Below, piece after piece: positions 1 to 64,000 of a stretch of 64,000 nt of DNA. The position numbers and the translations under genes are program-made. The DNA is from Chryseobacterium taklimakanense (GTDB lineage Bacteria; Bacteroidota; Bacteroidia; Flavobacteriales; Weeksellaceae). Within the stretch, counting starts at the first letter, position 1. Each line of letters starts with the position of its first letter. The DNA lies in assembly GCF_900187185.1 (NCBI RefSeq), contig NZ_LT906465.1:1302001-1366000 (forward strand), given 5' to 3'. Below the pieces are notes generated by a model. It was not told the DNA's origin. It worked only from the letters and a program-made list of their open reading frames with translations, and ran no database searches.

Positions 1-137
1 CGCTGGAAGAAGTTTACGAACCGTTTTTGATTCAGGAAGGTTTTATCATACGGACTCCGCGAGGAAGAGAAGTGACAGAGAAAGCGTATCAGCATTTGGG
101 GATTTCGAGGCCGCGGAATCCTGGGGAACTGTTTTAG
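1..137 (+). CDS. ruvB: Holliday junction branch migration helicase RuvB, C-terminal end (partial)
   Basis: Only the last 44 residues are in the window (frame starts at base 3, stop TAG at 135-137). The tail contains [23 protein letters not shown] and AYQHLGI, which is the conserved winged-helix C-terminus of RuvB, the hexameric AAA+ motor that drives Holliday junction migration with RuvA and RuvC. The 5' part lies outside the window, so length and ATPase motifs cannot be judged. The identification rests on this short but very conserved tail. Confidence 0.9.
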
Positions 138-141
138 AGGG

Positions 142-205
142 GTTAGTGGTTAGTGGTTGAGTGGTTGAGTAGTTTAGTGGTTGAGTGGTTGAGTTTTTTA
201 GTTGG
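142..205. repeat. Short degenerate tandem repeat after ruvB
   Basis: The octamer GTGGTTGA and the variant GTGGTTAG recur about six times in direct orientation between the ruvB stop codon and the GC-rich repeat element. The tract is G/T-rich on the plus strand and carries no plausible reading frame. Such minisatellites usually arise by replication slippage, so copy number may vary between strains. Confidence 0.6.
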
Positions 206-245
206 GCAGTAAAGTGAGATTGATGCTTTTTTTACATGCTCTACA

Positions 246-391
246 CCGCGTGAGGGATGGTAAGGGCGCGACCGAAGGGAGCGGTGCGCAGTGAAACGGA
301 GCACCGAAACGAAGTGAAGCCCTGAACAGCCCGGCCCGAACGAGGGAACGGAGGCGCGCAGCGCCGGAGTGACCGAGTGAGGGACACGCCC
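246..391 (+). repeat. GC-rich intergenic repeat element, copy 1
   Basis: A sharply GC-rich, purine-biased stretch sits in an otherwise AT-rich intergenic gap (138-454). It begins GCGTGAGGGATGGTAAGGG and ends with GGAACGGAGGCGCG, GCGCCGGAG and GACCGAGTG. The start and end blocks recur at 52112-52265, and the start block also recurs at 30778-30900 on the other strand. An internal hairpin is possible (GCGGTGC pairing with GCACCG, about 281-306). Reading frames across it are low-complexity and not believable as protein. I infer a dispersed non-coding repeat of unknown function. Confidence 0.65.
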
Positions 392-454
392 AAAAAACCG
401 TTCTCACAATCGTATCTTTAAGAAATTTTATTAATTTTATTGAAAATATTCGAT

Positions 455-1321
455 ATGAAACTCTACCCCATACAGTGCGGAAACTTTAAACTGGACGGCG
501 GCGCGATGTTCGGCGTGGTACCAAAATCTTTGTGGCAGAAGACCAATCCGGCAGACGAAAAAAATCTCATCGAAATGGGAATGCGCTCCCTGCTCATCGA
601 AGACGGCAAAAAACTGATCCTGATTGACTGCGGGCTCGGACAAAAACAGGATGAGAAATTTTTCGGCCATTATTCGCTTTACGGCGATGACTCGCTGGAG
701 AAAAATCTTTCCAGGTATGGTTTTGTAAAAGACGATATCACCGATGTTTTCCTGACGCACCTGCATTTTGACCATTGCGGCGGCGCGATTGAATGGAATG
801 ACGACCGAACGGGTTACAGGCCGGCTTTCAGAAATGCCCAGTTCTGGACGAATGAAAACCACTGGCAATGGGCGACAGAGCCTAATCCGAGGGAAAAAGC
901 AAGTTTTCTGAAAGAAAATATCTTCCCGATGCAGGAAAGCGGCCAGCTGAACTTTGTTCCTTTGCCGACAACAGGCAATTACGGCTTTGCACCGGACCTG
1001 AAAATGGATATAATTTTCGTGGACGGCCATACTGAAAAACAGATGCTTCCGGTCATTCAGTACCAGGAGAAAACGATTGTTTTTGCGGCGGATTTAATTC
1101 CAACCGCGGGACACGTTCCGCTGGTGTATGTGATGGGCTACGACACGCGCCCGCTGCTGACGATGGAAGAAAAAGAAAAATTCCTGAAACAGTGCGTGGA
1201 CAATGAATATCTGCTGTTCCTGGAACACGATGCGCACCACGAACTTGCGAGCGTGAAAATGACAGAGAAAGGCGTAAAACTGGATGATACTTTCAGTTTT
1301 AATGAAGTTTTTGGGTATTAA
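455..1321 (+). CDS. MBL-fold metallo-hydrolase
   Basis: A 288-residue metallo-beta-lactamase-fold hydrolase, probably cytoplasmic as no signal peptide is visible. The metal site is THLHFDHCGG near residues 101-110 (the HxHxDH motif), followed by FVDGHT near residue 190 and FAADLIPTAGH further on, which supply the remaining histidine and the bridging aspartate. The substrate cannot be read from sequence; lactonase, thioesterase and phosphodiesterase relatives all exist in this superfamily. An in-frame ATG at 440 would add five residues (MKIFD). I prefer 455, where the product begins MKLYPIQCGNF. A weak TATCTTTA box near 414-421 could be the promoter. Confidence 0.85.
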   Translation: MKLYPIQCGNFKLDGGAMFGVVPKSLWQKTNPADEKNLIEMGMRSLLIEDGKKLILIDCGLGQKQDEKFFGHYSLYGDDSLEKNLSRYGFVKDDITDVFLTHLHFDHCGGAIEWNDDRTGYRPAFRNAQFWTNENHWQWATEPNPREKASFLKENIFPMQESGQLNFVPLPTTGNYGFAPDLKMDIIFVDGHTEKQMLPVIQYQEKTIVFAADLIPTAGHVPLVYVMGYDTRPLLTMEEKEKFLKQCVDNEYLLFLEHDAHHELASVKMTEKGVKLDDTFSFNEVFGY

Positions 1322-1377
1322 GATGGGAAGCAGAAGGCGGAAGATGGAGTTGTACGGCCGCTGCAGGTTTAGCGAAT

Positions 1378-1406
1378 TTTGACTTCTGGCAAAATTATTA
1401 TCTTTG
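1378..1406 (+). promoter_or_regulatory. Promoter of coaE
   Basis: TTTG at 1378-1381 and TATCTTTG at 1399-1406, separated by 17 nt, match the flavobacterial -33/-7 consensus (TTTG, 17-23 nt, TAnnTTTG). Transcription would start near 1411, giving a leader of about 17 nt before the ATG at 1428. Confidence 0.7.
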
Positions 1407-1427
1407 AGGCATTAATTAATCAAAATT

Positions 1428-2069
1428 ATGGACACAACAGAAGGCGGGACGACATCGCCTGAGCCCGAACCGAGGATCATCGGTCTCACCGGAGGAATCG
1501 GCTCCGGAAAATCAACAGTTGCAAAATTTATCGAGGATATGGGGTTTCCGGTATATTACTCGGATATCCGCGCCAAAGAAATCGTAAACGACAACGAGAT
1601 CCTCAAATCAAAAATTGTGGAACTTCTGGGCTCCGAAGCTTACAATGAAAACGGCAATTACAACCGTAAATATGTAGCAAGCCTGGTTTTTGGGAATGAT
1701 GAACTTTTACAAAAACTCAATCAAACGATTCATCCTGCAGTACGGGCAGATTTTGAAAACTGGGTAAGCCGACAGAGTTCTGAATTTGTTTTTAAGGAAA
1801 CCGCACTGCTTTTCGAGTTGGGTTTAGATAAGGAATGTCATCAGTCTATCCTGGTGACGGCGGAGGACAATCTGCGGATCAAGCGTGTGATGGACCGCGA
1901 CGGAAAAACCTACCGCGAAGTGGAAACCATAATGGACAAGCAAATGCCGGAAAAAGACAAAATCCGGAAAACCGTTTTCATCATTTACAATAATGACGGG
2001 CTTGCAGAGCTCCGTACAGAAACAGAAAAGGTAATCAACAAATTAATAAGGCAGGAAGAAACTGCATAA
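1428..2069 (+). CDS. coaE: Dephospho-CoA kinase
   Basis: Catalyses the last step of coenzyme A synthesis, ATP-dependent phosphorylation of the 3'-hydroxyl of dephospho-CoA, in the cytoplasm. The Walker A P-loop GGIGSGKS is at residues 22-29, followed by YYSDIRAKEIV, the variable-lid region and ALLFELGLDK typical of CoaE. At 213 residues it is slightly longer than the usual ~200 because of a Gly/Pro/Glu-rich N-terminal extension of about 15 residues before the first beta strand. It has its own consensus promoter and ends at a bidirectional terminator facing the convergent protease gene. Confidence 0.95.
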   Translation: MDTTEGGTTSPEPEPRIIGLTGGIGSGKSTVAKFIEDMGFPVYYSDIRAKEIVNDNEILKSKIVELLGSEAYNENGNYNRKYVASLVFGNDELLQKLNQTIHPAVRADFENWVSRQSSEFVFKETALLFELGLDKECHQSILVTAEDNLRIKRVMDRDGKTYREVETIMDKQMPEKDKIRKTVFIIYNNDGLAELRTETEKVINKLIRQEETA

Positions 2070-2071
2070 AA

Positions 2072-2095
2072 AACCTCCATAACGGAGGCTTTTTT
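2072..2095. terminator. Bidirectional intrinsic terminator between coaE and the metalloprotease
   Basis: CCTCC at 2074-2078 pairs with GGAGG around a short ATAAC loop and is flanked by A-run and T-run on the two sides, so it can end both coaE (plus) and the convergent protease gene (minus). Confidence 0.75.
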
Positions 2096-2097
2096 GT

Positions 2098-5022
2098 TTA
2101 TTTCTTTATGATTTTAATTGCTTTCTGTCCCGTAACCGTCAGCAAGTACGTTGCAGGCAGCAGCGCAGACAGGTCAATTTTATTCAGCATTATTTCCCCA
2201 GACCTGATCAGCCTTCCGGACATATCATAAACTTTGTACGGGGTACCGTTATCAATTTCAGTCGTGTAGATATAATCGGTAAACGGATTTGGGTAAGCAA
2301 TTACTTGATCCTGATAAAATAACGGGGTATTGCTGATAACAACTCTATAATCTTCAACTTCACCAAAGGCAAACTTTTCGCACGGCAACGGGATTGACGG
2401 TTCTGCTTTTAAAGAAACCCTCATTCGTACTCCACCCGGATCAAGAAAAGCGGTGGCTGGAACTGTAAATGTTCCCACGACTTCTGACGCTGTTGTATTT
2501 GCTTCAGCCAAAATCTGTTCAGTGGACGAAAAAACCCCGTCTCCATTATAGTCAATCCACGCAGCGACACTTACAGGCGCTGGATCGCCCATCCATTTCG
2601 GCGTTACACGAATGCTGTAAGTTTTCTGATTTTGATTCAGATAAATAAAATTTTGATTTAAATCTGAAAAATCCGAATAAGTAGATGCACCCGAACCATT
2701 TTCAAACCGGTCCACTTCTACTTTTTGAATAAATTCGTTAGTTCCGCTGGTTGACGATGATGCGCAGTTAATTTCAAAAAGTGTAGTAAAAGAAAAATTA
2801 GCGGTGTAAGCGGATACGGACGCAGAGCAGGAACTTTTAACCCTGAATTCATAAGTTGTCCCCGGTTCCAGATTGGTAAGCGTAACAGAATTTGTTTTTA
2901 GTTCCATTACCGAGAAAGCCGGATCATCCGCTTTTTTATATTCAAAAAAATAAGAATTTATCGCTGGGATGGCTTCCCAGGAAACCGTGGCTCCGGTATA
3001 ATTTATATTTGAAATTTTGATGTTCTGAGGAACGGCTGCAGTACAGGAAGATTCAAGGACAACATTGGCTTTCGGCGAAACTGCATAAAAAACATTCCCC
3101 AAAGCCTCTACCCTAAACTGTAAATTTGATTGCCCAACTAAAGAAACCGGAACAACAACAGTTTCAGAGCCATCATTGGGCGTGCTGGCTGCCAAGTCTG
3201 CCCAAGCAGCACCATTATCAACTGTGTAGCTAATTTTCACATTAGCAACATTATACGGCGCTGCATTGGTGTTTGCCACATCCCAAGTGAGTTTGGTAGC
3301 TGCGCCGCCGTAGATGTTTTCGCCGCTTACAATATTTATTTTAAAAGGTCCATCACTTCCAACAGCGATTTTTTGGTTGGCAAAACTTGTTTGCTGCTGC
3401 TCCTTAACCGGATGATTATCCCGTACCGTGACTCTGTAGTTGCTGGTTCTCGCTACATTTGATACACTTTCCCAATCGCTTTGGCTGGTTAAAATTCCGG
3501 CCATGACCAATGAAAATTTAGGAAAATATCTCGTTGGATTACTTACAGGCGGCAAAGACCTGAAAAGTGCTCCGGTCACATTGCTTCCCGTAGTAGTGAT
3601 TATGGGTGAAGCAGCATCATCAACCTGTTCCCAAGTGTAGGTGAGTGGATCGTTTTCCGCATCGGTGGCATTAGCTGTAAGCACAAACGCTGTGGACCTT
3701 GGGACAGTATAATCCGGCATCGCTGAAATAACGGGCGGACTGTTGGCGATGGCCGTTTCCACATCGCAGGTTTTTGATATTAAATTATTTTGAATCTGTG
3801 AAATGCTGAATCCATGGAAATAAGGATCGGTATTCTTCTGCACATCCGCAGAGGTAATTCCAGCATATCCCATCAGCGTGGAACCAGAACCCGGCTCGAT
3901 ATTGGAACCGTAACTTTCAAGCTGGTGCGAAAATGTATGCGTCGCTCCAAGCTGGTGCCCGATCTCGTGAGTGACATAATCGACATTGAAAACGTCACCA
4001 AACGGCTTGCCATCGGCCGGTGAAGTGTAGGCACTGCCTTTGTAACTGGTAGGATATCCGTTGCCGTCTACACTCAAATCGTTGGTACAGATACAGCCGA
4101 TGCACCTCGCATTACCGCCGCCACCGCTTGCCCCAAAAAGATGTCCTATATCGAAATTATCATCACCCACGCTGTTGTGCAGCGTGTTCATCAGTTCCGT
4201 GGACCAGATACCTGTGACTCCCGTAGAAGCCGCTGAATACGGATCAGTTTCCGGATCGGTAAAGATAATCTGCGGCAAATCCTGAAGAATAAGCCTTGTT
4301 GCCACGTCCCTTTCAAGAATTCCATTAACGGTGGTCAGTGTGGCGTTAATGGCTGCAATAGCCTGCGGAACGCCGCCAAAATAGTTGGTGTATTCGGCAG
4401 TTGTGGAAATTGCGAGTCTCAGAGTTCGGAATTTTCTGTCGGAAGTTGCCGCAAAATTTGTGCTTTCGAGTTTTGCCGTCTTATTACCGGAAAATAAATT
4501 ATTAAGCTGTTGCTTGGAAAGAACCGATTCATTCGTGGAGCAGACAAAAGGTTTCCCGGAACCGGTTTTTGAAGTTTTGGGATAAACGCCAAAGACAGTC
4601 TTCGACTGATCTACAGGCTCGATAAATTCGTACTGCCCGTCTTTAATCACCATTGACTGGAAATCTTTTCCCGAAATACTGAAACGGATATATTTTCCGG
4701 GATCATCTATCCCAACGCCAACATAAGAACCCAAGTCATATCTTTCTGCCAAAGAAGGAACGACCACCGGCGCACTGTAAACCGCGAAACGCTCTACAGA
4801 ACCTTCCAAAGTCGGAACTTGAATTTCAACCGGTTTTGCATTTCTACCGGTTTCAGAGGCATTTTTTAGTTTGGCTTTTAATTGAGAAACATCGAGGGAG
4901 TAAAATTTCTTTACATTTATCTCCTGACGCATTTTCGCTGTGCTGGTTGCAACAGGATTCCACTGCGCAAATGAAACGCCGAAAACAAAAACGAAAAGGA
5001 AACTGATCAACTGTTGATTCAC
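2098..5022 (-). CDS. Secreted M12B-like (reprolysin-type) metalloprotease with T9SS sorting domain
   Basis: A 974-residue exported zinc protease. The start codon is GTG, directly before a signal peptide ending SFAQ at residue 20. The metzincin motif HEIGHQLGATH lies at residues 352-362 with a Met-turn LMGY at 383-386. It is followed by a fibronectin type III domain (about 655-745), a GEVED domain (about 770-895, containing YNGDGVF and GEVEDYRV), and a C-terminal type A T9SS sorting domain (about 905-974, starting AYPNPF). The prodomain is roughly residues 21-195. The protein should cross the inner membrane by Sec and the outer membrane by T9SS, with the tail removed on attachment or release. 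A TAATTTTG -7 box lies just upstream at 5040-5047; I see no matching -33 element. Confidence 0.88.
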   Translation of the reverse strand: MNQQLISFLFVFVFGVSFAQWNPVATSTAKMRQEINVKKFYSLDVSQLKAKLKNASETGRNAKPVEIQVPTLEGSVERFAVYSAPVVVPSLAERYDLGSYVGVGIDDPGKYIRFSISGKDFQSMVIKDGQYEFIEPVDQSKTVFGVYPKTSKTGSGKPFVCSTNESVLSKQQLNNLFSGNKTAKLESTNFAATSDRKFRTLRLAISTTAEYTNYFGGVPQAIAAINATLTTVNGILERDVATRLILQDLPQIIFTDPETDPYSAASTGVTGIWSTELMNTLHNSVGDDNFDIGHLFGASGGGGNARCIGCICTNDLSVDGNGYPTSYKGSAYTSPADGKPFGDVFNVDYVTHEIGHQLGATHTFSHQLESYGSNIEPGSGSTLMGYAGITSADVQKNTDPYFHGFSISQIQNNLISKTCDVETAIANSPPVISAMPDYTVPRSTAFVLTANATDAENDPLTYTWEQVDDAASPIITTTGSNVTGALFRSLPPVSNPTRYFPKFSLVMAGILTSQSDWESVSNVARTSNYRVTVRDNHPVKEQQQTSFANQKIAVGSDGPFKINIVSGENIYGGAATKLTWDVANTNAAPYNVANVKISYTVDNGAAWADLAASTPNDGSETVVVPVSLVGQSNLQFRVEALGNVFYAVSPKANVVLESSCTAAVPQNIKISNINYTGATVSWEAIPAINSYFFEYKKADDPAFSVMELKTNSVTLTNLEPGTTYEFRVKSSCSASVSAYTANFSFTTLFEINCASSSTSGTNEFIQKVEVDRFENGSGASTYSDFSDLNQNFIYLNQNQKTYSIRVTPKWMGDPAPVSVAAWIDYNGDGVFSSTEQILAEANTTASEVVGTFTVPATAFLDPGGVRMRVSLKAEPSIPLPCEKFAFGEVEDYRVVISNTPLFYQDQVIAYPNPFTDYIYTTEIDNGTPYKVYDMSGRLIRSGEIMLNKIDLSALLPATYLLTVTGQKAIKIIKK

Positions 5023-5372
5023 TTACTGGCTTTTAGTTGCAAAATTAATTTATTCCGTTGAATGGTTTAATTATTATATACTTTGTTGAGGCTCCTTTCT
5101 CTTAAACATAGAAACAAGGTATCCCGCATAAACACCGGCCAGAAATAACCTCAGAATACTGATTCATAAATTTTTAATGTTTAGACGTTCCGTTCCGTAA
5201 ATAATTAAAATAAATTATATCCCAGCCGAAAAAAGACGAAATATGGATCGCAAAAAGTCTTAGAAAAGCACTTATAATCCGGTGCAAAAACCTAAATTTA
5301 TAAAACTGCTACAGCGGCATCACAGTTACAAAACCTTAAAACAGCACAGACATTTTTGATAATTTCATTTAA
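5023..5372. other. Intergenic gap without recognised gene
   Basis: 350 nt of AT-rich sequence between the GTG start of the metalloprotease and the end of the DUF6048 gene. Apart from the -7 box at 5040-5047 on the minus strand I see no reading frame, hairpin terminator or repeat. Confidence 0.6.
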
Positions 5373-6029
5373 TTAAAACCGATAAGCAATGTTCCATGCA
5401 AATCCCATATTGAACTTAGCCGACGCACGCCCAAAACCAGGCACGATCATGGGCTTTATATCCTCCTGTTTTTTGGTGTAAACCAAATATTTAGGCTGCA
5501 CATTCACATCGATATAGAAATTGCTGCCGAAAAGCTGAACTCTGCCGCCAATTCCCGCTTCCAACCAGTACGATGACTGCGTAGAACCCGGAAAACTCAG
5601 ATAAGAATCACCGCCCTGCTGCCCACGCACCGGAACCTGCATATATTCCTGATTATAAAATGCCGCTCCGATTTTTGGCCCGGCGTAGAAACCGTTGAGC
5701 TCATTCTCAGGATCTTTCATCAGCATATAAAATCCGCCGGCTTTCACAAACAAACCGCTGGCTTTGGCATCGTAACCGTTCTTTTGGTAAACATTGCTTT
5801 CAAAACCAAGATCAGCCACGGCATGAAGGTCTTTTTTAATTTTAGAAGAAACAAATCCCTGAAAGACTTTTCGTTTGGAGAATACCCCCAAACCAGCATT
5901 CAGCACATCAAAGCCCACCATGAAATTCGGTTCGTATTTCGGTTTTGTGATTACCGAATCTGAATCCTGTGCAGAAAACACCGAAAACAGAAAACTAAAA
6001 AATAAGGTATAAATGCGTAGGGTTTTCAT
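5373..6029 (-). CDS. DUF6048 family protein, probable outer-membrane barrel
   Basis: 218 residues with a signal peptide ending FSAQ near residue 20, then alternating polar/aromatic strands and a C-terminal aromatic residue (AYRF), as expected for a small outer-membrane beta-barrel. The pattern (GFDVLNAGLGVFSKRKVFQG near the N-terminus, FYAGPKIGAAF in the middle) fits the Bacteroidetes family DUF6048, which has no known activity. Its start overlaps the end of the upstream DUF6452 gene by 35 nt, so the two are very likely translationally coupled and work in one process. Confidence 0.75.
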   Translation of the reverse strand: MKTLRIYTLFFSFLFSVFSAQDSDSVITKPKYEPNFMVGFDVLNAGLGVFSKRKVFQGFVSSKIKKDLHAVADLGFESNVYQKNGYDAKASGLFVKAGGFYMLMKDPENELNGFYAGPKIGAAFYNQEYMQVPVRGQQGGDSYLSFPGSTQSSYWLEAGIGGRVQLFGSNFYIDVNVQPKYLVYTKKQEDIKPMIVPGFGRASAKFNMGFAWNIAYRF

Positions 6030-6465
6030 TGATGATTTCGGTTTTAATTTGTTCGCTCGATGTCACTGGATTTGGCGTAACCAAAGTAGCAGAAACGTCT
6101 TTGTAAAGTTTTTTGAAACCACAGGCCGGCGATACGTATTGCGACTCCGATGTGTAATTGATCCTGATTTTTGATTTCGGACCTTTTTCTTCTGTTTGAA
6201 TGAAAATATCCGTGTAGAGATTATTGTCAACCCGCAAAGGAATCAGCACCGAATCTACTGCGGTTGTGCTCAGAACCGTTTTTTCGCCTTCACCATAATC
6301 TACGCCTACAATCAGTTTATTAAGCTTCAAAAGTTTGTTGTTTTGGCTTTCTTTAAATTTCATTTTCAGTCTTGGTGTCGCCTCGCCGCTTACGCAGATG
6401 TCATCATCAGAATTACAGCTGACAGCCAATATTAAAGTGATTAACAGTAACCGGAAATTTTTCAT
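5995..6465 (-). CDS. DUF6452 family lipoprotein
   Basis: I place the start at the ATG at 6465 rather than at 6498, because only this start puts the lipobox (LAVSC) at the end of a normal signal peptide; mature protein would begin at Cys17. The protein is 156 residues, with a further Cys pair (DDICVSG and PACGF) and a beta-rich body, matching the Bacteroidetes family DUF6452. Function unknown. The stop overlaps the DUF6048 start. The pair lies downstream of rlmD and a zinc metalloprotease on the same strand. A 9-bp inverted repeat (6479-6487 with 6496-6504) sits just upstream. Confidence 0.75.
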   Translation of the reverse strand: MKNFRLLLITLILAVSCNSDDDICVSGEATPRLKMKFKESQNNKLLKLNKLIVGVDYGEGEKTVLSTTAVDSVLIPLRVDNNLYTDIFIQTEEKGPKSKIRINYTSESQYVSPACGFKKLYKDVSATLVTPNPVTSSEQIKTEIINENPTHLYLIF

Positions 6466-6523
6466 ATTGTTTAAAATTATTCCTGTGATTATAACCACAG
6501 GAATTAGATTTTAGTATTCAGAA

Positions 6524-9037
6524 TTAAATTTTAGGATCCAGTGCTTTTTGAATTCTATAACTCAGATCATCGTAATGGTAGCGGTTCATCTGATCAGATG
6601 AAGCGGCTTTCTGTTGCAGTTCAGCCTGCAAATCTCTCAGTGTACCGCGCACAACTGCCTGAACATCAGAATTTTCAGAAACTGAAAGTGACATTCCTCT
6701 GCCAGTAACCGCAGGTGCAGTCGGTTTTGGGGCAAGTAAGGCAACCATATCGTTAATGTAATTCCTTTGTAAATTCCTTCTGTAAATATCAGGATTTGAG
6801 CCCACGAAAATAACGTTTTTCAAATCGTCCATATATTCGAAAAGCTGGTAAGCATTGGGCTCAACCGACTGCGAAACATACATTTTCTGAAGAACCATCG
6901 GGCTCAAAATCCTGCTGAGAACACCATTCTGTAAATTTTCAACCACCTGAACCGGTGATTTTGTTGTTTTGTCGAAAACATCCTTTTTAAGCAACCAGGT
7001 CGGTGTTTCAAAAATATTTCTGTTTAAGAAATCGAGCGCTCTTTTCTGCTCAGTTTTTGAAACCACCTCATAAACTACACCTGACTGATCGGTTGTTTTC
7101 GGCGTTTCCATCTCACCGCCGATATATTTTGAAACGTGGCCTAAATATCTCGCAAACTGCGTGGTAACCTGATCATACATTGTGGAGTAATCGTCGTAGT
7201 TTTCATTTGGCCGTTCTGTCCATTTATCAAGGTGATCTACAATCCTCTGAAGGTTTTTGATGCCGTAATTTCCGGCAAGCATCGCATCGTCACCAATTTG
7301 CTCGCTTTGGGAACGGGGATCGAACGGATTGCTTTCCGTACCGAACCAGAGGCGTGGGTTTTCAAGTTTGTTGATGACCCACTTATTGAGATGAGCCTTT
7401 TCAGCTTCCGGCGAACTGTCCTGCGGGAATCTTCTGTAGCCCCACTCAATCGCCCAGTGGTCGTAATCGCCGATTCGGGGCATCATTCCACTGTCAGGGA
7501 TCTTATCTTCCGGTTGCGCAACGTAATTGAAACGTGCATAATCCATTATTGACGGCGTATGCCCGTTTTTCTCGAGCCATTTTTTATCTCTTAATTTTTC
7601 CACAGGAACTGTTGAGCTGGAGCCGAAATTATGCCTTAAACCAAGCGTATGCCCCACTTCGTGTGAGGAAACAAACCGGATAAGTTCGCCCATCAGCTTT
7701 TCATCAAATTCCATTTTTCTTGCTCTGGGATCGCTTGGCGAAGCCTGGATGAAATACCAGTTTCTCAAAAGATTCATCACATTATGGTACCAGTTGATAT
7801 GGCTTTCAAGAATTTCACCAGTTCGTGGATCTGCGATTGACGGTCCGGACGCATTAGGCACATCGGACGGTTTGTAAACGATTGCTGAGAATCTGGCGTC
7901 TTCAAGGCTCCATTCAGGATCGTCTTTGGCGTTTGGGATTTTAGCATAAATTGCATTTTTGAAACCTGCTTTTTCAAAAGCGGACTTCCAGTCATCCACG
8001 CCCTGCATCAGGTACGGAACCCATTTTTTTGGTGTTGCCGGATCTATATAAAAAACAATCGGTTTTGCAGGTTCTACCAGTTCGCCGCGCTTATATTTTT
8101 CTAAATCCTGTGGCTTTGGCTCCAGCCTCCATCTTTTGATCACTGATACTTTTTTTACGCCTTGAGGATCAAGGTCGAAATCGGTATAACCTACAGTAAA
8201 ATATCCCACGCGAGGATCATAATACCGCGCCTGCATTTTATTTTCAGGAAGAAGAACCAGGGACGAGTTGATTTCCACAGTATAATTTCCGCTGACTTCC
8301 GGTTTTTCTACGCCCGGCGGAAACGTCACATTACCAAGCGTTTTGGCAAATGTTTTTGTGGTATTGATTTCAAGGTTATTCGGAAAGGATTTAATGAAAT
8401 TTACAAAGGATTTATCTTTCTGAAATGCGCCGACTTTGAAACTTTTCTTGTAACCGGCTTCAAAGGAAACCAGTTCATTATCAGCATTTACAAAATCTGA
8501 AACCTCTATGACCGAAGATTTTTTGTCATCGTTGTACGCTTTGATGTCAAAAACCTGCACAATTGCCTGCGTATTGTTCCGCATCACAGAATTGTACATT
8601 TCCGATTTCGAATCAGCAGCATAATCGTCGTAGGAAATAGACCGTATGAAAATCTTGTCCTGAGGGCCTTTCTCGAAAACCACTACACTTTGAGAAATCT
8701 GGTCTCCTGCATAACCGATGAATCCCGAGCGCATCCCTGCGGCCGCTTTCGTAAGCCTGCTCACAACCAGAAAATCTTTTTTCAGAACGCTGTCCGGAAT
8801 TTCAAAATAGTATTTATCCTCAACCTTATGAACGGTAATTACGCCCTGGTCGCTCACCGTTTTTGCGGTGATGATTTCTTTATAAGGCTTAATCTTTTCA
8901 GGCTTTTTGTCTTTTGCAGCAGCGTCTGGAGTTTTCGCTTTTACAGTATCTGTTTTTGATTTTTCAGTCTGCGCAAAAGCGCTCGGCGAAGCTACAGCAA
9001 GCACCAGTACCGCCATCAGAGTATTAAGTTTCTTCAT
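6524..9037 (-). CDS. Secreted zinc-dependent metalloprotease, DUF5117/DUF4953 type
   Basis: 837 residues with a signal peptide ending AFAQ near residue 23 and a Lys/Asp/Ala-rich linker. The N-terminal half (about 55-320) corresponds to the DUF5118/DUF5117 regions and the second half to the metzincin-like DUF4953 region, with the extended zinc motif HEVGHTLGLRHNF at residues 459-471. No T9SS sorting domain is visible, so it probably stays in the periplasm or on the outer membrane. Substrates are unknown for the family. It sits between rlmD (84 nt upstream) and the DUF6452/DUF6048 pair, on the same strand. Confidence 0.85.
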   Translation of the reverse strand: MKKLNTLMAVLVLAVASPSAFAQTEKSKTDTVKAKTPDAAAKDKKPEKIKPYKEIITAKTVSDQGVITVHKVEDKYYFEIPDSVLKKDFLVVSRLTKAAAGMRSGFIGYAGDQISQSVVVFEKGPQDKIFIRSISYDDYAADSKSEMYNSVMRNNTQAIVQVFDIKAYNDDKKSSVIEVSDFVNADNELVSFEAGYKKSFKVGAFQKDKSFVNFIKSFPNNLEINTTKTFAKTLGNVTFPPGVEKPEVSGNYTVEINSSLVLLPENKMQARYYDPRVGYFTVGYTDFDLDPQGVKKVSVIKRWRLEPKPQDLEKYKRGELVEPAKPIVFYIDPATPKKWVPYLMQGVDDWKSAFEKAGFKNAIYAKIPNAKDDPEWSLEDARFSAIVYKPSDVPNASGPSIADPRTGEILESHINWYHNVMNLLRNWYFIQASPSDPRARKMEFDEKLMGELIRFVSSHEVGHTLGLRHNFGSSSTVPVEKLRDKKWLEKNGHTPSIMDYARFNYVAQPEDKIPDSGMMPRIGDYDHWAIEWGYRRFPQDSSPEAEKAHLNKWVINKLENPRLWFGTESNPFDPRSQSEQIGDDAMLAGNYGIKNLQRIVDHLDKWTERPNENYDDYSTMYDQVTTQFARYLGHVSKYIGGEMETPKTTDQSGVVYEVVSKTEQKRALDFLNRNIFETPTWLLKKDVFDKTTKSPVQVVENLQNGVLSRILSPMVLQKMYVSQSVEPNAYQLFEYMDDLKNVIFVGSNPDIYRRNLQRNYINDMVALLAPKPTAPAVTGRGMSLSVSENSDVQAVVRGTLRDLQAELQQKAASSDQMNRYHYDDLSYRIQKALDPKI

Positions 9038-9121
9038 ATCACAGGTAAATTTTGTTTAAAGATAACAAAAAAACCTGTTTTTCGACATTTACAGAAGAAC
9101 TTAAACCTAAAAAATCAAGAT

Positions 9122-10531
9122 TTATATCAGCTCCAAAAGTGCGATGTTTTCCACGTGATGCGTTTGCGGAAACATATCAACCGGAAGGATTTTCACCACG
9201 CGGTACATATCTTTCATCAAAGCCAAGTCGCGCGCCTGTGTGGCTGAATTACAGCTTACATAAACGATTCTTTCCGGGGCAAGTGTCAGGATTTGATCTA
9301 CTACTTTCTGGTGCATTCCGTCTCTTGGGGGATCGGTGATCAGTACATCAGCTTTTGGATGGCTTTCAAGGAATTCTTCCGTGAAAACTTCCTTCATATC
9401 GCCGCAATAGAACGTACAGTTGGTTAGCCCGTTGAGTTTGGCATGTTCAGTGGCTGCATCAATCGCTTCCTGCACAGATTCGATTCCGATGACCTGTTTT
9501 GCATTTCTGGCAACATACTGAGCAATGGTTCCAGTTCCGGTGTAAAGGTCGTAAACCACTTCATCACCTTTAAGATCAGCAAATTCGAGGGTTTTGCGGT
9601 AAAGATTGAGCGCCTGTTTATAGTTGGTCTGAAAGAATGATTTTGGGCCGATTTTAAATTTCAAGCCATCCATCTCTTCCATTAAGAAGCCTTCGCCAAA
9701 ATAGGTCTGCACCTCCAGATCGTAGATAGAATCGTTCTGTTTTGGATTGATGGCATACACTAATGTCTTGATCTGCGGGAACTTAAGAAGCAGAAAATCA
9801 AAAAGTTTCTCGCGGTTTTCCTTTTCTTCCCGGAACAGCTGGAAAAGCACCATCCACTCGCCTTGTGACGTTTGGCGCATCATCAGAGTCCTCAAAAAAC
9901 CTTCCTGATTTTTAACATCGAAAAACTCGAGGTTATTTTCTTCAGCATACTGTTTTACAGCGAGGCGGATTTCGTTGGACGGATCCTCCTGCAACCAGCA
10001 TTCCTTTAAATCTAAAATTTTACTCCACATGCCGGGAATATGGAACCCAAGGGCATTTTTATCATCAATATTTTCTGTAGAATTTACTTCATCCAAAGTC
10101 AGCCATCGTGAATCTGAAAAAGAGAATTCCATCTTATTCCTGTAAAAATACTGCTCGTCTGAACCCAGAATCGGCAATGTTTCAAAACCGTCAACACCAC
10201 CTATTCTGCGGATATTGTTCACCACTTCACTTTCCTTGAAATCAAGCTGTTTTTCATAAGAAAGATTCTGCCATTTGCAACCGCCGCAGACTCCAAAGTG
10301 GATGCATTTTGGCTCAACTCTATAAGGCGATCTTTCTAAAATTTCTACGGCTTCAGCTTCAAAATATTTTGATTTTGCTTTCTTAACCCGTGCATTCACC
10401 ACATCGCCCGGCACGGCTCCGGAAACCAGAACGGTTTTTCCTTCTTCAGTTTTTCCCACTGCAACACCTTTCGCGCCCGCAGAAGTGAGTTTTATATTTT
10501 CAAGAATGAGATTTCTTCTTCTCTTTGACAT
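9122..10531 (-). CDS. rlmD: 23S rRNA (uracil(1939)-C(5))-methyltransferase RlmD
   Basis: 469-residue SAM-dependent RNA methyltransferase of the TrmA/RumA family. An N-terminal TRAM domain (about 8-68) is followed by iron-sulfur ligands Cys76, Cys82, Cys85 and probably Cys178 (CIHFGVCGGC and KECW). The SAM-binding region contains YDLYTGTGTIAQY, then TDPPRDGMH and the catalytic cysteine in YVSCNSATQARD near residue 425. It methylates U1939 of 23S rRNA; some Bacteroidetes relatives act on other uridines, so the exact position is inferred from family. The upstream small membrane protein gene ends at the base immediately before its start, implying a shared transcript. Confidence 0.9.
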   Translation of the reverse strand: MSKRRRNLILENIKLTSAGAKGVAVGKTEEGKTVLVSGAVPGDVVNARVKKAKSKYFEAEAVEILERSPYRVEPKCIHFGVCGGCKWQNLSYEKQLDFKESEVVNNIRRIGGVDGFETLPILGSDEQYFYRNKMEFSFSDSRWLTLDEVNSTENIDDKNALGFHIPGMWSKILDLKECWLQEDPSNEIRLAVKQYAEENNLEFFDVKNQEGFLRTLMMRQTSQGEWMVLFQLFREEKENREKLFDFLLLKFPQIKTLVYAINPKQNDSIYDLEVQTYFGEGFLMEEMDGLKFKIGPKSFFQTNYKQALNLYRKTLEFADLKGDEVVYDLYTGTGTIAQYVARNAKQVIGIESVQEAIDAATEHAKLNGLTNCTFYCGDMKEVFTEEFLESHPKADVLITDPPRDGMHQKVVDQILTLAPERIVYVSCNSATQARDLALMKDMYRVVKILPVDMFPQTHHVENIALLELI

Positions 10532-10846
10532 TTAAAAATTATTTTTTTCTTTTTTGATGATAATTTGATCCCGGTAAAACAGATAAAGAATGGAGGCTAC
10601 ATTGCCAAAAAACAGGAAAGCAATTATCCACATAAAAGGGTTTTTCACGCGGTTCCGTAATGCGTCCGCTACTACAATAAACCAGACGAAAAGCAGCACT
10701 CCTGTCCCAATTCCTAAAATAATATTTGATGAAATTCCGAAAAAATCCTGATGACTGATCTTGAAAAATCCACCAGTAACCATCATTACAAAACAAATGA
10801 TTGCAAGTGGCAACAGGATTTTCCTGGGAATGATTAACGGGTACAT
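10532..10846 (-). CDS. Small membrane protein, PLDc_N-like
   Basis: 104 residues with three hydrophobic segments (about 9-27, 39-61 and 72-91) and a basic tail. The last segment, WIIAFLFFGNVASILYLFYR, resembles the phospholipase D nuclease N-terminal (PLDc_N) membrane domain found alone in many small bacterial proteins; no catalytic domain follows. Its stop abuts the rlmD start. A TAATTTTG -7 box on the minus strand at 10863-10870 would give a leader of about 12 nt. Function unknown. Confidence 0.7.
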   Translation of the reverse strand: MYPLIIPRKILLPLAIICFVMMVTGGFFKISHQDFFGISSNIILGIGTGVLLFVWFIVVADALRNRVKNPFMWIIAFLFFGNVASILYLFYRDQIIIKKEKNNF

Positions 10847-10867
10847 TTTTAAAGTTTATTTTCAAAA

Positions 10868-10901
10868 TTAAAAAACCTTGTCTTAAAAAATGACAAGGTT
10901 T
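10868..10901 (-). terminator. Intrinsic terminator of the thioredoxin-fold lipoprotein gene
   Basis: AAACCTTGTC at 10873-10882 pairs perfectly with GACAAGGTTT at 10892-10901 over a 9-nt A/T loop; on the minus strand the stem is followed by a T-run. It overlaps the promoter region of the next small gene. Confidence 0.8.
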
Positions 10902-10922
10902 TAAATTTTTGTCTGTAAGGAA

Positions 10923-12494
10923 TTATTTCACAGCAGCAGAATCCACTTGGGGAGCCTTCTCTTGTGGAGCTATTTCCATTTGTGGCTGTGGCTGTGCCTG
11001 AGGCTGCATCTGTGGTGCCTGGATACCGGTGAGCTTGGTCATAGTTTCCACGAATTCCGGGTCACCAAGATTGAAATATGGTCTTCCGAGCAATTTACCG
11101 TCTTTGTCTACGATGATATAGCTTGGAATTTTGAATCCGTAAAGTCCGAATTTCTTCGCTTCAGCAGCATTGATTCCACCGTCAACCCAATAGTGGCCGC
11201 CATTGAAACCTTTCAGCAAAGCAGCGCTGGTTTTGGTGAACTGCTCTTTTGTATCATCAAGGTTTACGTAAGCATAATTCATTTTTGCTTTATAGAATTC
11301 CGTCACTTCCTTTAAAACTGGGATGGTCATTAAGGCAATATTCGGGTTCCAGGATGCATAAAAGGTCACCAAAGTGGGCTTACCTTTGAAATCTGACAAC
11401 GACTGAACTTTGCCGTCTTTAGAAACGATTTTCATATCGGGTGCCGTTCCTGCTCTGAAGCCCATCAAAACCTTCTGAAGCTCTTTCAGGTCTTTTTTTA
11501 CGGTGCCGTCAGTCACATTACTGTCGATCAGTTTTGTAAGCTTGTCGTAGTTTTTAGCATTCATAAAATTCAGGTCGCCCTGTGCCAAAACGTACCCAAA
11601 GAAGTAATCTTTCGCAGTGTTCGACAAGTCTTTTCTTGTTTTAAGGTAATTGGCGAAAACCTCAGAAATCATAGGCTGTTCCTTTTGGTTTTGCGGCAAT
11701 GTTGCCAAATATTTCTGGAAATCAGGCTGTATTTTTGAAAGTTTATACTCCCTGTACATCGGGAAATCCCTGATGAGCCTGTCATCATTTTTTTGTAAAT
11801 CCTTCTGAACCTTCTTGAAGTTTTCACTCACTTTGAAGCCTGGTTTTGCCGTAGCTGCAGCGTGCTGCTCCTCGTAAGCATCCAAAAGGCCCATCAGCCT
11901 TGCGGTTGCTTCATCTTTTTTATAATCAAGAGCATCGCCGTCTGCATTCAGTTTTTTGGCACTGGTTTCAAGAAGTTTGTTCACATCTTCCTGAATTTTT
12001 TTGAACTGAGCAAGGAAAGCAGCCTCGTCTTTAGAAATTAAATCCTGCATTTGAATTTTTGAAGCATACGTTTCAAAAGCTTTCTGCGAGTCTTTCAGGA
12101 AATCGTTGTTCGCCTTGGCATCGCCTGTAATAGTGAATTCTGCAGGGAAATTCTGCGCATTCCCTGAAATATTAAGTGCCTGTCCACCTTTTAGGTAAAC
12201 CATATTAGATTTTCCGCCGTAAGTAACCACATAAAGTCCGTTTTTCGGCGCTTCAAAATTTCCGTTAAATTCCCCTTTGTTATTCACACCAAGGTTGACA
12301 AGCGGTAAAGTGCCAACTCCCGATGCTTCAATAATTTCAATCCTTTCAAGTGGCGAGCCGTTGGAAACCCGTCCTTTTATTTCAACCTTTTTCGAACATG
12401 ATACTGCAAAAAATGCCAGTATGAACAGTAAAAAAAACTTTTTAACCTTAATTTGTTTGTTGTTTTTTTGGAATGATTGAATCTGCGATTTCAT
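10923..12494 (-). CDS. TlpA-like thioredoxin-fold lipoprotein lacking the CXXC motif
   Basis: 523 residues. A lipobox (AVSC) near residue 33 follows a basic start, so it is a membrane-anchored periplasmic lipoprotein. The first part (about 38-120) looks like a DUF4369-type beta domain, the middle is helical and Lys/Gln-rich, and the C-terminal part (about 345-490) is an AhpC/TlpA thioredoxin fold. Where active members have WCxxC, this one reads FYASWNPNIALM, so both redox cysteines are missing and it cannot be an ordinary thiol oxidoreductase. The tail is Pro/Gln-rich. A TATTTTTG box lies at 12515-12522 on the minus strand. The start is far from the lipobox, but no better start codon exists (the nearer Val is GTT). 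Confidence 0.8.
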   Translation of the reverse strand: MKSQIQSFQKNNKQIKVKKFFLLFILAFFAVSCSKKVEIKGRVSNGSPLERIEIIEASGVGTLPLVNLGVNNKGEFNGNFEAPKNGLYVVTYGGKSNMVYLKGGQALNISGNAQNFPAEFTITGDAKANNDFLKDSQKAFETYASKIQMQDLISKDEAAFLAQFKKIQEDVNKLLETSAKKLNADGDALDYKKDEATARLMGLLDAYEEQHAAATAKPGFKVSENFKKVQKDLQKNDDRLIRDFPMYREYKLSKIQPDFQKYLATLPQNQKEQPMISEVFANYLKTRKDLSNTAKDYFFGYVLAQGDLNFMNAKNYDKLTKLIDSNVTDGTVKKDLKELQKVLMGFRAGTAPDMKIVSKDGKVQSLSDFKGKPTLVTFYASWNPNIALMTIPVLKEVTEFYKAKMNYAYVNLDDTKEQFTKTSAALLKGFNGGHYWVDGGINAAEAKKFGLYGFKIPSYIIVDKDGKLLGRPYFNLGDPEFVETMTKLTGIQAPQMQPQAQPQPQMEIAPQEKAPQVDSAAVK

Positions 12495-12580
12495 TGTCTG
12501 ATTTTAAAACTTGGCAAAAATAAGTTATTCAAGCATTTAAACGAAATTTAAAACTATAATTTGTGAAAAGATTAACACGA

Positions 12581-12609
12581 AAAAACGCCTTCCGAACTGG
12601 AAAGCGTTT
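12581..12609 (-). terminator. Intrinsic terminator of the sdh operon
   Basis: AACGC at 12584-12588 pairs with GCGTT, continuing through one mismatch into TTCC/GGAA around a GAACT loop; on the minus strand it is followed by T residues. It lies 35 nt after the sdhB stop. Confidence 0.75.
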
Positions 12610-12643
12610 CATTTATATTTTAAAATAAATCTAGAGTAAAAAG

Positions 12644-13411
12644 TTATCCCTGATCTACTTTAGCAGCCATAAACTCGCGGTTCATTCTGGCGATTACTTC
12701 CAAAGAAATTCCTTTCGGGCATTCCACCTCGCAGGCACCGGTGTTGGAGCAGTTTCCGAAGCCTTCTTCGTCCATCGTTCTCACCATGTTCAGAACTCTT
12801 CTTTTCGCTTCTACCCTACCTTGCGGAAGTAATGCGAACTGCGAAACTTTTGCCCCTACGAATAACATCGCAGAACCGTTTTTACAGGTTGCAACACACG
12901 CACCGCAGCCGATACACGCTGCAGCATCCATTGCTTTGTCGGCATCATCTTTCGGCACCGGAATCGCGTTGGCGTCCAAAGTATTTCCGGAAGTGTTTAC
13001 TGAAATAAATCCACCTGCAGCCATAATTCTGTCGAAAGCACTTCTGTCTACAACCAAATCCTTAATCACTGGGAAAGCGGCACTTCTCCAAGGTTCGATG
13101 GTTATGGTTTCACCATCTCTGAACATTCTCATATGAAGCTGACAAGTGGTAATTCCTGTATCCGGACCGTGGGGACGTCCGTTGATGTACAGTGAACACA
13201 TACCGCAGATCCCTTCACGGCAGTCGTGATCGAAAGCGACAGGTTCTTTACCGTCATTGATCAGGTTTTCGTTTAGAATGTCCAACATTTCAAGAAATGA
13301 TGAATCTGTAGAAACATCAGAAATCTTATATACCTCGAACTGTCCTTTTGTTTTATTGTTTTTCTGTCTCCAAATTTTCAGAGTCAGATTAAGTCCTTTT
13401 TTTGCACTCAT
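12644..13411 (-). CDS. sdhB: Succinate dehydrogenase/fumarate reductase iron-sulfur subunit
   Basis: 255 residues carrying the three iron-sulfur clusters that pass electrons from the flavin to quinone. The N-terminal ferredoxin domain has CREGICGMC and a later TTCQLH for the 2Fe-2S cluster. The C-terminal domain has [14 protein letters not shown] and [14 protein letters not shown] for the 4Fe-4S and 3Fe-4S clusters. This is the B-type arrangement with a single haem-b membrane subunit usual in Bacteroidetes. It is the last gene of the operon, separated from sdhA by an extra secreted-protein gene, and is followed by an intrinsic terminator. Confidence 0.95.
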
Positions 13412-13432
13412 TTTCTTTACTGTTTTTGGAGA

Positions 13433-14032
13433 TTAATTTTTTACGGGTTTATCAGCATCAAAAAACTTCATATCAGGAGTAACAACAAGTATTTTCTTTT
13501 CCTTATCATTAGAAAACTTCTGATATTTTTCCATTGCTTTTTTTACCATTTCTTTATCATTTTCAAGAATGACTCCATCAGCATCTACTTTTTTAAATCT
13601 TTTAACCACCTGATAAAACAGTTTTTTGTCACGGAACTCATTTGGATTAAAAACCATCATTTTTGCACCAGCAGTCAGTGCGCCAACAACTCCAAACATC
13701 AACGCTGAATCCTGCGCCTCCAATGCTACAACATAGGTTGAATTTCCTTCGAAATTTCCTTTAAGAAAGTTAACAGGATTTTCTGCTGTCCAAAAAATAT
13801 GTTCGCCGGGTTGTACATTATAAATAGTGTAATATCCGGCTTTAAGGTTCGTTATTCGTTTTTCCGCATCGTAAATATCGAATTTCCTTGTCGAACCGTT
13901 AACAATGTAAACATTGACTGTTCCATCTGTAGGTATCTCGATACTCTGTTTTTGTGCATTTAACTCAGTGGAAAACAAGAAAGCACAAAAAAACAAAAAA
14001 ACACCAATAATTTTCATTAATCTATTTTCCAT
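13433..14032 (-). CDS. Secreted DUF2846-like protein encoded between sdhA and sdhB
   Basis: 199 residues with a hydrophobic signal segment ending LNAQ near residue 27. The body resembles DUF2846-type domains: VNVYIVNGSTRKFDIYDAEK, then a GYYTIYNVQPGEH turn, then an STYVV strand; the C-terminal third is Lys-rich and soluble. I consider DUF2846 similarity plausible, not proven. The gene starts 1 nt after the sdhA stop and ends 21 nt before sdhB, with no promoter between, so it must be co-transcribed with succinate dehydrogenase. A second start (ATG at 14017) would shorten the leader to a more standard signal peptide. A role in the complex is not known. Confidence 0.75.
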   Translation of the reverse strand: MENRLMKIIGVFLFFCAFLFSTELNAQKQSIEIPTDGTVNVYIVNGSTRKFDIYDAEKRITNLKAGYYTIYNVQPGEHIFWTAENPVNFLKGNFEGNSTYVVALEAQDSALMFGVVGALTAGAKMMVFNPNEFRDKKLFYQVVKRFKKVDADGVILENDKEMVKKAMEKYQKFSNDKEKKILVVTPDMKFFDADKPVKN

Positions 14033-14033
14033 T

Positions 14034-16046
14034 TTATTTATAACTTCTTTGTTTCACTTCAATATTTTCATAGATCAAAGGTTCCTTGTGCATTACCTCA
14101 GCATTGATGTCTGCACCCTGGTATTCCCAGCAGGCGGCGTACATGTAGTTTTCGTCATCTCTCTCGGCTTCGCCTTCTTCAGTGGCGTGATCCCAACGGA
14201 AGTGTCCGCCGCAGGATTCGTTTCTTTCCAAAGCGTCTTTCGCCATCAGTTGGCCCAATTCAAGGAAATCGGCAACTCTGAATGCTTTCTCCAGTTCCAT
14301 ATTCATCTCGTTGGCATCTCCCGGAACTTTTACATCTCTCCAGAATTCTTCGCGAACCTGGGCAATTTCCGCAATCGCTTCTCTTAAACCTTCTGGTGTT
14401 CTGCCCATTCCAACCTTGTTCCACATTATGTGGCCCAATTTTTTGTGGAAATGATCCACAGAATATTTACCGTTGTTGGTAAGGAAGAAATTGATTTTCT
14501 CCTTCACCTCTTTTTCTGCAGCATCAAATGCTTCAGAATTGGTCGGGATTGCACCGGTTCTGATGTCTGCAGAAAGATAATCTGCAATTGTATAAGGCAA
14601 TACGAAATAACCATCGGCTAAACCTTGCATTAATGCGGAAGCACCCAGTCTGTTCGCACCGTGGTCGGAGAAATTCGCTTCACCAATCACGAAACATCCT
14701 GGAATTGTGGACTGTAAATTATAATCAACCCAAATACCGCCCATCGTATAGTGAACTGCCGGATAGATCTTCATCGGCGTCACATAAGGGTTGTCTGCGG
14801 TAATTTTTTCGTACATCACGAAAAGGTTTCCGTATTTTTCTTCAACCCAAGCTTTTCCTAAATCATAAATCTGCTGCTGCGACGGATTGTGAATATTCTT
14901 TTCAATCGCGGCTTCTTTACCTTTTTTCATAATTTCTGTAGAGAAATCGAGGTAAACACCTTCTTTGGTATCATTATTTTCGATTCCGTATCCGGCATCG
15001 CATCTTTCTTTTGCCGCTCTGGAAGCCACGTCACGGGGAACAAGGTTTCCGAAGGCAGGATATCTTCTTTCCAGATAATAATCTCTGTCTTCTTCTTTAA
15101 TATTTTCTGGTCTCAGCTTACCTGCGCGAATAGCCTCTGCATCTTCAATATTTTTAGGAACCCAGATTCTTCCGGAGTTTCTTAAAGATTCAGACATCAA
15201 AGTCAGTTTCGACTGCTGCGTACCGTGAACAGGAATACAGGTCGGGTGAATCTGTACGAAACAAGGATTTGCGAAATACGCTCCTTTTTTATGAATTTTC
15301 CAGGCCGCAGAAACATTGGATCCCATTGCATTGGTTGATAGGAAATAAACGTTTCCGTAACCACCGGATGCTATGACTACAGCGTGTGCAGAATGTCTTT
15401 CGATTTCGCCGGTAACCAGGTTTCTGGCGATAATACCTCTTGCTTTACCATCAACAATGACTAAATCCATCATCTCGTGACGGTTATACATCTTGATGCG
15501 GCCTTTCCCGATCTGGCGGCTCATTGCGGAATATGCTCCAAGTAAAAGCTGCTGTCCGGTTTGACCTTTAGCATAGAAAGTTCTTTTAACCTGAACCCCG
15601 CCGAATGAACGGTTATCCAGCTGTCCGCCGTATTCTCTACCAAACGGAACGCCCTGCGCCACACACTGGTCTATGATGTTTGCAGAAACTTCTGCCAAAC
15701 GGTAAACGTTCGCCTCTCTTGCACGGTAGTCGCCACCTTTAATAGTATCGTAGAATAACCTGTAAGTGGAGTCGCCGTCACCCTGATAGTTTTTAGCAGC
15801 ATTGATACCACCCTGAGCCGCAATAGAGTGCGCTCTTCTCGGTGAATCCTGGTAGCAGAATGCTTTTACGTTATAGCCCTGCTCAGCCAAAGTTGCTGCA
15901 GCAGAACCACCCGCCAAACCTGTTCCTACAACGATGATGTCGATCTTGTCACGGTTGTTGGGCGCAACCAGGTTCATATGATTTTTATGATTAGTCCACT
16001 TTTCCGCTAAAGGACCGTGTGGAATTTTTGAATCTAATTTGCTCAT
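14034..16046 (-). CDS. sdhA: Succinate dehydrogenase/fumarate reductase flavoprotein subunit
   Basis: 670 residues, the usual size for the B-type enzyme. FAD-binding Rossmann motif [20 protein letters not shown] near residues 38-57, covalent-FAD region [14 protein letters not shown], substrate-site region MGGIWVDY and [18 protein letters not shown], and a C-terminal four-helix part. It oxidises succinate to fumarate on the cytoplasmic face of the inner membrane. It is preceded by sdhC across an AT-rich 55-nt spacer and followed after 1 nt by the extra secreted-protein gene. Confidence 0.96.
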
Positions 16047-16101
16047 TTTTTGAAATTTTAAATTTTGAATTTTAGATTTTAAGTGAAATTAAAACTTAAA
16101 A

Positions 16102-16773
16102 TTACTGAGTTAAAAAGTGAAACAGTGCGATGAAGATAAAACCTGCAGGAATAAGGATTGAATACCAGTTTCCTAAAGTTTTAATCACCGGCGTATACTT
16201 TGGATGTCTTGCCCCGATGGACTGGAACGACGACTGGAAACCGTGCGCCAGGTGAAGCCCTAAAAGCACAAACGAAATCACATAGAAACCAACTCGTAGC
16301 GGATCCGCAAATTTCTCGTGAAGTTCGCCCCAGAAACGTGTCATATCTGTAGGATCACCTTCGCCCGGCACGTATTTGTACGTCATCTCGTGCATCCAGA
16401 AATCGTACATGTGCAGCGCCAGAAATGCCAAAACTACAGCTCCTGAAATTATCATGTTTCTCGACATCCAGGTAGAGTTGGCCTTACCGTTGTTCACGGC
16501 ATATTTTACCGGTCTTGCTTTGTTGTTTCTCGTCTCGAGGATAAAGCCCATAATGAAATGGAAAAATACAGCGAAAATCAGGATCGGCTGCATCAGAAAC
16601 TGGACTGCGGGATTGTAGCCCATAAAATAGGATGCCGCATTAAACGGTCCGTCTTCCCCAAAAACGGAAAGCATATTAACCGAAAGGTGCATCACAAGGA
16701 AAATCAGCAAAAACATTGCAGACAATGCCATTGCATACTTTCTACCGATAGTAGAACTCGTTAAACCTGCCAT
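16102..16773 (-). CDS. sdhC: Succinate dehydrogenase cytochrome b subunit (B-type)
   Basis: 223 residues with five predicted membrane helices and histidines suited to two haem b groups (FLVMHLSV, FFHFIMGF, LALHMYDF, LHLAHGF, ALFHFL). This single large anchor replaces the separate SdhC and SdhD of other bacteria. It anchors SdhA/SdhB and reduces menaquinone. First gene of the operon; a full -33/-7 promoter lies 35 nt upstream. Confidence 0.93.
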   Translation of the reverse strand: MAGLTSSTIGRKYAMALSAMFLLIFLVMHLSVNMLSVFGEDGPFNAASYFMGYNPAVQFLMQPILIFAVFFHFIMGFILETRNNKARPVKYAVNNGKANSTWMSRNMIISGAVVLAFLALHMYDFWMHEMTYKYVPGEGDPTDMTRFWGELHEKFADPLRVGFYVISFVLLGLHLAHGFQSSFQSIGARHPKYTPVIKTLGNWYSILIPAGFIFIALFHFLTQ

Positions 16774-16808
16774 AAATATTTGATTTTTATTCTAGATTTG
16801 AATTTTCA

Positions 16809-16838
16809 CAAAGTTAAAGAAATGTTAATATACCCAAA
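16809..16838 (-). promoter_or_regulatory. Promoter of the sdhC-sdhA-x-sdhB operon
   Basis: On the minus strand TTTG (16838-16835) and TAACTTTG (16816-16809) are separated by 18 nt, an exact flavobacterial consensus. Start of transcription near 16803 gives a ~30-nt leader. Confidence 0.75.
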
Positions 16839-16924
16839 AGTGAGAATTATCAGAATTTGATAGTTTGTAATCTTTCTAAATAACAAGAATAAATGAAGCC
16901 TTGATGTAGTTTTTAAAAATACAT

Positions 16925-16956
16925 AAAAAAGCAGCTGCTTCAAAGAAACAGCTGCT
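16925..16956 (-). terminator. Intrinsic terminator of the subtilisin-like protease gene
   Basis: AGCAGCTG at 16930-16937 pairs perfectly with CAGCTGCT at 16949-16956; on the minus strand the stem is followed by six T residues. It lies 24 nt after the protease stop codon. Confidence 0.85.
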
Positions 16957-16980
16957 ATAAAAGCGACTGAAATTTTAATA

Positions 16981-19900
16981 CTATTTAACGATTAATTTCA
17001 CAGAAACGCGCTTTCCATTTTGATCAACAGCATTCAATATATAAACTCCTTTTCCAAAACGGGTAAGATCAAGATCGAGTTTTCTTTCTTTGGATTTTTT
17101 GTCCAAGATCAATTTTCCACCCATATCGTAAACTTTAGCGTCTAACGCTGTAACACTTGCACCTCCATCAATAATAAATAATCCGGAAGACGGGTTTGGA
17201 TATACTACAAGGCCCGCTTTATCAACTTTAATATCATCGGCCGCAAGTGTGGTTAAATCCACTATAACAGTTTGTGGCACAGATGTTTTTCCATCGGAAT
17301 ATACCGCATAAACATCATATTTCACTTGCCCCTGCGCTCCATTAACATTATCAGTTGCAACTGTAGTGCTGATATCACGAATTTCTTGTATAGTAACGTC
17401 GTTTTTCTTCACATCATATCCAAGAAGTTCAGGATATTTTGTGGCTGCGAAGGTTACTGGCTGGCTATTCTGGCTATTTTGAACAAATTTTTCGTCGGCC
17501 GACAGTGTAATTCCTTCTTTTACCTTTTTCATTTCAGCTTTCGTTTCATTCAACTGTTCCACAACTTTTTTTGCGTTTTTAGAAGCCCCAGTTGCCGGAA
17601 GAGAATTATCATAGCCTAGTGTAATATCATCCACCGCCAAATACCAAGCGTCTGCCTCCTTTTTGGTTTTATGGTAGAAGGCTAGGAAGAAATCTGAACC
17701 CGTCTTCGATTTGATATTAACCGTTACATCTTCAAAATTCTCATTTTCAAATCTCTGATCCAATACTTTATGTCCCGCCTTTACCTCGTCCAGCGTTGGG
17801 GCGCTGCCAGAAGCCGGTGCTGGCACCACGTAAACTTCTACGTCTTCAGGAAACGGAGCATAAGCACTGAATTTCAATATCTCTGAACCCTTTTTCAATT
17901 TATCTGTTATCATCCAGTTATCTGCATCAATGGCTAAGCCTCCGGAGTAAGAATAAGACACCATCCCGTAGGTTCCTGTTTTCGAGTAAATAAAGGATAG
18001 GCCCCCACTTACAGTATTAGCTCTGACCACCCAGTTTTTACCGTCTTTATTTTCATCGTAGAAAGTATAGCCCGGCGTGACCGCTCCTGCATTTTCAAAG
18101 CTTTCAAAGTAATTATTCAACATTTCCGGTCTTACCCAGGTTAGTTTTACATCTTTTGTAGATGAATCCAATACGTGCGACAGGTTTCTCACCGGGCTAT
18201 TATAAGAATCTACGGTGATATAGTCTTTTTTCTCCACGGTGTCTTCGTTCATTAAGGATTTTGCAGTAAGACTCACTGTATAAACACCTTTTTTATTGAA
18301 CACTACAGTTGGGTTTTTAGATGTTGAAGATGAGCCCGCAGCATAAGTAAATCCTGTGGATGGAGTAATATTCCAAACGTATGACGTAGGTGCAGGATTT
18401 CCCGCGGAGCTGTTGCTGAAGGCTACTTGCTCTCCTTCAAACAGATAAGTTTTGTTCGCAGAAAAACCAGCCGTGGTCGCCGTATTTTTTACCGTTATAT
18501 AGGATGTTTTGGTTAACTCATCGCTTCCAAATGAATTAGTTGCCTTTAGTGTAACAGCATAAACCCCTTCTGCGTTGAATTTTATCGTTGGCGATGCTGT
18601 ATTTGCATTACCAGTAATATATTCGAAAGTGGCAGGTGCAACCGTCCAGCTATAGCTTGTTGCCAACGAAGGCGATACTACAGTTTCATTATTCAAAATG
18701 ATATTTTCGAATGACGTTGGATTTGTTTTGCTTGCAGTAAAGGCGGCGGTAGGCTTATCTTCAGCTCTTTTAACCACTACATCATCTACAAAAACAGCAT
18801 AAGACTGTACATTTGTATCTACTTTCTGCTGGAATCCGAAGTGATAAACCCCGTCTTCCGTAGGCATAACCTCATAAATGTATTGTTTATAGGTTGATTG
18901 TGCCTGAATAACCGGACTTACCGCCGTAAGCATTGCGGCGCTTTTCGCTTCTTTACCGAAGAAAACCTGAAGCGGTTCCGCCATATCTCTCAACTTACTT
19001 GCGTGGAAAGAAATCAAGTATTTAGTATTAGCTTTCAATCTCAATGGATTAGAGAACAACCAGTCGTTGCTGCCTTTGGCTAGGTTGGCAAAATTTATTG
19101 CAAAACTGCTTCCATTTTTAGCAAATGAAGCTCCATTGTACTTATACCATGTTCTTCCGTTTCCATCGATATCTTCCGAAGTCCATCCATTCAGAACAAA
19201 ATCATCTTCAAAACCGAAAGTGTGCATTGTGCCTTGAGGAACTAAATCTACTACTGTGGTATATGCGGACGTATTTGCGTAATTATTCACCTCCACTTCA
19301 TCATTTGCAAACTCTGCTTTTGTCTGAATTTCATAGGCAATGAACGGCTTTGAAAGATCCAGCTCTATCGTTAAAGTTTGTTTTTCGCCAGCAGCCAAAT
19401 TAGCGACTGGTGAAGTGATGGTTGCCAAAACCTCACCACTTGCTTTATTTTTTAGAGTTGTAATAATGTTTGCCTCCTGTACAGGCAATGCGCCAATATT
19501 AGCGTACGAAATTTGAACCGGCGTTTTAGTAGAATACTCAGTACTTTCTGCTAACACTTTCACTTCGCTTACTGCCAAATCCTTCTGGACATCTTTTTTA
19601 ATTCCGGATGCTACTAAAGAAAAATCTTGCGAAGCTGCATCTACTAATTTCACAGTGTTTAGTGTGCCTAACTCGTTTTTCTTTAATATCCCTTTATGAG
19701 AAACCACCAGTTTATAAGTTGCTCCCGGCGTAGGATTATTAATGACGATTTGCTCCACATTGTCTCTTACGTTATCACCCGTTGTTGCTGGTGCAGCAGG
19801 ATTGGCGGGATCCAGAACCCAAGGCCTGTACTCATTGGTTCCATCGGTAATCTTTATATCTAAATCATTTACCAACATTTTGGCAGGGTCATCCAAAACA

Positions 19901-21414
19901 CTTGGATTAGATAATACTGCAGGTCTTGGATCCGTCCAAGCAATCGTCACCTTTAATGGTTCATTTCCGGAAGCCACTAAATCTATCTCTTTCAAGCTTC
20001 CGTTTTCCAATGTTTCTTCTCTTAGTAATGAATATTTGTTTCTTACAGAGATAACTTCTGCAGCTTTTTTAGAATCTAATAAACCCCAACCATGTTTATA
20101 ATCTGGCCCCGGGGCATCTCCCGCTTCTTTTGCCGTATGAATTACCAAAGCTCTTGTAGTTGCACTCTTCATAAACGAAGCATTTAGTCTGTTGAAGTGC
20201 TGTTGTAACAAAGCGATATTTCCTGTAACATTTGGAGATGCCATAGACGTGCCGCTTATCGAAAAATAATCTGCATTTCCGGTGGAATTGGTGGAATATA
20301 GATCAACACCAATACCTGTAATATCCGGTTTTATACGTCCGTCATCTGTGGGCCCAAATGCACTGAAAGAGGCAATTTTCACATCTTGCGGATTTCTGTA
20401 GCCGTAGGGAAGCTTTTCTGCAGCTGCTACAATTAAGGTGTTTTTAGAAGTTGCGCCTTGGTTTACTGTATCAAATCCATCTACACCGCCGTTTACCTGT
20501 CTTACTTTAGTAGAGGTTTTCCATACGTATTTACCGTTCTCTAAAATCCTTACATAATGCAGACCTCCTGGTGCGGGGCCGTCTCCTCTTGGGTTTCCGG
20601 CTGCTTTTACAGGTAGATAATAAGGATTCCGGGTAAGTAGAAAATCCCAGTCCCCGTCGGTAGTCCGGTATTGTCCGAAGCCAATAAATTCAGTTTCGGA
20701 ATCATCTCCCATCCAATGCCAACCTGTATTCCCGGAACTAGAACCGTAAGAAAACCCTCCGGTAAATCCATAGGAGTGGTTAGACATTAACATAGCGTTG
20801 TTTGCCGCTGCTGCCGCCATTTCCGTTAAATCGGAAGTCCAGTCATAAGCCTTTAAGTTAGCTTTGTAAGCCATTCCTTTTGCTTTTTTGTCCACACCGG
20901 CTGCAATAAGGGTTCCCGCAACGTGTGTAGCATGGTCACTTGTGCTTAAGGGAGAATCCATCTGTTTGGCGCGTCCTCCAAATTCCTGGTGGGCTACGCG
21001 CACTGCGCCGCCATCCCACTCAAAGACATTTACTCCTTCCCCATCCAATTTATAGGGCCCCGATAGATCATTAAGTACATCGGCACCAGTACCGGCGGCT
21101 GCACCGGCATTTGTGGTTTCATAATAAAGCGGCATTCCTTTCTCATCAAACCCAACCAGCTGAAACATTTTCCCATTATATTCATCAGAATATTTAATGT
21201 TCATTTGTTTAGCTTTTGCCATCAGCTCTTGTGGTGATGGCATTTCTTTTTCCCTAATTTTCTGAAAATTAACCGTTTCCGCGGTATTACTAAGGCTCCT
21301 AATTTTCCTTGCTTCGGTTTCAGTTTGTGCATACATCACTACAGAAAGAAGAGAGCTGGCAAGCAGTAATCCTCTTTTTCTTACCTTGATGATACCCAGA
21401 GTAGAGTTTGTCAT
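16981..21414 (-). CDS. Subtilisin-like S8 serine protease with CARDB, PKD and T9SS sorting domains
   Basis: 1477-residue secreted protease. Signal segment ends MYAQ near residue 30. A propeptide-like stretch (about 58-105, PQELMAKAKQMNI and GMPLYY) precedes the S8 domain (about 120-455) with catalytic Asp134 (FEWDGG), His161 (HATHVAGT), oxyanion Asn274 (AAGN) and Ser390 (SGTSMASP). A beta-sandwich resembling the KP43 type follows (460-600), then CARDB (about 612-710), a choice-of-anchor/MAM-like module (about 735), two PKD-type repeats (about 895 and 985), a second such anchor module (about 1110), and a type A T9SS tail starting VVYPNPSSG (about 1402-1477). It is preceded by a small lipoprotein resembling its propeptide, 140 nt upstream with no clear promoter in the gap. 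Confidence 0.9.
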   Translation of the reverse strand: MTNSTLGIIKVRKRGLLLASSLLSVVMYAQTETEARKIRSLSNTAETVNFQKIREKEMPSPQELMAKAKQMNIKYSDEYNGKMFQLVGFDEKGMPLYYETTNAGAAAGTGADVLNDLSGPYKLDGEGVNVFEWDGGAVRVAHQEFGGRAKQMDSPLSTSDHATHVAGTLIAAGVDKKAKGMAYKANLKAYDWTSDLTEMAAAAANNAMLMSNHSYGFTGGFSYGSSSGNTGWHWMGDDSETEFIGFGQYRTTDGDWDFLLTRNPYYLPVKAAGNPRGDGPAPGGLHYVRILENGKYVWKTSTKVRQVNGGVDGFDTVNQGATSKNTLIVAAAEKLPYGYRNPQDVKIASFSAFGPTDDGRIKPDITGIGVDLYSTNSTGNADYFSISGTSMASPNVTGNIALLQQHFNRLNASFMKSATTRALVIHTAKEAGDAPGPDYKHGWGLLDSKKAAEVISVRNKYSLLREETLENGSLKEIDLVASGNEPLKVTIAWTDPRPAVLSNPSVLDDPAKMLVNDLDIKITDGTNEYRPWVLDPANPAAPATTGDNVRDNVEQIVINNPTPGATYKLVVSHKGILKKNELGTLNTVKLVDAASQDFSLVASGIKKDVQKDLAVSEVKVLAESTEYSTKTPVQISYANIGALPVQEANIITTLKNKASGEVLATITSPVANLAAGEKQTLTIELDLSKPFIAYEIQTKAEFANDEVEVNNYANTSAYTTVVDLVPQGTMHTFGFEDDFVLNGWTSEDIDGNGRTWYKYNGASFAKNGSSFAINFANLAKGSNDWLFSNPLRLKANTKYLISFHASKLRDMAEPLQVFFGKEAKSAAMLTAVSPVIQAQSTYKQYIYEVMPTEDGVYHFGFQQKVDTNVQSYAVFVDDVVVKRAEDKPTAAFTASKTNPTSFENIILNNETVVSPSLATSYSWTVAPATFEYITGNANTASPTIKFNAEGVYAVTLKATNSFGSDELTKTSYITVKNTATTAGFSANKTYLFEGEQVAFSNSSAGNPAPTSYVWNITPSTGFTYAAGSSSTSKNPTVVFNKKGVYTVSLTAKSLMNEDTVEKKDYITVDSYNSPVRNLSHVLDSSTKDVKLTWVRPEMLNNYFESFENAGAVTPGYTFYDENKDGKNWVVRANTVSGGLSFIYSKTGTYGMVSYSYSGGLAIDADNWMITDKLKKGSEILKFSAYAPFPEDVEVYVVPAPASGSAPTLDEVKAGHKVLDQRFENENFEDVTVNIKSKTGSDFFLAFYHKTKKEADAWYLAVDDITLGYDNSLPATGASKNAKKVVEQLNETKAEMKKVKEGITLSADEKFVQNSQNSQPVTFAATKYPELLGYDVKKNDVTIQEIRDISTTVATDNVNGAQGQVKYDVYAVYSDGKTSVPQTVIVDLTTLAADDIKVDKAGLVVYPNPSSGLFIIDGGASVTALDAKVYDMGGKLILDKKSKERKLDLDLTRFGKGVYILNAVDQNGKRVSVKLIVK

Positions 21415-21554
21415 AAAATTTAATTTTTAATGGTTAATAAAAATTCTTTTAAATTATTTAATGATTAGTTGCCTTCAGGTATTTCACTTAAATAGAAATA
21501 AGAAGGCAGAAAAATAGAATCGTAATTACTACAAAGTAATCATTGAGCTGAGAA

Positions 21555-21878
21555 TTATTTCCGCTCTTCTACAGACACTTTCTGAGATTGACCCTGAATA
21601 TCTTTTGTTGTGTAATAGATAGGCATCCCCGTATGCTCATCGAAGCTGTGGAGCTCATACATCACCCCGTTCTCTTCTTTTCTGAAGGGAATATTCCTTT
21701 TTTTGGCTTCAGCCATCAGCTGTTCCTTGGTAGGCTGGCGAGATTTGAAGTAATCCAAAACTTTATCAGATTTATTATCAGGCTCTGATTGGGATGCCTC
21801 TTCTTTCTTGGGAGGCTGCTGGCAGGCAGCAGTGAGAATTAGTAGTAAGAATAAAAAAATAGATTTTTTCAATGTCAT
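21555..21878 (-). CDS. Propeptide-like lipoprotein upstream of the S8 protease
   Basis: 107 residues. Lipobox LTAAC puts the lipidated cysteine at residue 19, followed by a charged Lys/Glu/Ser linker. Residues 49-92 align with residues 59-101 of the adjacent subtilisin (its pre-catalytic region) with one single-residue gap and about half identical positions: LMAEAKKRNI against LMAKAKQMNI, then ENG-M-L, FDE and GMPIYY against GMPLYY. It has no protease domain. Subtilisin propeptides fold and inhibit their protease, so a membrane-tethered copy may act as cognate inhibitor or folding aid; that is inference. A consensus promoter lies about 170 nt upstream. Confidence 0.8.
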   Translation of the reverse strand: MTLKKSIFLFLLLILTAACQQPPKKEEASQSEPDNKSDKVLDYFKSRQPTKEQLMAEAKKRNIPFRKEENGVMYELHSFDEHTGMPIYYTTKDIQGQSQKVSVEERK

Positions 21879-22328
21879 AAAATCGGTGATTAGTATTACA
21901 GTCTTAAAAAATTATTTAATTTTCCGGAAATATAATAATAAATAAACCTAGTAACCAATTTTTTCTTATACAAAATAGAAAATGACCACTATATTCGCAA
22001 TAAATATTATTACCTAATTATTAATTTAAAACATGGGTACACAGTACAAACTTAAACATTGATGCCAAATTAACAAATTTTTTACAAAAATAATAATCAA
22101 TATTTGATAATTAATAAAAGCAATTAAGTGGAATTTTCTTTGTTTTTGCCAAAAGTTTTTATGAGAAAACACGCTAAAATTCAGAAGAAAACGCAAAAAA
22201 AACAGTGTTAATTTTCCCTTTTTTTCATGTAAACTGTACTGATTCATATTAATATTTGAGTAAAAACCAAAATTTTTGCTTATTTAGGATTAAGCACATT
22301 GGGGTTTTTGAGCAGTGTCCTGTCGGTA
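21879..22328. other. Long AT-rich intergenic region upstream of the propeptide-like lipoprotein
   Basis: 450 nt, very AT-rich. It holds the minus-strand promoter at 22047-22077 and so a predicted ~165-nt untranslated leader (21879-22041). A 73-codon minus-strand frame at 22026-22247 overlaps this promoter and looks like chance AT-rich coding. No terminator-like hairpin is obvious after comEC. Confidence 0.55.
22047..22077 (-). promoter_or_regulatory. Promoter for the propeptide-like lipoprotein and probably the S8 protease
   Basis: Minus strand TTTG (22077-22074) and TAAGTTTG (22054-22047) with a 19-nt spacer fit the flavobacterial consensus exactly. Transcription would begin near 22041, leaving a long leader before the ATG at 21878. 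Confidence 0.6.
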
Positions 22329-24104
22329 TTAATCATCTAATTTATAGACTTTTTTTCCAATTTTTACAGCTGAAACATTAGGCTTTACTGTTTCAATTTT
22401 GAAATCTTTAATCCGGCGTGAATTCAAATACGACTCAACGATATACTTTTCAATTTTGTCCGGTTTCGATTTTTCCCTAATGTAAAAGACAGCCTCGCCA
22501 TGATGTTTTGAGACTAGAACAATATCCCGAAAATAACTTGTTGCCAATACTTCATCCCTTTGGTAATGATAAAAATTCAGGGAAATCCTTAAGGCAAAAA
22601 ATATGAGCATGCCATAACTGAAACGTACTGCACTTTTAAAATCTTTTTTCAATAAAACATCTCTTAAAAAGTAAAAGGACAGCAGCAATAAAGACGCTTC
22701 CAGCAAAGTCATCGGAATATTTTTAAAGAAAGCAAAATCGAGATTCGCAAACCATTTTATCGCTGAAAGAAGCGTATTCACCATAAAATCATAAATCAAA
22801 TTAAATAATGAAAAATCAATTTTAAAAACTAACAGAACGGTCATAACGAGCGAAGAAATGATAATAATTTCCGAAAACGGAATAATGATCAGGTTCGCCA
22901 AAATTGAAACCAGAGAATACTGATGGAAATAATAGATCACCAGCGGCAGGGTGGCAAGCTGTGCACTCAAACTGACTGAAGGAATATTCACTAAAAAATT
23001 CTGGAAATTGTTTTTGGGTTTAGGCAGATATCTCAAGATCGGCTGATTGAGCCAGTAAATCCCTAAAACAGCCAGAAAACTCAATTGAAAACCGACATCA
23101 TAAATCTGATTGGTATCAAAAATTAAAATCATAAATCCAGCCAACGCCAAAGCGTGCAGCAGATCCGATTTTCGCTGCAGGAGCACAAACACGTAATATG
23201 CCGTAATCATAATGCAGCTGCGCAAAACCGAACTTCCATAATCAATAAAAATGGCAAAAAACCAGATGAAAACCAATGCTAGAATTATTGATAAATTCTT
23301 GAATTTCAATGGGATTAATTTCCTTAGAACCCATATCAGCAGCCAAAAGATAATCACCATATGCGTTCCCGAAATGGCCAAAAGATGCACCAAGCCAGAC
23401 TTATTGAAATCCGAAACTGTTTCGTCGTCCATCTCCGTCCGGTCAGCGAGAATGATTCCCTTTAAAAATTCCTTATTTCTTGGCTGAAGGGATGAGTGAT
23501 CAATATTCTGAAGAGCATTCAGCCTTTGCTGCTTTATTTTTTCAGAAACGGTGAGGGTTTTTTTGGGAACTGTAATAAGCTCACCATTGATAAACGCCTG
23601 ATGGAAGATGTTTTTCCGGCTTAAATATTTGGCATAATTGAATTGAAAATTGTTATTAGGCGGCTCAACCCTGTTGATATAGGTTTCCGTTTGATAATAT
23701 TTTGTAAAATCCAGCTGCTCGTCGGCTTTCGGAACTGAAACAACGGCATTGAACGGCGCTGAGTCAGAATTTACAACCTTTAAGATCTCCACTTCGTATC
23801 TTCTGTATTTCTCACTGGAATTCAGTTTTTTCCGCAGCTGAAAAACCATGTTTTGTTTGCCGTCAAAAGTAGGGATCTGTGGCTTTTTAAAATTCAAAAA
23901 ATGTGTAAAGGCTCCTAAAACACAGAAGAAAACAACTACCGCAAAGCTCCTGAATTTTTTGAACTGGAAAATTGCGAATCCTAAAGTGATCAGCGATAAA
24001 GCCAGCGCATTATAGATGTAAAGCGAATCCACCGGAAACCTGTCGTAAAGAAGAATCCCGACAATAAAGCTGACCAAAGAAATGAGTAGAGGTTGTTTTC
24101 GCAA
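22329..24104 (-). CDS. comEC: ComEC/Rec2-family DNA uptake channel protein
   Basis: 591 residues, strongly hydrophobic with about ten membrane segments. An N-terminal DUF4131-like part (to about 190) is followed by the Competence domain with the hallmark LLAISGTHMVII near residue 240. ComEC forms the inner-membrane channel through which single-stranded DNA enters during natural transformation. After the last helix (about 500) only ~90 residues remain, with no HxHxDH metallo-beta-lactamase nuclease domain, so this is a short form. It starts 48 nt downstream of lpxB and probably shares its transcript. Confidence 0.88.
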   Translation of the reverse strand: MRKQPLLISLVSFIVGILLYDRFPVDSLYIYNALALSLITLGFAIFQFKKFRSFAVVVFFCVLGAFTHFLNFKKPQIPTFDGKQNMVFQLRKKLNSSEKYRRYEVEILKVVNSDSAPFNAVVSVPKADEQLDFTKYYQTETYINRVEPPNNNFQFNYAKYLSRKNIFHQAFINGELITVPKKTLTVSEKIKQQRLNALQNIDHSSLQPRNKEFLKGIILADRTEMDDETVSDFNKSGLVHLLAISGTHMVIIFWLLIWVLRKLIPLKFKNLSIILALVFIWFFAIFIDYGSSVLRSCIMITAYYVFVLLQRKSDLLHALALAGFMILIFDTNQIYDVGFQLSFLAVLGIYWLNQPILRYLPKPKNNFQNFLVNIPSVSLSAQLATLPLVIYYFHQYSLVSILANLIIIPFSEIIIISSLVMTVLLVFKIDFSLFNLIYDFMVNTLLSAIKWFANLDFAFFKNIPMTLLEASLLLLSFYFLRDVLLKKDFKSAVRFSYGMLIFFALRISLNFYHYQRDEVLATSYFRDIVLVSKHHGEAVFYIREKSKPDKIEKYIVESYLNSRRIKDFKIETVKPNVSAVKIGKKVYKLDD

Positions 24105-24152
24105 ATTGTTAGTTTTCAGATAAATTTAGATATTTTTCTGAAACGGAAACAA

Positions 24153-25262
24153 TTATTTTTTTGTGGTGATAATTTTTGCAGCATTTTCGCTGGCACCTTG
24201 TCCACCGAGCCTTTCGCGGAGTTGCTGATAATCGTTCAAAATCTGTCCCCTGCGGCTTCCGTCAAGTATTGATTTTAATTCACCGACCAGGCGGTTTGTA
24301 TTTAATTCATTCTGAATCAGTTCCGTCACAATTTCCCTGTCCATAATTAAATTGACGAGAGAAATAAATTTGATATTTTTCACCAGGCGTTTACCGATTT
24401 CATAGGAGATTCTGCTGGATTTATAGCAAACCACTTCCGGCACGTTCAGCAGAGCGGTTTCCAATGTCGCTGTTCCCGAAGTGACGAGCGCTGCCCTGGA
24501 ACACCTTAATAAATCGTACGTTTTATTGGAAACAAAATGCACGTTTTCATCCACATATTTTTGGTAAAAACTTTTTGGCAAACTTGGCGCGCCGGCAATC
24601 ACAAATTGGTAATCCCCAAAATATGGACGGACCGAAAGCATTATTTCCAGCATCTTTTCAACTTCCTGCTTTCGGGAACCCGGCAGTAATGCGATGATTT
24701 CCCTATCGTTAAGACTATTTTCTTTTTTGAATTTTTCAGCATTAATTTCCGACAAATCTGAAATCGCGTCCAGCAACGGATGTCCCACAAAATGCGCATC
24801 AACGTCATGTTTTTTATAGAAATCTTTCTCAAAAGGCAAAATCACCAGCATATCATCAACGTATTTTTTGATGATTTCAACGCGGCCTTCTTTCCAGGCC
24901 CAAAGTTGCGGTGAAATGTAATAAACTACCCTTATTCCCAATTCTTTGGCGAATTTGGCAATGCGAAGATTAAATCCCGGATAGTCAATCAATACCAAAA
25001 CATCAGGCTTATAATTCTTAATATCTTCTTTGCAGAATTTTATATTTGTGAGAATGGTTTTCAGGTTCATCGCCACTTCCAGAAAGCCCATGAATGCAAG
25101 ATCACGGTAGTGCTTTACGGGCTTTTCGCCGGTAACTTCAGCCATTAAATCGCCGCCCCAAAATCTGAACTTGGCTTCTGGCTCCTGATTTTTAATGGCT
25201 TTCATTAGATTGCTTCCGTGCAGATCTCCGGAGGCTTCTCCCGCGATGATGTAGTATTTCAT
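24153..25262 (-). CDS. lpxB: Lipid-A-disaccharide synthase
   Basis: 369-residue GT19 glycosyltransferase. It condenses UDP-2,3-diacylglucosamine with lipid X to form the lipid A disaccharide on the inner face of the inner membrane. The start YYIIAGEASGDLHGSNLM is the signature N-terminus of LpxB; further marks are VLIDYPGFNLRIAK, YYISPQLWAWKEGR, FVGHPLLD, LLPGSRKQEVEKM and TSGTATLETALL. Length is normal. It confirms a Gram-negative, LPS-bearing organism, together with waaA at 42 kb. Confidence 0.96.
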   Translation of the reverse strand: MKYYIIAGEASGDLHGSNLMKAIKNQEPEAKFRFWGGDLMAEVTGEKPVKHYRDLAFMGFLEVAMNLKTILTNIKFCKEDIKNYKPDVLVLIDYPGFNLRIAKFAKELGIRVVYYISPQLWAWKEGRVEIIKKYVDDMLVILPFEKDFYKKHDVDAHFVGHPLLDAISDLSEINAEKFKKENSLNDREIIALLPGSRKQEVEKMLEIMLSVRPYFGDYQFVIAGAPSLPKSFYQKYVDENVHFVSNKTYDLLRCSRAALVTSGTATLETALLNVPEVVCYKSSRISYEIGKRLVKNIKFISLVNLIMDREIVTELIQNELNTNRLVGELKSILDGSRRGQILNDYQQLRERLGGQGASENAAKIITTKK

Positions 25263-25377
25263 AAAGGACAGCGATAAATTGATTGACAGATGATATGGGT
25301 GTGATTTTCACACTCAATTTTCATCTCCGAAATCTCAAATTATAATTCGTTAATTTTGTTTCAAATATAATTATAAA

Positions 25378-25887
25378 ATGTCTGAAGATTTTGAAATAAA
25401 AAATAAAGTGGCTGAGAGCGGTTTAATAAATTTCGACCTCTCTTCTCTCGTACCAAAAGGGGAAAGAATAGGTATTGACCTGAAAGATTTTCTGTACGAA
25501 GGCCTGATTTTAAAGGAAAAGGACTTTCGTGAAAAAGTAGCTGCGGTTAATTCCCAAGATTATAACGGGGCTTACGTATACATTTACAACTCTGCAGAAG
25601 CAATCGTCCCGCTTTGGGCTTACTTTCTGCTAACCGCAAAACTTACGGACAGCGCAAAAAAAGTGGTTTTCGGCAACCGTGAAGATCTGGAAGTTTTATT
25701 GATGCACAGTGTAATGCAAACCCATGATTTTTCTGAATTGGAAGGAAAAAGAGTCTTGGTAAAAGGCTGCAGCGACGAATCAATTCCGGAAAATGCCTAT
25801 ATCGAACTGGTGGAACAGCTGAAACCACTGGTAAAATCGCTGATGTTTGGGGAGGCGTGTTCTAATGTGCCGATTTTTAAGAATTAG
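25378..25887 (+). CDS. DUF2480 family protein
   Basis: 169-residue soluble protein without signal peptide or membrane segment. The text VPKGERIGIDLKDFLYEGLI near the N-terminus and VLVKGCSDESIPENAYIEL near the C-terminus fit the Bacteroidetes family DUF2480, of unknown function. A TAATTTTG -7 box at 25351-25358 gives a leader of about 15 nt; the -33 region is poor. It is transcribed divergently from lpxB. Confidence 0.8.
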   Translation: MSEDFEIKNKVAESGLINFDLSSLVPKGERIGIDLKDFLYEGLILKEKDFREKVAAVNSQDYNGAYVYIYNSAEAIVPLWAYFLLTAKLTDSAKKVVFGNREDLEVLLMHSVMQTHDFSELEGKRVLVKGCSDESIPENAYIELVEQLKPLVKSLMFGEACSNVPIFKN

Positions 25888-25975
25888 TTTAACAAAACTT
25901 TATAAGTTCTGGGGGTGACAGAAGGAACGTTTTTTGATAACCTTATAGTTCATTTAAAAAATAAATAAACAAACT

Positions 25976-26632
25976 ATGAGTTTAATTGATCTAATCACAG
26001 GAAATGCCGGCACACAGGTAGCTGAGCAGGCAGAAAACAAATTCGGAATTCAGAAAAATCAGGTGATCGCACTTTTGGCAGTGGCGGCACCACTGGTAAT
26101 TTCTTATCTTAGAAATAAATCTCAGGACGCTAATGAAGCTGAAGCTCTGAACCAGGCGCTTGACAGAGACCACGACGGTTCTGTTCTGAACGATCCTTCA
26201 CAACTGGAAGCAAGACAGCAGGAAGGCGGATCAATCCTAGACCATATTTTCGGTGGGCAAAAAGCACAGGTAGAAAATTCTCTTTCTGAACAGACCGGAA
26301 TTTCCATGAATAAAATCGGTCCAATCCTGGGGATGCTGGCTCCGCTGATCATGGGTTACATTGGTAGAGAAAAACAGTCTAACGGAGTAAATTCCGGAGG
26401 TTTGGGTGATTTACTTGGCGGAATTTTGGGCGGCGCTCAAAACCAAGCTCAGGCTCAGCCTTCAAATCCAATCAATGACATTCTTGGTCAGGTTCTGGGT
26501 GGCGGGCAGCAACAGCAGTCATCCGGAAATCCTTTGAATGATATCCTTGGCCAGGTTCTGGGTGGCGGACAGCAACAGCAGCAACAGGGCGGACTTGGCG
26601 GATTGCTGGGTTCTATTCTTGGAGGAAGATAA
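25976..26632 (+). CDS. DUF937 domain protein with Gly/Gln-rich repeats
   Basis: 218 residues. The N-terminal two thirds are DUF937-like: two copies of an amphipathic/hydrophobic hairpin (VIALLAVAAPLVISYLR and KIGPILGMLAPLIMGYIG). The last third is low-complexity Gly, Gln and Leu with two 21-residue repeats starting NPINDILGQVLGGG and NPLNDILGQVLGGG, then GGLGGLLGSILGGR. Function unknown. It follows DUF2480 by about 90 nt and ends at a strong bidirectional terminator. Confidence 0.82.
   Translation: MSLIDLITGNAGTQVAEQAENKFGIQKNQVIALLAVAAPLVISYLRNKSQDANEAEALNQALDRDHDGSVLNDPSQLEARQQEGGSILDHIFGGQKAQVENSLSEQTGISMNKIGPILGMLAPLIMGYIGREKQSNGVNSGGLGDLLGGILGGAQNQAQAQPSNPINDILGQVLGGGQQQQSSGNPLNDILGQVLGGGQQQQQQGGLGGLLGSILGGR
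26465..26590 (+). repeat. 63-bp direct tandem repeat inside the DUF937 gene
   Basis: Two adjacent 63-nt units (26465-26527 and 26528-26590) encode 21 residues each, both ending in runs of CAG/CAA glutamine codons. Nucleotide identity is high, indicating recent in-frame duplication and likely length variation between strains. Confidence 0.8.
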
Positions 26633-26649
26633 TTCTTTAAAATAAATAA

Positions 26650-26683
26650 AAAAGTACCGTTGAAAAATTCATCGGTACTTTTT
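26650..26683. terminator. Bidirectional terminator between DUF937 and yajC
   Basis: AAAGTACCG at 26651-26659 pairs perfectly with CGGTACTTT at 26673-26681, with A-run before and eight T residues after. It serves both convergent genes. Confidence 0.88.
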
Positions 26684-26701
26684 TTTATAAAGTGAAAATT
26701 C

Positions 26702-27025
26702 TTATTTCTTCTCCTCAGCAGATTCCGGAAATCTTTGCGCTGTGAATTCTCTGGAAATAGCGGCTTTTTCAAACTTCAGTTTTCCTGAAAGCGTTTCAAT
26801 TACTACACCGTCTTCGTGGATCTGGGCAATTCTGCCGTGCATTCCTGAGGTCGTCACTACCCTTTGCCCAACTTTTAGTGAACCCTGAAAATTCTGCTCT
26901 TTTTTCTGCTTCTGCATTTGCGGACGCAGCATTACAAAATACATAAAAACAAAGAAAAGGCCGAACATTAAAAGCGTTGGCATCATCGAATCTCCTGCAG
27001 CAGCCTGCAATAATATAGTCATCAT
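26702..27025 (-). CDS. yajC: Preprotein translocase subunit YajC
   Basis: 107 residues with one N-terminal membrane helix (about 14-33, LLMFGLFFVFMYFVML) followed by the conserved RPQMQKQKKEQ and the soluble strand region KVGQRVVTTSGMHGRI. YajC belongs to the SecDF-YajC accessory complex of Sec export. It is the third gene of nusB-DUF1573-yajC, 6 nt after the DUF1573 stop. Confidence 0.95.
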   Translation of the reverse strand: MMTILLQAAAGDSMMPTLLMFGLFFVFMYFVMLRPQMQKQKKEQNFQGSLKVGQRVVTTSGMHGRIAQIHEDGVVIETLSGKLKFEKAAISREFTAQRFPESAEEKK

Positions 27026-27031
27026 AACAGT

Positions 27032-27544
27032 TTATTTTACTACGTTAGCTGAAAATGTGAGAACGATCGGCGCCTTTTCTACGTTAGCATACACCTCTGC
27101 CTGCTTGTTTTGCAGTCCGTCAAAATTGGAGGAGTCGAATTTTAAAGTAATTTGGCCTTTTTGCCCGGGCATAATCGGTTCTTTGGTATAGTCCGGCGCA
27201 GTACAGCCACAGCCTGGCTTCACCTGAGAAATCACCAACGGATTGCTTCCCGTGTTTGTAACTTCATAAACATGCTCTACAGATTCACCTTTTTTTACAT
27301 CCTTGAAATCCCAGTGATTTTCGGACAATGCTAAAGAGGTTTGCGGCTTATTTTTAGTTTCCTGGATCAAACTTTCCTGAGACATGATCTCCGGCGCTGC
27401 CCCCGGCATTAGTACATCACCTGACGCTTGTGTCACCGGTTGCGTGGTAGCGGTCTCCTCAACCAGTACATCAGCTTGCTCATTTTTCTTGCATGAAGAA
27501 AAAGCCAAAGCCAAAACCGAAAGGATTAAGATATTTTTTTTCAT
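27032..27544 (-). CDS. DUF1573 domain lipoprotein
   Basis: 170 residues. Lipobox FSSC gives a lipidated Cys18, then a Thr/Glu/Gln linker and a DUF1573 (ASH-like immunoglobulin fold) domain from about 75: HWDFKDVKKGESVEHVYEVT, NPLVISQVKPGCGCT and GQITLKFDS. Periplasmic or outer-membrane-facing; function unknown. Tightly packed between nusB (4 nt) and yajC (6 nt). Confidence 0.85.
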   Translation of the reverse strand: MKKNILILSVLALAFSSCKKNEQADVLVEETATTQPVTQASGDVLMPGAAPEIMSQESLIQETKNKPQTSLALSENHWDFKDVKKGESVEHVYEVTNTGSNPLVISQVKPGCGCTAPDYTKEPIMPGQKGQITLKFDSSNFDGLQNKQAEVYANVEKAPIVLTFSANVVK

Positions 27545-27548
27545 ATTT

Positions 27549-28457
27549 CTAATTTATTCTGTTAGTATCTTTTGAATATTTGTCTAAAATTCCGTTAATG
27601 AAAATGTTGGATTTATCTGTAGAAAACACTTTTGAGATCTCAACATATTCATTGATAATGATTCTTGAAGCGGTTGCTTTAAAGAAATCAAATTCTGTAA
27701 TCGCTGCAATCAGGATAATTTTATCCATTAAAGAGACCCTGTCCAAATCCCAGTTTTGCAGCCTTTCCTCGATCTTCTTTTCGGCACTATCCCAGTTTTT
27801 GATGGCTTCCCAAAGGAGTTTTCTGGCAAAAGATTTATCGTCTTCATCCTTAATCATTCTGATCAGCGTGTGGCTCGGCTCATTCTCTTTCATAAAGCCA
27901 ATGGTTTTCTGCACCATCGAATTTCCGATATGTAAGTCGTCTGCCCAGCTCATTTCCTTTTCTTCCAGCCTGTCGTGGAAATCTTCATTCTCAGCAACAT
28001 ACCGGAGGAAAAGCTTTCCAATGAATTTCTGATCCTCTTCGAAAGAATGGCCATCCTCCATCATATAGTCCTGGTAGCGCTTTCCAGCTACGATTCTCTG
28101 GAACGTTTTTACCAAAAGCTCATCATGGAGTTCCCATTTCAGCTCTTTATGTTTGGAAGTAAAATTCAGGCGCTCTGTATTTTGCTCTAGCTGCTTTAAA
28201 ATCTGATTGTTGATGAATTTTTGATTAGGATTCAAATCCGCATCGCTCTTTATATATTTTTGCTTACCGATTTCAATCTGCTTTTCAGCAAGGTCCTTTA
28301 GTGCGACCAGAAAATTGAGCTGATAAACATAAAGATTGTATATTTTTTCGATGTCGGAAAACATATTTTTTTCCAAAACTTCGTACTGAATAGGATTTTG
28401 ATGGTAAGCATACAGGCTTTCTATCACTTTCTCACGAATTTGTCTTCTTCCTAGCAT
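27549..28457 (-). CDS. nusB: Transcription antitermination factor NusB (long Bacteroidetes form)
   Basis: 302 residues against about 140 in E. coli NusB. The start MLGRRQIREKVIESLYAYHQN matches the RNA-binding N-terminus, and the canonical helical NusB domain is at the C-terminus (about 190-300: WDLDRVSLMDKIILIAAITEF and IINEYVEISKVFSTDKS). The middle is a long charged helical insertion typical of Bacteroidetes. It binds boxA RNA with NusE for rRNA antitermination. A TATCTTTG box at 28478-28485 (minus strand) may be its promoter. Confidence 0.92.
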   Translation of the reverse strand: MLGRRQIREKVIESLYAYHQNPIQYEVLEKNMFSDIEKIYNLYVYQLNFLVALKDLAEKQIEIGKQKYIKSDADLNPNQKFINNQILKQLEQNTERLNFTSKHKELKWELHDELLVKTFQRIVAGKRYQDYMMEDGHSFEEDQKFIGKLFLRYVAENEDFHDRLEEKEMSWADDLHIGNSMVQKTIGFMKENEPSHTLIRMIKDEDDKSFARKLLWEAIKNWDSAEKKIEERLQNWDLDRVSLMDKIILIAAITEFDFFKATASRIIINEYVEISKVFSTDKSNIFINGILDKYSKDTNRIN

Positions 28458-28612
28458 TCAAAGAACTTTTATTGCGGCAAAGATAATATTTTTTTGGCAA
28501 ACTACTTTTAGTGGTGAGTGTTAGCAGGATAACTTTCTTTATCAGGTAAAAGATAATATCTATCAACAAATCACTATTTTTGCAGCGCAGCAAATAACTG
28601 AAAAGCTGAAAC

Positions 28613-30274
28613 ATGAACGCACTGAAAACCCTCAATCCCTATTTCTGGAAACACAGATTACTGTTGTTTTGGGGTTTCCTGTTTATTGTCGCAAGTAATT
28701 TTTTTAATATTTATAAAGTTCAGTTCGTAGGAAAATCAGTAGACGAACTTTCCAAAAACGGACATTTGGGCTTCAATAAACAGGTTCTGATTTATGTTGG
28801 AATTATCGTGGGATCTTCACTGCTAACCGGATTTTTCACATTTATGATGCGCCAGACCATCATTGTAGCATCCCGCAGGATTGAATATGAACTAAAAAAC
28901 AAGATCTACCGCCATTACCAGGAACTTTCGCTCACAGATTATAAAAAAACGACGATTGGTGACCTGATGAACCGTTTAAGCGAAGATGTCGTTGCTGTGA
29001 GAATGTACCTCGGTCCGGGAGTGATGTACGTGGTGAATCTGCTGGTGCTGATGATCATTACCAGTATTTATATGCTGAAAACGGATGTTGAAATGACATT
29101 GTGGACCCTGATCCCGCTGCCGGTCCTTTCCTTTATCATCTATAAAGTAAGCTCGATCATCAACAAAAAGTCTAAAGTCATGCAGAAAAGCCAGTCGGCC
29201 ATTTCGACCTTCGTGCAGGACAGTTTCTCGGGAATCCGGGTGGTGAAATATTTTGCGAAAGAAAAATATATTGCCAAAAATTACGGCATCAGGGTAAAAG
29301 ACTATCAGGAAAAAGCGCTGGATTTAGCAAAAACCGAAGCCTATTTTTTCACCATAATCCTTTTTGTAATAGGCCTTCTGAATGTTGCGATACTCCTTAT
29401 TGGCGGGCAAAAATATTTGGCAAATGAAATTTCGGTGGGTAAAATCGCGGATTTCTTTCTTTACATCAATATTCTGATCTGGCCTTTCTCTATGGTGGGT
29501 TGGGTTACCTCCGTCAATCAGCGCGCAGAGGCTTCTATGAGCAGGATTAATGAGTTTTTGGGTAAAAAATCTGAGATCGCCAATCACAACCTTGAGGAAT
29601 ACCCAATCAAAGGCGACATCGAATTCCGCAATGTTTCGTACGTGTATCCCAATACCGGAATTAGAGCTCTGGATAATGTCAGCTTTAAAATCAATGCCGG
29701 TGAAACTTTGGCAATTATGGGCAAAACCGGCAGCGGAAAAACCACCATCGCCTTACTCCTGGCCCGTTTGATCGATCCAACCGAAGGTGAAATTCTTATT
29801 GACGGCAAAAACCTGAAAGACCACAATCTTCAGAACTACAGAAAATATATCGGCTACATCCCACAGGAAAGCTACCTGTTCTCCGACACCATTGCCAACA
29901 ACATTGGATTTGCAATCGACAACCCCACCGAAGAACAGATCGTCGAATATGCCAAAAAAGCCGATGTCCACAAGAATATCGTAGAATTCAAGGAACAATA
30001 TCAAACCCTGGTCGGCGAACGGGGCGTGATGCTTTCCGGCGGGCAAAAACAAAGAATATGCATTGCGAGAGCCTTAATCAAACAGCCTGAAATCCTTATT
30101 TTCGACGACTCACTGTCTGCTTTGGATACGGAAACCGAAGAAAATATCCTTCAAAACATCGAGAAAGACCTCAAAAACGCAACCTCCATCATCATCACCC
30201 ATCGCGAGAGCAGCGCAAAACGCGCCGATAAAGTTCTGAACCTCAGCGAAATAAAGGATATCAAATCTGCGTAA
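28613..30274 (+). CDS. ABC exporter, fused permease and ATPase (MsbA/MDR-like)
   Basis: 553 residues. Six membrane helices (about 18-290) form an ABC type-1 exporter domain, and the ATPase spans about 325-553 with Walker A MGKTGSGKTT, Q-loop IPQESYLFS, signature LSGGQKQR, Walker B ILIFDDSLSALD and H-loop IITHR. It would act as a dimer in the inner membrane; the cargo (lipid, drug or peptide) cannot be read from sequence. A TATTTTTG box lies at 28575-28582. It is divergent from nusB and stands alone. Confidence 0.88.
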   Translation: MNALKTLNPYFWKHRLLLFWGFLFIVASNFFNIYKVQFVGKSVDELSKNGHLGFNKQVLIYVGIIVGSSLLTGFFTFMMRQTIIVASRRIEYELKNKIYRHYQELSLTDYKKTTIGDLMNRLSEDVVAVRMYLGPGVMYVVNLLVLMIITSIYMLKTDVEMTLWTLIPLPVLSFIIYKVSSIINKKSKVMQKSQSAISTFVQDSFSGIRVVKYFAKEKYIAKNYGIRVKDYQEKALDLAKTEAYFFTIILFVIGLLNVAILLIGGQKYLANEISVGKIADFFLYINILIWPFSMVGWVTSVNQRAEASMSRINEFLGKKSEIANHNLEEYPIKGDIEFRNVSYVYPNTGIRALDNVSFKINAGETLAIMGKTGSGKTTIALLLARLIDPTEGEILIDGKNLKDHNLQNYRKYIGYIPQESYLFSDTIANNIGFAIDNPTEEQIVEYAKKADVHKNIVEFKEQYQTLVGERGVMLSGGQKQRICIARALIKQPEILIFDDSLSALDTETEENILQNIEKDLKNATSIIITHRESSAKRADKVLNLSEIKDIKSA

Positions 30275-30329
30275 ATGATCAGATTCGTTTCAATGTCCAC
30301 CACCAGCTGCCTGATTATGAAAAATTTAT

Positions 30330-30359
30330 TTTGAGATTAAAAGAATTCTTTTATATTTG
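30330..30359 (+). promoter_or_regulatory. Promoter of the PUR-family gene
   Basis: TTTG at 30330-30333 and TATATTTG at 30352-30359 with an 18-nt spacer, a full flavobacterial consensus. Leader about 26 nt. Confidence 0.75.
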
Positions 30360-30390
30360 TTAGAATAAGATTTCTAAAACATCGTACAAA

Positions 30391-30726
30391 ATGAGTGATT
30401 ACAAGGAGCGACACGAGAATGAGATATTCACAAAGGTGTTAAAAGCAGGGCGAAGGACGTATTTTTTTGACGTGCGCGAGACCAAAGCAGGAGACTATTA
30501 TCTTACCATTACCGAGAGCAAAAAGAACTTCGGAGAAAACGGGGAAGCAACCTTCGAGAAACACAAAATTTACCTCTACAAAGAAGATTTCAAAGCGTTT
30601 CAGGAGATGTTCAACGAATCTACGGACTTCATTGTAAACGAAAAAGGTGAAGATGTAATCTCAGAAAAGCACGACAAAGATTTCAAATCCCGTTCATTTA
30701 CCATAGAGTCGGACGAGGAATTTTAA
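30391..30726 (+). CDS. PUR-family nucleic-acid-binding protein (DUF3276)
   Basis: 111-residue acidic-tailed protein of the PUR/DUF3276 family, related to Borrelia Bpur and to eukaryotic Pur-alpha repeats that bind single-stranded nucleic acid. Visible marks are EIFTKVLKAGRRTYFFDVRE, GDYYLTITESKK and HKIYLYKEDFKAF. One PUR repeat is present, so it should act as a dimer. Own consensus promoter and own terminator make it a single-gene unit. Confidence 0.88.
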   Translation: MSDYKERHENEIFTKVLKAGRRTYFFDVRETKAGDYYLTITESKKNFGENGEATFEKHKIYLYKEDFKAFQEMFNESTDFIVNEKGEDVISEKHDKDFKSRSFTIESDEEF

Positions 30727-30738
30727 TAAAGGACAATA

Positions 30739-30768
30739 AAGACATTCACAGGAGTGTCTTTTTTTTAT
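30739..30768 (+). terminator. Intrinsic terminator of the PUR-family gene
   Basis: AAGACATTC at 30739-30747 pairs (one G-T wobble) with GAGTGTCTT at 30752-30760 over a 4-nt loop, followed by a long T-run. Confidence 0.85.
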
Positions 30769-30777
30769 TTGGGCAAT

Positions 30778-30900
30778 CCCCTCGCCTCGCCTGAAGCCAG
30801 CACCGCGGGTCGCTACGTCCACTGCAAGTCCTCGTGCAGCAGCTAGGCCATCGCAAACTGCGGGCTTTCCGTTACCATCGCTATTGCAGCAGCCATCGGA
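30778..30900 (-). repeat. GC-rich intergenic repeat element, copy 3 (inverted)
   Basis: GC-rich block between the PUR-gene terminator and the tRNA-His terminator. Read on the minus strand it carries GCGATGGTAACGG, then AAAGCCCGCAG, then ACGAGGACTTGCAG and GCGGTGC, in the same order as GCGATAGTAGCGG, AAAGCCCTGG, GCGAGGAGTATGAG and GCGGTGC in the copy at 52112-52265. It lacks the 3' GGAGGCGCG block shared by the other two, so it is shorter or degenerate. No believable reading frame. Confidence 0.6.
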
Positions 30901-30915
30901 AGAAAAAATTCAAAC

Positions 30916-30947
30916 AAAAAAAACGCACTGAATTTCAGTACGTTTTT
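30916..30947 (-). terminator. Intrinsic terminator of tRNA-His
   Basis: A stem of AAACG and ACTGA (30921-30931) with its complement (30935-30945), one C/A mismatch and a 3-nt loop, A-run on one side and T-run on the other. On the minus strand it starts only a few bases after the tRNA 3' end. Confidence 0.7.
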
Positions 30948-30948
30948 G

Positions 30949-31023
30949 GGTGGCTAACCGGGATCGAACCGGCGACCTTTAGGACCACAATCTAACGCTC
31001 TAACCAACTGAGCTATAGCCACC
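30949..31023 (-). tRNA. tRNA-His (GTG)
   Basis: Minus-strand cloverleaf: acceptor GGTGGCTA with TAGCCACC (8 bp including the G-1:C73 pair specific to tRNA-His), D arm GCTC/GAGC, anticodon loop TTGTGGT with anticodon GTG, T arm GCCGG-TTCGATC-CCGGT. CCA is not encoded. The pair closing the anticodon loop is A31-C39, a mismatch in an otherwise complete stem (TTAGA/CCTAA). Confidence 0.93.
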
Positions 31024-31058
31024 GTTTTGTGGGTGCAAATATAATGTTTTTAGAATAA

Positions 31059-31778
31059 TTACAAAACTATTCCCTCGAAATTTTTCAGGGCAATCATTTT
31101 TTCCGCAGTAAAGCCCTCTGCATAGGTACAGCCGGATAAGCGGCCGAGGTTCTGAGCTCTGTATGTAAGGCTTTCCAGAAAATCCTTGGTCGCAATCGGT
31201 GTCACTGGCTCCTTAGATTCCGGATTGTAAAACTGAGTTTTGTATGCCATACATGCTTCAATTTTCTTTTCCATAAAATTCGAGATATCAATCACGAAAT
31301 CAGGCTCAATTTCCTTCCACTGGATAAAATGGAAAACGTGTTTTGGACGCCAAAACTCCTGATTTTTGCCATCCAGTGCCGTTTCAATTTTCTTTAATCC
31401 TGAGAGAAAACACGCATCCGATACCAGCTTTGCAGCTTTGCCGTGATCCGGATGGCGGTCATCTGTCGCATTGGCCAGTACGATCTCTGGCTGGTATTTC
31501 CTGATCATTTTTACGATTCGCATTTGATATTCTTCTGAGTTTTGCAGGAAACCGTCTTTCATCTCAAGATTCTCTCGTGCAGAAATCCCTAAAATTTTTG
31601 CGGCATCAGCAGCTTCTTGTTTTCTGGTTTTATCAGTTCCGCGCGTGCCGAGTTCGCCCTTGGTGAGATCGATAATTGCAACAGTTTTCCCTTCGGAAAT
31701 CATCTTTGCGATGGTTCCGCCGCATCCCAGTTCCACATCATCGGGATGTGCGCCGATTGCGAGTATATCTACTTTCAT
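31059..31778 (-). CDS. bshB1: Bacillithiol biosynthesis deacetylase BshB1
   Basis: 239-residue zinc deacetylase of the LmbE/PIG-L family. Zinc site AHPDDVELGCGG at residues 10-21 with the third ligand in DRHPDHGKA near residue 110. It removes acetate from GlcNAc-malate, the second step of bacillithiol synthesis; this thiol replaces glutathione in many Bacteroidetes. Other marks are DLTKGELGTRGT and YKTQFYN, which place it in the BshB1 group rather than generic PIG-L. It is the last minus-strand gene after the TPR protein, from which a terminator separates it. Confidence 0.92.
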   Translation of the reverse strand: MKVDILAIGAHPDDVELGCGGTIAKMISEGKTVAIIDLTKGELGTRGTDKTRKQEAADAAKILGISARENLEMKDGFLQNSEEYQMRIVKMIRKYQPEIVLANATDDRHPDHGKAAKLVSDACFLSGLKKIETALDGKNQEFWRPKHVFHFIQWKEIEPDFVIDISNFMEKKIEACMAYKTQFYNPESKEPVTPIATKDFLESLTYRAQNLGRLSGCTYAEGFTAEKMIALKNFEGIVL

Positions 31779-31793
31779 ATTTCAAAATTAGTG

Positions 31794-31823
31794 AAAAAAA
31801 ATCCCTCTCTTTCGAAAGGGATT
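31794..31823 (-). terminator. Terminator after the TPR-protein gene
   Basis: AATCCCT at 31800-31806 pairs with AGGGATT at 31817-31823; on the minus strand a run of T residues follows. It lies between the TPR gene and bshB1. Confidence 0.7.
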
Positions 31824-31841
31824 CATTTATATTTCTGAAAA

Positions 31842-33509
31842 TTACTTTTTCATCAACTGATTGTTAAGCGTCACTGCATCTGCATAAGCTGGGTTCAGTT
31901 CCACTGCTTTCGCCGCATATTCTTTAGCTTTTGCGATATTTTTATCCTGGTTGTAGAAAGCTACCAAATAGTAAGCGTAAGACATTGTTTCTTTATTCTG
32001 CGCCTGTTCTTCAGCGGTTTGTCCTTTTACCACGGCAATGAATTTCTCGTAAGACGCTTCCGCCATATCGTGGTTACCAAGCTGTTGGTACGCGGATCCC
32101 TTTGCATAGTGGGAGTAAGCCCAGTTTGGTGACAAGGCTATCATTTTGTCCCAGGTCATAATGGCACCGTTCCAGTTTTGAACTTCCTGATAAGCTGTAC
32201 CAAGCTCTACCAAAGCATTAACATCTTTTGGATTGGCTTTTATTTTAGCTTTCAAACCTTCAACCTTAGGGCTTGTTGGCCCAGCATCTACAGAAGCTGC
32301 GTTAATGGCACCGCCGCTCTGAATTTTTGAAAGTTCTGCATCCCAGTCCATAGTTTGGTCTTTAGCATTTTTTGCAATGGCAACTTTAGCAGTAGCATCC
32401 GACATCATCTGAGCTTTTTTGGCTGCATCTTTTTCATCTTTTGCCAAAGCTGCGATAATCAAACCTTCTAAACCTCGGTCTGCGGGCTGTATTCTTTCTT
32501 TATCTTTTACAGAAGAATTGAATTTATTTAAGTTTTCCTGTGCTGAGGCATAATTTCCGTCCGCACTGTAATCAAGATATGCTTTCAGTTTGTATTTGAT
32601 TGGGTCATCAACTTTGTCAAAAACTTTGTTTAAAACGGTTTTAGCATTATCGTAGTCATTGTTAATGAAGTGAAGTTTTGCAATTTCAAGCATTGTATAA
32701 CCGTCTTCATCAGCATATTTGGTATAATCAATAAGGTTCTGCGTTACCTTCGCATTCTCCTGAAATCTGAAGTTGTACGCCGCCAAAGCTTTGTAAGCAG
32801 GTGCGTAAGTCGGATCCACTGCAATCGCTTTATCGATATTTTCCTTTGCCTGCTTCCATTGTTGAGCTGCCATCCAAAGCGTACCCATTCTTGTGAAAAC
32901 AGAAGCCTTATTCTTAGCAACCGCAGATGCTTTGTCATAGGCTGTCATTGCATTTCCAGGATCTTTTTTCAATCTGTATGCATCACCAAGAGAATAGTAG
33001 TAATAAGCTGGCACACCACCTTTCTGAGCTTTTTCCACAGCTTTTGTAAGATAACCGATCGCTAAATCAGGTGAGCTTGCCTTTTCAAACATTGTTAGTG
33101 CTTCTGCCGCTCTGTAAAGTACTTCAGGATCTTTCTCTCTGGAGTCTGTTACAATTTTTTGAATCTCCGCGATTGCGGATTTGTCACCTTTAGCTAATTT
33201 AACTGAAGCTAAACCGATTTTATTAAGGTAGCCTTTGCTGTCCAGTGCTAAACCTTTCTTGAAATATTCTTCTGCCTTTTCAAAGTTCGGATCAAACTGA
33301 GAAAGATATGAGTTACCTAAATAGAAATAGTTGGATGCGTCATTCGGTGCTTTTGTAATCATATCGCCAAAAATCTGTTTTGCTTTGGCGTATTTGTGGC
33401 TGTCTACATTGGCAATTCCCTCCTGTACCGTCTGTGCAAACGCAAAGTTTGCAAAAACAACCCCGGCGCTTAAAACAATTTTCTTCGATAAACTGATCAT
33501 ATTTTTCAT
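31842..33509 (-). CDS. TPR-repeat periplasmic protein
   Basis: 555 residues. Signal peptide ending AFAQ near residue 26, then a chain of TPR helical repeats along nearly the whole length (for example NYFYLGNSYLSQFDPNFEKA, YYYYSLGDAYRLKKDPGNA, ALVELGTAYQEVQNWNGA, SHYAKGSAYQQLGNHDMA). TPR solenoids bind proteins or peptidoglycan-related partners. It follows the PstS-like lipoprotein by 71 nt and lies at the end of the TonB/ExbBD gene group, suggesting a scaffold in that envelope complex; this is inference. Confidence 0.88.
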   Translation of the reverse strand: MKNMISLSKKIVLSAGVVFANFAFAQTVQEGIANVDSHKYAKAKQIFGDMITKAPNDASNYFYLGNSYLSQFDPNFEKAEEYFKKGLALDSKGYLNKIGLASVKLAKGDKSAIAEIQKIVTDSREKDPEVLYRAAEALTMFEKASSPDLAIGYLTKAVEKAQKGGVPAYYYYSLGDAYRLKKDPGNAMTAYDKASAVAKNKASVFTRMGTLWMAAQQWKQAKENIDKAIAVDPTYAPAYKALAAYNFRFQENAKVTQNLIDYTKYADEDGYTMLEIAKLHFINNDYDNAKTVLNKVFDKVDDPIKYKLKAYLDYSADGNYASAQENLNKFNSSVKDKERIQPADRGLEGLIIAALAKDEKDAAKKAQMMSDATAKVAIAKNAKDQTMDWDAELSKIQSGGAINAASVDAGPTSPKVEGLKAKIKANPKDVNALVELGTAYQEVQNWNGAIMTWDKMIALSPNWAYSHYAKGSAYQQLGNHDMAEASYEKFIAVVKGQTAEEQAQNKETMSYAYYLVAFYNQDKNIAKAKEYAAKAVELNPAYADAVTLNNQLMKK

Positions 33510-33580
33510 TTACTTTTTTTTATTTAAAATTTTGTTTCATTCATTAGACAATTTCCGTTCCAAAAAGTTAAAATTAACTA

Positions 33581-34456
33581 TTAATTCATTTGAACTTCTC
33601 TGCGGAAAATATTGTAAGGCTGAAGCCCTTCTTTTTCTACGACCATCTGCCCAAGCTGTGTGCACGCAAAGCGAATGATGCCGTTCGCAATACCAAAGTT
33701 TCCTTCGTTGGTAAGCAGGTATAAAATTCGGGTAAAAGGATACTGCAGCTGCCTTAAATTTTCAGCAGTTGGCTCAAACATTTTTCCGTTTTCTGTTACA
33801 GGAAGTATTTTAACCATCTTCCTTAAGTTCTGTGCATCGGTTCCGTATGGCCTGCTAATCGTGTTCAGGCTTATCGCACCAACTTTTGAGGGATATTTGT
33901 TCAGTTCTCTAATGACATTAGCATTTCCGCTGATGATAGAAAACTGGAGATCAGAAGGTTTTTTGTTGAATTTCTGAGCTACAAAGTTTAGATTCCCGGA
34001 GTTGGTTCCGTCAAATATAATCTGCTTTTCCGTGGAACTAAGCATTTGTTCAATTTCCTTCACATCTACGCTTGTCCTGGAAGAATTTATCGGCGCCACG
34101 AAAACTACGGCGTCTGCAGCAAATTTTGCCGGATTAAACTTTAAATCGATTACCCTTTCATATTCAGCGATCTCTTGCGGTGAAAGACTACGGGACATTA
34201 CAATAAGTTTGGATTTATTTTTAAGCAAATCCAGAAAAGCCATGTCTTCTTTCTGCACTTTTACGCTCACAGAGGTTTCAGGATAGTTAATCATATACGC
34301 ATCAGCCATCGCCTGCGTTACACTTTTGAACGAATCATCTGTAACAATAGCGACTGATCCTTTATTATACCCGATCTTTTCTTTGGGTTGTTTCTCTTTT
34401 TTTGAACAGGATATAAGGACTATTGCTAAAAGAAAAAGCAGTAATTTAGTCTTCAT
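33581..34456 (-). CDS. PstS-like substrate-binding lipoprotein
   Basis: I use the ATG at 34456, giving 291 residues beginning MKTKLLLFLLAIVLISCSKK with the lipobox cysteine at residue 17. An upstream start at 34513 would hide the signal peptide. The body is a type 2 periplasmic binding protein of the PstS-like group: SVAIVTDDSFKSVTQAMADA, IVMSRSLSPQEI, FAADAVVFVAPINSS, FDGTNSGNLNF and YPFTRILYLL. No pstC, pstA or pstB is nearby; instead it follows exbB-exbD-exbD-tonB. It may sense or deliver an anion, or have a structural role. Its 5' end overlaps the preceding small membrane gene by 11 nt. Confidence 0.83.
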   Translation of the reverse strand: MKTKLLLFLLAIVLISCSKKEKQPKEKIGYNKGSVAIVTDDSFKSVTQAMADAYMINYPETSVSVKVQKEDMAFLDLLKNKSKLIVMSRSLSPQEIAEYERVIDLKFNPAKFAADAVVFVAPINSSRTSVDVKEIEQMLSSTEKQIIFDGTNSGNLNFVAQKFNKKPSDLQFSIISGNANVIRELNKYPSKVGAISLNTISRPYGTDAQNLRKMVKILPVTENGKMFEPTAENLRQLQYPFTRILYLLTNEGNFGIANGIIRFACTQLGQMVVEKEGLQPYNIFRREVQMN

Positions 34457-34643
34457 TTTTATTTTCTCGTAATCTGTATACAGCTCGAAATATACGAAAA
34501 AAGCCGTAAACAATCATAAGGCCTCCTAAAAGATAGGAAACCGTCGGATCAAGTGTTATTACGAAAAATTTGTAAATGATTACAAAAATTCCCATAACAA
34601 TATAAAAAAAACCGGTAACCAGTGAAAGCCAATTAAACATCAT
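34446..34643 (-). CDS. Small two-helix membrane protein
   Basis: About 65 residues starting MMFNWLSLVTGFFYIVMGIF (ATG at 34643 or 34640), with two hydrophobic segments (about 4-24 and 33-53), a loop and a basic/acidic tail. No known family recognised. A TATATTTG box at 34648-34655 (minus strand) is only a few bases before the start, so transcription from it would be nearly leaderless. The gene overlaps the PstS-like gene downstream and follows the tonB terminator. Confidence 0.65.
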   Translation of the reverse strand: MMFNWLSLVTGFFYIVMGIFVIIYKFFVITLDPTVSYLLGGLMIVYGFFRIFRAVYRLRENKNED

Positions 34644-34653
34644 ATCGCAAATA

Positions 34654-34686
34654 TAAAAAAAGAGAAGCAATGCTTCTCTTTTTTTA
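34654..34686. terminator. Terminator after tonB
   Basis: AGAGAAGC and GCTTCTCT form a near-perfect hairpin (34661-34679) with seven flanking A and T residues on the two sides. It closes the exbB-exbD-exbD-tonB unit on the minus strand. Confidence 0.88.
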
Positions 34687-34702
34687 ATAAATTTTATGAC
34701 TT

Positions 34703-35545
34703 TTATTCAAAGTTCATTGTAAGCGGTAATCTGAATCTGTAACGTACGGGCTGGCCATTGATCTTGGCTGGAGTCCACTTGTTTCTGATAGATTTTACAG
34801 TTCTTTCAGCTTCCCTGTTGAAGTCTGCATTAGGACCTGTAGCTTTTACCTGAGTTAAAGAACCGTCTCTTTCAACTACGAAGGTAATCTCTGTTCTCAG
34901 AGTTCCTTCGCCTCCTTCCATTGCACCAGAGTCAAAATTGTCTGCTACCTTGGTTCTGAAAGAGTTGATACCTCCTGGGAAGTCCGCCTGCTGTTCTACT
35001 TCTGCATAAATTTCAGTAGTACTTGGAGCTGGTTTTGCTTCTACAGTCGCAACCTTAGTACCTGTTGATGGTGGTGGCGGCGGTGGTGTATAAGCCGGAG
35101 CTTTCACGCCCTCCTGGTTTTGCAAACCGGTAGTAGTTTTCAGCTGCTCGGTAATTGGCGGCGGTGGAGTTTCCACTTTTGGCGCTCTTTTCGGTTCCGG
35201 CACCACGTTCTGGATCACCTCAATTTTCGGAGGTTCTACTTTTGGCGGCGGTGGCGGTGGTGGAGCTTCTTTTTCCTCAGGCTCTATGATCTTATCCTCC
35301 TGAAGTACCTCCACAAGCTTCGCATCAACTTCGGTTGTTGCTTCTTTGTTCATTTGCTGAATCTTCATTACGATGAATGGAGCAACAGCTAAAAGTATAA
35401 AAAGAAGAGTACCGATAATGAAAGCCTTAGTTAATATCTTAGGATATTTTGATCTTAAATCATAGGCACCGTATTCTTTATTACGGTTTTCAAATACAAT
35501 TTCATCTAAAGTAAGATTATCCTTGTATGTTGTTTCGTCTGCCAT
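34703..35545 (-). CDS. tonB: Energy transducer TonB
   Basis: 280 residues: cytoplasmic N-terminus with LTLDEIVFENRNKEYGAYDL (typical Bacteroidetes TonB), one membrane helix (about 42-62), a Pro/Glu/Lys-rich periplasm-spanning region with APPPPPPPKVEPPK and further poly-Pro tracts, and a C-terminal TonB domain (about 185-280, ending PVRYRFRLPLTMNFE). It carries proton-motive energy from ExbB/ExbD to outer-membrane receptors such as SusC. Last gene of the four-gene unit, 18 nt after the second exbD. Confidence 0.94.
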   Translation of the reverse strand: MADETTYKDNLTLDEIVFENRNKEYGAYDLRSKYPKILTKAFIIGTLLFILLAVAPFIVMKIQQMNKEATTEVDAKLVEVLQEDKIIEPEEKEAPPPPPPPKVEPPKIEVIQNVVPEPKRAPKVETPPPPITEQLKTTTGLQNQEGVKAPAYTPPPPPPSTGTKVATVEAKPAPSTTEIYAEVEQQADFPGGINSFRTKVADNFDSGAMEGGEGTLRTEITFVVERDGSLTQVKATGPNADFNREAERTVKSIRNKWTPAKINGQPVRYRFRLPLTMNFE

Positions 35546-35563
35546 TTCTTAATTATTTAAAAA

Positions 35564-36133
35564 TTAGTTTGTTGCTGCAGGCGCAGGTGTTGCTGCACCG
35601 GCTACTTTCCTGTCGTAAACAGCTTTTTCCCAAGGCTTCACATCGGTTACACCGTATTGTTCACTTTTGGTAATAGCCATTTCATCAAGAATATCAACAA
35701 AATTTTTATATACTGCATCGTCAGTCGGCTTAATGATCACAGTAAATTTACTTTGATCTGCCGCATTTGCTTTTGCCTGCTGAATTACTTTTCTAATCCC
35801 TTCTCTGTCGAAAGTAGTTTCGTTTAGGTTAGCATCGGTAAGGGAAGTGTTATCCTGCTGATGCCAAAATACTCTGTTATCTTTTCCGATAAGGATTGAG
35901 ACTGAGTTAGAAAGTTTAATTTCTGTATCCGGAGCTTTCTGGTTTTCTTTCGGTTTTGCCGGAAGCCCCAAATCCATTACGTTCGGTTTACTGAATGTAG
36001 TGGTAAACATGAAGAAGGTTATCAAAAGGAAACCCAAATCCACCATCGGTGTCATATCTACCCTCGTACTCTGCTTTTTCGAGCGGACCTTCCCGCCCTT
36101 ATCGCCTTTTTCCTGTACTTGTACTTCTGCCAT
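35564..36133 (-). CDS. exbD: ExbD/TolR-family biopolymer transport protein (second copy)
   Basis: 189 residues. N-terminal basic segment and RVDMTPMVDLGFLLITFFMF, the membrane helix with the proton-relay aspartate (MVDL) characteristic of ExbD; periplasmic domain to about 165, then an Ala/Pro-rich tail. It works with ExbB as stator of the TonB motor. Paralogue of the gene 8 nt upstream. Confidence 0.92.
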   Translation of the reverse strand: MAEVQVQEKGDKGGKVRSKKQSTRVDMTPMVDLGFLLITFFMFTTTFSKPNVMDLGLPAKPKENQKAPDTEIKLSNSVSILIGKDNRVFWHQQDNTSLTDANLNETTFDREGIRKVIQQAKANAADQSKFTVIIKPTDDAVYKNFVDILDEMAITKSEQYGVTDVKPWEKAVYDRKVAGAATPAPAATN

Positions 36134-36141
36134 TATTTAGG

Positions 36142-36750
36142 TTATTCTGTTGGTCCAACTTCTTGTGATGTTATAAGCCAGAATTTAAGAAAATCAATAT
36201 CTCTTAAACCTTCAAACAGGCCTTTAATTTTCGGATACTTAGTGTCTACGTCGCCCTTAATTGCCAATTTGTAATCAGGATTTACTGCAAGACTCTGCTG
36301 TACCCAGTCAATTAATTCCTTTTTTGTAGAGTCCATCGGAATACCTGTAGGACTTTTATACGCTTTTTGCTCCTCTTCCGGCATTTTCAGGAAGCTCTTC
36401 AGCTGCGTCATAGGAACGCCCACTGCCTGAACTTTTGTAAATGCTGCTTTTTCCTGGTCTGTAAAGTTCATTCCGTACTTCTGCCCCATGTTATCAAGCA
36501 ACTGAAGCCTTTCTGAACCATTTTCTACAGGTGTGAAATAAAATTTACCGTCTTTGGTTGCATCTATAGTCATAAGACTGGCATCCGGTAAAAGTTTTTC
36601 TGAAATGGAAGATGGCGGTTTGATGGTCTCCACATCCGGTTTCTTGAACTGCGTCGTCAAGATAAAGAATGTAAGAAGCAACCATGCAACGTCACACATC
36701 GCAGTCATATCTACAACTACCGGGTGTCTTTTTGGTTTGACTCTCGCCAT
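36142..36750 (-). CDS. exbD: ExbD/TolR-family biopolymer transport protein (first copy)
   Basis: 202 residues. Starts ARVKPKRHPVVVDMTAMCDV, with the membrane helix AWLLLTFFIL and the functional aspartate in CDVAW. Its periplasmic domain is longer than in the second copy, with an insert around residues 85-130. Tandem, dissimilar ExbD pairs after exbB are usual in Bacteroidetes and probably make a hetero-complex. Confidence 0.91.
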   Translation of the reverse strand: MARVKPKRHPVVVDMTAMCDVAWLLLTFFILTTQFKKPDVETIKPPSSISEKLLPDASLMTIDATKDGKFYFTPVENGSERLQLLDNMGQKYGMNFTDQEKAAFTKVQAVGVPMTQLKSFLKMPEEEQKAYKSPTGIPMDSTKKELIDWVQQSLAVNPDYKLAIKGDVDTKYPKIKGLFEGLRDIDFLKFWLITSQEVGPTE

Positions 36751-36810
36751 TATTTATTAATATTTTTTTATTAAACTTCTTTTTGAAAAATACAAATCTC
36801 CTGCCGAGAA

Positions 36811-37680
36811 TTATTTGTTGAATTCAGCGAAAGACTGCTGGATAGACATTGCGATCTCATCGATCTTGTACGTCAATCCGTCGATTTTTGAAGTAAAGAA
36901 GTTATAAAGGATAATCGCGATTGCTGAAGTACCAATACCTAAAGCCGTGTTTACAAGAGCTTCAGAAATACCGATAGAAAGTGCAGCTGAATCCGGAGTA
37001 CCACCGCCAGAACCAAGTGCGAAGAACGCCTTGATCATACCGATTACGGTACCAAGAAGCGCTACCAGCGTTGCCACTGTACCAAGAGTAGAAAGAATCA
37101 TCATATTCTTTTCAAGCATTGGCATCTCAAGAGTTGTTGCCTCCTCGATAGACTTGTTAAGAGCAGCCATTTTCTGTTCTTTATCCATAGTGGTATCGTT
37201 AGCAAGGATTTTATAAGTTGTAAGACCTTCTCTTACCACATTACCTACAGTACCTCTTTGTCTGTCGCACTCTTCGATAGCTTCATCAATTCTGTTTTGG
37301 TTAAGTAGGCTTCTTACTTTTAATACGAAATTATCTAGGTTTCCGTTCCCTTTAGCTCTGCCAAGAACAATCATACGCTCAATTGAGAATACAATTACGG
37401 TGATCATGAAGGTGATCAGGATTGGTACGATAATACCTCCCATGTAAACAATTCCCATGAAAGATTCCGGGTGAAGCTCTTTCGTTGGTATGTCTGCCAT
37501 AGCTACAGAAGCCTGTCCTGCAATTCTAGCATCCTCCTTGAAGTTTCCGGGATTACCAAGAACGAAATAATAAATTAGGAAACCAATTACTAAAAGAATT
37601 GGTAAAATGATTGCAGGATTAAGACCTCCCGACTTTCTAGCAACTACTTGCTCCTCTGTGTTTGAAACATTCATTTCCAT
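36811..37680 (-). CDS. exbB: MotA/TolQ/ExbB proton channel family protein
   Basis: 289 residues, longer than E. coli ExbB because of an N-terminal helix (about 20-42) and linker. Helix about 85-107 is followed by the cytoplasmic domain and the two conserved C-terminal helices with LGTVATLVALLGTVIGMIKAF and ALGIGTSAIAIILYNFF. It forms the pentameric channel around ExbD. First gene of the unit; an 18-bp palindrome lies 110 nt upstream. ATG codons at 37680 and 37674 are both possible. Confidence 0.94.
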   Translation of the reverse strand: MEMNVSNTEEQVVARKSGGLNPAIILPILLVIGFLIYYFVLGNPGNFKEDARIAGQASVAMADIPTKELHPESFMGIVYMGGIIVPILITFMITVIVFSIERMIVLGRAKGNGNLDNFVLKVRSLLNQNRIDEAIEECDRQRGTVGNVVREGLTTYKILANDTTMDKEQKMAALNKSIEEATTLEMPMLEKNMMILSTLGTVATLVALLGTVIGMIKAFFALGSGGGTPDSAALSIGISEALVNTALGIGTSAIAIILYNFFTSKIDGLTYKIDEIAMSIQQSFAEFNK

Positions 37681-37789
37681 ATTAAACTAAATTATAATTA
37701 TTATTTTTTTAATATTTTCAAGCCGTAAAATAAAGGTTAAAATTTTATTTATGCAAGAACTTAAACCATTCTTAAACAAAATTTTTCAG

Positions 37790-37807
37790 TGTTAACAGCT
37801 GTTAACA
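37790..37807. promoter_or_regulatory. 18-bp perfect palindrome upstream of exbB, candidate operator
   Basis: TGTTAACAGCTGTTAACA is an exact inverted repeat without spacer in the 257-nt AT-rich gap between leuS and exbB. It has no T-run and is not a terminator. Its length and symmetry suit a dimeric repressor or activator. I cannot name the regulator. Confidence 0.5.
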
Positions 37808-37937
37808 TTGTTGATTTGTCAAAATATTTTTTGATTTTTAGATATATTTTTCAAATTAACAGGGACTCTTAGATAATTAAAAAATTCAACCTCAATTTTT
37901 ATGAAATCTTTAATTAATTTTTCAATAAATCTTAATG

Positions 37938-40742
37938 TCAGATTACAATATTAATGATTTTTTTCGGAACGATGATGACTTTTTTAGGAGATTTTCCTTC
38001 CAGTTGTTTTACGGTTCTTTCGTCCTTCAGGATCGCTTCCTCAATCAGTGTTACCTCCAGATCAGCAGGCAGCGAAAGCTTAAACCGCAATTTTCCGTTG
38101 AAACTCACGGGGTAATCTATCTCATCTTCAGCAAGATATTTTTCATCCAGTTTGGGAAACGGCGCAAATTCGATGGATTCGCTGTGTCCCAAAACACTCC
38201 ACAGCTCTTCGCAAATATGAGGTGCGTAAGGGGAAACGATGATTGCCAATGGTTCCAAAATCTTCCTTTTGCTGCATTTCAGTTTCTGTAATTCATTCAC
38301 AGCGATCATAAATGAAGAAACCGACGTATTGAAAGAAAAATTCTCTAAATCGTAAAATACTTTTTTAATGAGAGTGTGCAGGATTTTATATTCTTCTTTC
38401 GTAGGTTCATCATCGGAAACAGAAACCGCATCACCGTCAAAATAAAGATTATAGAACTTCTTCAAAAACCCGTAAACTCCCGACAATCCCTGTGTATTCC
38501 AGGGTTTGGACTGCTCCAAAGGGCCGAGGAACATTTCGTAAAGGCGCAGGCAGTCGGCACCGTATTCTTCGCAGATGTCATCCGGATTTACGACATTGTA
38601 CTTGGATTTGGACATCTTTTCCACTTCGCGCTCGGTAATATATTTACCGTCTTCAAGTATGAAATCCGCATCATTAAATTCGGGACGCCAATTTTTAAAG
38701 GCTTCGGTGTCAAGTTCATCACCTTTTAATAATGATACATCAACGTGGATTTTTTGAGTCTGATGCTCATGAGCCATGTTTTTGGATACGTATGTATTTG
38801 TACCCGCAATTCTGAACACAAACGCACTCATCCCCAAAATCATTCCCTGGTTAATCAGTTTTTTGAACGGCTCGTTCTGGCTGATATAACCTCTGTCCTT
38901 TAAGAACATATTCCAAAAACGGGAATAGAGCAAATGCCCCGTCGCGTGTTCGCTGCCGCCGATATACAGATCAACCTGGCCCCAATAATCTGAAAGTTTT
39001 TTATCGGTAAAAACCTCATCATTATTCGGATCCATATATCTTAGGAAATACCATGAACTTCCTGCCCAACCCGGCATGGTGGAAAGCTCAAGCGGAAAAA
39101 CTGTTTTATTATCAATTAAATCTACAGAAACCACCTTTTGGTTTATATCGTCCCAGGCAAAGTTTTTTGCGTTCCCCAATGGTGGATCGCCGTCCTCGGT
39201 TGGCAAATATTTTTCAACTTCCGGAAGTTCCAAAGGCAGCACCGAAACCGGCAGCGTATAAGGCATTTCATTTTTATAATACACCGGAACCGGCTCGCCC
39301 CAGTATCTTTGACGGGAAAATATCGCATCGCGCTGGCGGTAATTCGTAGTTCCGTGTCCGATTCCCCGTTTTTCTATTTCTGAAATAATTTTGGATTTGG
39401 CGTCATCATAATTCAAACCATTCAGAAATTCGGAATTCACACAAACGGAATCCTTAGTGTCGTAGGATTCTTCCTGAATGTCTACTTCATTTTTGATCAC
39501 ATTTACGATTTCCAGCCCAAACTTTTTGGCAAAACGGTGGTCGCGTTCATCGTGTGCCGGAACCGCCATCACAGCACCGGTTCCATAGCCCATCAAAACA
39601 TAATCTGAAATATAAACCGGTATTTTTTTGTTTGTAAAAGGATTTACCGCATAACTTCCTGTGAAAGCACCGCTAACGTTTTTCACGTCGGCCATCCTGT
39701 CGCGTTCTGTTTTTTTGGAAGTTTCTTCGATATAATTCTCAATTTCGGCTTTCTGCTCAGTTGCGGTCAGTTTTACCACCAAAGGATTTTCAGGTGCTAA
39801 AACCATGAAGGTTGCCCCGAATATGGTGTCAGGACGCGTGGTGAAAACCTCGATCTCTTCACCATTTTCTGTTTCAAATTTTACTGCAGCGCCCTGTGAT
39901 TTTCCAATCCAGTACTGCTGCGAATCTTTAAGCGGTTGTGGCCAGTCGATATCATTCAGTCCCTGCAGCAATCTTTCCGAATAAGCCGTGATCCTCATGC
40001 TCCACTGCATCATTTTCTTTTGGAAGACCGGAAAACCGCCACGTTCGGATTTGCCGTCTTTCACCTCATCATTGGCCAGAACGGTACCCAGTTCCGGACA
40101 CCAGTTCACTGTAGTTTCTGCACGAAAGGCTAATCGATAGTTTAGTAGGATGTCTTGTTTATCGTCTTCTGAAGCATTTTTCCATTCTTCAGCTGTAAAA
40201 TTCAATTCTTCAGTTTGTTCGGCATTGAGATTTTCAGTTCCAAATTCTTCGAAATAACTTATCAGTGAAGAAATTGGCTCAGCTCTGTCCGTAGAGTTAT
40301 TATACCAGGAATGAAATAATTCTATAAAAATCCACTGTGTCCACTTGTAATAAGAAGGGTCGGAAGTGCGCACTTCCCTGCTCCAGTCGAAAGAGAAACC
40401 GATGCGGCGCATCTGCTGTTCGTACCTGTTAATGTTCTGCTCTGTGGTAACCGCCGGATGCTGACCGGTCTGGATCGCGTACTGCTCTGCAGGAAGCCCA
40501 AAAGAATCATAACCAATCGGGTGCAAAACATTGAACCCCTGATGCCTCTTGTACCGGGCATAAATATCTGAAGCGATATAACCCAGCGGATGCCCCACGT
40601 GCAGCCCCGCACCGGACGGATAAGGGAACATATCCAGAACATAAAATTTCGGTTTTGAAGTATCGTTTAAGGTTTTATACGTCTGGTTTTCTTCCCAGTA
40701 TTTCTGCCACTTTTGGTCAATCTGCTTATGGTCGTAGAACAT
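37938..40742 (-). CDS. leuS: Leucine--tRNA ligase
   Basis: 934-residue class I aminoacyl-tRNA synthetase. HIGH-type motif HVGH at 48-51 (YPSGAGLHVGHPLGY), editing (CP1) domain with TRPDTIFGATFMVLAPE and GAVMAVPAHDERD, KMSKS at about 709-713 (EKMSKSKYNVVNPDD), and C-terminal anticodon-binding region. Longer than the E. coli enzyme (860) mainly through an insertion near residues 165-200 and around 675-700. A TAAATTTG box at 40791-40798 (minus strand) gives a leader of about 43 nt. Confidence 0.97.
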   Translation of the reverse strand: MFYDHKQIDQKWQKYWEENQTYKTLNDTSKPKFYVLDMFPYPSGAGLHVGHPLGYIASDIYARYKRHQGFNVLHPIGYDSFGLPAEQYAIQTGQHPAVTTEQNINRYEQQMRRIGFSFDWSREVRTSDPSYYKWTQWIFIELFHSWYNNSTDRAEPISSLISYFEEFGTENLNAEQTEELNFTAEEWKNASEDDKQDILLNYRLAFRAETTVNWCPELGTVLANDEVKDGKSERGGFPVFQKKMMQWSMRITAYSERLLQGLNDIDWPQPLKDSQQYWIGKSQGAAVKFETENGEEIEVFTTRPDTIFGATFMVLAPENPLVVKLTATEQKAEIENYIEETSKKTERDRMADVKNVSGAFTGSYAVNPFTNKKIPVYISDYVLMGYGTGAVMAVPAHDERDHRFAKKFGLEIVNVIKNEVDIQEESYDTKDSVCVNSEFLNGLNYDDAKSKIISEIEKRGIGHGTTNYRQRDAIFSRQRYWGEPVPVYYKNEMPYTLPVSVLPLELPEVEKYLPTEDGDPPLGNAKNFAWDDINQKVVSVDLIDNKTVFPLELSTMPGWAGSSWYFLRYMDPNNDEVFTDKKLSDYWGQVDLYIGGSEHATGHLLYSRFWNMFLKDRGYISQNEPFKKLINQGMILGMSAFVFRIAGTNTYVSKNMAHEHQTQKIHVDVSLLKGDELDTEAFKNWRPEFNDADFILEDGKYITEREVEKMSKSKYNVVNPDDICEEYGADCLRLYEMFLGPLEQSKPWNTQGLSGVYGFLKKFYNLYFDGDAVSVSDDEPTKEEYKILHTLIKKVFYDLENFSFNTSVSSFMIAVNELQKLKCSKRKILEPLAIIVSPYAPHICEELWSVLGHSESIEFAPFPKLDEKYLAEDEIDYPVSFNGKLRFKLSLPADLEVTLIEEAILKDERTVKQLEGKSPKKVIIVPKKIINIVI

Positions 40743-40864
40743 TTTATAATGAATAGTTGAAAATTAAACTGAATAAATCTTTGTAACGGACAAATTTAAG
40801 GTTTTGAATTTAATATATTAATAATTTGAAAGCTGATTGGTTATCTTTGCAGAAACACTTTTGA

Positions 40865-41617
40865 ATGCCTGAAGTTTCGATCATTACGCCCTGTTTCAAT
40901 TCTTCAAAATTTTTGAAAGAAACCATCGGTTCGGTTTTGAATCAAACTTTTACAGATTGGGAATGGCTCATCACCGATGATAAATCCACGGATAATTCGG
41001 TTGAAATCATCAGGACACTTTCAGACCCTAGGATTAAATTGACCGTCGCTGATAAAAACGGAGGTGCGGGGCACGCCAGAAACCTTTCGCTGCGGAAGGC
41101 TACGGGAAGATACATAACTTTTCTCGACGCAGATGATTTTTGGGAACCAAATTTCCTGGAAGAAATGATCGCATTCATGAAAAAAGAAAATTCGGAACTC
41201 GCTTACTCCAGTTATGCACGCTGTAACGAAAACCTGATTCCACAGATAAAAGATTTCAAAGCCGACAAAGAAGTAACATTCAATAATTTATTAAAAACCT
41301 GCAGGTTATCGCTTCTTTCGTCAATGTATGATTCGCAGCGGGTAGGTAAAGAATATTTTCCGGAAGGAAGCAAACGCGAAGACCACGTCATGTGGCTGAA
41401 CCTTTTAAAGAAAATCCCCGTCGGAAAGCCACTTCCCAAAACGATGGCCAAATACAGGATGCATTCTACAAGTATTTCCAGAAAAAAGAAAAATATTTTG
41501 ATCGACCAATATCTCGTCTACAAAGACTATTTGGAATTTTCCACGGTTAAATCGCTGTATTACACCGCAACCTGGGCTTTGAACGGCTTCATAAAATATT
41601 CAAAGTTTTTTAATTGA
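40865..41617 (+). CDS. Family 2 glycosyltransferase
   Basis: 250 residues, GT-A fold: VSIITPCFNSSKFLKETIGS at the N-terminus, TDDKSTDNS nucleotide-binding aspartates, GGAGHARNLSLRKATGRYI and the DXD-like FLDADDFW, then GSKREDHVMWL. It transfers a sugar, probably to LPS or another surface glycan; donor and acceptor unknown. TATCTTTG at 40852-40859 gives an almost leaderless transcript. Its 3' end overlaps the convergent waaA gene by 8 nt. Confidence 0.88.
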   Translation: MPEVSIITPCFNSSKFLKETIGSVLNQTFTDWEWLITDDKSTDNSVEIIRTLSDPRIKLTVADKNGGAGHARNLSLRKATGRYITFLDADDFWEPNFLEEMIAFMKKENSELAYSSYARCNENLIPQIKDFKADKEVTFNNLLKTCRLSLLSSMYDSQRVGKEYFPEGSKREDHVMWLNLLKKIPVGKPLPKTMAKYRMHSTSISRKKKNILIDQYLVYKDYLEFSTVKSLYYTATWALNGFIKYSKFFN

Positions 41618-42869
41618 GATACTGTCCTAAAATTTTGTTGAGGATAATCTCAGTGGCATTTGGCTGTGACTGAATAAAATATCCGGCATTTTTTCCCATT
41701 TTCTGCAGTGCGGCATCATCCTGAAGAATTTTAAGAATGAAATTTGCGGCATAATGTTCATCAGCAAAAGATTTTCCGCCACCAGCATCGATCAGCGCGT
41801 CAGCTTCTGGGTTTTTTCTGTAATGATTCCCGAAAATAACCGGCACGCCGAAAGTAGCCGCTTCAAGAATGTTGTGAAGCCCTGCAGAATGAAATCCGCC
41901 ACCAACAACCGCCAGGTCAGCGTAAGAATATAGTCTTGCCAAAAGGCCGATGCTGTCAACGATCAAAACCGCAGGATCAATCAGGTTTATATTTGGATTC
42001 CCGGGAATACGATTTATAATTTCTGAATACAGGACCGCATTCGGGAACATTTCTTTCAGATTTCCTACCCGTCTTAAATCATGTGGCGCTAAAATCAGCT
42101 TTATATCCTTGTTTCCTTTTAAGACAATTCTCGCAACAGCTTCTTCCGCTTCCCAGGTGCTGCCAAATACCACCAGCTTTTTATTGCCCTTGAATTCATC
42201 AATACCTTCCACAGGTGTCCAGCGGACTTTAATCTGTTTTACACGGTCAAAACGCGTATCGCCCGCAATTGAGGAGTTATCAAGATGAATGGTTTTAGCT
42301 AACGCATAGGAGCTTTTAGTCTGATGAAAAAACCAATCAATATTTTTTTTAAGGCTTGCAACGAACCATTCGCCGTAGGTGCGGAAAAATACCTGACGTT
42401 CATAGAACAGCGCCGAAACCACATAGGTTTTAACGCCCTTTCGCCTGAGTTCATTCAAAAGATTATACCAGTAATCGTATTTTACAGTAAAGAAAATATC
42501 GGGATGAAAATGGTTTGCGAATTCGCTCACCCATTTCTTCAGGTCAAAGGGAAGATAGCAAACCGCATCAGCGATGTGGTTTTTCTTTACCACCACTTCA
42601 TAACCGGAAGGTGAGAAAAAAGTGATTAAAATTTTATGCGTGGGGAGATTTTCTTTGAGCCGTTCCAGAACCGGAAGGCCCTGCTCGTATTCTCCAAGGC
42701 TTGCCGCGTGCATCCAGATCACTTTATCTGTTTTTGAAAATTTCGACTTTACAGTTTCGCAGCTTTGCCTTCTTCCTGCCAAACCGCGCTTCAGTTTGTA
42801 ATTGAATGCCGCTCCGACTTTAAAGCCGAAAACCATCAAACTGATGAATATGTTGTAGAGAAACTGCAA
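41610..42869 (-). CDS. waaA: 3-deoxy-D-manno-octulosonic acid (Kdo) transferase
   Basis: 419 residues, GT30 family. N-terminal membrane anchor (about 3-20), then GLAGRRQ and the catalytic-glutamate region WMHAASLGEYEQGLPVLERL (about 52-71), ITFFSPSGYEVV, and the C-terminal GT-B domain with VVFGSTWEAEE and GGFHSAGLHNILEAATFGVPVIFG. It adds Kdo to lipid A precursor in the inner membrane. Third gene after the O-methyltransferase and NlpC/P60 genes (9 nt gap). Confidence 0.94.
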   Translation of the reverse strand: MQFLYNIFISLMVFGFKVGAAFNYKLKRGLAGRRQSCETVKSKFSKTDKVIWMHAASLGEYEQGLPVLERLKENLPTHKILITFFSPSGYEVVVKKNHIADAVCYLPFDLKKWVSEFANHFHPDIFFTVKYDYWYNLLNELRRKGVKTYVVSALFYERQVFFRTYGEWFVASLKKNIDWFFHQTKSSYALAKTIHLDNSSIAGDTRFDRVKQIKVRWTPVEGIDEFKGNKKLVVFGSTWEAEEAVARIVLKGNKDIKLILAPHDLRRVGNLKEMFPNAVLYSEIINRIPGNPNINLIDPAVLIVDSIGLLARLYSYADLAVVGGGFHSAGLHNILEAATFGVPVIFGNHYRKNPEADALIDAGGGKSFADEHYAANFILKILQDDAALQKMGKNAGYFIQSQPNATEIILNKILGQYLN

Positions 42870-42878
42870 TTTGATACT

Positions 42879-43601
42879 TTACGATCCTATTACATCCCTC
42901 ACAAAACGCAGTTTATGAGAATGCTCATTAATCTCTTTGTTGAAAATACCCTGTGAATCCAGCGTGTCGATCCTTACTTTTCCGGAAGCGTGAATGATTT
43001 TCTGGTTTTCCATCATGATTCCTACGTGAATAATCCTTCCGTCTTTATTTTCAAAAAATGCAAGGTCTCCTGGTCGGCTTTCCTCCAGAAAAGTTAATGG
43101 CGTACCAATTTCAGCCTGCTGATAAGAATCGCGGGGCATCTTGATACCGTTGATTTTATAAACCAGATGCACAAAACCAGAACAGTCGACCCCAAAAAAG
43201 CTTCTTCCGCCCCACAAATAAGGGATGTTTAGAAGTTCCTGCGCCGTCAGCACTATGCTTTCACGCAAATCGTGGCTTCTTCTGCTCACAACTGTCGGAA
43301 ATTCTACTTCAGAACCCATAGAAAGAAGCGTCCTGCCCTGTTTCATAATCACAGTCTGGAAATTCTCTGTAATGGTACTGACTTTTCTGGTGGCAAGGTC
43401 CTGTTCAGAAACAGGCCTTATCTGCCTGCTGTCAACCCAACCTTCGTACCCGTCGAAATGCATTTTGATTTTCGACCAGTATTTTCCGGATTCCAGCACA
43501 TCCATCGATTCGCCGTAAAGAATCTGTGTTACCATTTCTGCCTGTTCCTCGGCCACTTCGCGAACGGGAGCCGCCATTACTACGCAAACTGCTTTATCCA
43601 T
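42879..43601 (-). CDS. NlpC/P60 (C40) cell-wall peptidase with SH3-like domains
   Basis: 240 residues. N-terminal bacterial SH3-like region (about 1-115), then the papain-like NlpC/P60 domain with catalytic Cys in GVDCSGFVHLVYK and His in RIIHVGIMMEN. Members cut between D-Glu and diamino acid in muropeptides. No signal peptide is seen, so it probably works in the cytoplasm on recycled peptides, as many Bacteroidetes dipeptidyl-peptidase VI relatives do. Between the O-methyltransferase and waaA on one strand. Confidence 0.88.
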   Translation of the reverse strand: MDKAVCVVMAAPVREVAEEQAEMVTQILYGESMDVLESGKYWSKIKMHFDGYEGWVDSRQIRPVSEQDLATRKVSTITENFQTVIMKQGRTLLSMGSEVEFPTVVSRRSHDLRESIVLTAQELLNIPYLWGGRSFFGVDCSGFVHLVYKINGIKMPRDSYQQAEIGTPLTFLEESRPGDLAFFENKDGRIIHVGIMMENQKIIHASGKVRIDTLDSQGIFNKEINEHSHKLRFVRDVIGS

Positions 43602-43635
43602 AAATTAAGGTTTCAGATGTTGTGCATCAATTTCT

Positions 43636-44283
43636 TTACTTCCTGCGAAGCACATTGAGGCCATCGCGCAAAGGTAAAATAAGATTTTCAAAATCAGCAT
43701 CTTTGGCGATCATTTCGTTCAGTTCTTTTATTTTTTGGGTTGAAGTCTGTTTCGGGTTGTCCTCGAGCACTTTTCCGTACCACAAAACATTGTCGAACAT
43801 CACCACAGAGCCTGATTTCAGGCGCGGTTTTATCAGTTTGAAATACTGAACGTAATTCTCTTTATCTGCGTCAATAAATACAAGGTCGTATACTTCATCG
43901 CTCTGTTTCAGAAATTCTTTGGCATCCTGAATTAAAAAATTGATCTTACTTGAAAATCCGCTTTCAGCAAAGTATTTTCTTGGGATGTAAGCCAGATCTT
44001 CATTGATATCCAGTGTTGTAAGTTTGCCGTTAACTGCCAAACCTTCGGCCATACAAAGTGCGGCGTAACCTGTGAAGGTCCCGATTTCCAGAATATTTGA
44101 CGGTTGTAGAATTTTAGAAATAATCGTCAGAAGCCTTCCCTGCTGATACCCGGAAATCATATGCGGCTGCGTGGTTTTAAGGTAAGTTTCCCGGCGCAGT
44201 TTCCTCAAAATTTCAGGCTCATCCGAAGCACTGTTTTCAAGGTAGCGATCCATTTCGGGACAATTTTCTTCAAAAAAACTCAT
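43636..44283 (-). CDS. SAM-dependent O-methyltransferase (family 3)
   Basis: 215 residues from the ATG at 44283 (MSFFEENCPEMD); an in-frame ATG at 44346 would add 21 residues that do not belong to the family. SAM-binding motif ILEIGTFTGYAALCMAEGL, then TTLDINED and metal-site aspartates in DLVFIDADKENY and MFDNVLWYG. Class resembles catechol/caffeoyl-CoA O-methyltransferases with a divalent metal; substrate unknown. Likely first gene of the O-methyltransferase-NlpC-waaA unit. Confidence 0.9.
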   Translation of the reverse strand: MSFFEENCPEMDRYLENSASDEPEILRKLRRETYLKTTQPHMISGYQQGRLLTIISKILQPSNILEIGTFTGYAALCMAEGLAVNGKLTTLDINEDLAYIPRKYFAESGFSSKINFLIQDAKEFLKQSDEVYDLVFIDADKENYVQYFKLIKPRLKSGSVVMFDNVLWYGKVLEDNPKQTSTQKIKELNEMIAKDADFENLILPLRDGLNVLRRK

Positions 44284-44324
44284 AAACTCACAAATTTCAA
44301 ACGAAAATAAGAATTTAGCCTGAA

Positions 44325-44362
44325 TAAAAAAGCGTTGCCAATGCATAAAACACCGGCAACGC
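44325..44362 (-). terminator. Intrinsic terminator of the OmpA-like gene
   Basis: GCGTTGCC at 44332-44339 pairs perfectly with GGCAACGC at 44355-44362; on the minus strand six T residues follow. It lies 22 nt after the stop codon at 44385. Confidence 0.85.
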
Positions 44363-44384
44363 CATTATTTAAATTTTTAAAAAA

Positions 44385-45221
44385 CTAGTTTTTAACCGGA
44401 GCGATGTCCATCAACTTCATGAACTCATCCAATTTAGGCATGATGATGATTTCGGTTCTACGGTTTTCAGCTCTTCCGGAAACTGACGCATTGGTGGTTT
44501 TCGGATTATATTCGCTTCTACCGCCGGCAGTAATACGGTTTGGATTTACACCGAAATCATTCTGAAGGATCTTTGCAATAGAAGTTCCTCTAAGTGCTGA
44601 TAAATCCCAGTTGTCACGCGGAAGATTTGCAGAATTCAGCGGTACATTGTCTGTATTTCCTTCAATAAGAACTGAATAAGTGTCATAATCCTTGATTACC
44701 GCAGCAACTTTACCCAACACTTCACGGGCCGCCGGAAGCACATTATAATCACCCGTTTTGTAAAGCATTTTATCTGATAATGAAATCATTACAACACCTT
44801 TTAACACCTTCACCTGTACATCCTGATCGGCAACATTATCCAGCGAACGCTTAAGTTTGTTTGAAAGCGCAAGATTCAGGCTGTCGTTTTTCGCATTTGT
44901 AGAAATCAGCTGCTTGATATATTTGTTTGACGCATTGATCTCTCCAATTAGTTTGTCGATGTTTGCCGAACCTTTTCCTGCGTTAGAGAGGCAGGCATCA
45001 AGGGAAGATTTCAGGGCATTATTCTGATCTTTAAGAAGGGAGTTTTCACTCGTCAAACCGGAATTTACAGATTTCAAATCCTGGATTTCGCGCTGTCTTT
45101 CAGCGAGATTTTCAATACTCTGTTTGTAATTCAGATTCAGAGCATCGTACTGCTTCCGGCTCACACAGCTGGTGAGCGTAAGCGCTGTAATGGCGACTGC
45201 CAAAAATTTACCTGCTTTCAT
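44385..45221 (-). CDS. OmpA-family lipoprotein with coiled coil
   Basis: 278 residues from the ATG at 45221 (another ATG is two codons upstream). Lipobox LTSC near residue 19, a long coiled coil (about 25-90, rich in Leu, Glu, Asn and Lys heptads), and a C-terminal OmpA/MotB peptidoglycan-binding domain (about 155-265) with VLIEGNTDNVPL, NWDLSALRGTSIAKIL and the arginine motif GRAENRRTEI. It tethers outer membrane and cell wall. A TACTTTTG box lies at 45258-45265 on the minus strand; the gene is divergent from tilS. Confidence 0.92.
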   Translation of the reverse strand: MKAGKFLAVAITALTLTSCVSRKQYDALNLNYKQSIENLAERQREIQDLKSVNSGLTSENSLLKDQNNALKSSLDACLSNAGKGSANIDKLIGEINASNKYIKQLISTNAKNDSLNLALSNKLKRSLDNVADQDVQVKVLKGVVMISLSDKMLYKTGDYNVLPAAREVLGKVAAVIKDYDTYSVLIEGNTDNVPLNSANLPRDNWDLSALRGTSIAKILQNDFGVNPNRITAGGRSEYNPKTTNASVSGRAENRRTEIIIMPKLDEFMKLMDIAPVKN

Positions 45222-45315
45222 TACCATAAATTTTAAATTTTTTGCTATAGATATGTCCAAAAGTACAAAATTCATTTTGAAAAAGTGCCTTATATTTGCG
45301 TAAACACTCGATTTC

Positions 45316-46260
45316 GTGGGCCAGCTTTCGCTTTCAGCTTTCAAAAAATCAATGGAAAATCTTCTCGAAAATTACGGGGCGAAAAATTTTCTGTTAGCCG
45401 TAAGCGGCGGTGCAGATTCCATGGTTTTGGCGCATCTGTTCGCTAATTCCGGTATAAAATTCCAGATTGCGCACATCAATTACAAACTGAGAGGTAGTGA
45501 TTCTGACCTTGATGCCAAACTGGTTGAGGACTTTTGCGATAAGAATCAGGTTAAAATTCATCTTTATGAAGTTTCCGAAAAAGATGAAAAACCAGAAGGC
45601 TCAATTCAGCTTTGGGCAAGGGAACTGCGTTATAAATTTTTCCGGAATATTCAGGAAACAGAAAATCTTGAATATCTGGTAACCGCGCACCATCTGAACG
45701 ATCAGTTGGAAACCTTCTTAATCAACCTATCAAGAGGTTCAGGCATTAAAGGCTTGAGCGGAATTCCGGAGAATGACCACAAAATTCTGCGGCCGCTTCT
45801 GCATTACCCTAAATATGAAATTTACCGCTTTGCACAAGAAAAAGGTATTGTTTTCAGGGAAGATTTATCCAATCAAAAAAATGAATATTTAAGAAATAAA
45901 ATCCGCAACGAAATTGTGCCTAAATTACTGGAAACCAATGATAATTTTCTGAAAAACTTCAGCGATTCCCTCGCTTATATGAAATCGGCCAGCGATTTTT
46001 TACAAAATATTGTGGAACAGAGTTTTAAAGAACTGTGCACCGGGGAACCTGATACTGAATTCACTTTAAACCGGAAAAAACTGTTTGCTTTAGAACCTTT
46101 TATTGTCACTGAAATTATCCGGAAACTCGGGTTTTCGGGCGCCGAAATCGGAAAGGTACGAACAGCCGAAACCGGGAAGTTTTTCCGGAGCAAAACCCAC
46201 GAAATTTCGTTTGAACGCTCCCAAATCATTTGCCGTAAACGTCCCGGAAAGCAAAAATAA
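45316..46260 (+). CDS. tilS: tRNA(Ile)-lysidine synthase, short form
   Basis: 314 residues. PP-loop motif AVSGGADSMVLAHL near residue 30, then IAHINYKLRG, TAHHLNDQLETFLINL and RPLLHYPKYEIY, all diagnostic of TilS, which converts C34 of tRNA-Ile(CAU) to lysidine with ATP. E. coli TilS has 432 residues; here the C-terminal TilS_C domain is absent and only 36 nt separate the stop from dsbD. Start shown is GTG at 45316; ATG at 45352 is possible but would remove the helix that precedes the PP-loop. A TATATTTG box lies at 45291-45298. Confidence 0.9.
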   Translation: MGQLSLSAFKKSMENLLENYGAKNFLLAVSGGADSMVLAHLFANSGIKFQIAHINYKLRGSDSDLDAKLVEDFCDKNQVKIHLYEVSEKDEKPEGSIQLWARELRYKFFRNIQETENLEYLVTAHHLNDQLETFLINLSRGSGIKGLSGIPENDHKILRPLLHYPKYEIYRFAQEKGIVFREDLSNQKNEYLRNKIRNEIVPKLLETNDNFLKNFSDSLAYMKSASDFLQNIVEQSFKELCTGEPDTEFTLNRKKLFALEPFIVTEIIRKLGFSGAEIGKVRTAETGKFFRSKTHEISFERSQIICRKRPGKQK

Positions 46261-46296
46261 ATTCTTTATTTTTGGGGGCTTATTAAAAAAGTGAAC

Positions 46297-48375
46297 ATGA
46301 AATTTAGAAGTTGGTTTATCCTGATTCTGACCTTATTTTTTACCGCATTTTCAGCGCAGATTAAAGATCCTGTAAAATTTAAATACGACATAAAGCCACT
46401 TGCCAACGGCGAATATGAAGCCATTCTCACGGCAACGATGGAAAGCGGCTGGCATATTTATTCCAAAGATTTACCTCCGGATTCAGGAATTCCCACAGAA
46501 ATGAAAATTTCTGGTGATAACATCGTACCGGTTGGCGGAACGGTGGAAGTCGGAAAAAAACACGATGAATATTCTGAAGCGTTTGGTGCACAGATCGTTT
46601 ATTACTCCAATTCAGCACTGTTTAAACGAAAATTTAAGTTAAAAGATCCGGCAAAACCCGGAACTGCTGCGGTGGAAATTACTTACCAAACCTGTGACGA
46701 CCGGGTTTGCCTGGCTCCCAATACTTTAGAGTTTGAAAAATCTGTTTCCCCGACAGGAAAAATTGAAGAAAGCAAAACAGCAGAAACTGCAGCAGAAACT
46801 CCACAAAAAGATTCTGCGAGTGCACTTATAACCGCTGCGGCCGATAGCGCAAGCACAGCTTCAGCAGGAGCTGCTTCAATTCAAAAACTTGATCCTAAAA
46901 ACCTGAAAATCAATTCGCTTGACTTTAACAATCCCCTAACAGACTGCGGAACCGTAAAAGAAAAACACAGCGAAAATTACTGGACCTACCTCTTGCTCGG
47001 ATTTTTAGGCGGGCTGATTGCGTTGCTTACACCGTGCGTATTTCCGATGATTCCGCTTACGGTTTCATTCTTTACAAAAGGATCAAAAGATAAGGCTAAA
47101 GGAAGGCGTGATGCGATAATTTACGGATTTTTTATTCTTTTAATTTTTGTTTTGTTGAGTGTTCCGTTCCATTTAATCGATGGAATCGCCGGTAATATTT
47201 TCAATGAAATCTCCACTTCTGTTTGGCTGAACATCGCATTTTTCCTGATATTTTTATTCTTCGCGGGAAGTTTCTTCGGATATTACGACATCACATTGCC
47301 AAGTTCCATTGCCAACAAATCCTCAAAAGCGGAAGAAGCCGGCGGACTGATCGGGATTTTCTTCATGGCACTTACTTTGGTGATCGTTTCATTCTCGTGT
47401 ACTGGCCCGATTTTAGGAAGTTTACTGGGAAGTGCGGTTACAGGCTCCTCTAATGTTCCGATGCTCCTCACCTTTGCACTTGCCGGTTTCGGTTTGGCTT
47501 GGGCAATCGTTTTCGGTTTGCTCGCACTGTTTCCTCAGGCTTTACAAAGTTTGCCAAAATCCGGGGGCTGGATGAACACCGTGAAAGTAGTTTTAGGATT
47601 CATCGAACTGGGCTTGGCTTTAAAATTTTTGTCAAAAGCAGATTTAGTTTCAAAAACCTTCCTGCTGAAAAGAGAACTGTTCATTGTACTGTGGATCATC
47701 ATCACAATCGGTTTGATTCTTTATTTATTCGGATTAATCAGGTTTCCACACGATGATAAAAAACCAAAGATTTCTTTAACGAGAAAGGTTTTTGGAGTTG
47801 CAGGAATTGGATTTTTAATCTATCTGATTCAGGGATTATTCCCGTCCGAAAGACCAAAACTGCAGATGCTTTCCGGAATTTTGCCTCCAATCAACGTGAG
47901 CTATTTCCACAAAGAAGGCGACGGAATTTTAGGTATGCATCCCTCGCACGATTATTTTGAAGCTGTACAGCTGGCTCAAAAGGAAAACAAACCTATTCTC
48001 ATAGATTTTACCGGTTATGGCTGCGAAAACTGCCGTAAAATGGAGGAATTTGTCTGGAGCGAACCCGATATTTTACCGATTTTGCAAAATGATGTGGTAC
48101 TAGCCTCGCTGTATGTTGATGATAAAGAAGAGCTTCCCGCAGACCAGCAAACGAAAATCGATATGGGCGGCGGGCAAATGAAAAAAATCAAGACGATTGG
48201 CGACCGGTGGAGTATGTTTCAGCAGGTGAACTTCAATAATAATTCGCAACCGCATTATGTTTTGGTGACTCCCGAAGGCCAGGTGATCAATACTCCGGTT
48301 TCAGGATACATGCCTAAGGAAGATTTCAAAAAATTCCTGGAATGCGGAGTGAATTACTATAAATCAAAAAAATAA
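46297..48375 (+). CDS. dsbD: DsbD-like thiol:disulfide interchange protein
   Basis: 692 residues from ATG 46297 (a GTG two codons upstream is less likely). Signal peptide ending FSAQ near residue 20; N-terminal periplasmic domain with the redox pair TCDDRVC near residue 131; Ala/Ser/Thr linker (about 155-200); eight membrane helices (about 230-510) with the cysteines in LTPCVFPMIPL and SFSCTGPILG; C-terminal thioredoxin domain with CENC near residue 573. It passes electrons from cytoplasmic thioredoxin to the periplasm. TATTTTTG at 46267-46274 may be its promoter. Confidence 0.92.
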   Translation: MKFRSWFILILTLFFTAFSAQIKDPVKFKYDIKPLANGEYEAILTATMESGWHIYSKDLPPDSGIPTEMKISGDNIVPVGGTVEVGKKHDEYSEAFGAQIVYYSNSALFKRKFKLKDPAKPGTAAVEITYQTCDDRVCLAPNTLEFEKSVSPTGKIEESKTAETAAETPQKDSASALITAAADSASTASAGAASIQKLDPKNLKINSLDFNNPLTDCGTVKEKHSENYWTYLLLGFLGGLIALLTPCVFPMIPLTVSFFTKGSKDKAKGRRDAIIYGFFILLIFVLLSVPFHLIDGIAGNIFNEISTSVWLNIAFFLIFLFFAGSFFGYYDITLPSSIANKSSKAEEAGGLIGIFFMALTLVIVSFSCTGPILGSLLGSAVTGSSNVPMLLTFALAGFGLAWAIVFGLLALFPQALQSLPKSGGWMNTVKVVLGFIELGLALKFLSKADLVSKTFLLKRELFIVLWIIITIGLILYLFGLIRFPHDDKKPKISLTRKVFGVAGIGFLIYLIQGLFPSERPKLQMLSGILPPINVSYFHKEGDGILGMHPSHDYFEAVQLAQKENKPILIDFTGYGCENCRKMEEFVWSEPDILPILQNDVVLASLYVDDKEELPADQQTKIDMGGGQMKKIKTIGDRWSMFQQVNFNNNSQPHYVLVTPEGQVINTPVSGYMPKEDFKKFLECGVNYYKSKK

Positions 48376-48392
48376 TTTTAATGCTGAATTTT

Positions 48393-48430
48393 AAAATGAG
48401 ACTGTTAAAAACTTCAGCCTCATTTTTTAT
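48393..48430 (+). terminator. Probable terminator of dsbD
   Basis: AAAATGAG at 48393-48400 pairs with CTCATTTT at 48419-48426 over an 18-nt loop that itself can fold, followed by T residues. It overlaps the -7 box of the next gene. Confidence 0.65.
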
Positions 48431-48451
48431 ATTTGTTGAAAACATACACCA

Positions 48452-48958
48452 ATGAAAATACTGGTCCCTATTGCAATTGTTGCGCTTTTATTTTCCTGTA
48501 AAAAGAATAGTCCCACAGAAAATAAGGCGTTGAAGGACACATTGGCGAGCATCGATTCCATAAATGCTGCACGAACCAAATACAACGACAGCATAAAAAC
48601 CCTGAACGATAAAAACCGTTTCGCAGATTTATCCGGAAGCCACAACCTGAAGTTCAGTACTGATGGCGTCCCGGCACTAAATGGGTCCATCAGTTTCCAG
48701 AAAAAAGGCCGCGACACATATGACGTTGCCGGGCAGGCAAAGGCTGGCCACAATAATCTATCGATAACAGGAACCATACAAAGGGTTTCTGAAAAACATT
48801 TGAATTTTGAAGGAAAGATTTCCCAAAAGATCAGCGGATCACGCTATGACCGCACGAATAAAACCACATTTTTTGATGAAGGGAAAGGCAATTTCTGGCG
48901 TCTGCAGGATAAAATAAATGGCGACGGATTTGTAGATTATATCGACATCAGCTGTTAA
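48452..48958 (+). CDS. Lipoprotein, first of two tandem paralogues
   Basis: 168 residues. Lipobox LLFSC gives Cys16. After an Asp/Lys-rich linker the conserved domain (about 58-168) begins DLSGSHNLKFS and ends GFVDYIDISC; between lie SFQKKGRDTYDVAGQ, LNFEGKISQKI and FWRLQDK. Its downstream neighbour has the same landmarks in the same order. No family name recognised. A TATATTTG box lies at 48428-48435, about 17 nt before the ATG. Likely faces the periplasm. Confidence 0.75.
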   Translation: MKILVPIAIVALLFSCKKNSPTENKALKDTLASIDSINAARTKYNDSIKTLNDKNRFADLSGSHNLKFSTDGVPALNGSISFQKKGRDTYDVAGQAKAGHNNLSITGTIQRVSEKHLNFEGKISQKISGSRYDRTNKTTFFDEGKGNFWRLQDKINGDGFVDYIDISC

Positions 48959-49026
48959 TCCGGAAAAACAAATACCGGCCTTTGCATAATATTTGTATGT
49001 TTCTGAGCTGTTTACAAATCAATGCG

Positions 49027-49575
49027 ATGAAAAAGTATCTTATCTTGGGCATGGCGATGATGGTTTTTTCCTGTTCAAAAAAACAATCAGCCACTACTAC
49101 ACAACCAACTGCGGTAGAAAAAGAAACCATTTTTGTTGAGAAGCCGGTGGAGAATATAAATCCTGAGAATGAACCGAACCAGAGTTCAACTCCGCAGGGG
49201 ACCAGTTTGGACAGCAAAAATGAAGACAGCGGCCTGAAAGACCTCAGCGGAAAACATCCGTTGACACTTCAGTGGATCAGCTGGGATAAGCCCGGAAGCA
49301 TTAATTTTAAAAAGACCGCCGAAAATGAATATCAAGTCTCCGGCAGCCAAAAACGCGGATCAGACTATCTGAAAATTGAAGGTAAAGTGATACAGATTTC
49401 CGGGAAAGAACTTGCTTTCGAAGGCACTGTAGAAACTAATATAAAATCCAACGGCGGAAAATGCCTGCGCACCGGGCCACAAACGTTTCTGGCGACCCAG
49501 AAGCGGAAATACTGGCGAATGCAGAATATGGTTGAATGTTTCGGCCTGACTGATTATGTGGACATTTATTTCTGA
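49027..49575 (+). CDS. Lipoprotein, second of two tandem paralogues
   Basis: 182 residues from ATG 49027 (the upstream ATG at 48982 would break the signal peptide). Lipobox VFSC gives Cys15. A longer Thr/Glu/Pro linker precedes the shared domain: DLSGKHPLTLQ, SINFKKTAENEYQVSGS, LAFEGTVETNIKS, KYWRMQNM and GLTDYVDIYF. It has extra cysteines (KCLRTG, VECFG) that the first copy mostly lacks. Function unknown; the duplication is evident from the aligned landmarks. Confidence 0.75.
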   Translation: MKKYLILGMAMMVFSCSKKQSATTTQPTAVEKETIFVEKPVENINPENEPNQSSTPQGTSLDSKNEDSGLKDLSGKHPLTLQWISWDKPGSINFKKTAENEYQVSGSQKRGSDYLKIEGKVIQISGKELAFEGTVETNIKSNGGKCLRTGPQTFLATQKRKYWRMQNMVECFGLTDYVDIYF

Positions 49576-49590
49576 ATTAAATTAAAAAAA

Positions 49591-50373
49591 ATGCTCAATT
49601 ACGAAATTACCGGAAACGGATCTGAAAATCTTGTAATGCTTCACGGCTTTATGGAGAACCTCTTGATTTGGGATGATATGGAGCAATATCTCTCAAAAAA
49701 ATTCCGTCTGATAAAAATTGATCTCCCGGGACACGGCCGTTCCGATATTTACGGTGAAGTGCACACGATGGAACTGATGGCAGAAAAAGTGAAGGAAGTT
49801 ACGGATAAACTGCAACTGGAAAATTTTCATCTTCTGGGCCATTCGATGGGCGGTTACACTTCACTCGCCTTCGCCGAAAAATATCCGGAAGTCCTGAAAT
49901 CAGTCACCCTTTTCTTTTCAACTTTTTTTTCTGATGATGAAGAAAAGAAGGAGCAGCGCCGCAAAAGTTTCAGGATTATTCTGGAAAATTTCAGGACGTA
50001 CGTCGCTGCCGGAATTCCCAACCTTTTTAATCCCAACGAAAAAGATATTTTGGAAGGCAAGATAGAACTCGCGAAGGACATAGCACTTTCTACAAAACCG
50101 GAAGGTGCTTTAGCCTGCGTGAAAGGAATGATCGAGCGGACTGACAAAAAACAGGTTCTCGAAAATCTGGATGCGAAAATTTTAGTTATTGCCGGGAAAC
50201 ACGACAACGCCGTAAAAACCGAGGTGATGATTAAAAATCTGCCCGACAAAACCAATATTAAATCCTACATTTTAGATTGCGGGCACAACGGACATTGGGA
50301 AAAACCGGAAGTTTGCGCAGCGATTATCAATACGGAACTGCTGCATAATTTGCCGAAACATTTTGTGTTTTAA
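49591..50373 (+). CDS. Alpha/beta-fold hydrolase
   Basis: 260 residues, no signal peptide. Oxyanion HG motif MLHGFMEN near residue 16, nucleophile elbow GHSMGGYTS near residue 90, acid in IAGKHDNAV and histidine in CGHNGHWEKPE near residue 235, so the full catalytic triad is present. Resembles the MenH/BioH-like esterase group, but substrate cannot be told from sequence. Ends before a strong terminator; it follows the second lipoprotein by 15 nt and may share its transcript. Confidence 0.88.
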   Translation: MLNYEITGNGSENLVMLHGFMENLLIWDDMEQYLSKKFRLIKIDLPGHGRSDIYGEVHTMELMAEKVKEVTDKLQLENFHLLGHSMGGYTSLAFAEKYPEVLKSVTLFFSTFFSDDEEKKEQRRKSFRIILENFRTYVAAGIPNLFNPNEKDILEGKIELAKDIALSTKPEGALACVKGMIERTDKKQVLENLDAKILVIAGKHDNAVKTEVMIKNLPDKTNIKSYILDCGHNGHWEKPEVCAAIINTELLHNLPKHFVF

Positions 50374-50433
50374 TCCATTAATTCATTAAAAAATTGACTG
50401 AACATTTTCATAATTAACAGCCTATTAAAAGTA

Positions 50434-50466
50434 AACAACCCAAATTGAAGGGTTGTTATTTTTTTT
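50434..50466. terminator. Terminator between the alpha/beta hydrolase and the convergent barrel gene
   Basis: AACAACCC at 50434-50441 pairs perfectly with GGGTTGTT at 50450-50457 over an 8-nt loop, followed by a T-run on the plus strand; A residues precede it for the minus-strand gene. Confidence 0.85.
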
Positions 50467-50998
50467 AAAAAACATACCCAAAAGTAGAACCTACAGCAGG
50501 ATAAAAAGCACCCATCCCTTGTGCCAAATTAAACCCTAAACCAACTCCTAAATGATATCTGTAAATCCAATGCTTACCCAAAGGAAGTTGCTGGCCAAAA
50601 TGAACATCGCTAACCAAAACATCATCAACACTTTTATTAAAAACCATTTTGGTTTGAAAACCTATAAAACTTCCTGAGTTGTTTTCTAAACTGTGATTTC
50701 TTGCTGCCCTTGCATCTCTGTTAAAATAATAACGGAGCTGCGTTCTAAAAAACGGAGATAAATAAGTTTCCGACGAAGTAACGCCAAGTCTGTACTCAAT
50801 AGAACTCCCAGCAGGAATATTTACACGCCCTCCAATTCCGGCATTAATATCTAAAAGCATCTTTCTGGACAAAGGTTGCTCAAAACCAAAATTAAGACCT
50901 TGAAATCCTACTTCTACTTTAAATTTTTGGGACAAATCATTGCTTTGCGCAAACCATAACATAGGTGCTAACAGCGATAGAAATAAAACTTTTTTCAT
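50465..50998 (-). CDS. Small outer-membrane beta-barrel-like protein
   Basis: 177 residues. Signal peptide ending WFAQ near residue 18, then alternating strands with many aromatic and glycine residues (KVEVGFQGLNFGFEQPLSRK, FFRTQLRYYFNRD, YRYHLGVGLGFNLAQG) and a terminal aromatic residue (FGYVF), the usual pattern of a small barrel in the outer membrane. No specific family recognised. It is 11 nt downstream of nrnA on the same strand. Confidence 0.7.
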   Translation of the reverse strand: MKKVLFLSLLAPMLWFAQSNDLSQKFKVEVGFQGLNFGFEQPLSRKMLLDINAGIGGRVNIPAGSSIEYRLGVTSSETYLSPFFRTQLRYYFNRDARAARNHSLENNSGSFIGFQTKMVFNKSVDDVLVSDVHFGQQLPLGKHWIYRYHLGVGLGFNLAQGMGAFYPAVGSTFGYVF

Positions 50999-51009
50999 TT
51001 TAACTTATA

Positions 51010-52017
51010 TTAGAAATTTTCTTCTTTAATTTTTTCTTTAAAATCTTCTATGGTCTCATAAATGTTTTTAAAATATTTTCCTCCTGCTGCATTAATGTGA
51101 CCGCCTCCGTTGAAATATTTTCGTGAGAATTGGTTCACATCCACATCATCTTTTGAGCGGAAAGAAATTTTGATGAAATCCTCATACAGATCCTCCATAA
51201 AAAAGGCAGACATTCTGGTTCCGAGAACGCTCAGTCCATAATTTACAAATCCTTCGGTATCTCCTTTTTCAAAACCGAATTCCTTGAGTTCGTCGCGCTT
51301 CAGATAGAGAATGGCGACTTTGCCGTCTTTTACAATTTCTATTCTTGACAAAATGAGCGACAGCAAATGCAGCCTTGAAACTGTATTGGTATCCCATGTA
51401 CTTGCTGAAATCATCGCCGGATCGGCTCCTTTTTCAATAAGATCTGCAATGATATGATGCGTCGCAGCCGAAGTGGAACGGAAACGGAAACCGCCGGTAT
51501 CGGTCATAATTCCCGTATAGAGGCATTCTGAGATGTCTTTATTCACAAGTTCGCGGTCATCCATCGCATCGATAAAATGGCAAACCATTTGTGATGTCGC
51601 CGGAATTGTGGTATCGGAGTACACAAAATCAAAATTTTCCGGCTGCTGGTGGTGATCGATCAGGATTTTTACGCCTTCTGCACGTTCAATCCACGGGCCC
51701 ACCAGATTTCCTGCACGGTGTGATGCATTGAAATCAAGGATGAAGATGACATCCGCAGCGTCTATAATTTCCCATGCTTTTTTTCTCTTGTAATCGGCAA
51801 TCGTGATTTTTTTGGCTTCCGGCATCCATTTCAGGAATTTCGGAAAATCGTTGGGCACCACAACTTCCGCATCCAAACCCTTGGCTTTCAGATAATGTTT
51901 CAGTCCAAGCGAAGAGCCAATGGCATCACCATCCGGATTGTAATGGGTGATGATGACAATTTTATTTTCCGGGATTAAAAGCTGGTTGATATCGAGAAGT
52001 TCGGAGGCTGTGAACAT
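51010..52017 (-). CDS. nrnA: Bifunctional oligoribonuclease/PAP phosphatase NrnA (DHH family)
   Basis: 335 residues. DHH-family motifs in order: ITHYNPDGDAIGSSLGL (about 22-38), FILDFNASHRAG (about 91-102), ILIDHHQQPENFD (about 118-130), MTDTGGFRFRST (about 170-181) and the DHHA1 motif GGGHINAAGGKYF (about 304-316). NrnA degrades short oligoribonucleotides and 3'-phosphoadenosine 5'-phosphate using manganese. All metal ligands are present. Confidence 0.92.
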   Translation of the reverse strand: MFTASELLDINQLLIPENKIVIITHYNPDGDAIGSSLGLKHYLKAKGLDAEVVVPNDFPKFLKWMPEAKKITIADYKRKKAWEIIDAADVIFILDFNASHRAGNLVGPWIERAEGVKILIDHHQQPENFDFVYSDTTIPATSQMVCHFIDAMDDRELVNKDISECLYTGIMTDTGGFRFRSTSAATHHIIADLIEKGADPAMISASTWDTNTVSRLHLLSLILSRIEIVKDGKVAILYLKRDELKEFGFEKGDTEGFVNYGLSVLGTRMSAFFMEDLYEDFIKISFRSKDDVDVNQFSRKYFNGGGHINAAGGKYFKNIYETIEDFKEKIKEENF

Positions 52018-52111
52018 AAATTTTTGGTTTTTTGCAAAGGTAGTTTTAAGATGTCAGATTTCAGAGGTCAGACGTCAGAATTTTGTAGTGGATAATAGAA
52101 TTTAAATGTAC

Positions 52112-52265
52112 ACGGCATCCACTGCGTGAGCGATAGTAGCGGTTACCCCACAGCAGGCGTGGGACAAAGCCCTGGCGCGAGGAGTATGAGCGGATAGCGC
52201 GGTGCGAGTGACCGAACGGAGGCGCGAGCGCAGCGAGCGCCGGAGAGAGGAAACGAGTGCACGCC
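52112..52265 (+). repeat. GC-rich intergenic repeat element, copy 2
   Basis: Starts ACTGCGTGAGCGATAGTAGC and ends CGCCGGAGAGAGGAAACGAG. Between lie CCCACAGCAGGCGTGGG (a clear hairpin), AAAGCCCTGG, GCGAGGAGTATGAGCGGATA and GACCGAACGGAGGCGCGAG. Same order of blocks as the copy at 246-391 (plus strand) and, for the first half, the copy at 30778-30900. The ends are conserved while the inner hairpin differs in sequence. Confidence 0.7.
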
Positions 52266-52329
52266 ATAATTAATTGCAATACAGAGGGTCCCGTGTGCAG
52301 AAAAGTTGAAGGTATTTTTTGAAAATTAA

Positions 52330-52360
52330 TTTGTGAGGTTTAAAATTATTTGTATTTTTG
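52330..52360 (+). promoter_or_regulatory. Promoter of rpmH
   Basis: TTTG at 52330-52333 and TATTTTTG at 52353-52360 with a 19-nt spacer, full flavobacterial consensus. Leader about 38 nt to the ATG at 52405. Confidence 0.78.
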
Positions 52361-52404
52361 CAGTCTGAAAATCAAGATACAGTTTTACACTAAAGATATT
52401 AGAA

Positions 52405-52563
52405 ATGAGCAAGAGAACATTCCAACCATCAGAAAGAAAGAAAAGAAACAAACACGGTTTCAGAGAAAGAATGTCTACGCCAAACGGTAGAAGAGTTTTG
52501 GCTGCAAGAAGAGCAAAAGGCAGAAAGAGTTTGACCGTTAGTGCATCCCGCGCTAAGAGATAA
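52405..52563 (+). CDS. rpmH: 50S ribosomal protein L34
   Basis: 52 residues, very basic: [19 protein letters not shown], then [20 protein letters not shown] and [13 protein letters not shown]. The TFQPSxRKRxxxHGFRxRM pattern is universal for bL34. The gene is too short for common length cut-offs but is certain. It has its own consensus promoter and terminator. In many bacteria rpmH neighbours rnpA and dnaA; here it stands between nrnA and ftsE. Confidence 0.97.
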
Positions 52564-52585
52564 TTCTTTTATTATCATATACAAA

Positions 52586-52619
52586 TGTGCTTGAAAAAGA
52601 GATTTTTCAGGCATTTTTT
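52586..52619 (+). terminator. Intrinsic terminator of rpmH
   Basis: An 11-bp stem (52588-52598 with 52603-52613) of TGCTTGAAAAA and TTTTTCAGGCA with one wobble and a GAGA tetraloop, followed by T residues. Confidence 0.85.
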
Positions 52620-52683
52620 GTTGTTAAAAAGTGATAAAAATTAGGTGAAAAGTAAAGTTTTATTTACTTTTGAAGCTATCCAA

Positions 52684-52696
52684 TTTTTTTTTTTTT
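52684..52696 (+). repeat. 13-T homopolymer just before the ftsE start codon
   Basis: Thirteen consecutive T residues end 6 nt before the ATG at 52703, between a TACTTTTG -7 box (52665-52672) and the start codon. Such tracts slip easily and can alter transcription or initiation. Confidence 0.8.
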
Positions 52697-52702
52697 ATAA
52701 AA

Positions 52703-53413
52703 ATGCCACACAGTAATATTTCGGGAGACAACATCATTAGCCTGCAAAATGCAAGAATTGCGCAGAAAAACTTCACGGTTCTTACCAATGTGAACCTGAA
52801 CATCAAGAAAGGGCGCTTCTGCTACCTGATCGGAAAAACAGGTTCTGGCAAAAGTTCGCTTCTGAAAACACTTTACGGACATATCCCGCTGCAGGACGGT
52901 AAAGGAAACGTTGCCGGTTTTGACCTTGCAACCCTGAAAACTTCGCAAATTCCGGATCTGAGAAGAAAACTTGGAATTGTGTTCCAGGATTTCCAGCTTT
53001 TGCCGGACAGAACGGTAGAAAAAAATCTTAAATTCGTTCTGGAAGCGACCGGCTGGAAAGATTCCATAAAAATTGATGATAGGATTAATGAAGTTCTGGG
53101 AAGTGTCGGGATGAAAAGCAAAAAGCACAAAATGCCGCATGAACTTTCCGGGGGCGAACAGCAGCGTGTAGCCATTGCGAGAGCGCTTTTGAACCATCCG
53201 GACCTGATTTTGGCCGACGAACCTACCGGAAACCTGGATCCTGAAACTTCCAACGAAATTATGACTTTGCTTAAAAGAGTGGCGCAGGAAGGTAATTCAG
53301 CAGTGGTGATGGCGACTCATGATTACCATATGATCCACAACTTCCCGGGCGAAGCGATTAAATGTGAAGACGGCGCAGTAACCGTAATGGAAACGACCGA
53401 ACTTTTTGAATAA
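52703..53413 (+). CDS. ftsE: Cell division ATP-binding protein FtsE
   Basis: 236 residues from the ATG at 52703; the longer frame begins with TTG at 52670 and would run through the poly-T tract. ABC ATPase: Walker [11 protein letters not shown]-loop [13 protein letters not shown], signature LSGGEQQR, Walker [14 protein letters not shown]-loop MATHDY. The [10 protein letters not shown] text is typical of FtsE. With FtsX it controls septal peptidoglycan hydrolysis; ftsX is not in this window, as expected for Flavobacteriia where the two genes are often apart. Confidence 0.9.
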
Positions 53414-53435
53414 GATTAAGATTTAAAAAAACATC

Positions 53436-53465
53436 AAAAGTCCTGCAGTGCGGGACTTTTTTATT
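53436..53465. terminator. Bidirectional terminator between ftsE and trmN6
   Basis: AAAAGTCCTGC at 53436-53446 pairs with GCGGGACTTTT at 53450-53460 (one wobble, 3-nt loop), with T-run on the plus strand and A residues on the other side. The T-run touches the trmN6 stop codon. Confidence 0.85.
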
Positions 53466-54156
53466 TGCCAAAGACGTGAAAATCTTTTGTAAGTTCAATA
53501 TACTGTTCGGAATATTGCCGCGGGCTTTTTTCAATCGTCAAGTGCTCTTCTATTAAAACTTTTTCGGTTTTTGAAAATTCGAGGATAAGACGTTTGGGTT
53601 TTGAGCCTATAATCCCTGCGATGTTTACTTTTCTGATTAACTGAAATTGTTGCAGACGGCTTTCACTGATGAATTCAGGTCCGGATTCGAAAGGAATTAT
53701 GACACAAAAAGTGCCTTCATCACTAATTAATTGTGAAGATTTCCTGATCAGATCACTAAAATCAAGTTCGATTTTCTGTCTGGCAACGGCGTCTTTGGCA
53801 GAAGAATTTTCGTCGAAATATGGCGGATTTGAAACGACTAAATCGTAAGGTTCACCATTATGAAAATTCTTGAAATCTCTTTGCATGACCGAAAGCCTGT
53901 CTGAGAACGGTGAATTTTCAAAATTTTCTTTCGCCAGCAGAACTGCTTTTTCGTTGATGTCAATCGCGGTAATCTGACAATCGGGATTTCGCTGGGCGAG
54001 CATTAGGGAAATTAATCCGCTGCCGGTACCCACTTCAAGAATTCTTTTTTTATCTGAAATATTTGCTAAGGCTCCCAGCAAAACGCCATCGGTGCCAACA
54101 CGGAATACATCCTCAGACTGATTGACGGTAAATTGCTGAAATGTGAAAGGTTTCAT
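53461..54156 (-). CDS. trmN6: tRNA1(Val) (adenine(37)-N6)-methyltransferase
   Basis: 231 residues. N-terminal FTFQQFTVNQSEDVFRVGTDG and VLLGALA, SAM motif ILEVGTGSGLISLMLAQRN, then VVSNPPYF (the NPPY motif of N6-adenine methyltransferases). YfiC/TrmN6 methylates A37 of tRNA1-Val; the same N-terminal FxFKxFxVxxDxxxMKVGTDG pattern separates it from rRNA enzymes. Its ATG overlaps the histidine kinase stop by one base (TAATG), so the two are translationally coupled. Confidence 0.9.
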   Translation of the reverse strand: MKPFTFQQFTVNQSEDVFRVGTDGVLLGALANISDKKRILEVGTGSGLISLMLAQRNPDCQITAIDINEKAVLLAKENFENSPFSDRLSVMQRDFKNFHNGEPYDLVVSNPPYFDENSSAKDAVARQKIELDFSDLIRKSSQLISDEGTFCVIIPFESGPEFISESRLQQFQLIRKVNIAGIIGSKPKRLILEFSKTEKVLIEEHLTIEKSPRQYSEQYIELTKDFHVFGK

Positions 54157-55613
54157 TAAATATTAGCAGGTAGAGTAATGGTGAATTTGGTGCCTTTACC
54201 AACCTCTGATATCACGGTAATTTCACCTTTGTAATCTTCCACCATTTTGCGAACCATAGTGAGCCCAAGCCCCATTCCCGAATTTTTGGAAGTAAAATTC
54301 GGCTCAAAAATCCTGTCATACATTTCCTCAGGAATTCCAACCCCATTGTCTTCCACAGTAATCACTACGCGCTTGTGCTTCTGCTCCATATCTACATTAA
54401 TCATCGATTTGCGGCTTTCATCCGCTGCCTGCTGCGCATTGGTTATCAGATTGGTCAGTATTCGGTTCAGGTAAATCTTGTCCATATTGATCATAATATC
54501 TTCGCGGTTAGCGTGCACGAAAATATTTTCATCATTAAAAATGCGGACAATACTCGCCATCTCCTTATTCAGATTAAAAACTTCATTGTGTTTTTCCGGA
54601 AGCTGTGCGAACTGCGAGAATGCCGAAGCCACCGTAGCAATCATATCAATCTGTTCTACTACAGAATCCGACATTTGATTGACCTTATTAATGATATCCG
54701 GATCGTTGGGATTAAACTTTCTTTTGAAATTCTGAATGGTGAGCTTCATCGGCGTGAGGGGATTTTTCACTTCGTGTGCGACCTGTTTTGCCATTTCGCG
54801 CCATGCCTGCTCTTTTTCTGTAAAAGATAATCGTTCCTTCTGATCCTGGATCTGCAGAATCATTTTATTGTAAGATTTCACCAGCGAGCTCAATTCGTCA
54901 TTTTTATAATAACGGATAGGTTTCATATCCCTATCAAAAAGTGTAAGACGGTTGATTAATTCTGAAAACTTTGTTAAGGCATTGGTGAGGTTTTTAGAAA
55001 TTATCCAGCTCAGCCAAACCGCAAATGCGATGATAAAAAGATTAACAATAATGATGTACAGAACATATTTATTAAAAACCTCCAGATAAACATCATCACT
55101 GTGATAGTAAGGAAAATAAACGATACCAATGGGCTCCAGCGAATTGTTTTTCAGCACCATATAAGATGACATAACGTTGGCCTGAAGATTTTCATCGAAC
55201 GTCTGGAAATCCACCCGTTTGTTGCTGCCGAGAACATCGTTAATGACTGTTATCGGAAGTTTTTTTTGTGAGACAAGATTCGGGTCTTTGTTGGAAACAA
55301 GATAACGGCCTTCCAAATCATAAATAATAACGTCAGCCTTACTGATATCTGAGATTTCATATATTTTATTGGCGAGAACTCTCGGAAGATCCTCTGACGA
55401 CATTTGCTCATGACTTACCGCATAATCCAACGACGCCATCAGCGCATCGGATTTTTTCTGCTGATCTGTTCTGCTCTGCTGTATGGCATTGTTTTTCAGG
55501 ATAATGAACGAAAGCACTGATGAGCCTAGAATACTCAGCAGGCATATGATCAAAAATCCCCAGAAAATCCTGTTCCTTAAACTGTAACCTTTGTACTTAT
55601 GGCTTAATGGCAT
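54156..55613 (-). CDS. Orphan HAMP-type sensor histidine kinase
   Basis: 485 residues. Two membrane helices (about 17-39 and 183-205) bound a ~145-residue periplasmic sensor domain, then HAMP (about 206-260), HisKA with phospho-acceptor His280 in [17 protein letters not shown]-box [10 protein letters not shown]1 [12 protein letters not shown] and G2 GMGLGLTMV. The NPLTPMK text is of the NtrY-like type. No response regulator is next to it; instead it overlaps ribE upstream by 17 nt and trmN6 downstream by 1 nt. Signal and partner unknown. Confidence 0.9.
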
Positions 55614-56199
55614 TCTGCTTTGACATTAATTTAGCAATATATTTCCCTATGATATCGAATTCAAGATTTACTTTATCGCCGACCTGCAGGAAATTCATAT
55701 TGGTAAATTCCCACGTATAAGGGATAATGGCTACAGAAAACTGATTTTCTCCACTGTCTGCCACGGTAAGGCTTATTCCGTTCACACTTACGGAACCTTG
55801 CGGAACCGTTATAAAACCGCCGCCTGCATCGTACTGAACGGTAACAAAGTAACTCCCATCTTTATCCTCGACAGCAATAACCTCGCCAGTTTTATCTACA
55901 TGTCCCTGCACAATATGCCCGTCCAGCCGTCCGTCCATTTTCATACAACGCTCCAAATTAACGACCGTTCCCACTTCCCAATTTCCAAGATTAGTTTTTT
56001 CTAAAGTTTCATCGATGGCCGTCACAACATAACTACCACCGTTTATTTCAACAACTGTGAGACAGCATCCGTTATGTGCGAGGCTTTGATCGATTTTCAG
56101 TTCCCCGGTGAAAGGGCAGCTCAAAGTGAAATTTATGTTAGAACCCGATTTTTCTATGTTTTCTACTTTCCCTACAGCTTCAATAATTCCCGTGAACAT
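55597..56199 (-). CDS. ribE: Riboflavin synthase
   Basis: 200 residues with the two lumazine-binding repeats of the alpha-type enzyme: MFTGIIEAVGKVENI and NGCCLTVVEI in the first, DGHIVQGHVDKTGEV and VNGISLTVAD in the second. It converts two 6,7-dimethyl-8-ribityllumazine molecules to riboflavin plus a pyrimidine. Trimer in the cytoplasm. First gene of a unit with the histidine kinase and trmN6. A TATCTTTG box at 56239-56246 (minus strand) is the likely promoter core. No FMN riboswitch is visible in its short leader. Confidence 0.95.
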   Translation of the reverse strand: MFTGIIEAVGKVENIEKSGSNINFTLSCPFTGELKIDQSLAHNGCCLTVVEINGGSYVVTAIDETLEKTNLGNWEVGTVVNLERCMKMDGRLDGHIVQGHVDKTGEVIAVEDKDGSYFVTVQYDAGGGFITVPQGSVSVNGISLTVADSGENQFSVAIIPYTWEFTNMNFLQVGDKVNLEFDIIGKYIAKLMSKQNAIKP

Positions 56200-56213
56200 A
56201 AGATAGTTTTTAC

Positions 56214-56246
56214 TAAATTTGTAAATTCATCAATTTTTCAAAGATA
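56214..56246. promoter_or_regulatory. Overlapping divergent promoters of ribE and pdxA
   Basis: Plus-strand TAAATTTG at 56214-56221 points to pdxA (ATG 56257), and minus-strand TATCTTTG at 56246-56239 points to ribE (ATG 56199). Each lies downstream of the other's start region, so the predicted transcripts overlap by a few bases. -33 elements are weak for both. Confidence 0.5.
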
Positions 56247-56256
56247 ACCAATAATT

Positions 56257-57345
56257 ATGAGTTCTAAACATCAAAAAGTGAGAATCGGCATTTCTGTAGG
56301 AGATTTCAACGGGATCGGCCCGGAAATCATAATGAAATCGCTGAATGACAAGTCCATTACAGATTTCTTCACGCCGGTTATTTTTGGTTCGGGCAAGCTT
56401 TTTACCTATCAGAAAAATATTTTTAAACTTCCGGTAAATTTTAATTATATCACTGAAGCTTCGCAGGCACAGCCCGGGAAACTCAATATGGTCAATTTAT
56501 GGAAAGACAACGTGAATGTAGATTTGGGAAAACCTACGGAAGAATCCACAAAAATGGCGATTGATTCTCTGGAAGCCGCAACAGAAGCCTTGGTGAAAGG
56601 CGACATCGACGTATTGGTTACGGCTCCAATCAATAAAGATGAAATGCTTAAGCAAGGTTTCAAACACGCTGGACACACGGGTTATCTTGAAGAAAAATTC
56701 GGTAAAAAAGGGCTGATGTTTTTGGTAACCGATGATTTAAAGGTAGCCGTTTCCACCCATCACATTCCAATTTCAGAAGTGGCTGCAAATATTTCTAAGG
56801 AAAAGATAAAAAAACAGATTAAGCTACTGAACCAGTGCCTGATAGAAGATTTCCAGCTTCAAAGACCGAAAATCGCGGTTTTAGGGCTTAATCCCCATGC
56901 CGGAGACGGCGGCGCCATCGGAAAAGAGGAAACTGAGATCATAGAGCCTGCAATAAAAGAACTTTTCGATAACGGCATTATGGCGTTTGGTCCGTTTCCG
57001 GCAGACAGTTTCTTCCAGCCCAATAAATACAAAAATTACGATGCTGTATTAGCAATGTACCACGATCAGGGGCTTGCACCTTTCAAAACGCTCGCTTACG
57101 AAGAAGGTGTGAATTATACCGCTGGCCTGCCCTTTATACGAACTTCACCGGATCACGGAGTTGCTTACGACATCGCCGGGAAAAATATTGCGGATGAGAG
57201 AAGCTTCAGCGAAGCGATTTTTATGGGAATTAAAATTTTCAAAAACCGGAGCGATTATAAAGATTTGATGACTAACCGCCTTCAACCGAAAAAAATGGTT
57301 TCAGAAAACGGAATTGATGAAGATCTGCCGGAAGAAACAGAGTGA
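56257..57345 (+). CDS. pdxA: 4-hydroxythreonine-4-phosphate dehydrogenase
   Basis: 362 residues. Pyridoxal phosphate synthesis (DXP-dependent route): NAD-dependent oxidation and decarboxylation of 4-phosphohydroxy-threonine. Marks: GISVGDFNGIGPEIIMKSL at the start, TAPINKDEM, HAGHTGYLEEKF with a metal histidine, LGLNPHAGDGGAIGKEE, AMYHDQGLAPFKT and RTSPDHGVAYDIAGK. Length is slightly above the usual 330. It precedes DUF177, which has its own promoter. Confidence 0.95.
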   Translation: MSSKHQKVRIGISVGDFNGIGPEIIMKSLNDKSITDFFTPVIFGSGKLFTYQKNIFKLPVNFNYITEASQAQPGKLNMVNLWKDNVNVDLGKPTEESTKMAIDSLEAATEALVKGDIDVLVTAPINKDEMLKQGFKHAGHTGYLEEKFGKKGLMFLVTDDLKVAVSTHHIPISEVAANISKEKIKKQIKLLNQCLIEDFQLQRPKIAVLGLNPHAGDGGAIGKEETEIIEPAIKELFDNGIMAFGPFPADSFFQPNKYKNYDAVLAMYHDQGLAPFKTLAYEEGVNYTAGLPFIRTSPDHGVAYDIAGKNIADERSFSEAIFMGIKIFKNRSDYKDLMTNRLQPKKMVSENGIDEDLPEETE

Positions 57346-57401
57346 TAACGGTTTAAAAAACCAACCTGAAACCTATAACCTGAAACTTGAAACAAAAATT
57401 A

Positions 57402-57432
57402 TTTGCTAATTCAAAAAAAATGCATATTTTTG
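57402..57432 (+). promoter_or_regulatory. Promoter of the DUF177-rpmF unit
   Basis: TTTG at 57402-57405 and TATTTTTG at 57425-57432 with a 19-nt spacer. The ATG at 57445 lies only about 8 nt after the expected transcription start, so the leader is very short. Confidence 0.72.
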
Positions 57433-57444
57433 CAACCTCATTTT

Positions 57445-57972
57445 ATGGACAAGTTTAGAAACTACGAAGTTGTATTTTCCGGACTGAAGGAAGGGAAGCA
57501 CAAGTTCCAATTTGAGATAAATAAAGCGTTCTTTGAACTTTTTGAGACTGAACAGGACTTCACAAATCCCAGGATTACAGCCGAAGTGCTGATGGATAAA
57601 CACTCCACGTTTCTGGAATTCTGGATTAAAACAGAAGGCGTGGTAACGCTGGTTTGCGACATCACGAATGAAGAATTCGACCACCCGATTGAGAACGAAA
57701 TCAAAGTTTTGGTGAAATTTGGTGAAGTGTATGACGACAGTGACGAAGATGTGATCACCATACCAAGTACAGACCACGCATTCAATGTTGCGCAGCTGAT
57801 TTATGAAGATGTAAGCTTGTCGATCCCGATGAAGAAAGTGTCGCCAAATGTAGATAACGAAGATTTGGAAATCCTGGAAAAATACAGTCCAAAAGAGACA
57901 GAAGATCAAGCCGGTGAAGAAGAAATTGATCCGCGCTGGGAAGCCTTAAAGAAATTAAAAGACAAAAATTAA
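57445..57972 (+). CDS. DUF177 (YceD-like) protein
   Basis: 175 residues from ATG 57445 (an upstream ATG at 57403 lies inside the promoter). The N-terminal YEVVFSGLKEGKHKFQFEI and middle strand region VTLVCDITNEEFDHPIENE match YceD/DUF177, which in bacteria and plastids is linked with 23S rRNA processing and almost always precedes rpmF. The C-terminus is acidic and Glu-rich (about 145-170). Same arrangement here, 65 nt before rpmF. Confidence 0.9.
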   Translation: MDKFRNYEVVFSGLKEGKHKFQFEINKAFFELFETEQDFTNPRITAEVLMDKHSTFLEFWIKTEGVVTLVCDITNEEFDHPIENEIKVLVKFGEVYDDSDEDVITIPSTDHAFNVAQLIYEDVSLSIPMKKVSPNVDNEDLEILEKYSPKETEDQAGEEEIDPRWEALKKLKDKN

Positions 57973-58037
57973 AAAAAAAAATAGTTTAAATATGGTGAGA
58001 TGATGAATCTCATCGCTCATCAAAAAAATTATTAAAA

Positions 58038-58241
58038 ATGGCACATCCAAAGAGAAGACAGTCGAGCACAAGAAGAGACAAAAGAAGAACTCACTATAAA
58101 GCGGAAGTTCCTCAATTGGCCAAAGATGCAACAACAGGTGAGCTGCACTTATACCACAGAGCACACTGGCACGAAGGAAAACTTTATTACAGAGGAAAAG
58201 TAGTAATGGAAAAACAAACTGAAACTAGCGAGGAGAACTAG
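58038..58241 (+). CDS. rpmF: 50S ribosomal protein L32
   Basis: 67 residues. [20 protein letters not shown] is the universal bL32 start, followed by [17 protein letters not shown]. The usual zinc-binding cysteines are absent, as in many cysteine-free L32 forms. A small hairpin (TGAGAT with ATCTCA, 57996-58012) lies in the 65-nt spacer before it. Ends at a strong terminator. Confidence 0.96.
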
Positions 58242-58271
58242 AAATAGTTTAGAAAACCTTCATTTTCATAC

Positions 58272-58313
58272 AAAAAACCACTCATTTTTATAAAATTTGA
58301 GTGGTTTTTTGTT
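58272..58313 (+). terminator. Intrinsic terminator of rpmF
   Basis: AAAAACCACTCA at 58273-58284 pairs perfectly with TGAGTGGTTTTT at 58298-58309 over a 13-nt loop, followed by T residues. Confidence 0.88.
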
Positions 58314-58352
58314 GATTTTTTGTAATTTTGAAGAATATTCAAATAACAAATT

Positions 58353-58841
58353 ATGGACATTAGAGACATACAAAATTTAATCAAATTTGTGTCTAAAGCA
58401 GAAGTTTCTGAAGTAAGATACAAAACGAAAGATTTCGAAATCACGATTAAAACTCCGCTTGGCAACGACCCGGTAAGCTACGTTCCACAACCGGCAGTAT
58501 ACCAAACTGCTCCATATGCAGCAGCTCCGGCTCAGCCTACAGCTCCGCAGGCAGCGGCTCCGGCAGCAGAAAAAGCTGAGGCAGCAGCTGATGAAAGCAA
58601 ATACATCACCATCAAATCACCAATGATCGGTACATTCTACAGAAAACCAGCCCCAGACAAGGACGTTTTCGTAAACGTAGGCGATTCTGTAACTGAAGGA
58701 AAAGTGGTTTGCGTCATCGAAGCGATGAAACTTTTCAACCAGATTGAGTCCGAGGTTTCCGGTAAAATCGTAAAAATCCTTGTGGATGATGCTACGCCTG
58801 TGGAATATGACCAGCCACTGTTCCTTGTAGATCCATCTTAA
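58353..58841 (+). CDS. accB: Acetyl-CoA carboxylase biotin carboxyl carrier protein
   Basis: 162 residues. Short helical N-terminus, Ala/Pro/Gln-rich linker (about 45-85), then a biotinyl domain (about 86-162) with the biotinylated lysine in CVIEAMKLFNQIE near residue 130. Carries CO2 between biotin carboxylase and carboxyltransferase for malonyl-CoA. Promoter candidate TAATTTTG at 58323-58330, right after the rpmF terminator. Followed by accC across an AT-rich, hairpin-forming 93-nt spacer. Confidence 0.95.
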   Translation: MDIRDIQNLIKFVSKAEVSEVRYKTKDFEITIKTPLGNDPVSYVPQPAVYQTAPYAAAPAQPTAPQAAAPAAEKAEAAADESKYITIKSPMIGTFYRKPAPDKDVFVNVGDSVTEGKVVCVIEAMKLFNQIESEVSGKIVKILVDDATPVEYDQPLFLVDPS

Positions 58842-58844
58842 TCG

Positions 58845-58927
58845 GAATTTTAAATTATAAATTATAGATTTTGAATGTAATGCATTTAAAATCAATTTAA
58901 AATTCAAAATTTACAATTTAAAATTTC
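58845..58927. repeat. AT-rich imperfect inverted repeat between accB and accC
   Basis: The 5' arm (58845-58876, ending ATTTTGAAT) and the 3' arm (58902-58927, beginning ATTCAAAAT) form a long imperfect stem of about 26 bp. Both arms are almost pure A/T. No T-run suits a terminator in the plus direction, so it may be an RNA stem-loop within the operon or a spacer repeat; similar AT text lies between sdhC and sdhA (16047-16085). Confidence 0.5.
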
Positions 58928-58934
58928 TAAAAAG

Positions 58935-60287
58935 ATGTTCAAAAAAATATTAATTGCCAACCGTGGTGAGATTGCGATGCGTGTACTGCGCACGTGCAAA
59001 GAAATGGGAATAAAGACCGTAGCGGTATATTCCACTGCCGACAAAGACAGCCTCCACGTAAGATTTGCAGATGAAGCCGTGTGTATAGGCCCTGCAATGA
59101 GCAAGGATTCCTATCTGAAAATTCCAAACATTATCTCTGCCGCGGAAATCACCAATGCAGACGCAATACATCCGGGTTACGGCTTTCTTTCAGAAAATGC
59201 CAATTTCTCCAGAATCTGCCAGAAAAACGGCATTAAATTCATCGGCGCAACTCCTGAACAGATCGAAAAGATGGGCGATAAAGCCAACGCGAAAGCAACT
59301 ATGAAAGCGGCCGGCGTTCCGTGTGTTCCAGGTTCTGACGGGCTGATTGAATCATACGAAGACGCAGCAAGAATTGCCGAAGAAATCGGTTATCCGGTAA
59401 TGATCAAAGCCACTGCAGGCGGCGGCGGTAAAGGTATGAGAGCCGTATGGAAAGCCGAAGACCTTAAGGACCACTGGGAATCTGCAATACAGGAAGCTGT
59501 AGCAGCCTTTGGAAACGGCGGTATGTATATGGAAAAACTGATTGAAGAACCGCGCCACATCGAAATTCAGATTGCCGGCGATCAGTTCGGGAAAGCATGC
59601 CACCTTTCAGAACGAGACTGTTCCGTACAGCGTAGAAATCAGAAACTTACAGAAGAAACTCCCTCTCCGTTCATGACTGATGAACTTCGTCAGAAAATGG
59701 GCGACGCTGCAGTAAAAGCTGCGGAATTTATTGGCTATGAAGGTGTTGGAACCATAGAATTTCTGGTGGACAAGCACAGGAATTTCTATTTCATGGAGAT
59801 GAATACCAGAATCCAGGTAGAGCACCCGATCACAGAGCAGGTTATTGATTATGACCTAATTAGAGAACAAATTTTGCTTGCAGCAGGAACCCCAATCTCA
59901 GGAATTAACCATTTCCCAAAACTACATTCCATCGAATGTAGGATTAATGCGGAAGATCCTTACAACGATTTCAGGCCAAGCCCAGGGAAAATCACAAGTC
60001 TGAACATTCCCGGAGGACACGGAATCCGTATAGATACTCACGTTTACAGTGGTTACACTATTCCTTCAAACTATGATTCCATGATCGCAAAAATAATTAC
60101 CACAGCGCAAACCAGAGAAGAAGCGATTGCTAAAATGAAACGCGCGTTGGAGGAGTTTTATGTAGAAGGTGTAAAAACCACGATCCCGTTCCACAGGCAG
60201 CTGATGGAAGATCCGGATTACGTTGCCGGAAACTATACCACGAAGTTCATGGAAACTTTCGTGATGGACAGAAAATACGACCATTAA
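58935..60287 (+). CDS. accC: Acetyl-CoA carboxylase biotin carboxylase subunit
   Basis: 450 residues, the normal size. [20 protein letters not shown] at the start, ATP-grasp domain with [15 protein letters not shown] (about 155-169), [17 protein letters not shown], the [12 protein letters not shown] motif and [13 protein letters not shown]. Carboxylates biotin on AccB with ATP and bicarbonate. Ends at an intrinsic terminator before rocD. Confidence 0.96.
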
Positions 60288-60318
60288 ATAAAAACCGTCT
60301 TTCAAAAGGCGGTTTTTT
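60288..60318 (+). terminator. Intrinsic terminator of accB-accC
   Basis: AAAACCGTCTT at 60291-60301 pairs with AAGGCGGTTTT at 60306-60316 (one wobble, TCAA loop), followed by T residues. Confidence 0.85.
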
Positions 60319-60360
60319 AATCATTTACCTTAAATTTGTCAAAAAGTAAAAAGCAAAAAG

Positions 60361-61611
60361 ATGTCAGCAGAAACACAGCAAAAAAACGCACAGTATTTTA
60401 TTGATTTAGAGGATAAACACGGCGCCCACAATTATCATCCACTTCCGGTAGTTTTGGAACGGGGTGAAGGCGTGTACGTTTGGGATGTGGAAGGCAAAAG
60501 ATATTACGATTTTTTATCAGCTTATTCTGCTGTAAATCAAGGGCATTCTCACCCTAAAATTGTGGACGCATTAGTGAAGCAGGCACAAACTTTAGCGCTG
60601 ACTTCAAGAGCTTTTTATAACTCAAAATTAGGTGAATACGAGAAAAAAGTCACTTCTCTTTTCGGTTTTGATAAAGTTTTACCAATGAATTCCGGTGCAG
60701 AAGCCGTTGAAACCGCGATAAAACTTGCCAGAAAATGGGCTTACGAAGTGAAGGGCGTTCACGGTAACAACGCTAAAATCATTGTTTGCGAAAACAACTT
60801 CCACGGCAGAACAACAACAATCGTGTCGTTCTCAAATGATCCGGATGCGCACAACAACTACGGGCCATTCACACCTGGCTTCGTTAAAATTCCCTACAAT
60901 GATTTAAAGGAGCTTGAAACCGTACTGGAAAAAGATGCCGAAAACATCGCAGCGTTTTTGGTAGAACCAATTCAGGGTGAAGCGGGAGTTTACGTTCCTG
61001 ATGAAGGTTTCCTGAAAAAAGCGTCAGAACTTTGTAAAAAATATAATGTGCTTTTTATCGCTGACGAAGTACAGACCGGCATCGCCAGAACCGGACGCCT
61101 GATTGCGTGCCACCACGAAGATGTGCAGCCGGATGTTCTGATTTTAGGAAAAGCACTTTCTGGCGGTATGTACCCTGTTTCTGCAGTTTTGGCTAATGAC
61201 AATATCATGAAAGTGATCCATCCTGGACAGCACGGTTCCACTTTCGGTGGAAATCCTTTAGCATGCGCTGTCGCAACTGCCGCTTTGGATGTGGTAGAAG
61301 AAGAAAACCTTTCAGAAAGAGCTGAAAAGCTGGGTGAAAAGTTCAGAAATGAAATCAAAAAAGTCATTGAAAAATCGGATCTGGTTCATTCGGTTCGCGG
61401 GAAAGGTTTGCTTAACGCCATCATTATCAACGATTCACAGCACTCACCAACAGCATGGAACCTTTGCCTCGCTTTAAAAGAAAACGGACTATTGGCAAAA
61501 CCTACCCACGGCAACATCATCCGCCTTGCACCACCTTTGGTAATTACTGAAGAACAACTGATGGAATGTGTAGCAATCCTTGAAAAAACGATTGTGGAGT
61601 TTAAGAAGTAA
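60361..61611 (+). CDS. rocD: Ornithine--oxo-acid transaminase
   Basis: 416-residue class III PLP aminotransferase. Converts ornithine and 2-oxoglutarate to glutamate-5-semialdehyde and glutamate. Marks: [32 protein letters not shown] (typical of ornithine aminotransferase), [43 protein letters not shown] and the PLP lysine in [24 protein letters not shown] at 60331-60338 is the likely promoter core. Confidence 0.95.
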
Positions 61612-61618
61612 TTCCCGG

Positions 61619-62650
61619 ATGAAAAAAAGAATTATTCTTGGTTTACCGACAGACAACAGTATAAACTCCGCAATACAGTCGAACTTAGAAAACCTTGATT
61701 TCGAGGTAATTAACGTAAGTTTTGACATTACAAATTTTAAATACAAAAATTTCGGCCAAAGAATTCACAATTTTTTCAGGAAAACATTTTTGAAAGACAA
61801 AAATTTCAAAAAAAGACTTAAATACAATAATCACAGGCAAGAACTGGAAAATCAGCTAAACCATTTACATCCTAAGGCGGATTATGCACTCCTGATCAGA
61901 CCGGACATTTATCCCACAGAGTTCCTGGAAAAAATCAAACAAAAAGTGGGTAAAATGTATGGTTATCATTGGGACGGGCTGGCGCTTTATCCGCTTACCA
62001 GAGATGTAATTCCTTATTTTGACAGCTTTTATGTCTTTGATCCGAAAGATTATCCGCATCCGGAATTCCCTAATGTAAAACCGACAACAAATTTCTACAT
62101 TGATCATGTAAAGACAAAGGAAAACCCCGAAAACGATATCTACTACATCGGATTCATGATGAAGAAGCGGATGCCGTCGATTTTGCGTTTGCTTGAAAAA
62201 ATTGAGCCGCTGAATCTAAAGCTCGACGTCAACCTGTTGACGAAGGATTTAGCAAGCACTTCGGGATTAAATAAAAACATAAATTTCTTTACTGAACCGA
62301 TGACTTATCAGCAAAACCTGGAAAGCATGATGAACTCAAAAGTCATTCTGGATTTTCTTGACAGTTCACATGGCGGACTTTCACTAAGGACTTTTGAGGC
62401 TGTCGGTTTTGGTAAAAAACTCGTAACCAACAATCCTTCCGTTAAATATTACGATTTCTACAATCCTGCAAATATTTTTGTCTGGGATGGTGAAAATCCT
62501 TACGGCATCGAAGAATTCCTCCAAAAACCATACGAAAAACTGCCTGAACAGATTGTTAAGAAGTATGGCTTTACGAACTGGATTAATTATATTCTCGAGA
62601 TTGGACCTCATCAAAGAATCGAATTCCCTGCCGAGCTGATCAATTCTTAA
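61619..62650 (+). CDS. CgeB-like glycosyltransferase family protein
   Basis: 343 residues from ATG 61619, 8 nt after rocD; a longer frame from 61580 runs over the rocD end. Soluble, Lys/Asn-rich, with no signal peptide. DYALLIRPDIYP and MYGYHWDGLA suggest a donor-binding half, and SHGGLSLRTFEAVGFGKKLVTNN a C-terminal GT-B-type half in which a Glu in TFEA corresponds to the usual catalytic-site glutamate. I place it with the CgeB-like/glycosyl transferase family 1 group without strong proof. Its 3' end overlaps the convergent GT4 gene by 11 nt. Confidence 0.7.
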   Translation: MKKRIILGLPTDNSINSAIQSNLENLDFEVINVSFDITNFKYKNFGQRIHNFFRKTFLKDKNFKKRLKYNNHRQELENQLNHLHPKADYALLIRPDIYPTEFLEKIKQKVGKMYGYHWDGLALYPLTRDVIPYFDSFYVFDPKDYPHPEFPNVKPTTNFYIDHVKTKENPENDIYYIGFMMKKRMPSILRLLEKIEPLNLKLDVNLLTKDLASTSGLNKNINFFTEPMTYQQNLESMMNSKVILDFLDSSHGGLSLRTFEAVGFGKKLVTNNPSVKYYDFYNPANIFVWDGENPYGIEEFLQKPYEKLPEQIVKKYGFTNWINYILEIGPHQRIEFPAELINS

Positions 62651-63800
62651 AAAGGATTTTTGTCCAAGTGTGAAAATTGTCATTTGCTGCCATATTCTCC
62701 AGCCTCTGGAAAGCATTTTCTGCTAAATCGTTTCGAAGATTTTCATTAAGAATTACTTTTTCAATATTGGCAGCGAGTTTCTCTGCATCATTTTTTGGTG
62801 ACACAAGACCGGTTTTACCATGAATCACCATATCTTTTGCGCCACCATCGCTGTCGGTGATCACCATTACATTTTTCTGGACGATTGCCTCGGCAACGCC
62901 CATCGGGAAACCTTCACAATTTGAAACGTTAAGGGATACTGCACTTCTTGCAAGTATCTCGTCCACGTTCGACACAAAACCCGGAAAATCAACATTATTG
63001 ATATTTTGTTCTTTGCAGAAGTTTTCCATTTTTTGTCTTAAACTTCCGTCGCCCAGAATAACGAGTTTCCAGTCAGGAAATTTATTGGCTATCAAAGCCC
63101 AGGCTTTCACCGCCAGGAAGGCATTTTTATGTTTGTTCTCAAGCCTTGAGACCAATGTAATGAGTTTTTCTTTTGCAGAAACAGTACCGTTTAAAATGAT
63201 TGGATTACGAACGACTTTTAATTTTTTTGCAATATTTTCATCATTTTTAAAAATAAATTTCATTTCGTCTGCCGAACCGTGACTTACGCAAAATACTCCT
63301 TCTTCAGAATTTTGAATGAATTTTTTAATCTTTTTTTTCTTGAAAGGGTAAGTGATTTTTGCGAAAAGAACTTTTTCTAAATTTGGTTTGTTCGCCTCAG
63401 AATATTTCCTGAGGTATGCGTAAGGCGAACCGTGATACTGTGGGTATGCTTTGCAGCCAGCAGCTTTTGCGCCTCTCAGAACCTCCAGTGCTATGGTCAT
63501 ATTATCGGCCTGAAAAATAAGATGCTTAATATCCTTTTGCTTAAGATAAGCTATCAGCTCATCAGCAAAAAATTTCTTACCCGTATTATTTTTATCGAAG
63601 ATTTTTAATTCAGAATTTTCAGGATAATTCATTGATGGTTTCCCAATTCCTGATTTCAGCGAAAGCAGATAAAGGTTTTGAATTCCGTTCACCAGAAATT
63701 GCGACATAAGATTTGCCGTAACACGTTCTACTCCGCCAGCTGCCGAGTAATCTATCACGAAAAAACCGATGTTTACATTCTTATGCCGGCTTAAATCCAT
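62640..63800 (-). CDS. Family 4 glycosyltransferase
   Basis: 386 residues, GT-B fold. N-terminal VNIGFFVIDYSAAGGVERVTANLM (acceptor side, glycine-rich loop), middle ITLVSRLENKHKNAFLAVKAW and WKLVILGDGSLRQKME, then the C-terminal donor site SNCEGFPMGVAEAIVQKNVMVITDSDGG with the E-x7-E pattern. Retaining transferase acting on a surface polysaccharide or lipid precursor; the sugar is unknown. Divergent from the next glycosyltransferase. Confidence 0.88.
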   Translation of the reverse strand: MDLSRHKNVNIGFFVIDYSAAGGVERVTANLMSQFLVNGIQNLYLLSLKSGIGKPSMNYPENSELKIFDKNNTGKKFFADELIAYLKQKDIKHLIFQADNMTIALEVLRGAKAAGCKAYPQYHGSPYAYLRKYSEANKPNLEKVLFAKITYPFKKKKIKKFIQNSEEGVFCVSHGSADEMKFIFKNDENIAKKLKVVRNPIILNGTVSAKEKLITLVSRLENKHKNAFLAVKAWALIANKFPDWKLVILGDGSLRQKMENFCKEQNINNVDFPGFVSNVDEILARSAVSLNVSNCEGFPMGVAEAIVQKNVMVITDSDGGAKDMVIHGKTGLVSPKNDAEKLAANIEKVILNENLRNDLAENAFQRLENMAANDNFHTWTKILFKN

Positions 63801-63819
63801 TTAAAATTTTAAATTGAAT

Positions 63820-63837
63820 CAAAAATAAATATTTTTG
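63820..63837. promoter_or_regulatory. Back-to-back -7 boxes between divergent glycosyltransferases
   Basis: CAAAAATAAATATTTTTG is symmetric: TATTTTTG is read on the plus strand (63830-63837) and on the minus strand (63827-63820). Each box suits one of the flanking genes (ATG 63852 plus, ATG 63800 minus), giving very short leaders. -33 elements are weak. Confidence 0.5.
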
Positions 63838-63851
63838 CCTAAACTTACCTC

Positions 63852-64000
63852 ATGACTGCATCGCTGATTATCGCAACTTACAACTGGCCCCGTGCTTTAA
63901 AGCTGGTTTTGGAAAGTGCCTTAAAGCAAACTGTTCTGCCGGATGAAATACTGATTGCAGATGACGGATCAACCTCAGAAACTAAAAATTTAGTTGAGGA
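63852..64000 (+). CDS. Family 2 glycosyltransferase, N-terminus (runs off the window)
   Basis: Only the first 49 residues are present: MTASLIIATYNWPRALKLVL, then SALKQTVLPDEILIADDGST with the GT-A nucleotide-binding aspartates (ADDGS). This is a clear GT2 start; function and length cannot be judged. It is the third glycosyltransferase gene in a row, so a larger polysaccharide locus probably continues beyond the window. Confidence 0.85.
   Translation, partial: MTASLIIATYNWPRALKLVLESALKQTVLPDEILIADDGSTSETKNLVE

Follow-up and report, generated by a model that had tools for sequence, protein, structure and literature searches.

The window, by which we mean the whole stretch of 64,000 nucleotides of Chryseobacterium taklimakanense DNA that was analysed, carries on its minus strand a gene for a small lipoprotein, then 140 bases, then a gene for a large protease. 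The features of this locus are as follows.

21555..21878 (-): gene for a free-standing, propeptide-like lipoprotein of 107 amino acids, stop codon included (open reading frame and homology to the protease N-terminus)
21822..21836 (-): lipobox LTAAC, lipoprotein residues 15-19, with Cys19 as the predicted lipidated residue (direct sequence reading)
21603..21767 (-): propeptide-like block, lipoprotein residues 38-92, ending in PIYYTTK (alignments)
21558..21602 (-): C-terminal tail of the lipoprotein, residues 93-107, with no evident similarity to the protease (alignments)
21415..21554 (-): intergenic gap of 140 bases between two genes on the same strand (coordinates)
16981..21414 (-): KP-43-type S8 protease of 1477 amino acids with a T9SS sorting domain (Pfam, TIGR04183)
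21328..21414 (-): protease signal peptide, residues 1-29 (inspection and alignment)
21112..21327 (-): protease cis propeptide, residues 30-101 (alignments; PMC11982257)
20083..20967 (-): S8 catalytic domain, protease residues 150-444 (Pfam match)
16987..17205 (-): T9SS type A C-terminal sorting domain, protease residues 1404-1476 (Por_Secre_tail, TIGR04183)

The protease matches the S8 family (7.8e-29) and Por_Secre_tail (4.3e-12) in Pfam as well as TIGR04183 (6.7e-12), and it also contains PKD and cleaved-adhesin domains. Among solved structures, KP-43 and SubHal are closest to it in sequence as well as in predicted fold, the fold match giving a Z of 39.7 against KP-43 (1wmd). We infer that its catalytic triad is D134, H164 and S390, with D134 lying just ahead of the stretch matched by Pfam. 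The window genome has a T9SS, as seen from a SprA match of 2033 bits. In the lipoprotein, the residues L-T-A-A-C agree with what we take to be the usual lipobox pattern, and the Pfam lipobox model gives a weak match (11.9 bits against a cut-off of 20).

The first-pass annotation had placed both reading frames correctly, and the similarity that it noted between the lipoprotein and the protease is significant. BLASTP aligns the two proteins at 47 bits (E 4e-11) with 25 identities in 66 positions, and the lipoprotein without its first 19 residues scores 113 against protease residues 20-150, whereas 2000 shuffles gave a mean of 29.5, a standard deviation of 5.4 and a maximum of 54 (z 15.6). The earlier count of about 22 identities in 44 positions was reproduced by eye as 22 in about 43, between lipoprotein residues 49-91 and protease residues 59-100. 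When the whole window genome was searched, the two matches of note were the lipoprotein and the neighbouring protease (E 3e-68 and 5e-9) and the third place stood at E 0.79; a profile search of that genome returned the same two genes and no others. The shared block had been described as pre-catalytic residues 59-101 of the protease, which are indeed homologous, but it is wider: in relatives the free protein runs parallel to the whole propeptide, about residues 30-101. Those relatives share an N-terminus made up of a signal peptide, about 70 residues of the block and then the catalytic domain.

The identity of the block as a protease propeptide is supported by work on Bergeyella cardium, in which the proteases SpBcA and SpBcB are reported to have an inhibitory N-terminal propeptide (Li et al., 2025; PMC11982257). 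In that report, the SpBcA N-terminal domain (30-103) is predicted to run through the active site, Edman sequencing places the new N-terminus at N102, and replacement of TSNA, the mapped cleavage peptide, with alanines leaves activity intact. An SpBcA variant without the propeptide was inactive protein (PMC11982257), and because of this result the role of the propeptide may be partly chaperone-like. Aligned with SpBcA, the window protease is predicted to be cleaved between T101 and N102. The block is homologous to the N-terminal domain of the protease and ends at this autocleavage site (101/102), as in propeptides of the SpBcA type, and the similarity of the free-standing copies stops at the same place, which bears out the earlier assignment of the block as a propeptide. 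The comparison with SpBcA/SpBcB thus holds for homology, for the start after the signal peptide and for the end at the autocleavage site; in contrast, the propeptide there lies within the protease, whereas the one in the window is the product of a separate gene and is predicted to be lipid-anchored. One of the genomes with a free copy, G014, encodes a protease with the TSNA and TSPGL peptides of SpBcA, in two copies with identical N-termini (L037 and L038, near 22.9 kb and 93 kb of the chromosome, identical over their first 150 residues). Since two identical proteins are also reported for SpBcA in B. cardium (PMC11982257), we infer from these sequence matches that G014 is B. cardium or very near to it.

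The annotation had further called the block a subtilisin propeptide, which stands insofar as it is the propeptide of an S8 protease but not as regards the classical I9 type. SpBcA's propeptide is described as unlike I9 in sequence and structure (PMC11982257). I9 (PF05922) was absent from the families listed for either window protein at E up to 10 and gave no match in the 44 members of profile A6 at E up to 1, in searches whose HMMER filters discard the majority of matches beyond an E of about 0.1. Neither Pfam nor NCBIfam contains a family that gives convincing coverage of the block. Weak matches to the SAP domain were seen in 5 of the 44 A6 propeptide blocks (best E 1.2e-5) and probably reflect a shared helix-loop pattern. 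A plasmid search found no match, and PHROGs returned a single, unconvincing one (E 0.075).

We then consider how the block is distributed. A scan based on the protease alignment gave 570 confirmed places in Bacteroidota and a few other phyla, of which the best 80 were used; these 80 named loci were chosen through the S8 alignment and could not by themselves reveal the block elsewhere. Profile A2 of the block matched 76 of the best 80 of 570 loci at E up to 1, the exceptions being L131, L138, L159 and L181, and three profiles combined matched 78 of them at E up to 1e-3, although many of the 80 loci had contributed to profile A6, one of the three. All 82 long frames with the block in the best 80 of 570 loci also contained an S8 catalytic domain, and the sole short frame was the free copy of L110 (Cloacibacterium sp. 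MAG). At the level of genomes, the block was met in 78 of 320 from the window's family and 45 of 395 in the order sample (E up to 0.01), and in 43 of 395 and 40 of 395 in the class and phylum samples (E up to 0.001); the order, class and phylum samples overlap, as do the genome surveys, and the counts are lower bounds. The propeptide type of window positions 21112-21327 thus occurs across Bacteroidota and in some other phyla, with no Pfam or NCBIfam model that recognises it.

Among the loci fetched from the whole-genome searches, the block stood together with an S8 domain in 151 frames and alone in 27, in a tally of fetched loci only that overlap and count some genes more than once. The 27 block-only frames consist of the six free copies described below, broken or cut S8 genes and four weak matches. 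A generic domain occurring without S8 proteases had been named as the outcome that would undo the earlier proposal. As far as tested we reject it, since the fetched loci tie the block to S8 genes, free copies or damaged S8 genes, except for four unrelated-looking long frames with chance-level scores (L246, L248, L250 and L251; E 1e-4 to 7e-4). Further weak matches were recorded at E 7e-4 to 0.009 (G216:C22, G189:C24, G296:C9, G206:C13, G153:C102, G327, G420 and G498) and at E 0.001 to 0.008 (G139, G155, G044, G034:46k, G041, G1290 and G1229:C18).

Six free-standing copies were accepted: those of the window (107 aa), G247 (130 aa), G211 (120 aa), G014 (142 aa), G250 (121 aa) and G1177 (95 aa). 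G247, G211, G014 and G250 belong to the window's own family and G1177 to another, distant family of the phylum, so that free copies were found in 5 of the 320 genomes of the family and at one of the best 80 of 570 S8 loci. In four of the six (window, G247, G211 and G1177), the next gene downstream on the same strand encodes an S8 protease, at a distance of 140, 83, 139 and about 31 bases, respectively; the last value assumes an ATG start for the protease, picked by its signal peptide. The G014 copy has no S8 gene within its 15-kb neighbourhood, and the G250 copy lies near the end of a short contig with no protease downstream. On inspection, an export signal is present at the start of each of the six, and a T9SS sorting domain is absent from all of them. 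The proposal of a membrane-anchored copy therefore fits the window, with its lipobox, but the other five copies carry ordinary signal peptides. Likewise, the suggested two-gene system is upheld in that the pairing recurs, but the copies are rare, and we therefore regard the free propeptide as an accessory device rather than part of a fixed two-gene system.

Several other short frames were not accepted as free copies. Three of them, G014:C1:1204549 (178 aa), G147:C77 (92 aa) and G313:C21 (111 aa), each represent the front part of an S8 gene that is broken; G1216:C112 (118 aa) extends beyond the block to where the S8 region starts and stops near a contig end; and G1177:C71 and G296:C260 are S8 genes cut by the contig end. 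Frames of 244, 138 and 250 aa at L028, L029 and L030 looked unrelated by eye and gave no match to the three profiles, and profile A2 had matched other places in those genomes. The broken S8/T9SS protease genes were located in G014 (L034:4055-6858), G313 (L098:6753-10964) and G147 (L097:5544-7500), and G014 and G313 still have long paralogous frames.

The free copies end their similarity to the proteases in a consistent manner. In alignment A4, which comprises the window protease and 74 of the 80 frames after exclusion of six near-duplicates and is numbered by the window protease, P95, Y97 and T100 are found in 68, 72 and 74 of the 75 proteases, and all three are kept by each of the six free copies. 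N102, which directly follows the SpBcA cleavage point, is present in 74 of 75 proteases and in 28 of 30 of the tree set but in only one of six free copies (Fisher p 1.4e-6 for 74/75 against 1/6, which is overstated because the rows are related), and A105 and A106 occur in none of the six. Five of the six free copies have I96 together with T or S at position 99, compared to 4 of 75 proteases and 4 of 30 in the tree set. Beyond TT or its equivalent, the free proteins continue for 3 to 45 residues in unrelated tails, and the G1177 copy stops three residues past T100. Because the similarity ends at the SpBcA autocleavage site, the free proteins, judged by their sequences, correspond to the released propeptide and not to arbitrary front ends of the protease.

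We also examined the origin of the free copies with a tree of the block, a short alignment of 36 rows and 72 columns. A single clade is rejected both for all six copies (AU p 0.0003) and for the five from the window's family (AU p 0.015). The G247 and G211 copies each group with their own neighbour (96/87 and 92/83), the G1177 copy groups with its neighbour and two proteases of genus g6 (100/99), and the window copy groups with that of G250 (89/83), a grouping with its own neighbour not being rejected (AU p 0.21). Branches with strong support require three changes or more, with gain and loss indistinguishable by the tree test. Since the free copies are not one clade, the arrangement probably arose repeatedly, while exchange by gene conversion between a free copy and the adjacent protease gene could give the appearance of separate origins. 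Profile A7, for a second subtype, was built from G1177 and two proteases of genus g6, which is probably Chryseobacterium, and it matched 2 of 8 genomes in the G1177 family, 11 of 78 in the genus of G151 and 5 of 80 in the G1177 order, with no further free copy recognised in these searches. A third g6 genome was matched at E 1e-26 (L233:5160-7413), whereas the other 79 genomes of the G1177 order gave nothing better than E 1e-3; this pattern in the sequences hints at transfer between distant Bacteroidota.

This scattered and rare occurrence, together with the grouping of two adjacent copies with their own neighbours and the existence of broken S8 genes (G014:1204k, G313:C21 and G147:C77), would also be expected if each free copy were a functionless front-end remnant of a partial tandem duplication of the protease gene. 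Such remnants, in contrast, would not be expected to lose similarity at one and the same functional site in 6 of 6 cases with the preceding conserved residues kept, nor to retain intact signal peptides in 6 of 6 by inspection. In simulations of neutral survival, 0-3.5% of open frames persisted for the four copies with a protease neighbour, an estimate that is biased in that only intact frames were counted. Furthermore, pN (0.31-0.38) was below pS (0.58-1.02) in the three pairs measured, a difference owed in part to the protease side and obtained with synonymous sites near saturation. On balance, we regard it as unlikely that the free copies are such functionless remnants.

A predicted model of protease residues 30-593 has a mean pLDDT of 89 overall, with ten-residue means of 65-80 in the propeptide, 56 at its end, and values under 50 for residues 71-75. 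The propeptide shows the element order H-H-H-E-E-E in a part of the model with moderate confidence. Alignments of the model to several pro-subtilisins start at model residue 19-21, which is inside the propeptide as judged from end points only, and cover more residues than do alignments to mature forms: pro-Tk-subtilisin aligned over 291 residues at 3.6 A and the mature form over 262 at 2.2 A. The part of the pro-Tk-subtilisin chain matched in addition is presumably its propeptide. The model fits docking of the propeptide where classical propeptides sit. The lipoprotein alone is predicted to fold poorly (pLDDT 58).

Subtilisin propeptides act both as chaperones and as inhibitors, and this twofold role lends weight to an alternative in which the free propeptide would be a trans-acting folding chaperone for the large periplasmic protease before export, with inhibition only incidental. 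The inactivity of SpBcA made without its propeptide (PMC11982257) points in the same direction. However, the neighbouring window protease retains its own cis propeptide, so a second chaperone would be redundant, and we consider a dedicated chaperone role rather improbable.

With regard to location, a C-X-K-(D/E)2 surface-export signal is absent after Cys19 of the lipoprotein, where the sequence is QQPPKKEE (CQQPPKKEEASQ). This signal was defined in Capnocytophaga and is described as differing in other genera (PMC5080379). As the lipoprotein has no such signal it is expected to face the periplasm, and its exposure at the surface appears unlikely from the residues present.

We therefore return to inhibition, and we favour, with some reserve, the reading that the lipoprotein is a stand-alone inhibitory propeptide that acts in trans in the periplasm as a lock on the protease until T9SS export. 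Under this model, the lipoprotein would be exported by Sec, lipidated and held on the periplasmic side. Its block would dock onto the catalytic domain, with the PIYYTT strand lying product-like in the substrate cleft, such that a protease that had cleaved its own propeptide too early would be captured and blocked. The T9SS would then take the enzyme out and separate it from the inhibitor, which would stay behind with the cell because it has no sorting domain. The basis for this reading is the homology, the domain boundary at the SpBcA autocleavage site and the repeated pairing with S8 genes. Docking in the manner of a classical propeptide is not assured because the SpBcA report finds no structural similarity to I9 (PMC11982257). 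We count against inhibition the rarity of the copies, the poor predicted fold of the lipoprotein alone, the moderate confidence of the propeptide in the protease model, the behaviour of the two altered SpBcA forms, the grouping of the window copy with another free copy, although its own neighbour is not rejected, and the positions of the G014 copy, away from S8 genes, and of the G250 copy, which does not precede one on its short contig. The unlinked G014 copy, in a genome with several S8 paralogues, is also what would be expected if free propeptides inhibited other proteases, either S8 enzymes of neighbouring bacteria or a different S8 paralogue. In the window genome, in contrast, the neighbour is the only protease with a propeptide block that was found, and we consider such other targets very improbable.

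Gene pairs resembling that of the window have been described for the KLIKK proteases of Tannerella forsythia, each of which has a gene for a small putative lipoprotein in front (PMC4404884). These lipoproteins, the potempins, are said to inhibit the downstream KLIKK protease on the basis of data then unpublished, with two strains named as exceptions to the gene order (PMC7296668). Both systems thus have a small lipoprotein gene immediately in front of the gene for a T9SS protease. The six potempin genes, in contrast, are reported to have no mutual sequence similarity, and the passages on them (PMC7296668, PMC4404884) mention no similarity to protease propeptides. The window lipoprotein matched no PDB chain at E up to 10, and none of the 31 chains matched by the A6 profile is named potempin. 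Stand-alone mimics of I9 propeptides are described in fungi, plants and apicomplexans (POIA1, yeast proteinase B inhibitor, SPI-1 and SUB1-ProM), and Plasmodium SUB1-ProM is encoded beside subtilase genes (PMC6993865). As described there, these proteins are likewise stand-alone propeptide mimics, for which inhibition of a subtilase is reported, but they are eukaryotic and have the I9 fold, whereas the window block is bacterial and has no I9 match. Riemerella anatipestifer RAYM_01812/SspA, compared here by description only, is also a T9SS S8 protease with an N-terminal propeptide, reported to be inhibitory, and the passages on it do not mention a free copy (PMC11540087). A word search of the main text of PMC11982257 found no mention of lipoprotein, upstream, adjacent, operon, gene cluster or neighbour. 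Open-licence literature, covered mostly as titles and abstract openings, contained no bacterial stand-alone subtilase propeptide among the matches listed. By comparison with these systems, the concept appears known from eukaryotic I9 propeptides and the gene order from the potempin/KLIKK pairs, and the bacterial non-I9 version would be the new part. We tentatively propose, as a possibility short of probable, that the free copies form a class of stand-alone inhibitors derived from subtilase propeptides, the first in bacteria, one that is built on a propeptide type with no I9 relatives, was carved repeatedly and independently out of T9SS protease genes, always at the autocleavage site, and serves as a periplasmic lock before export.

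To our knowledge, it is not settled how a cell avoids damage from large T9SS proteases, which could fold and gain activity in its periplasm. A separate propeptide retained in the periplasm is a simple candidate answer to this problem. The retention of P95, Y97 and T100 with N102 left free provides a sequence rule by which further free copies may be found. Independent origins of the same cut point, if true, would clearly exemplify convergent evolution in which an enzyme gave rise to its own inhibitor.
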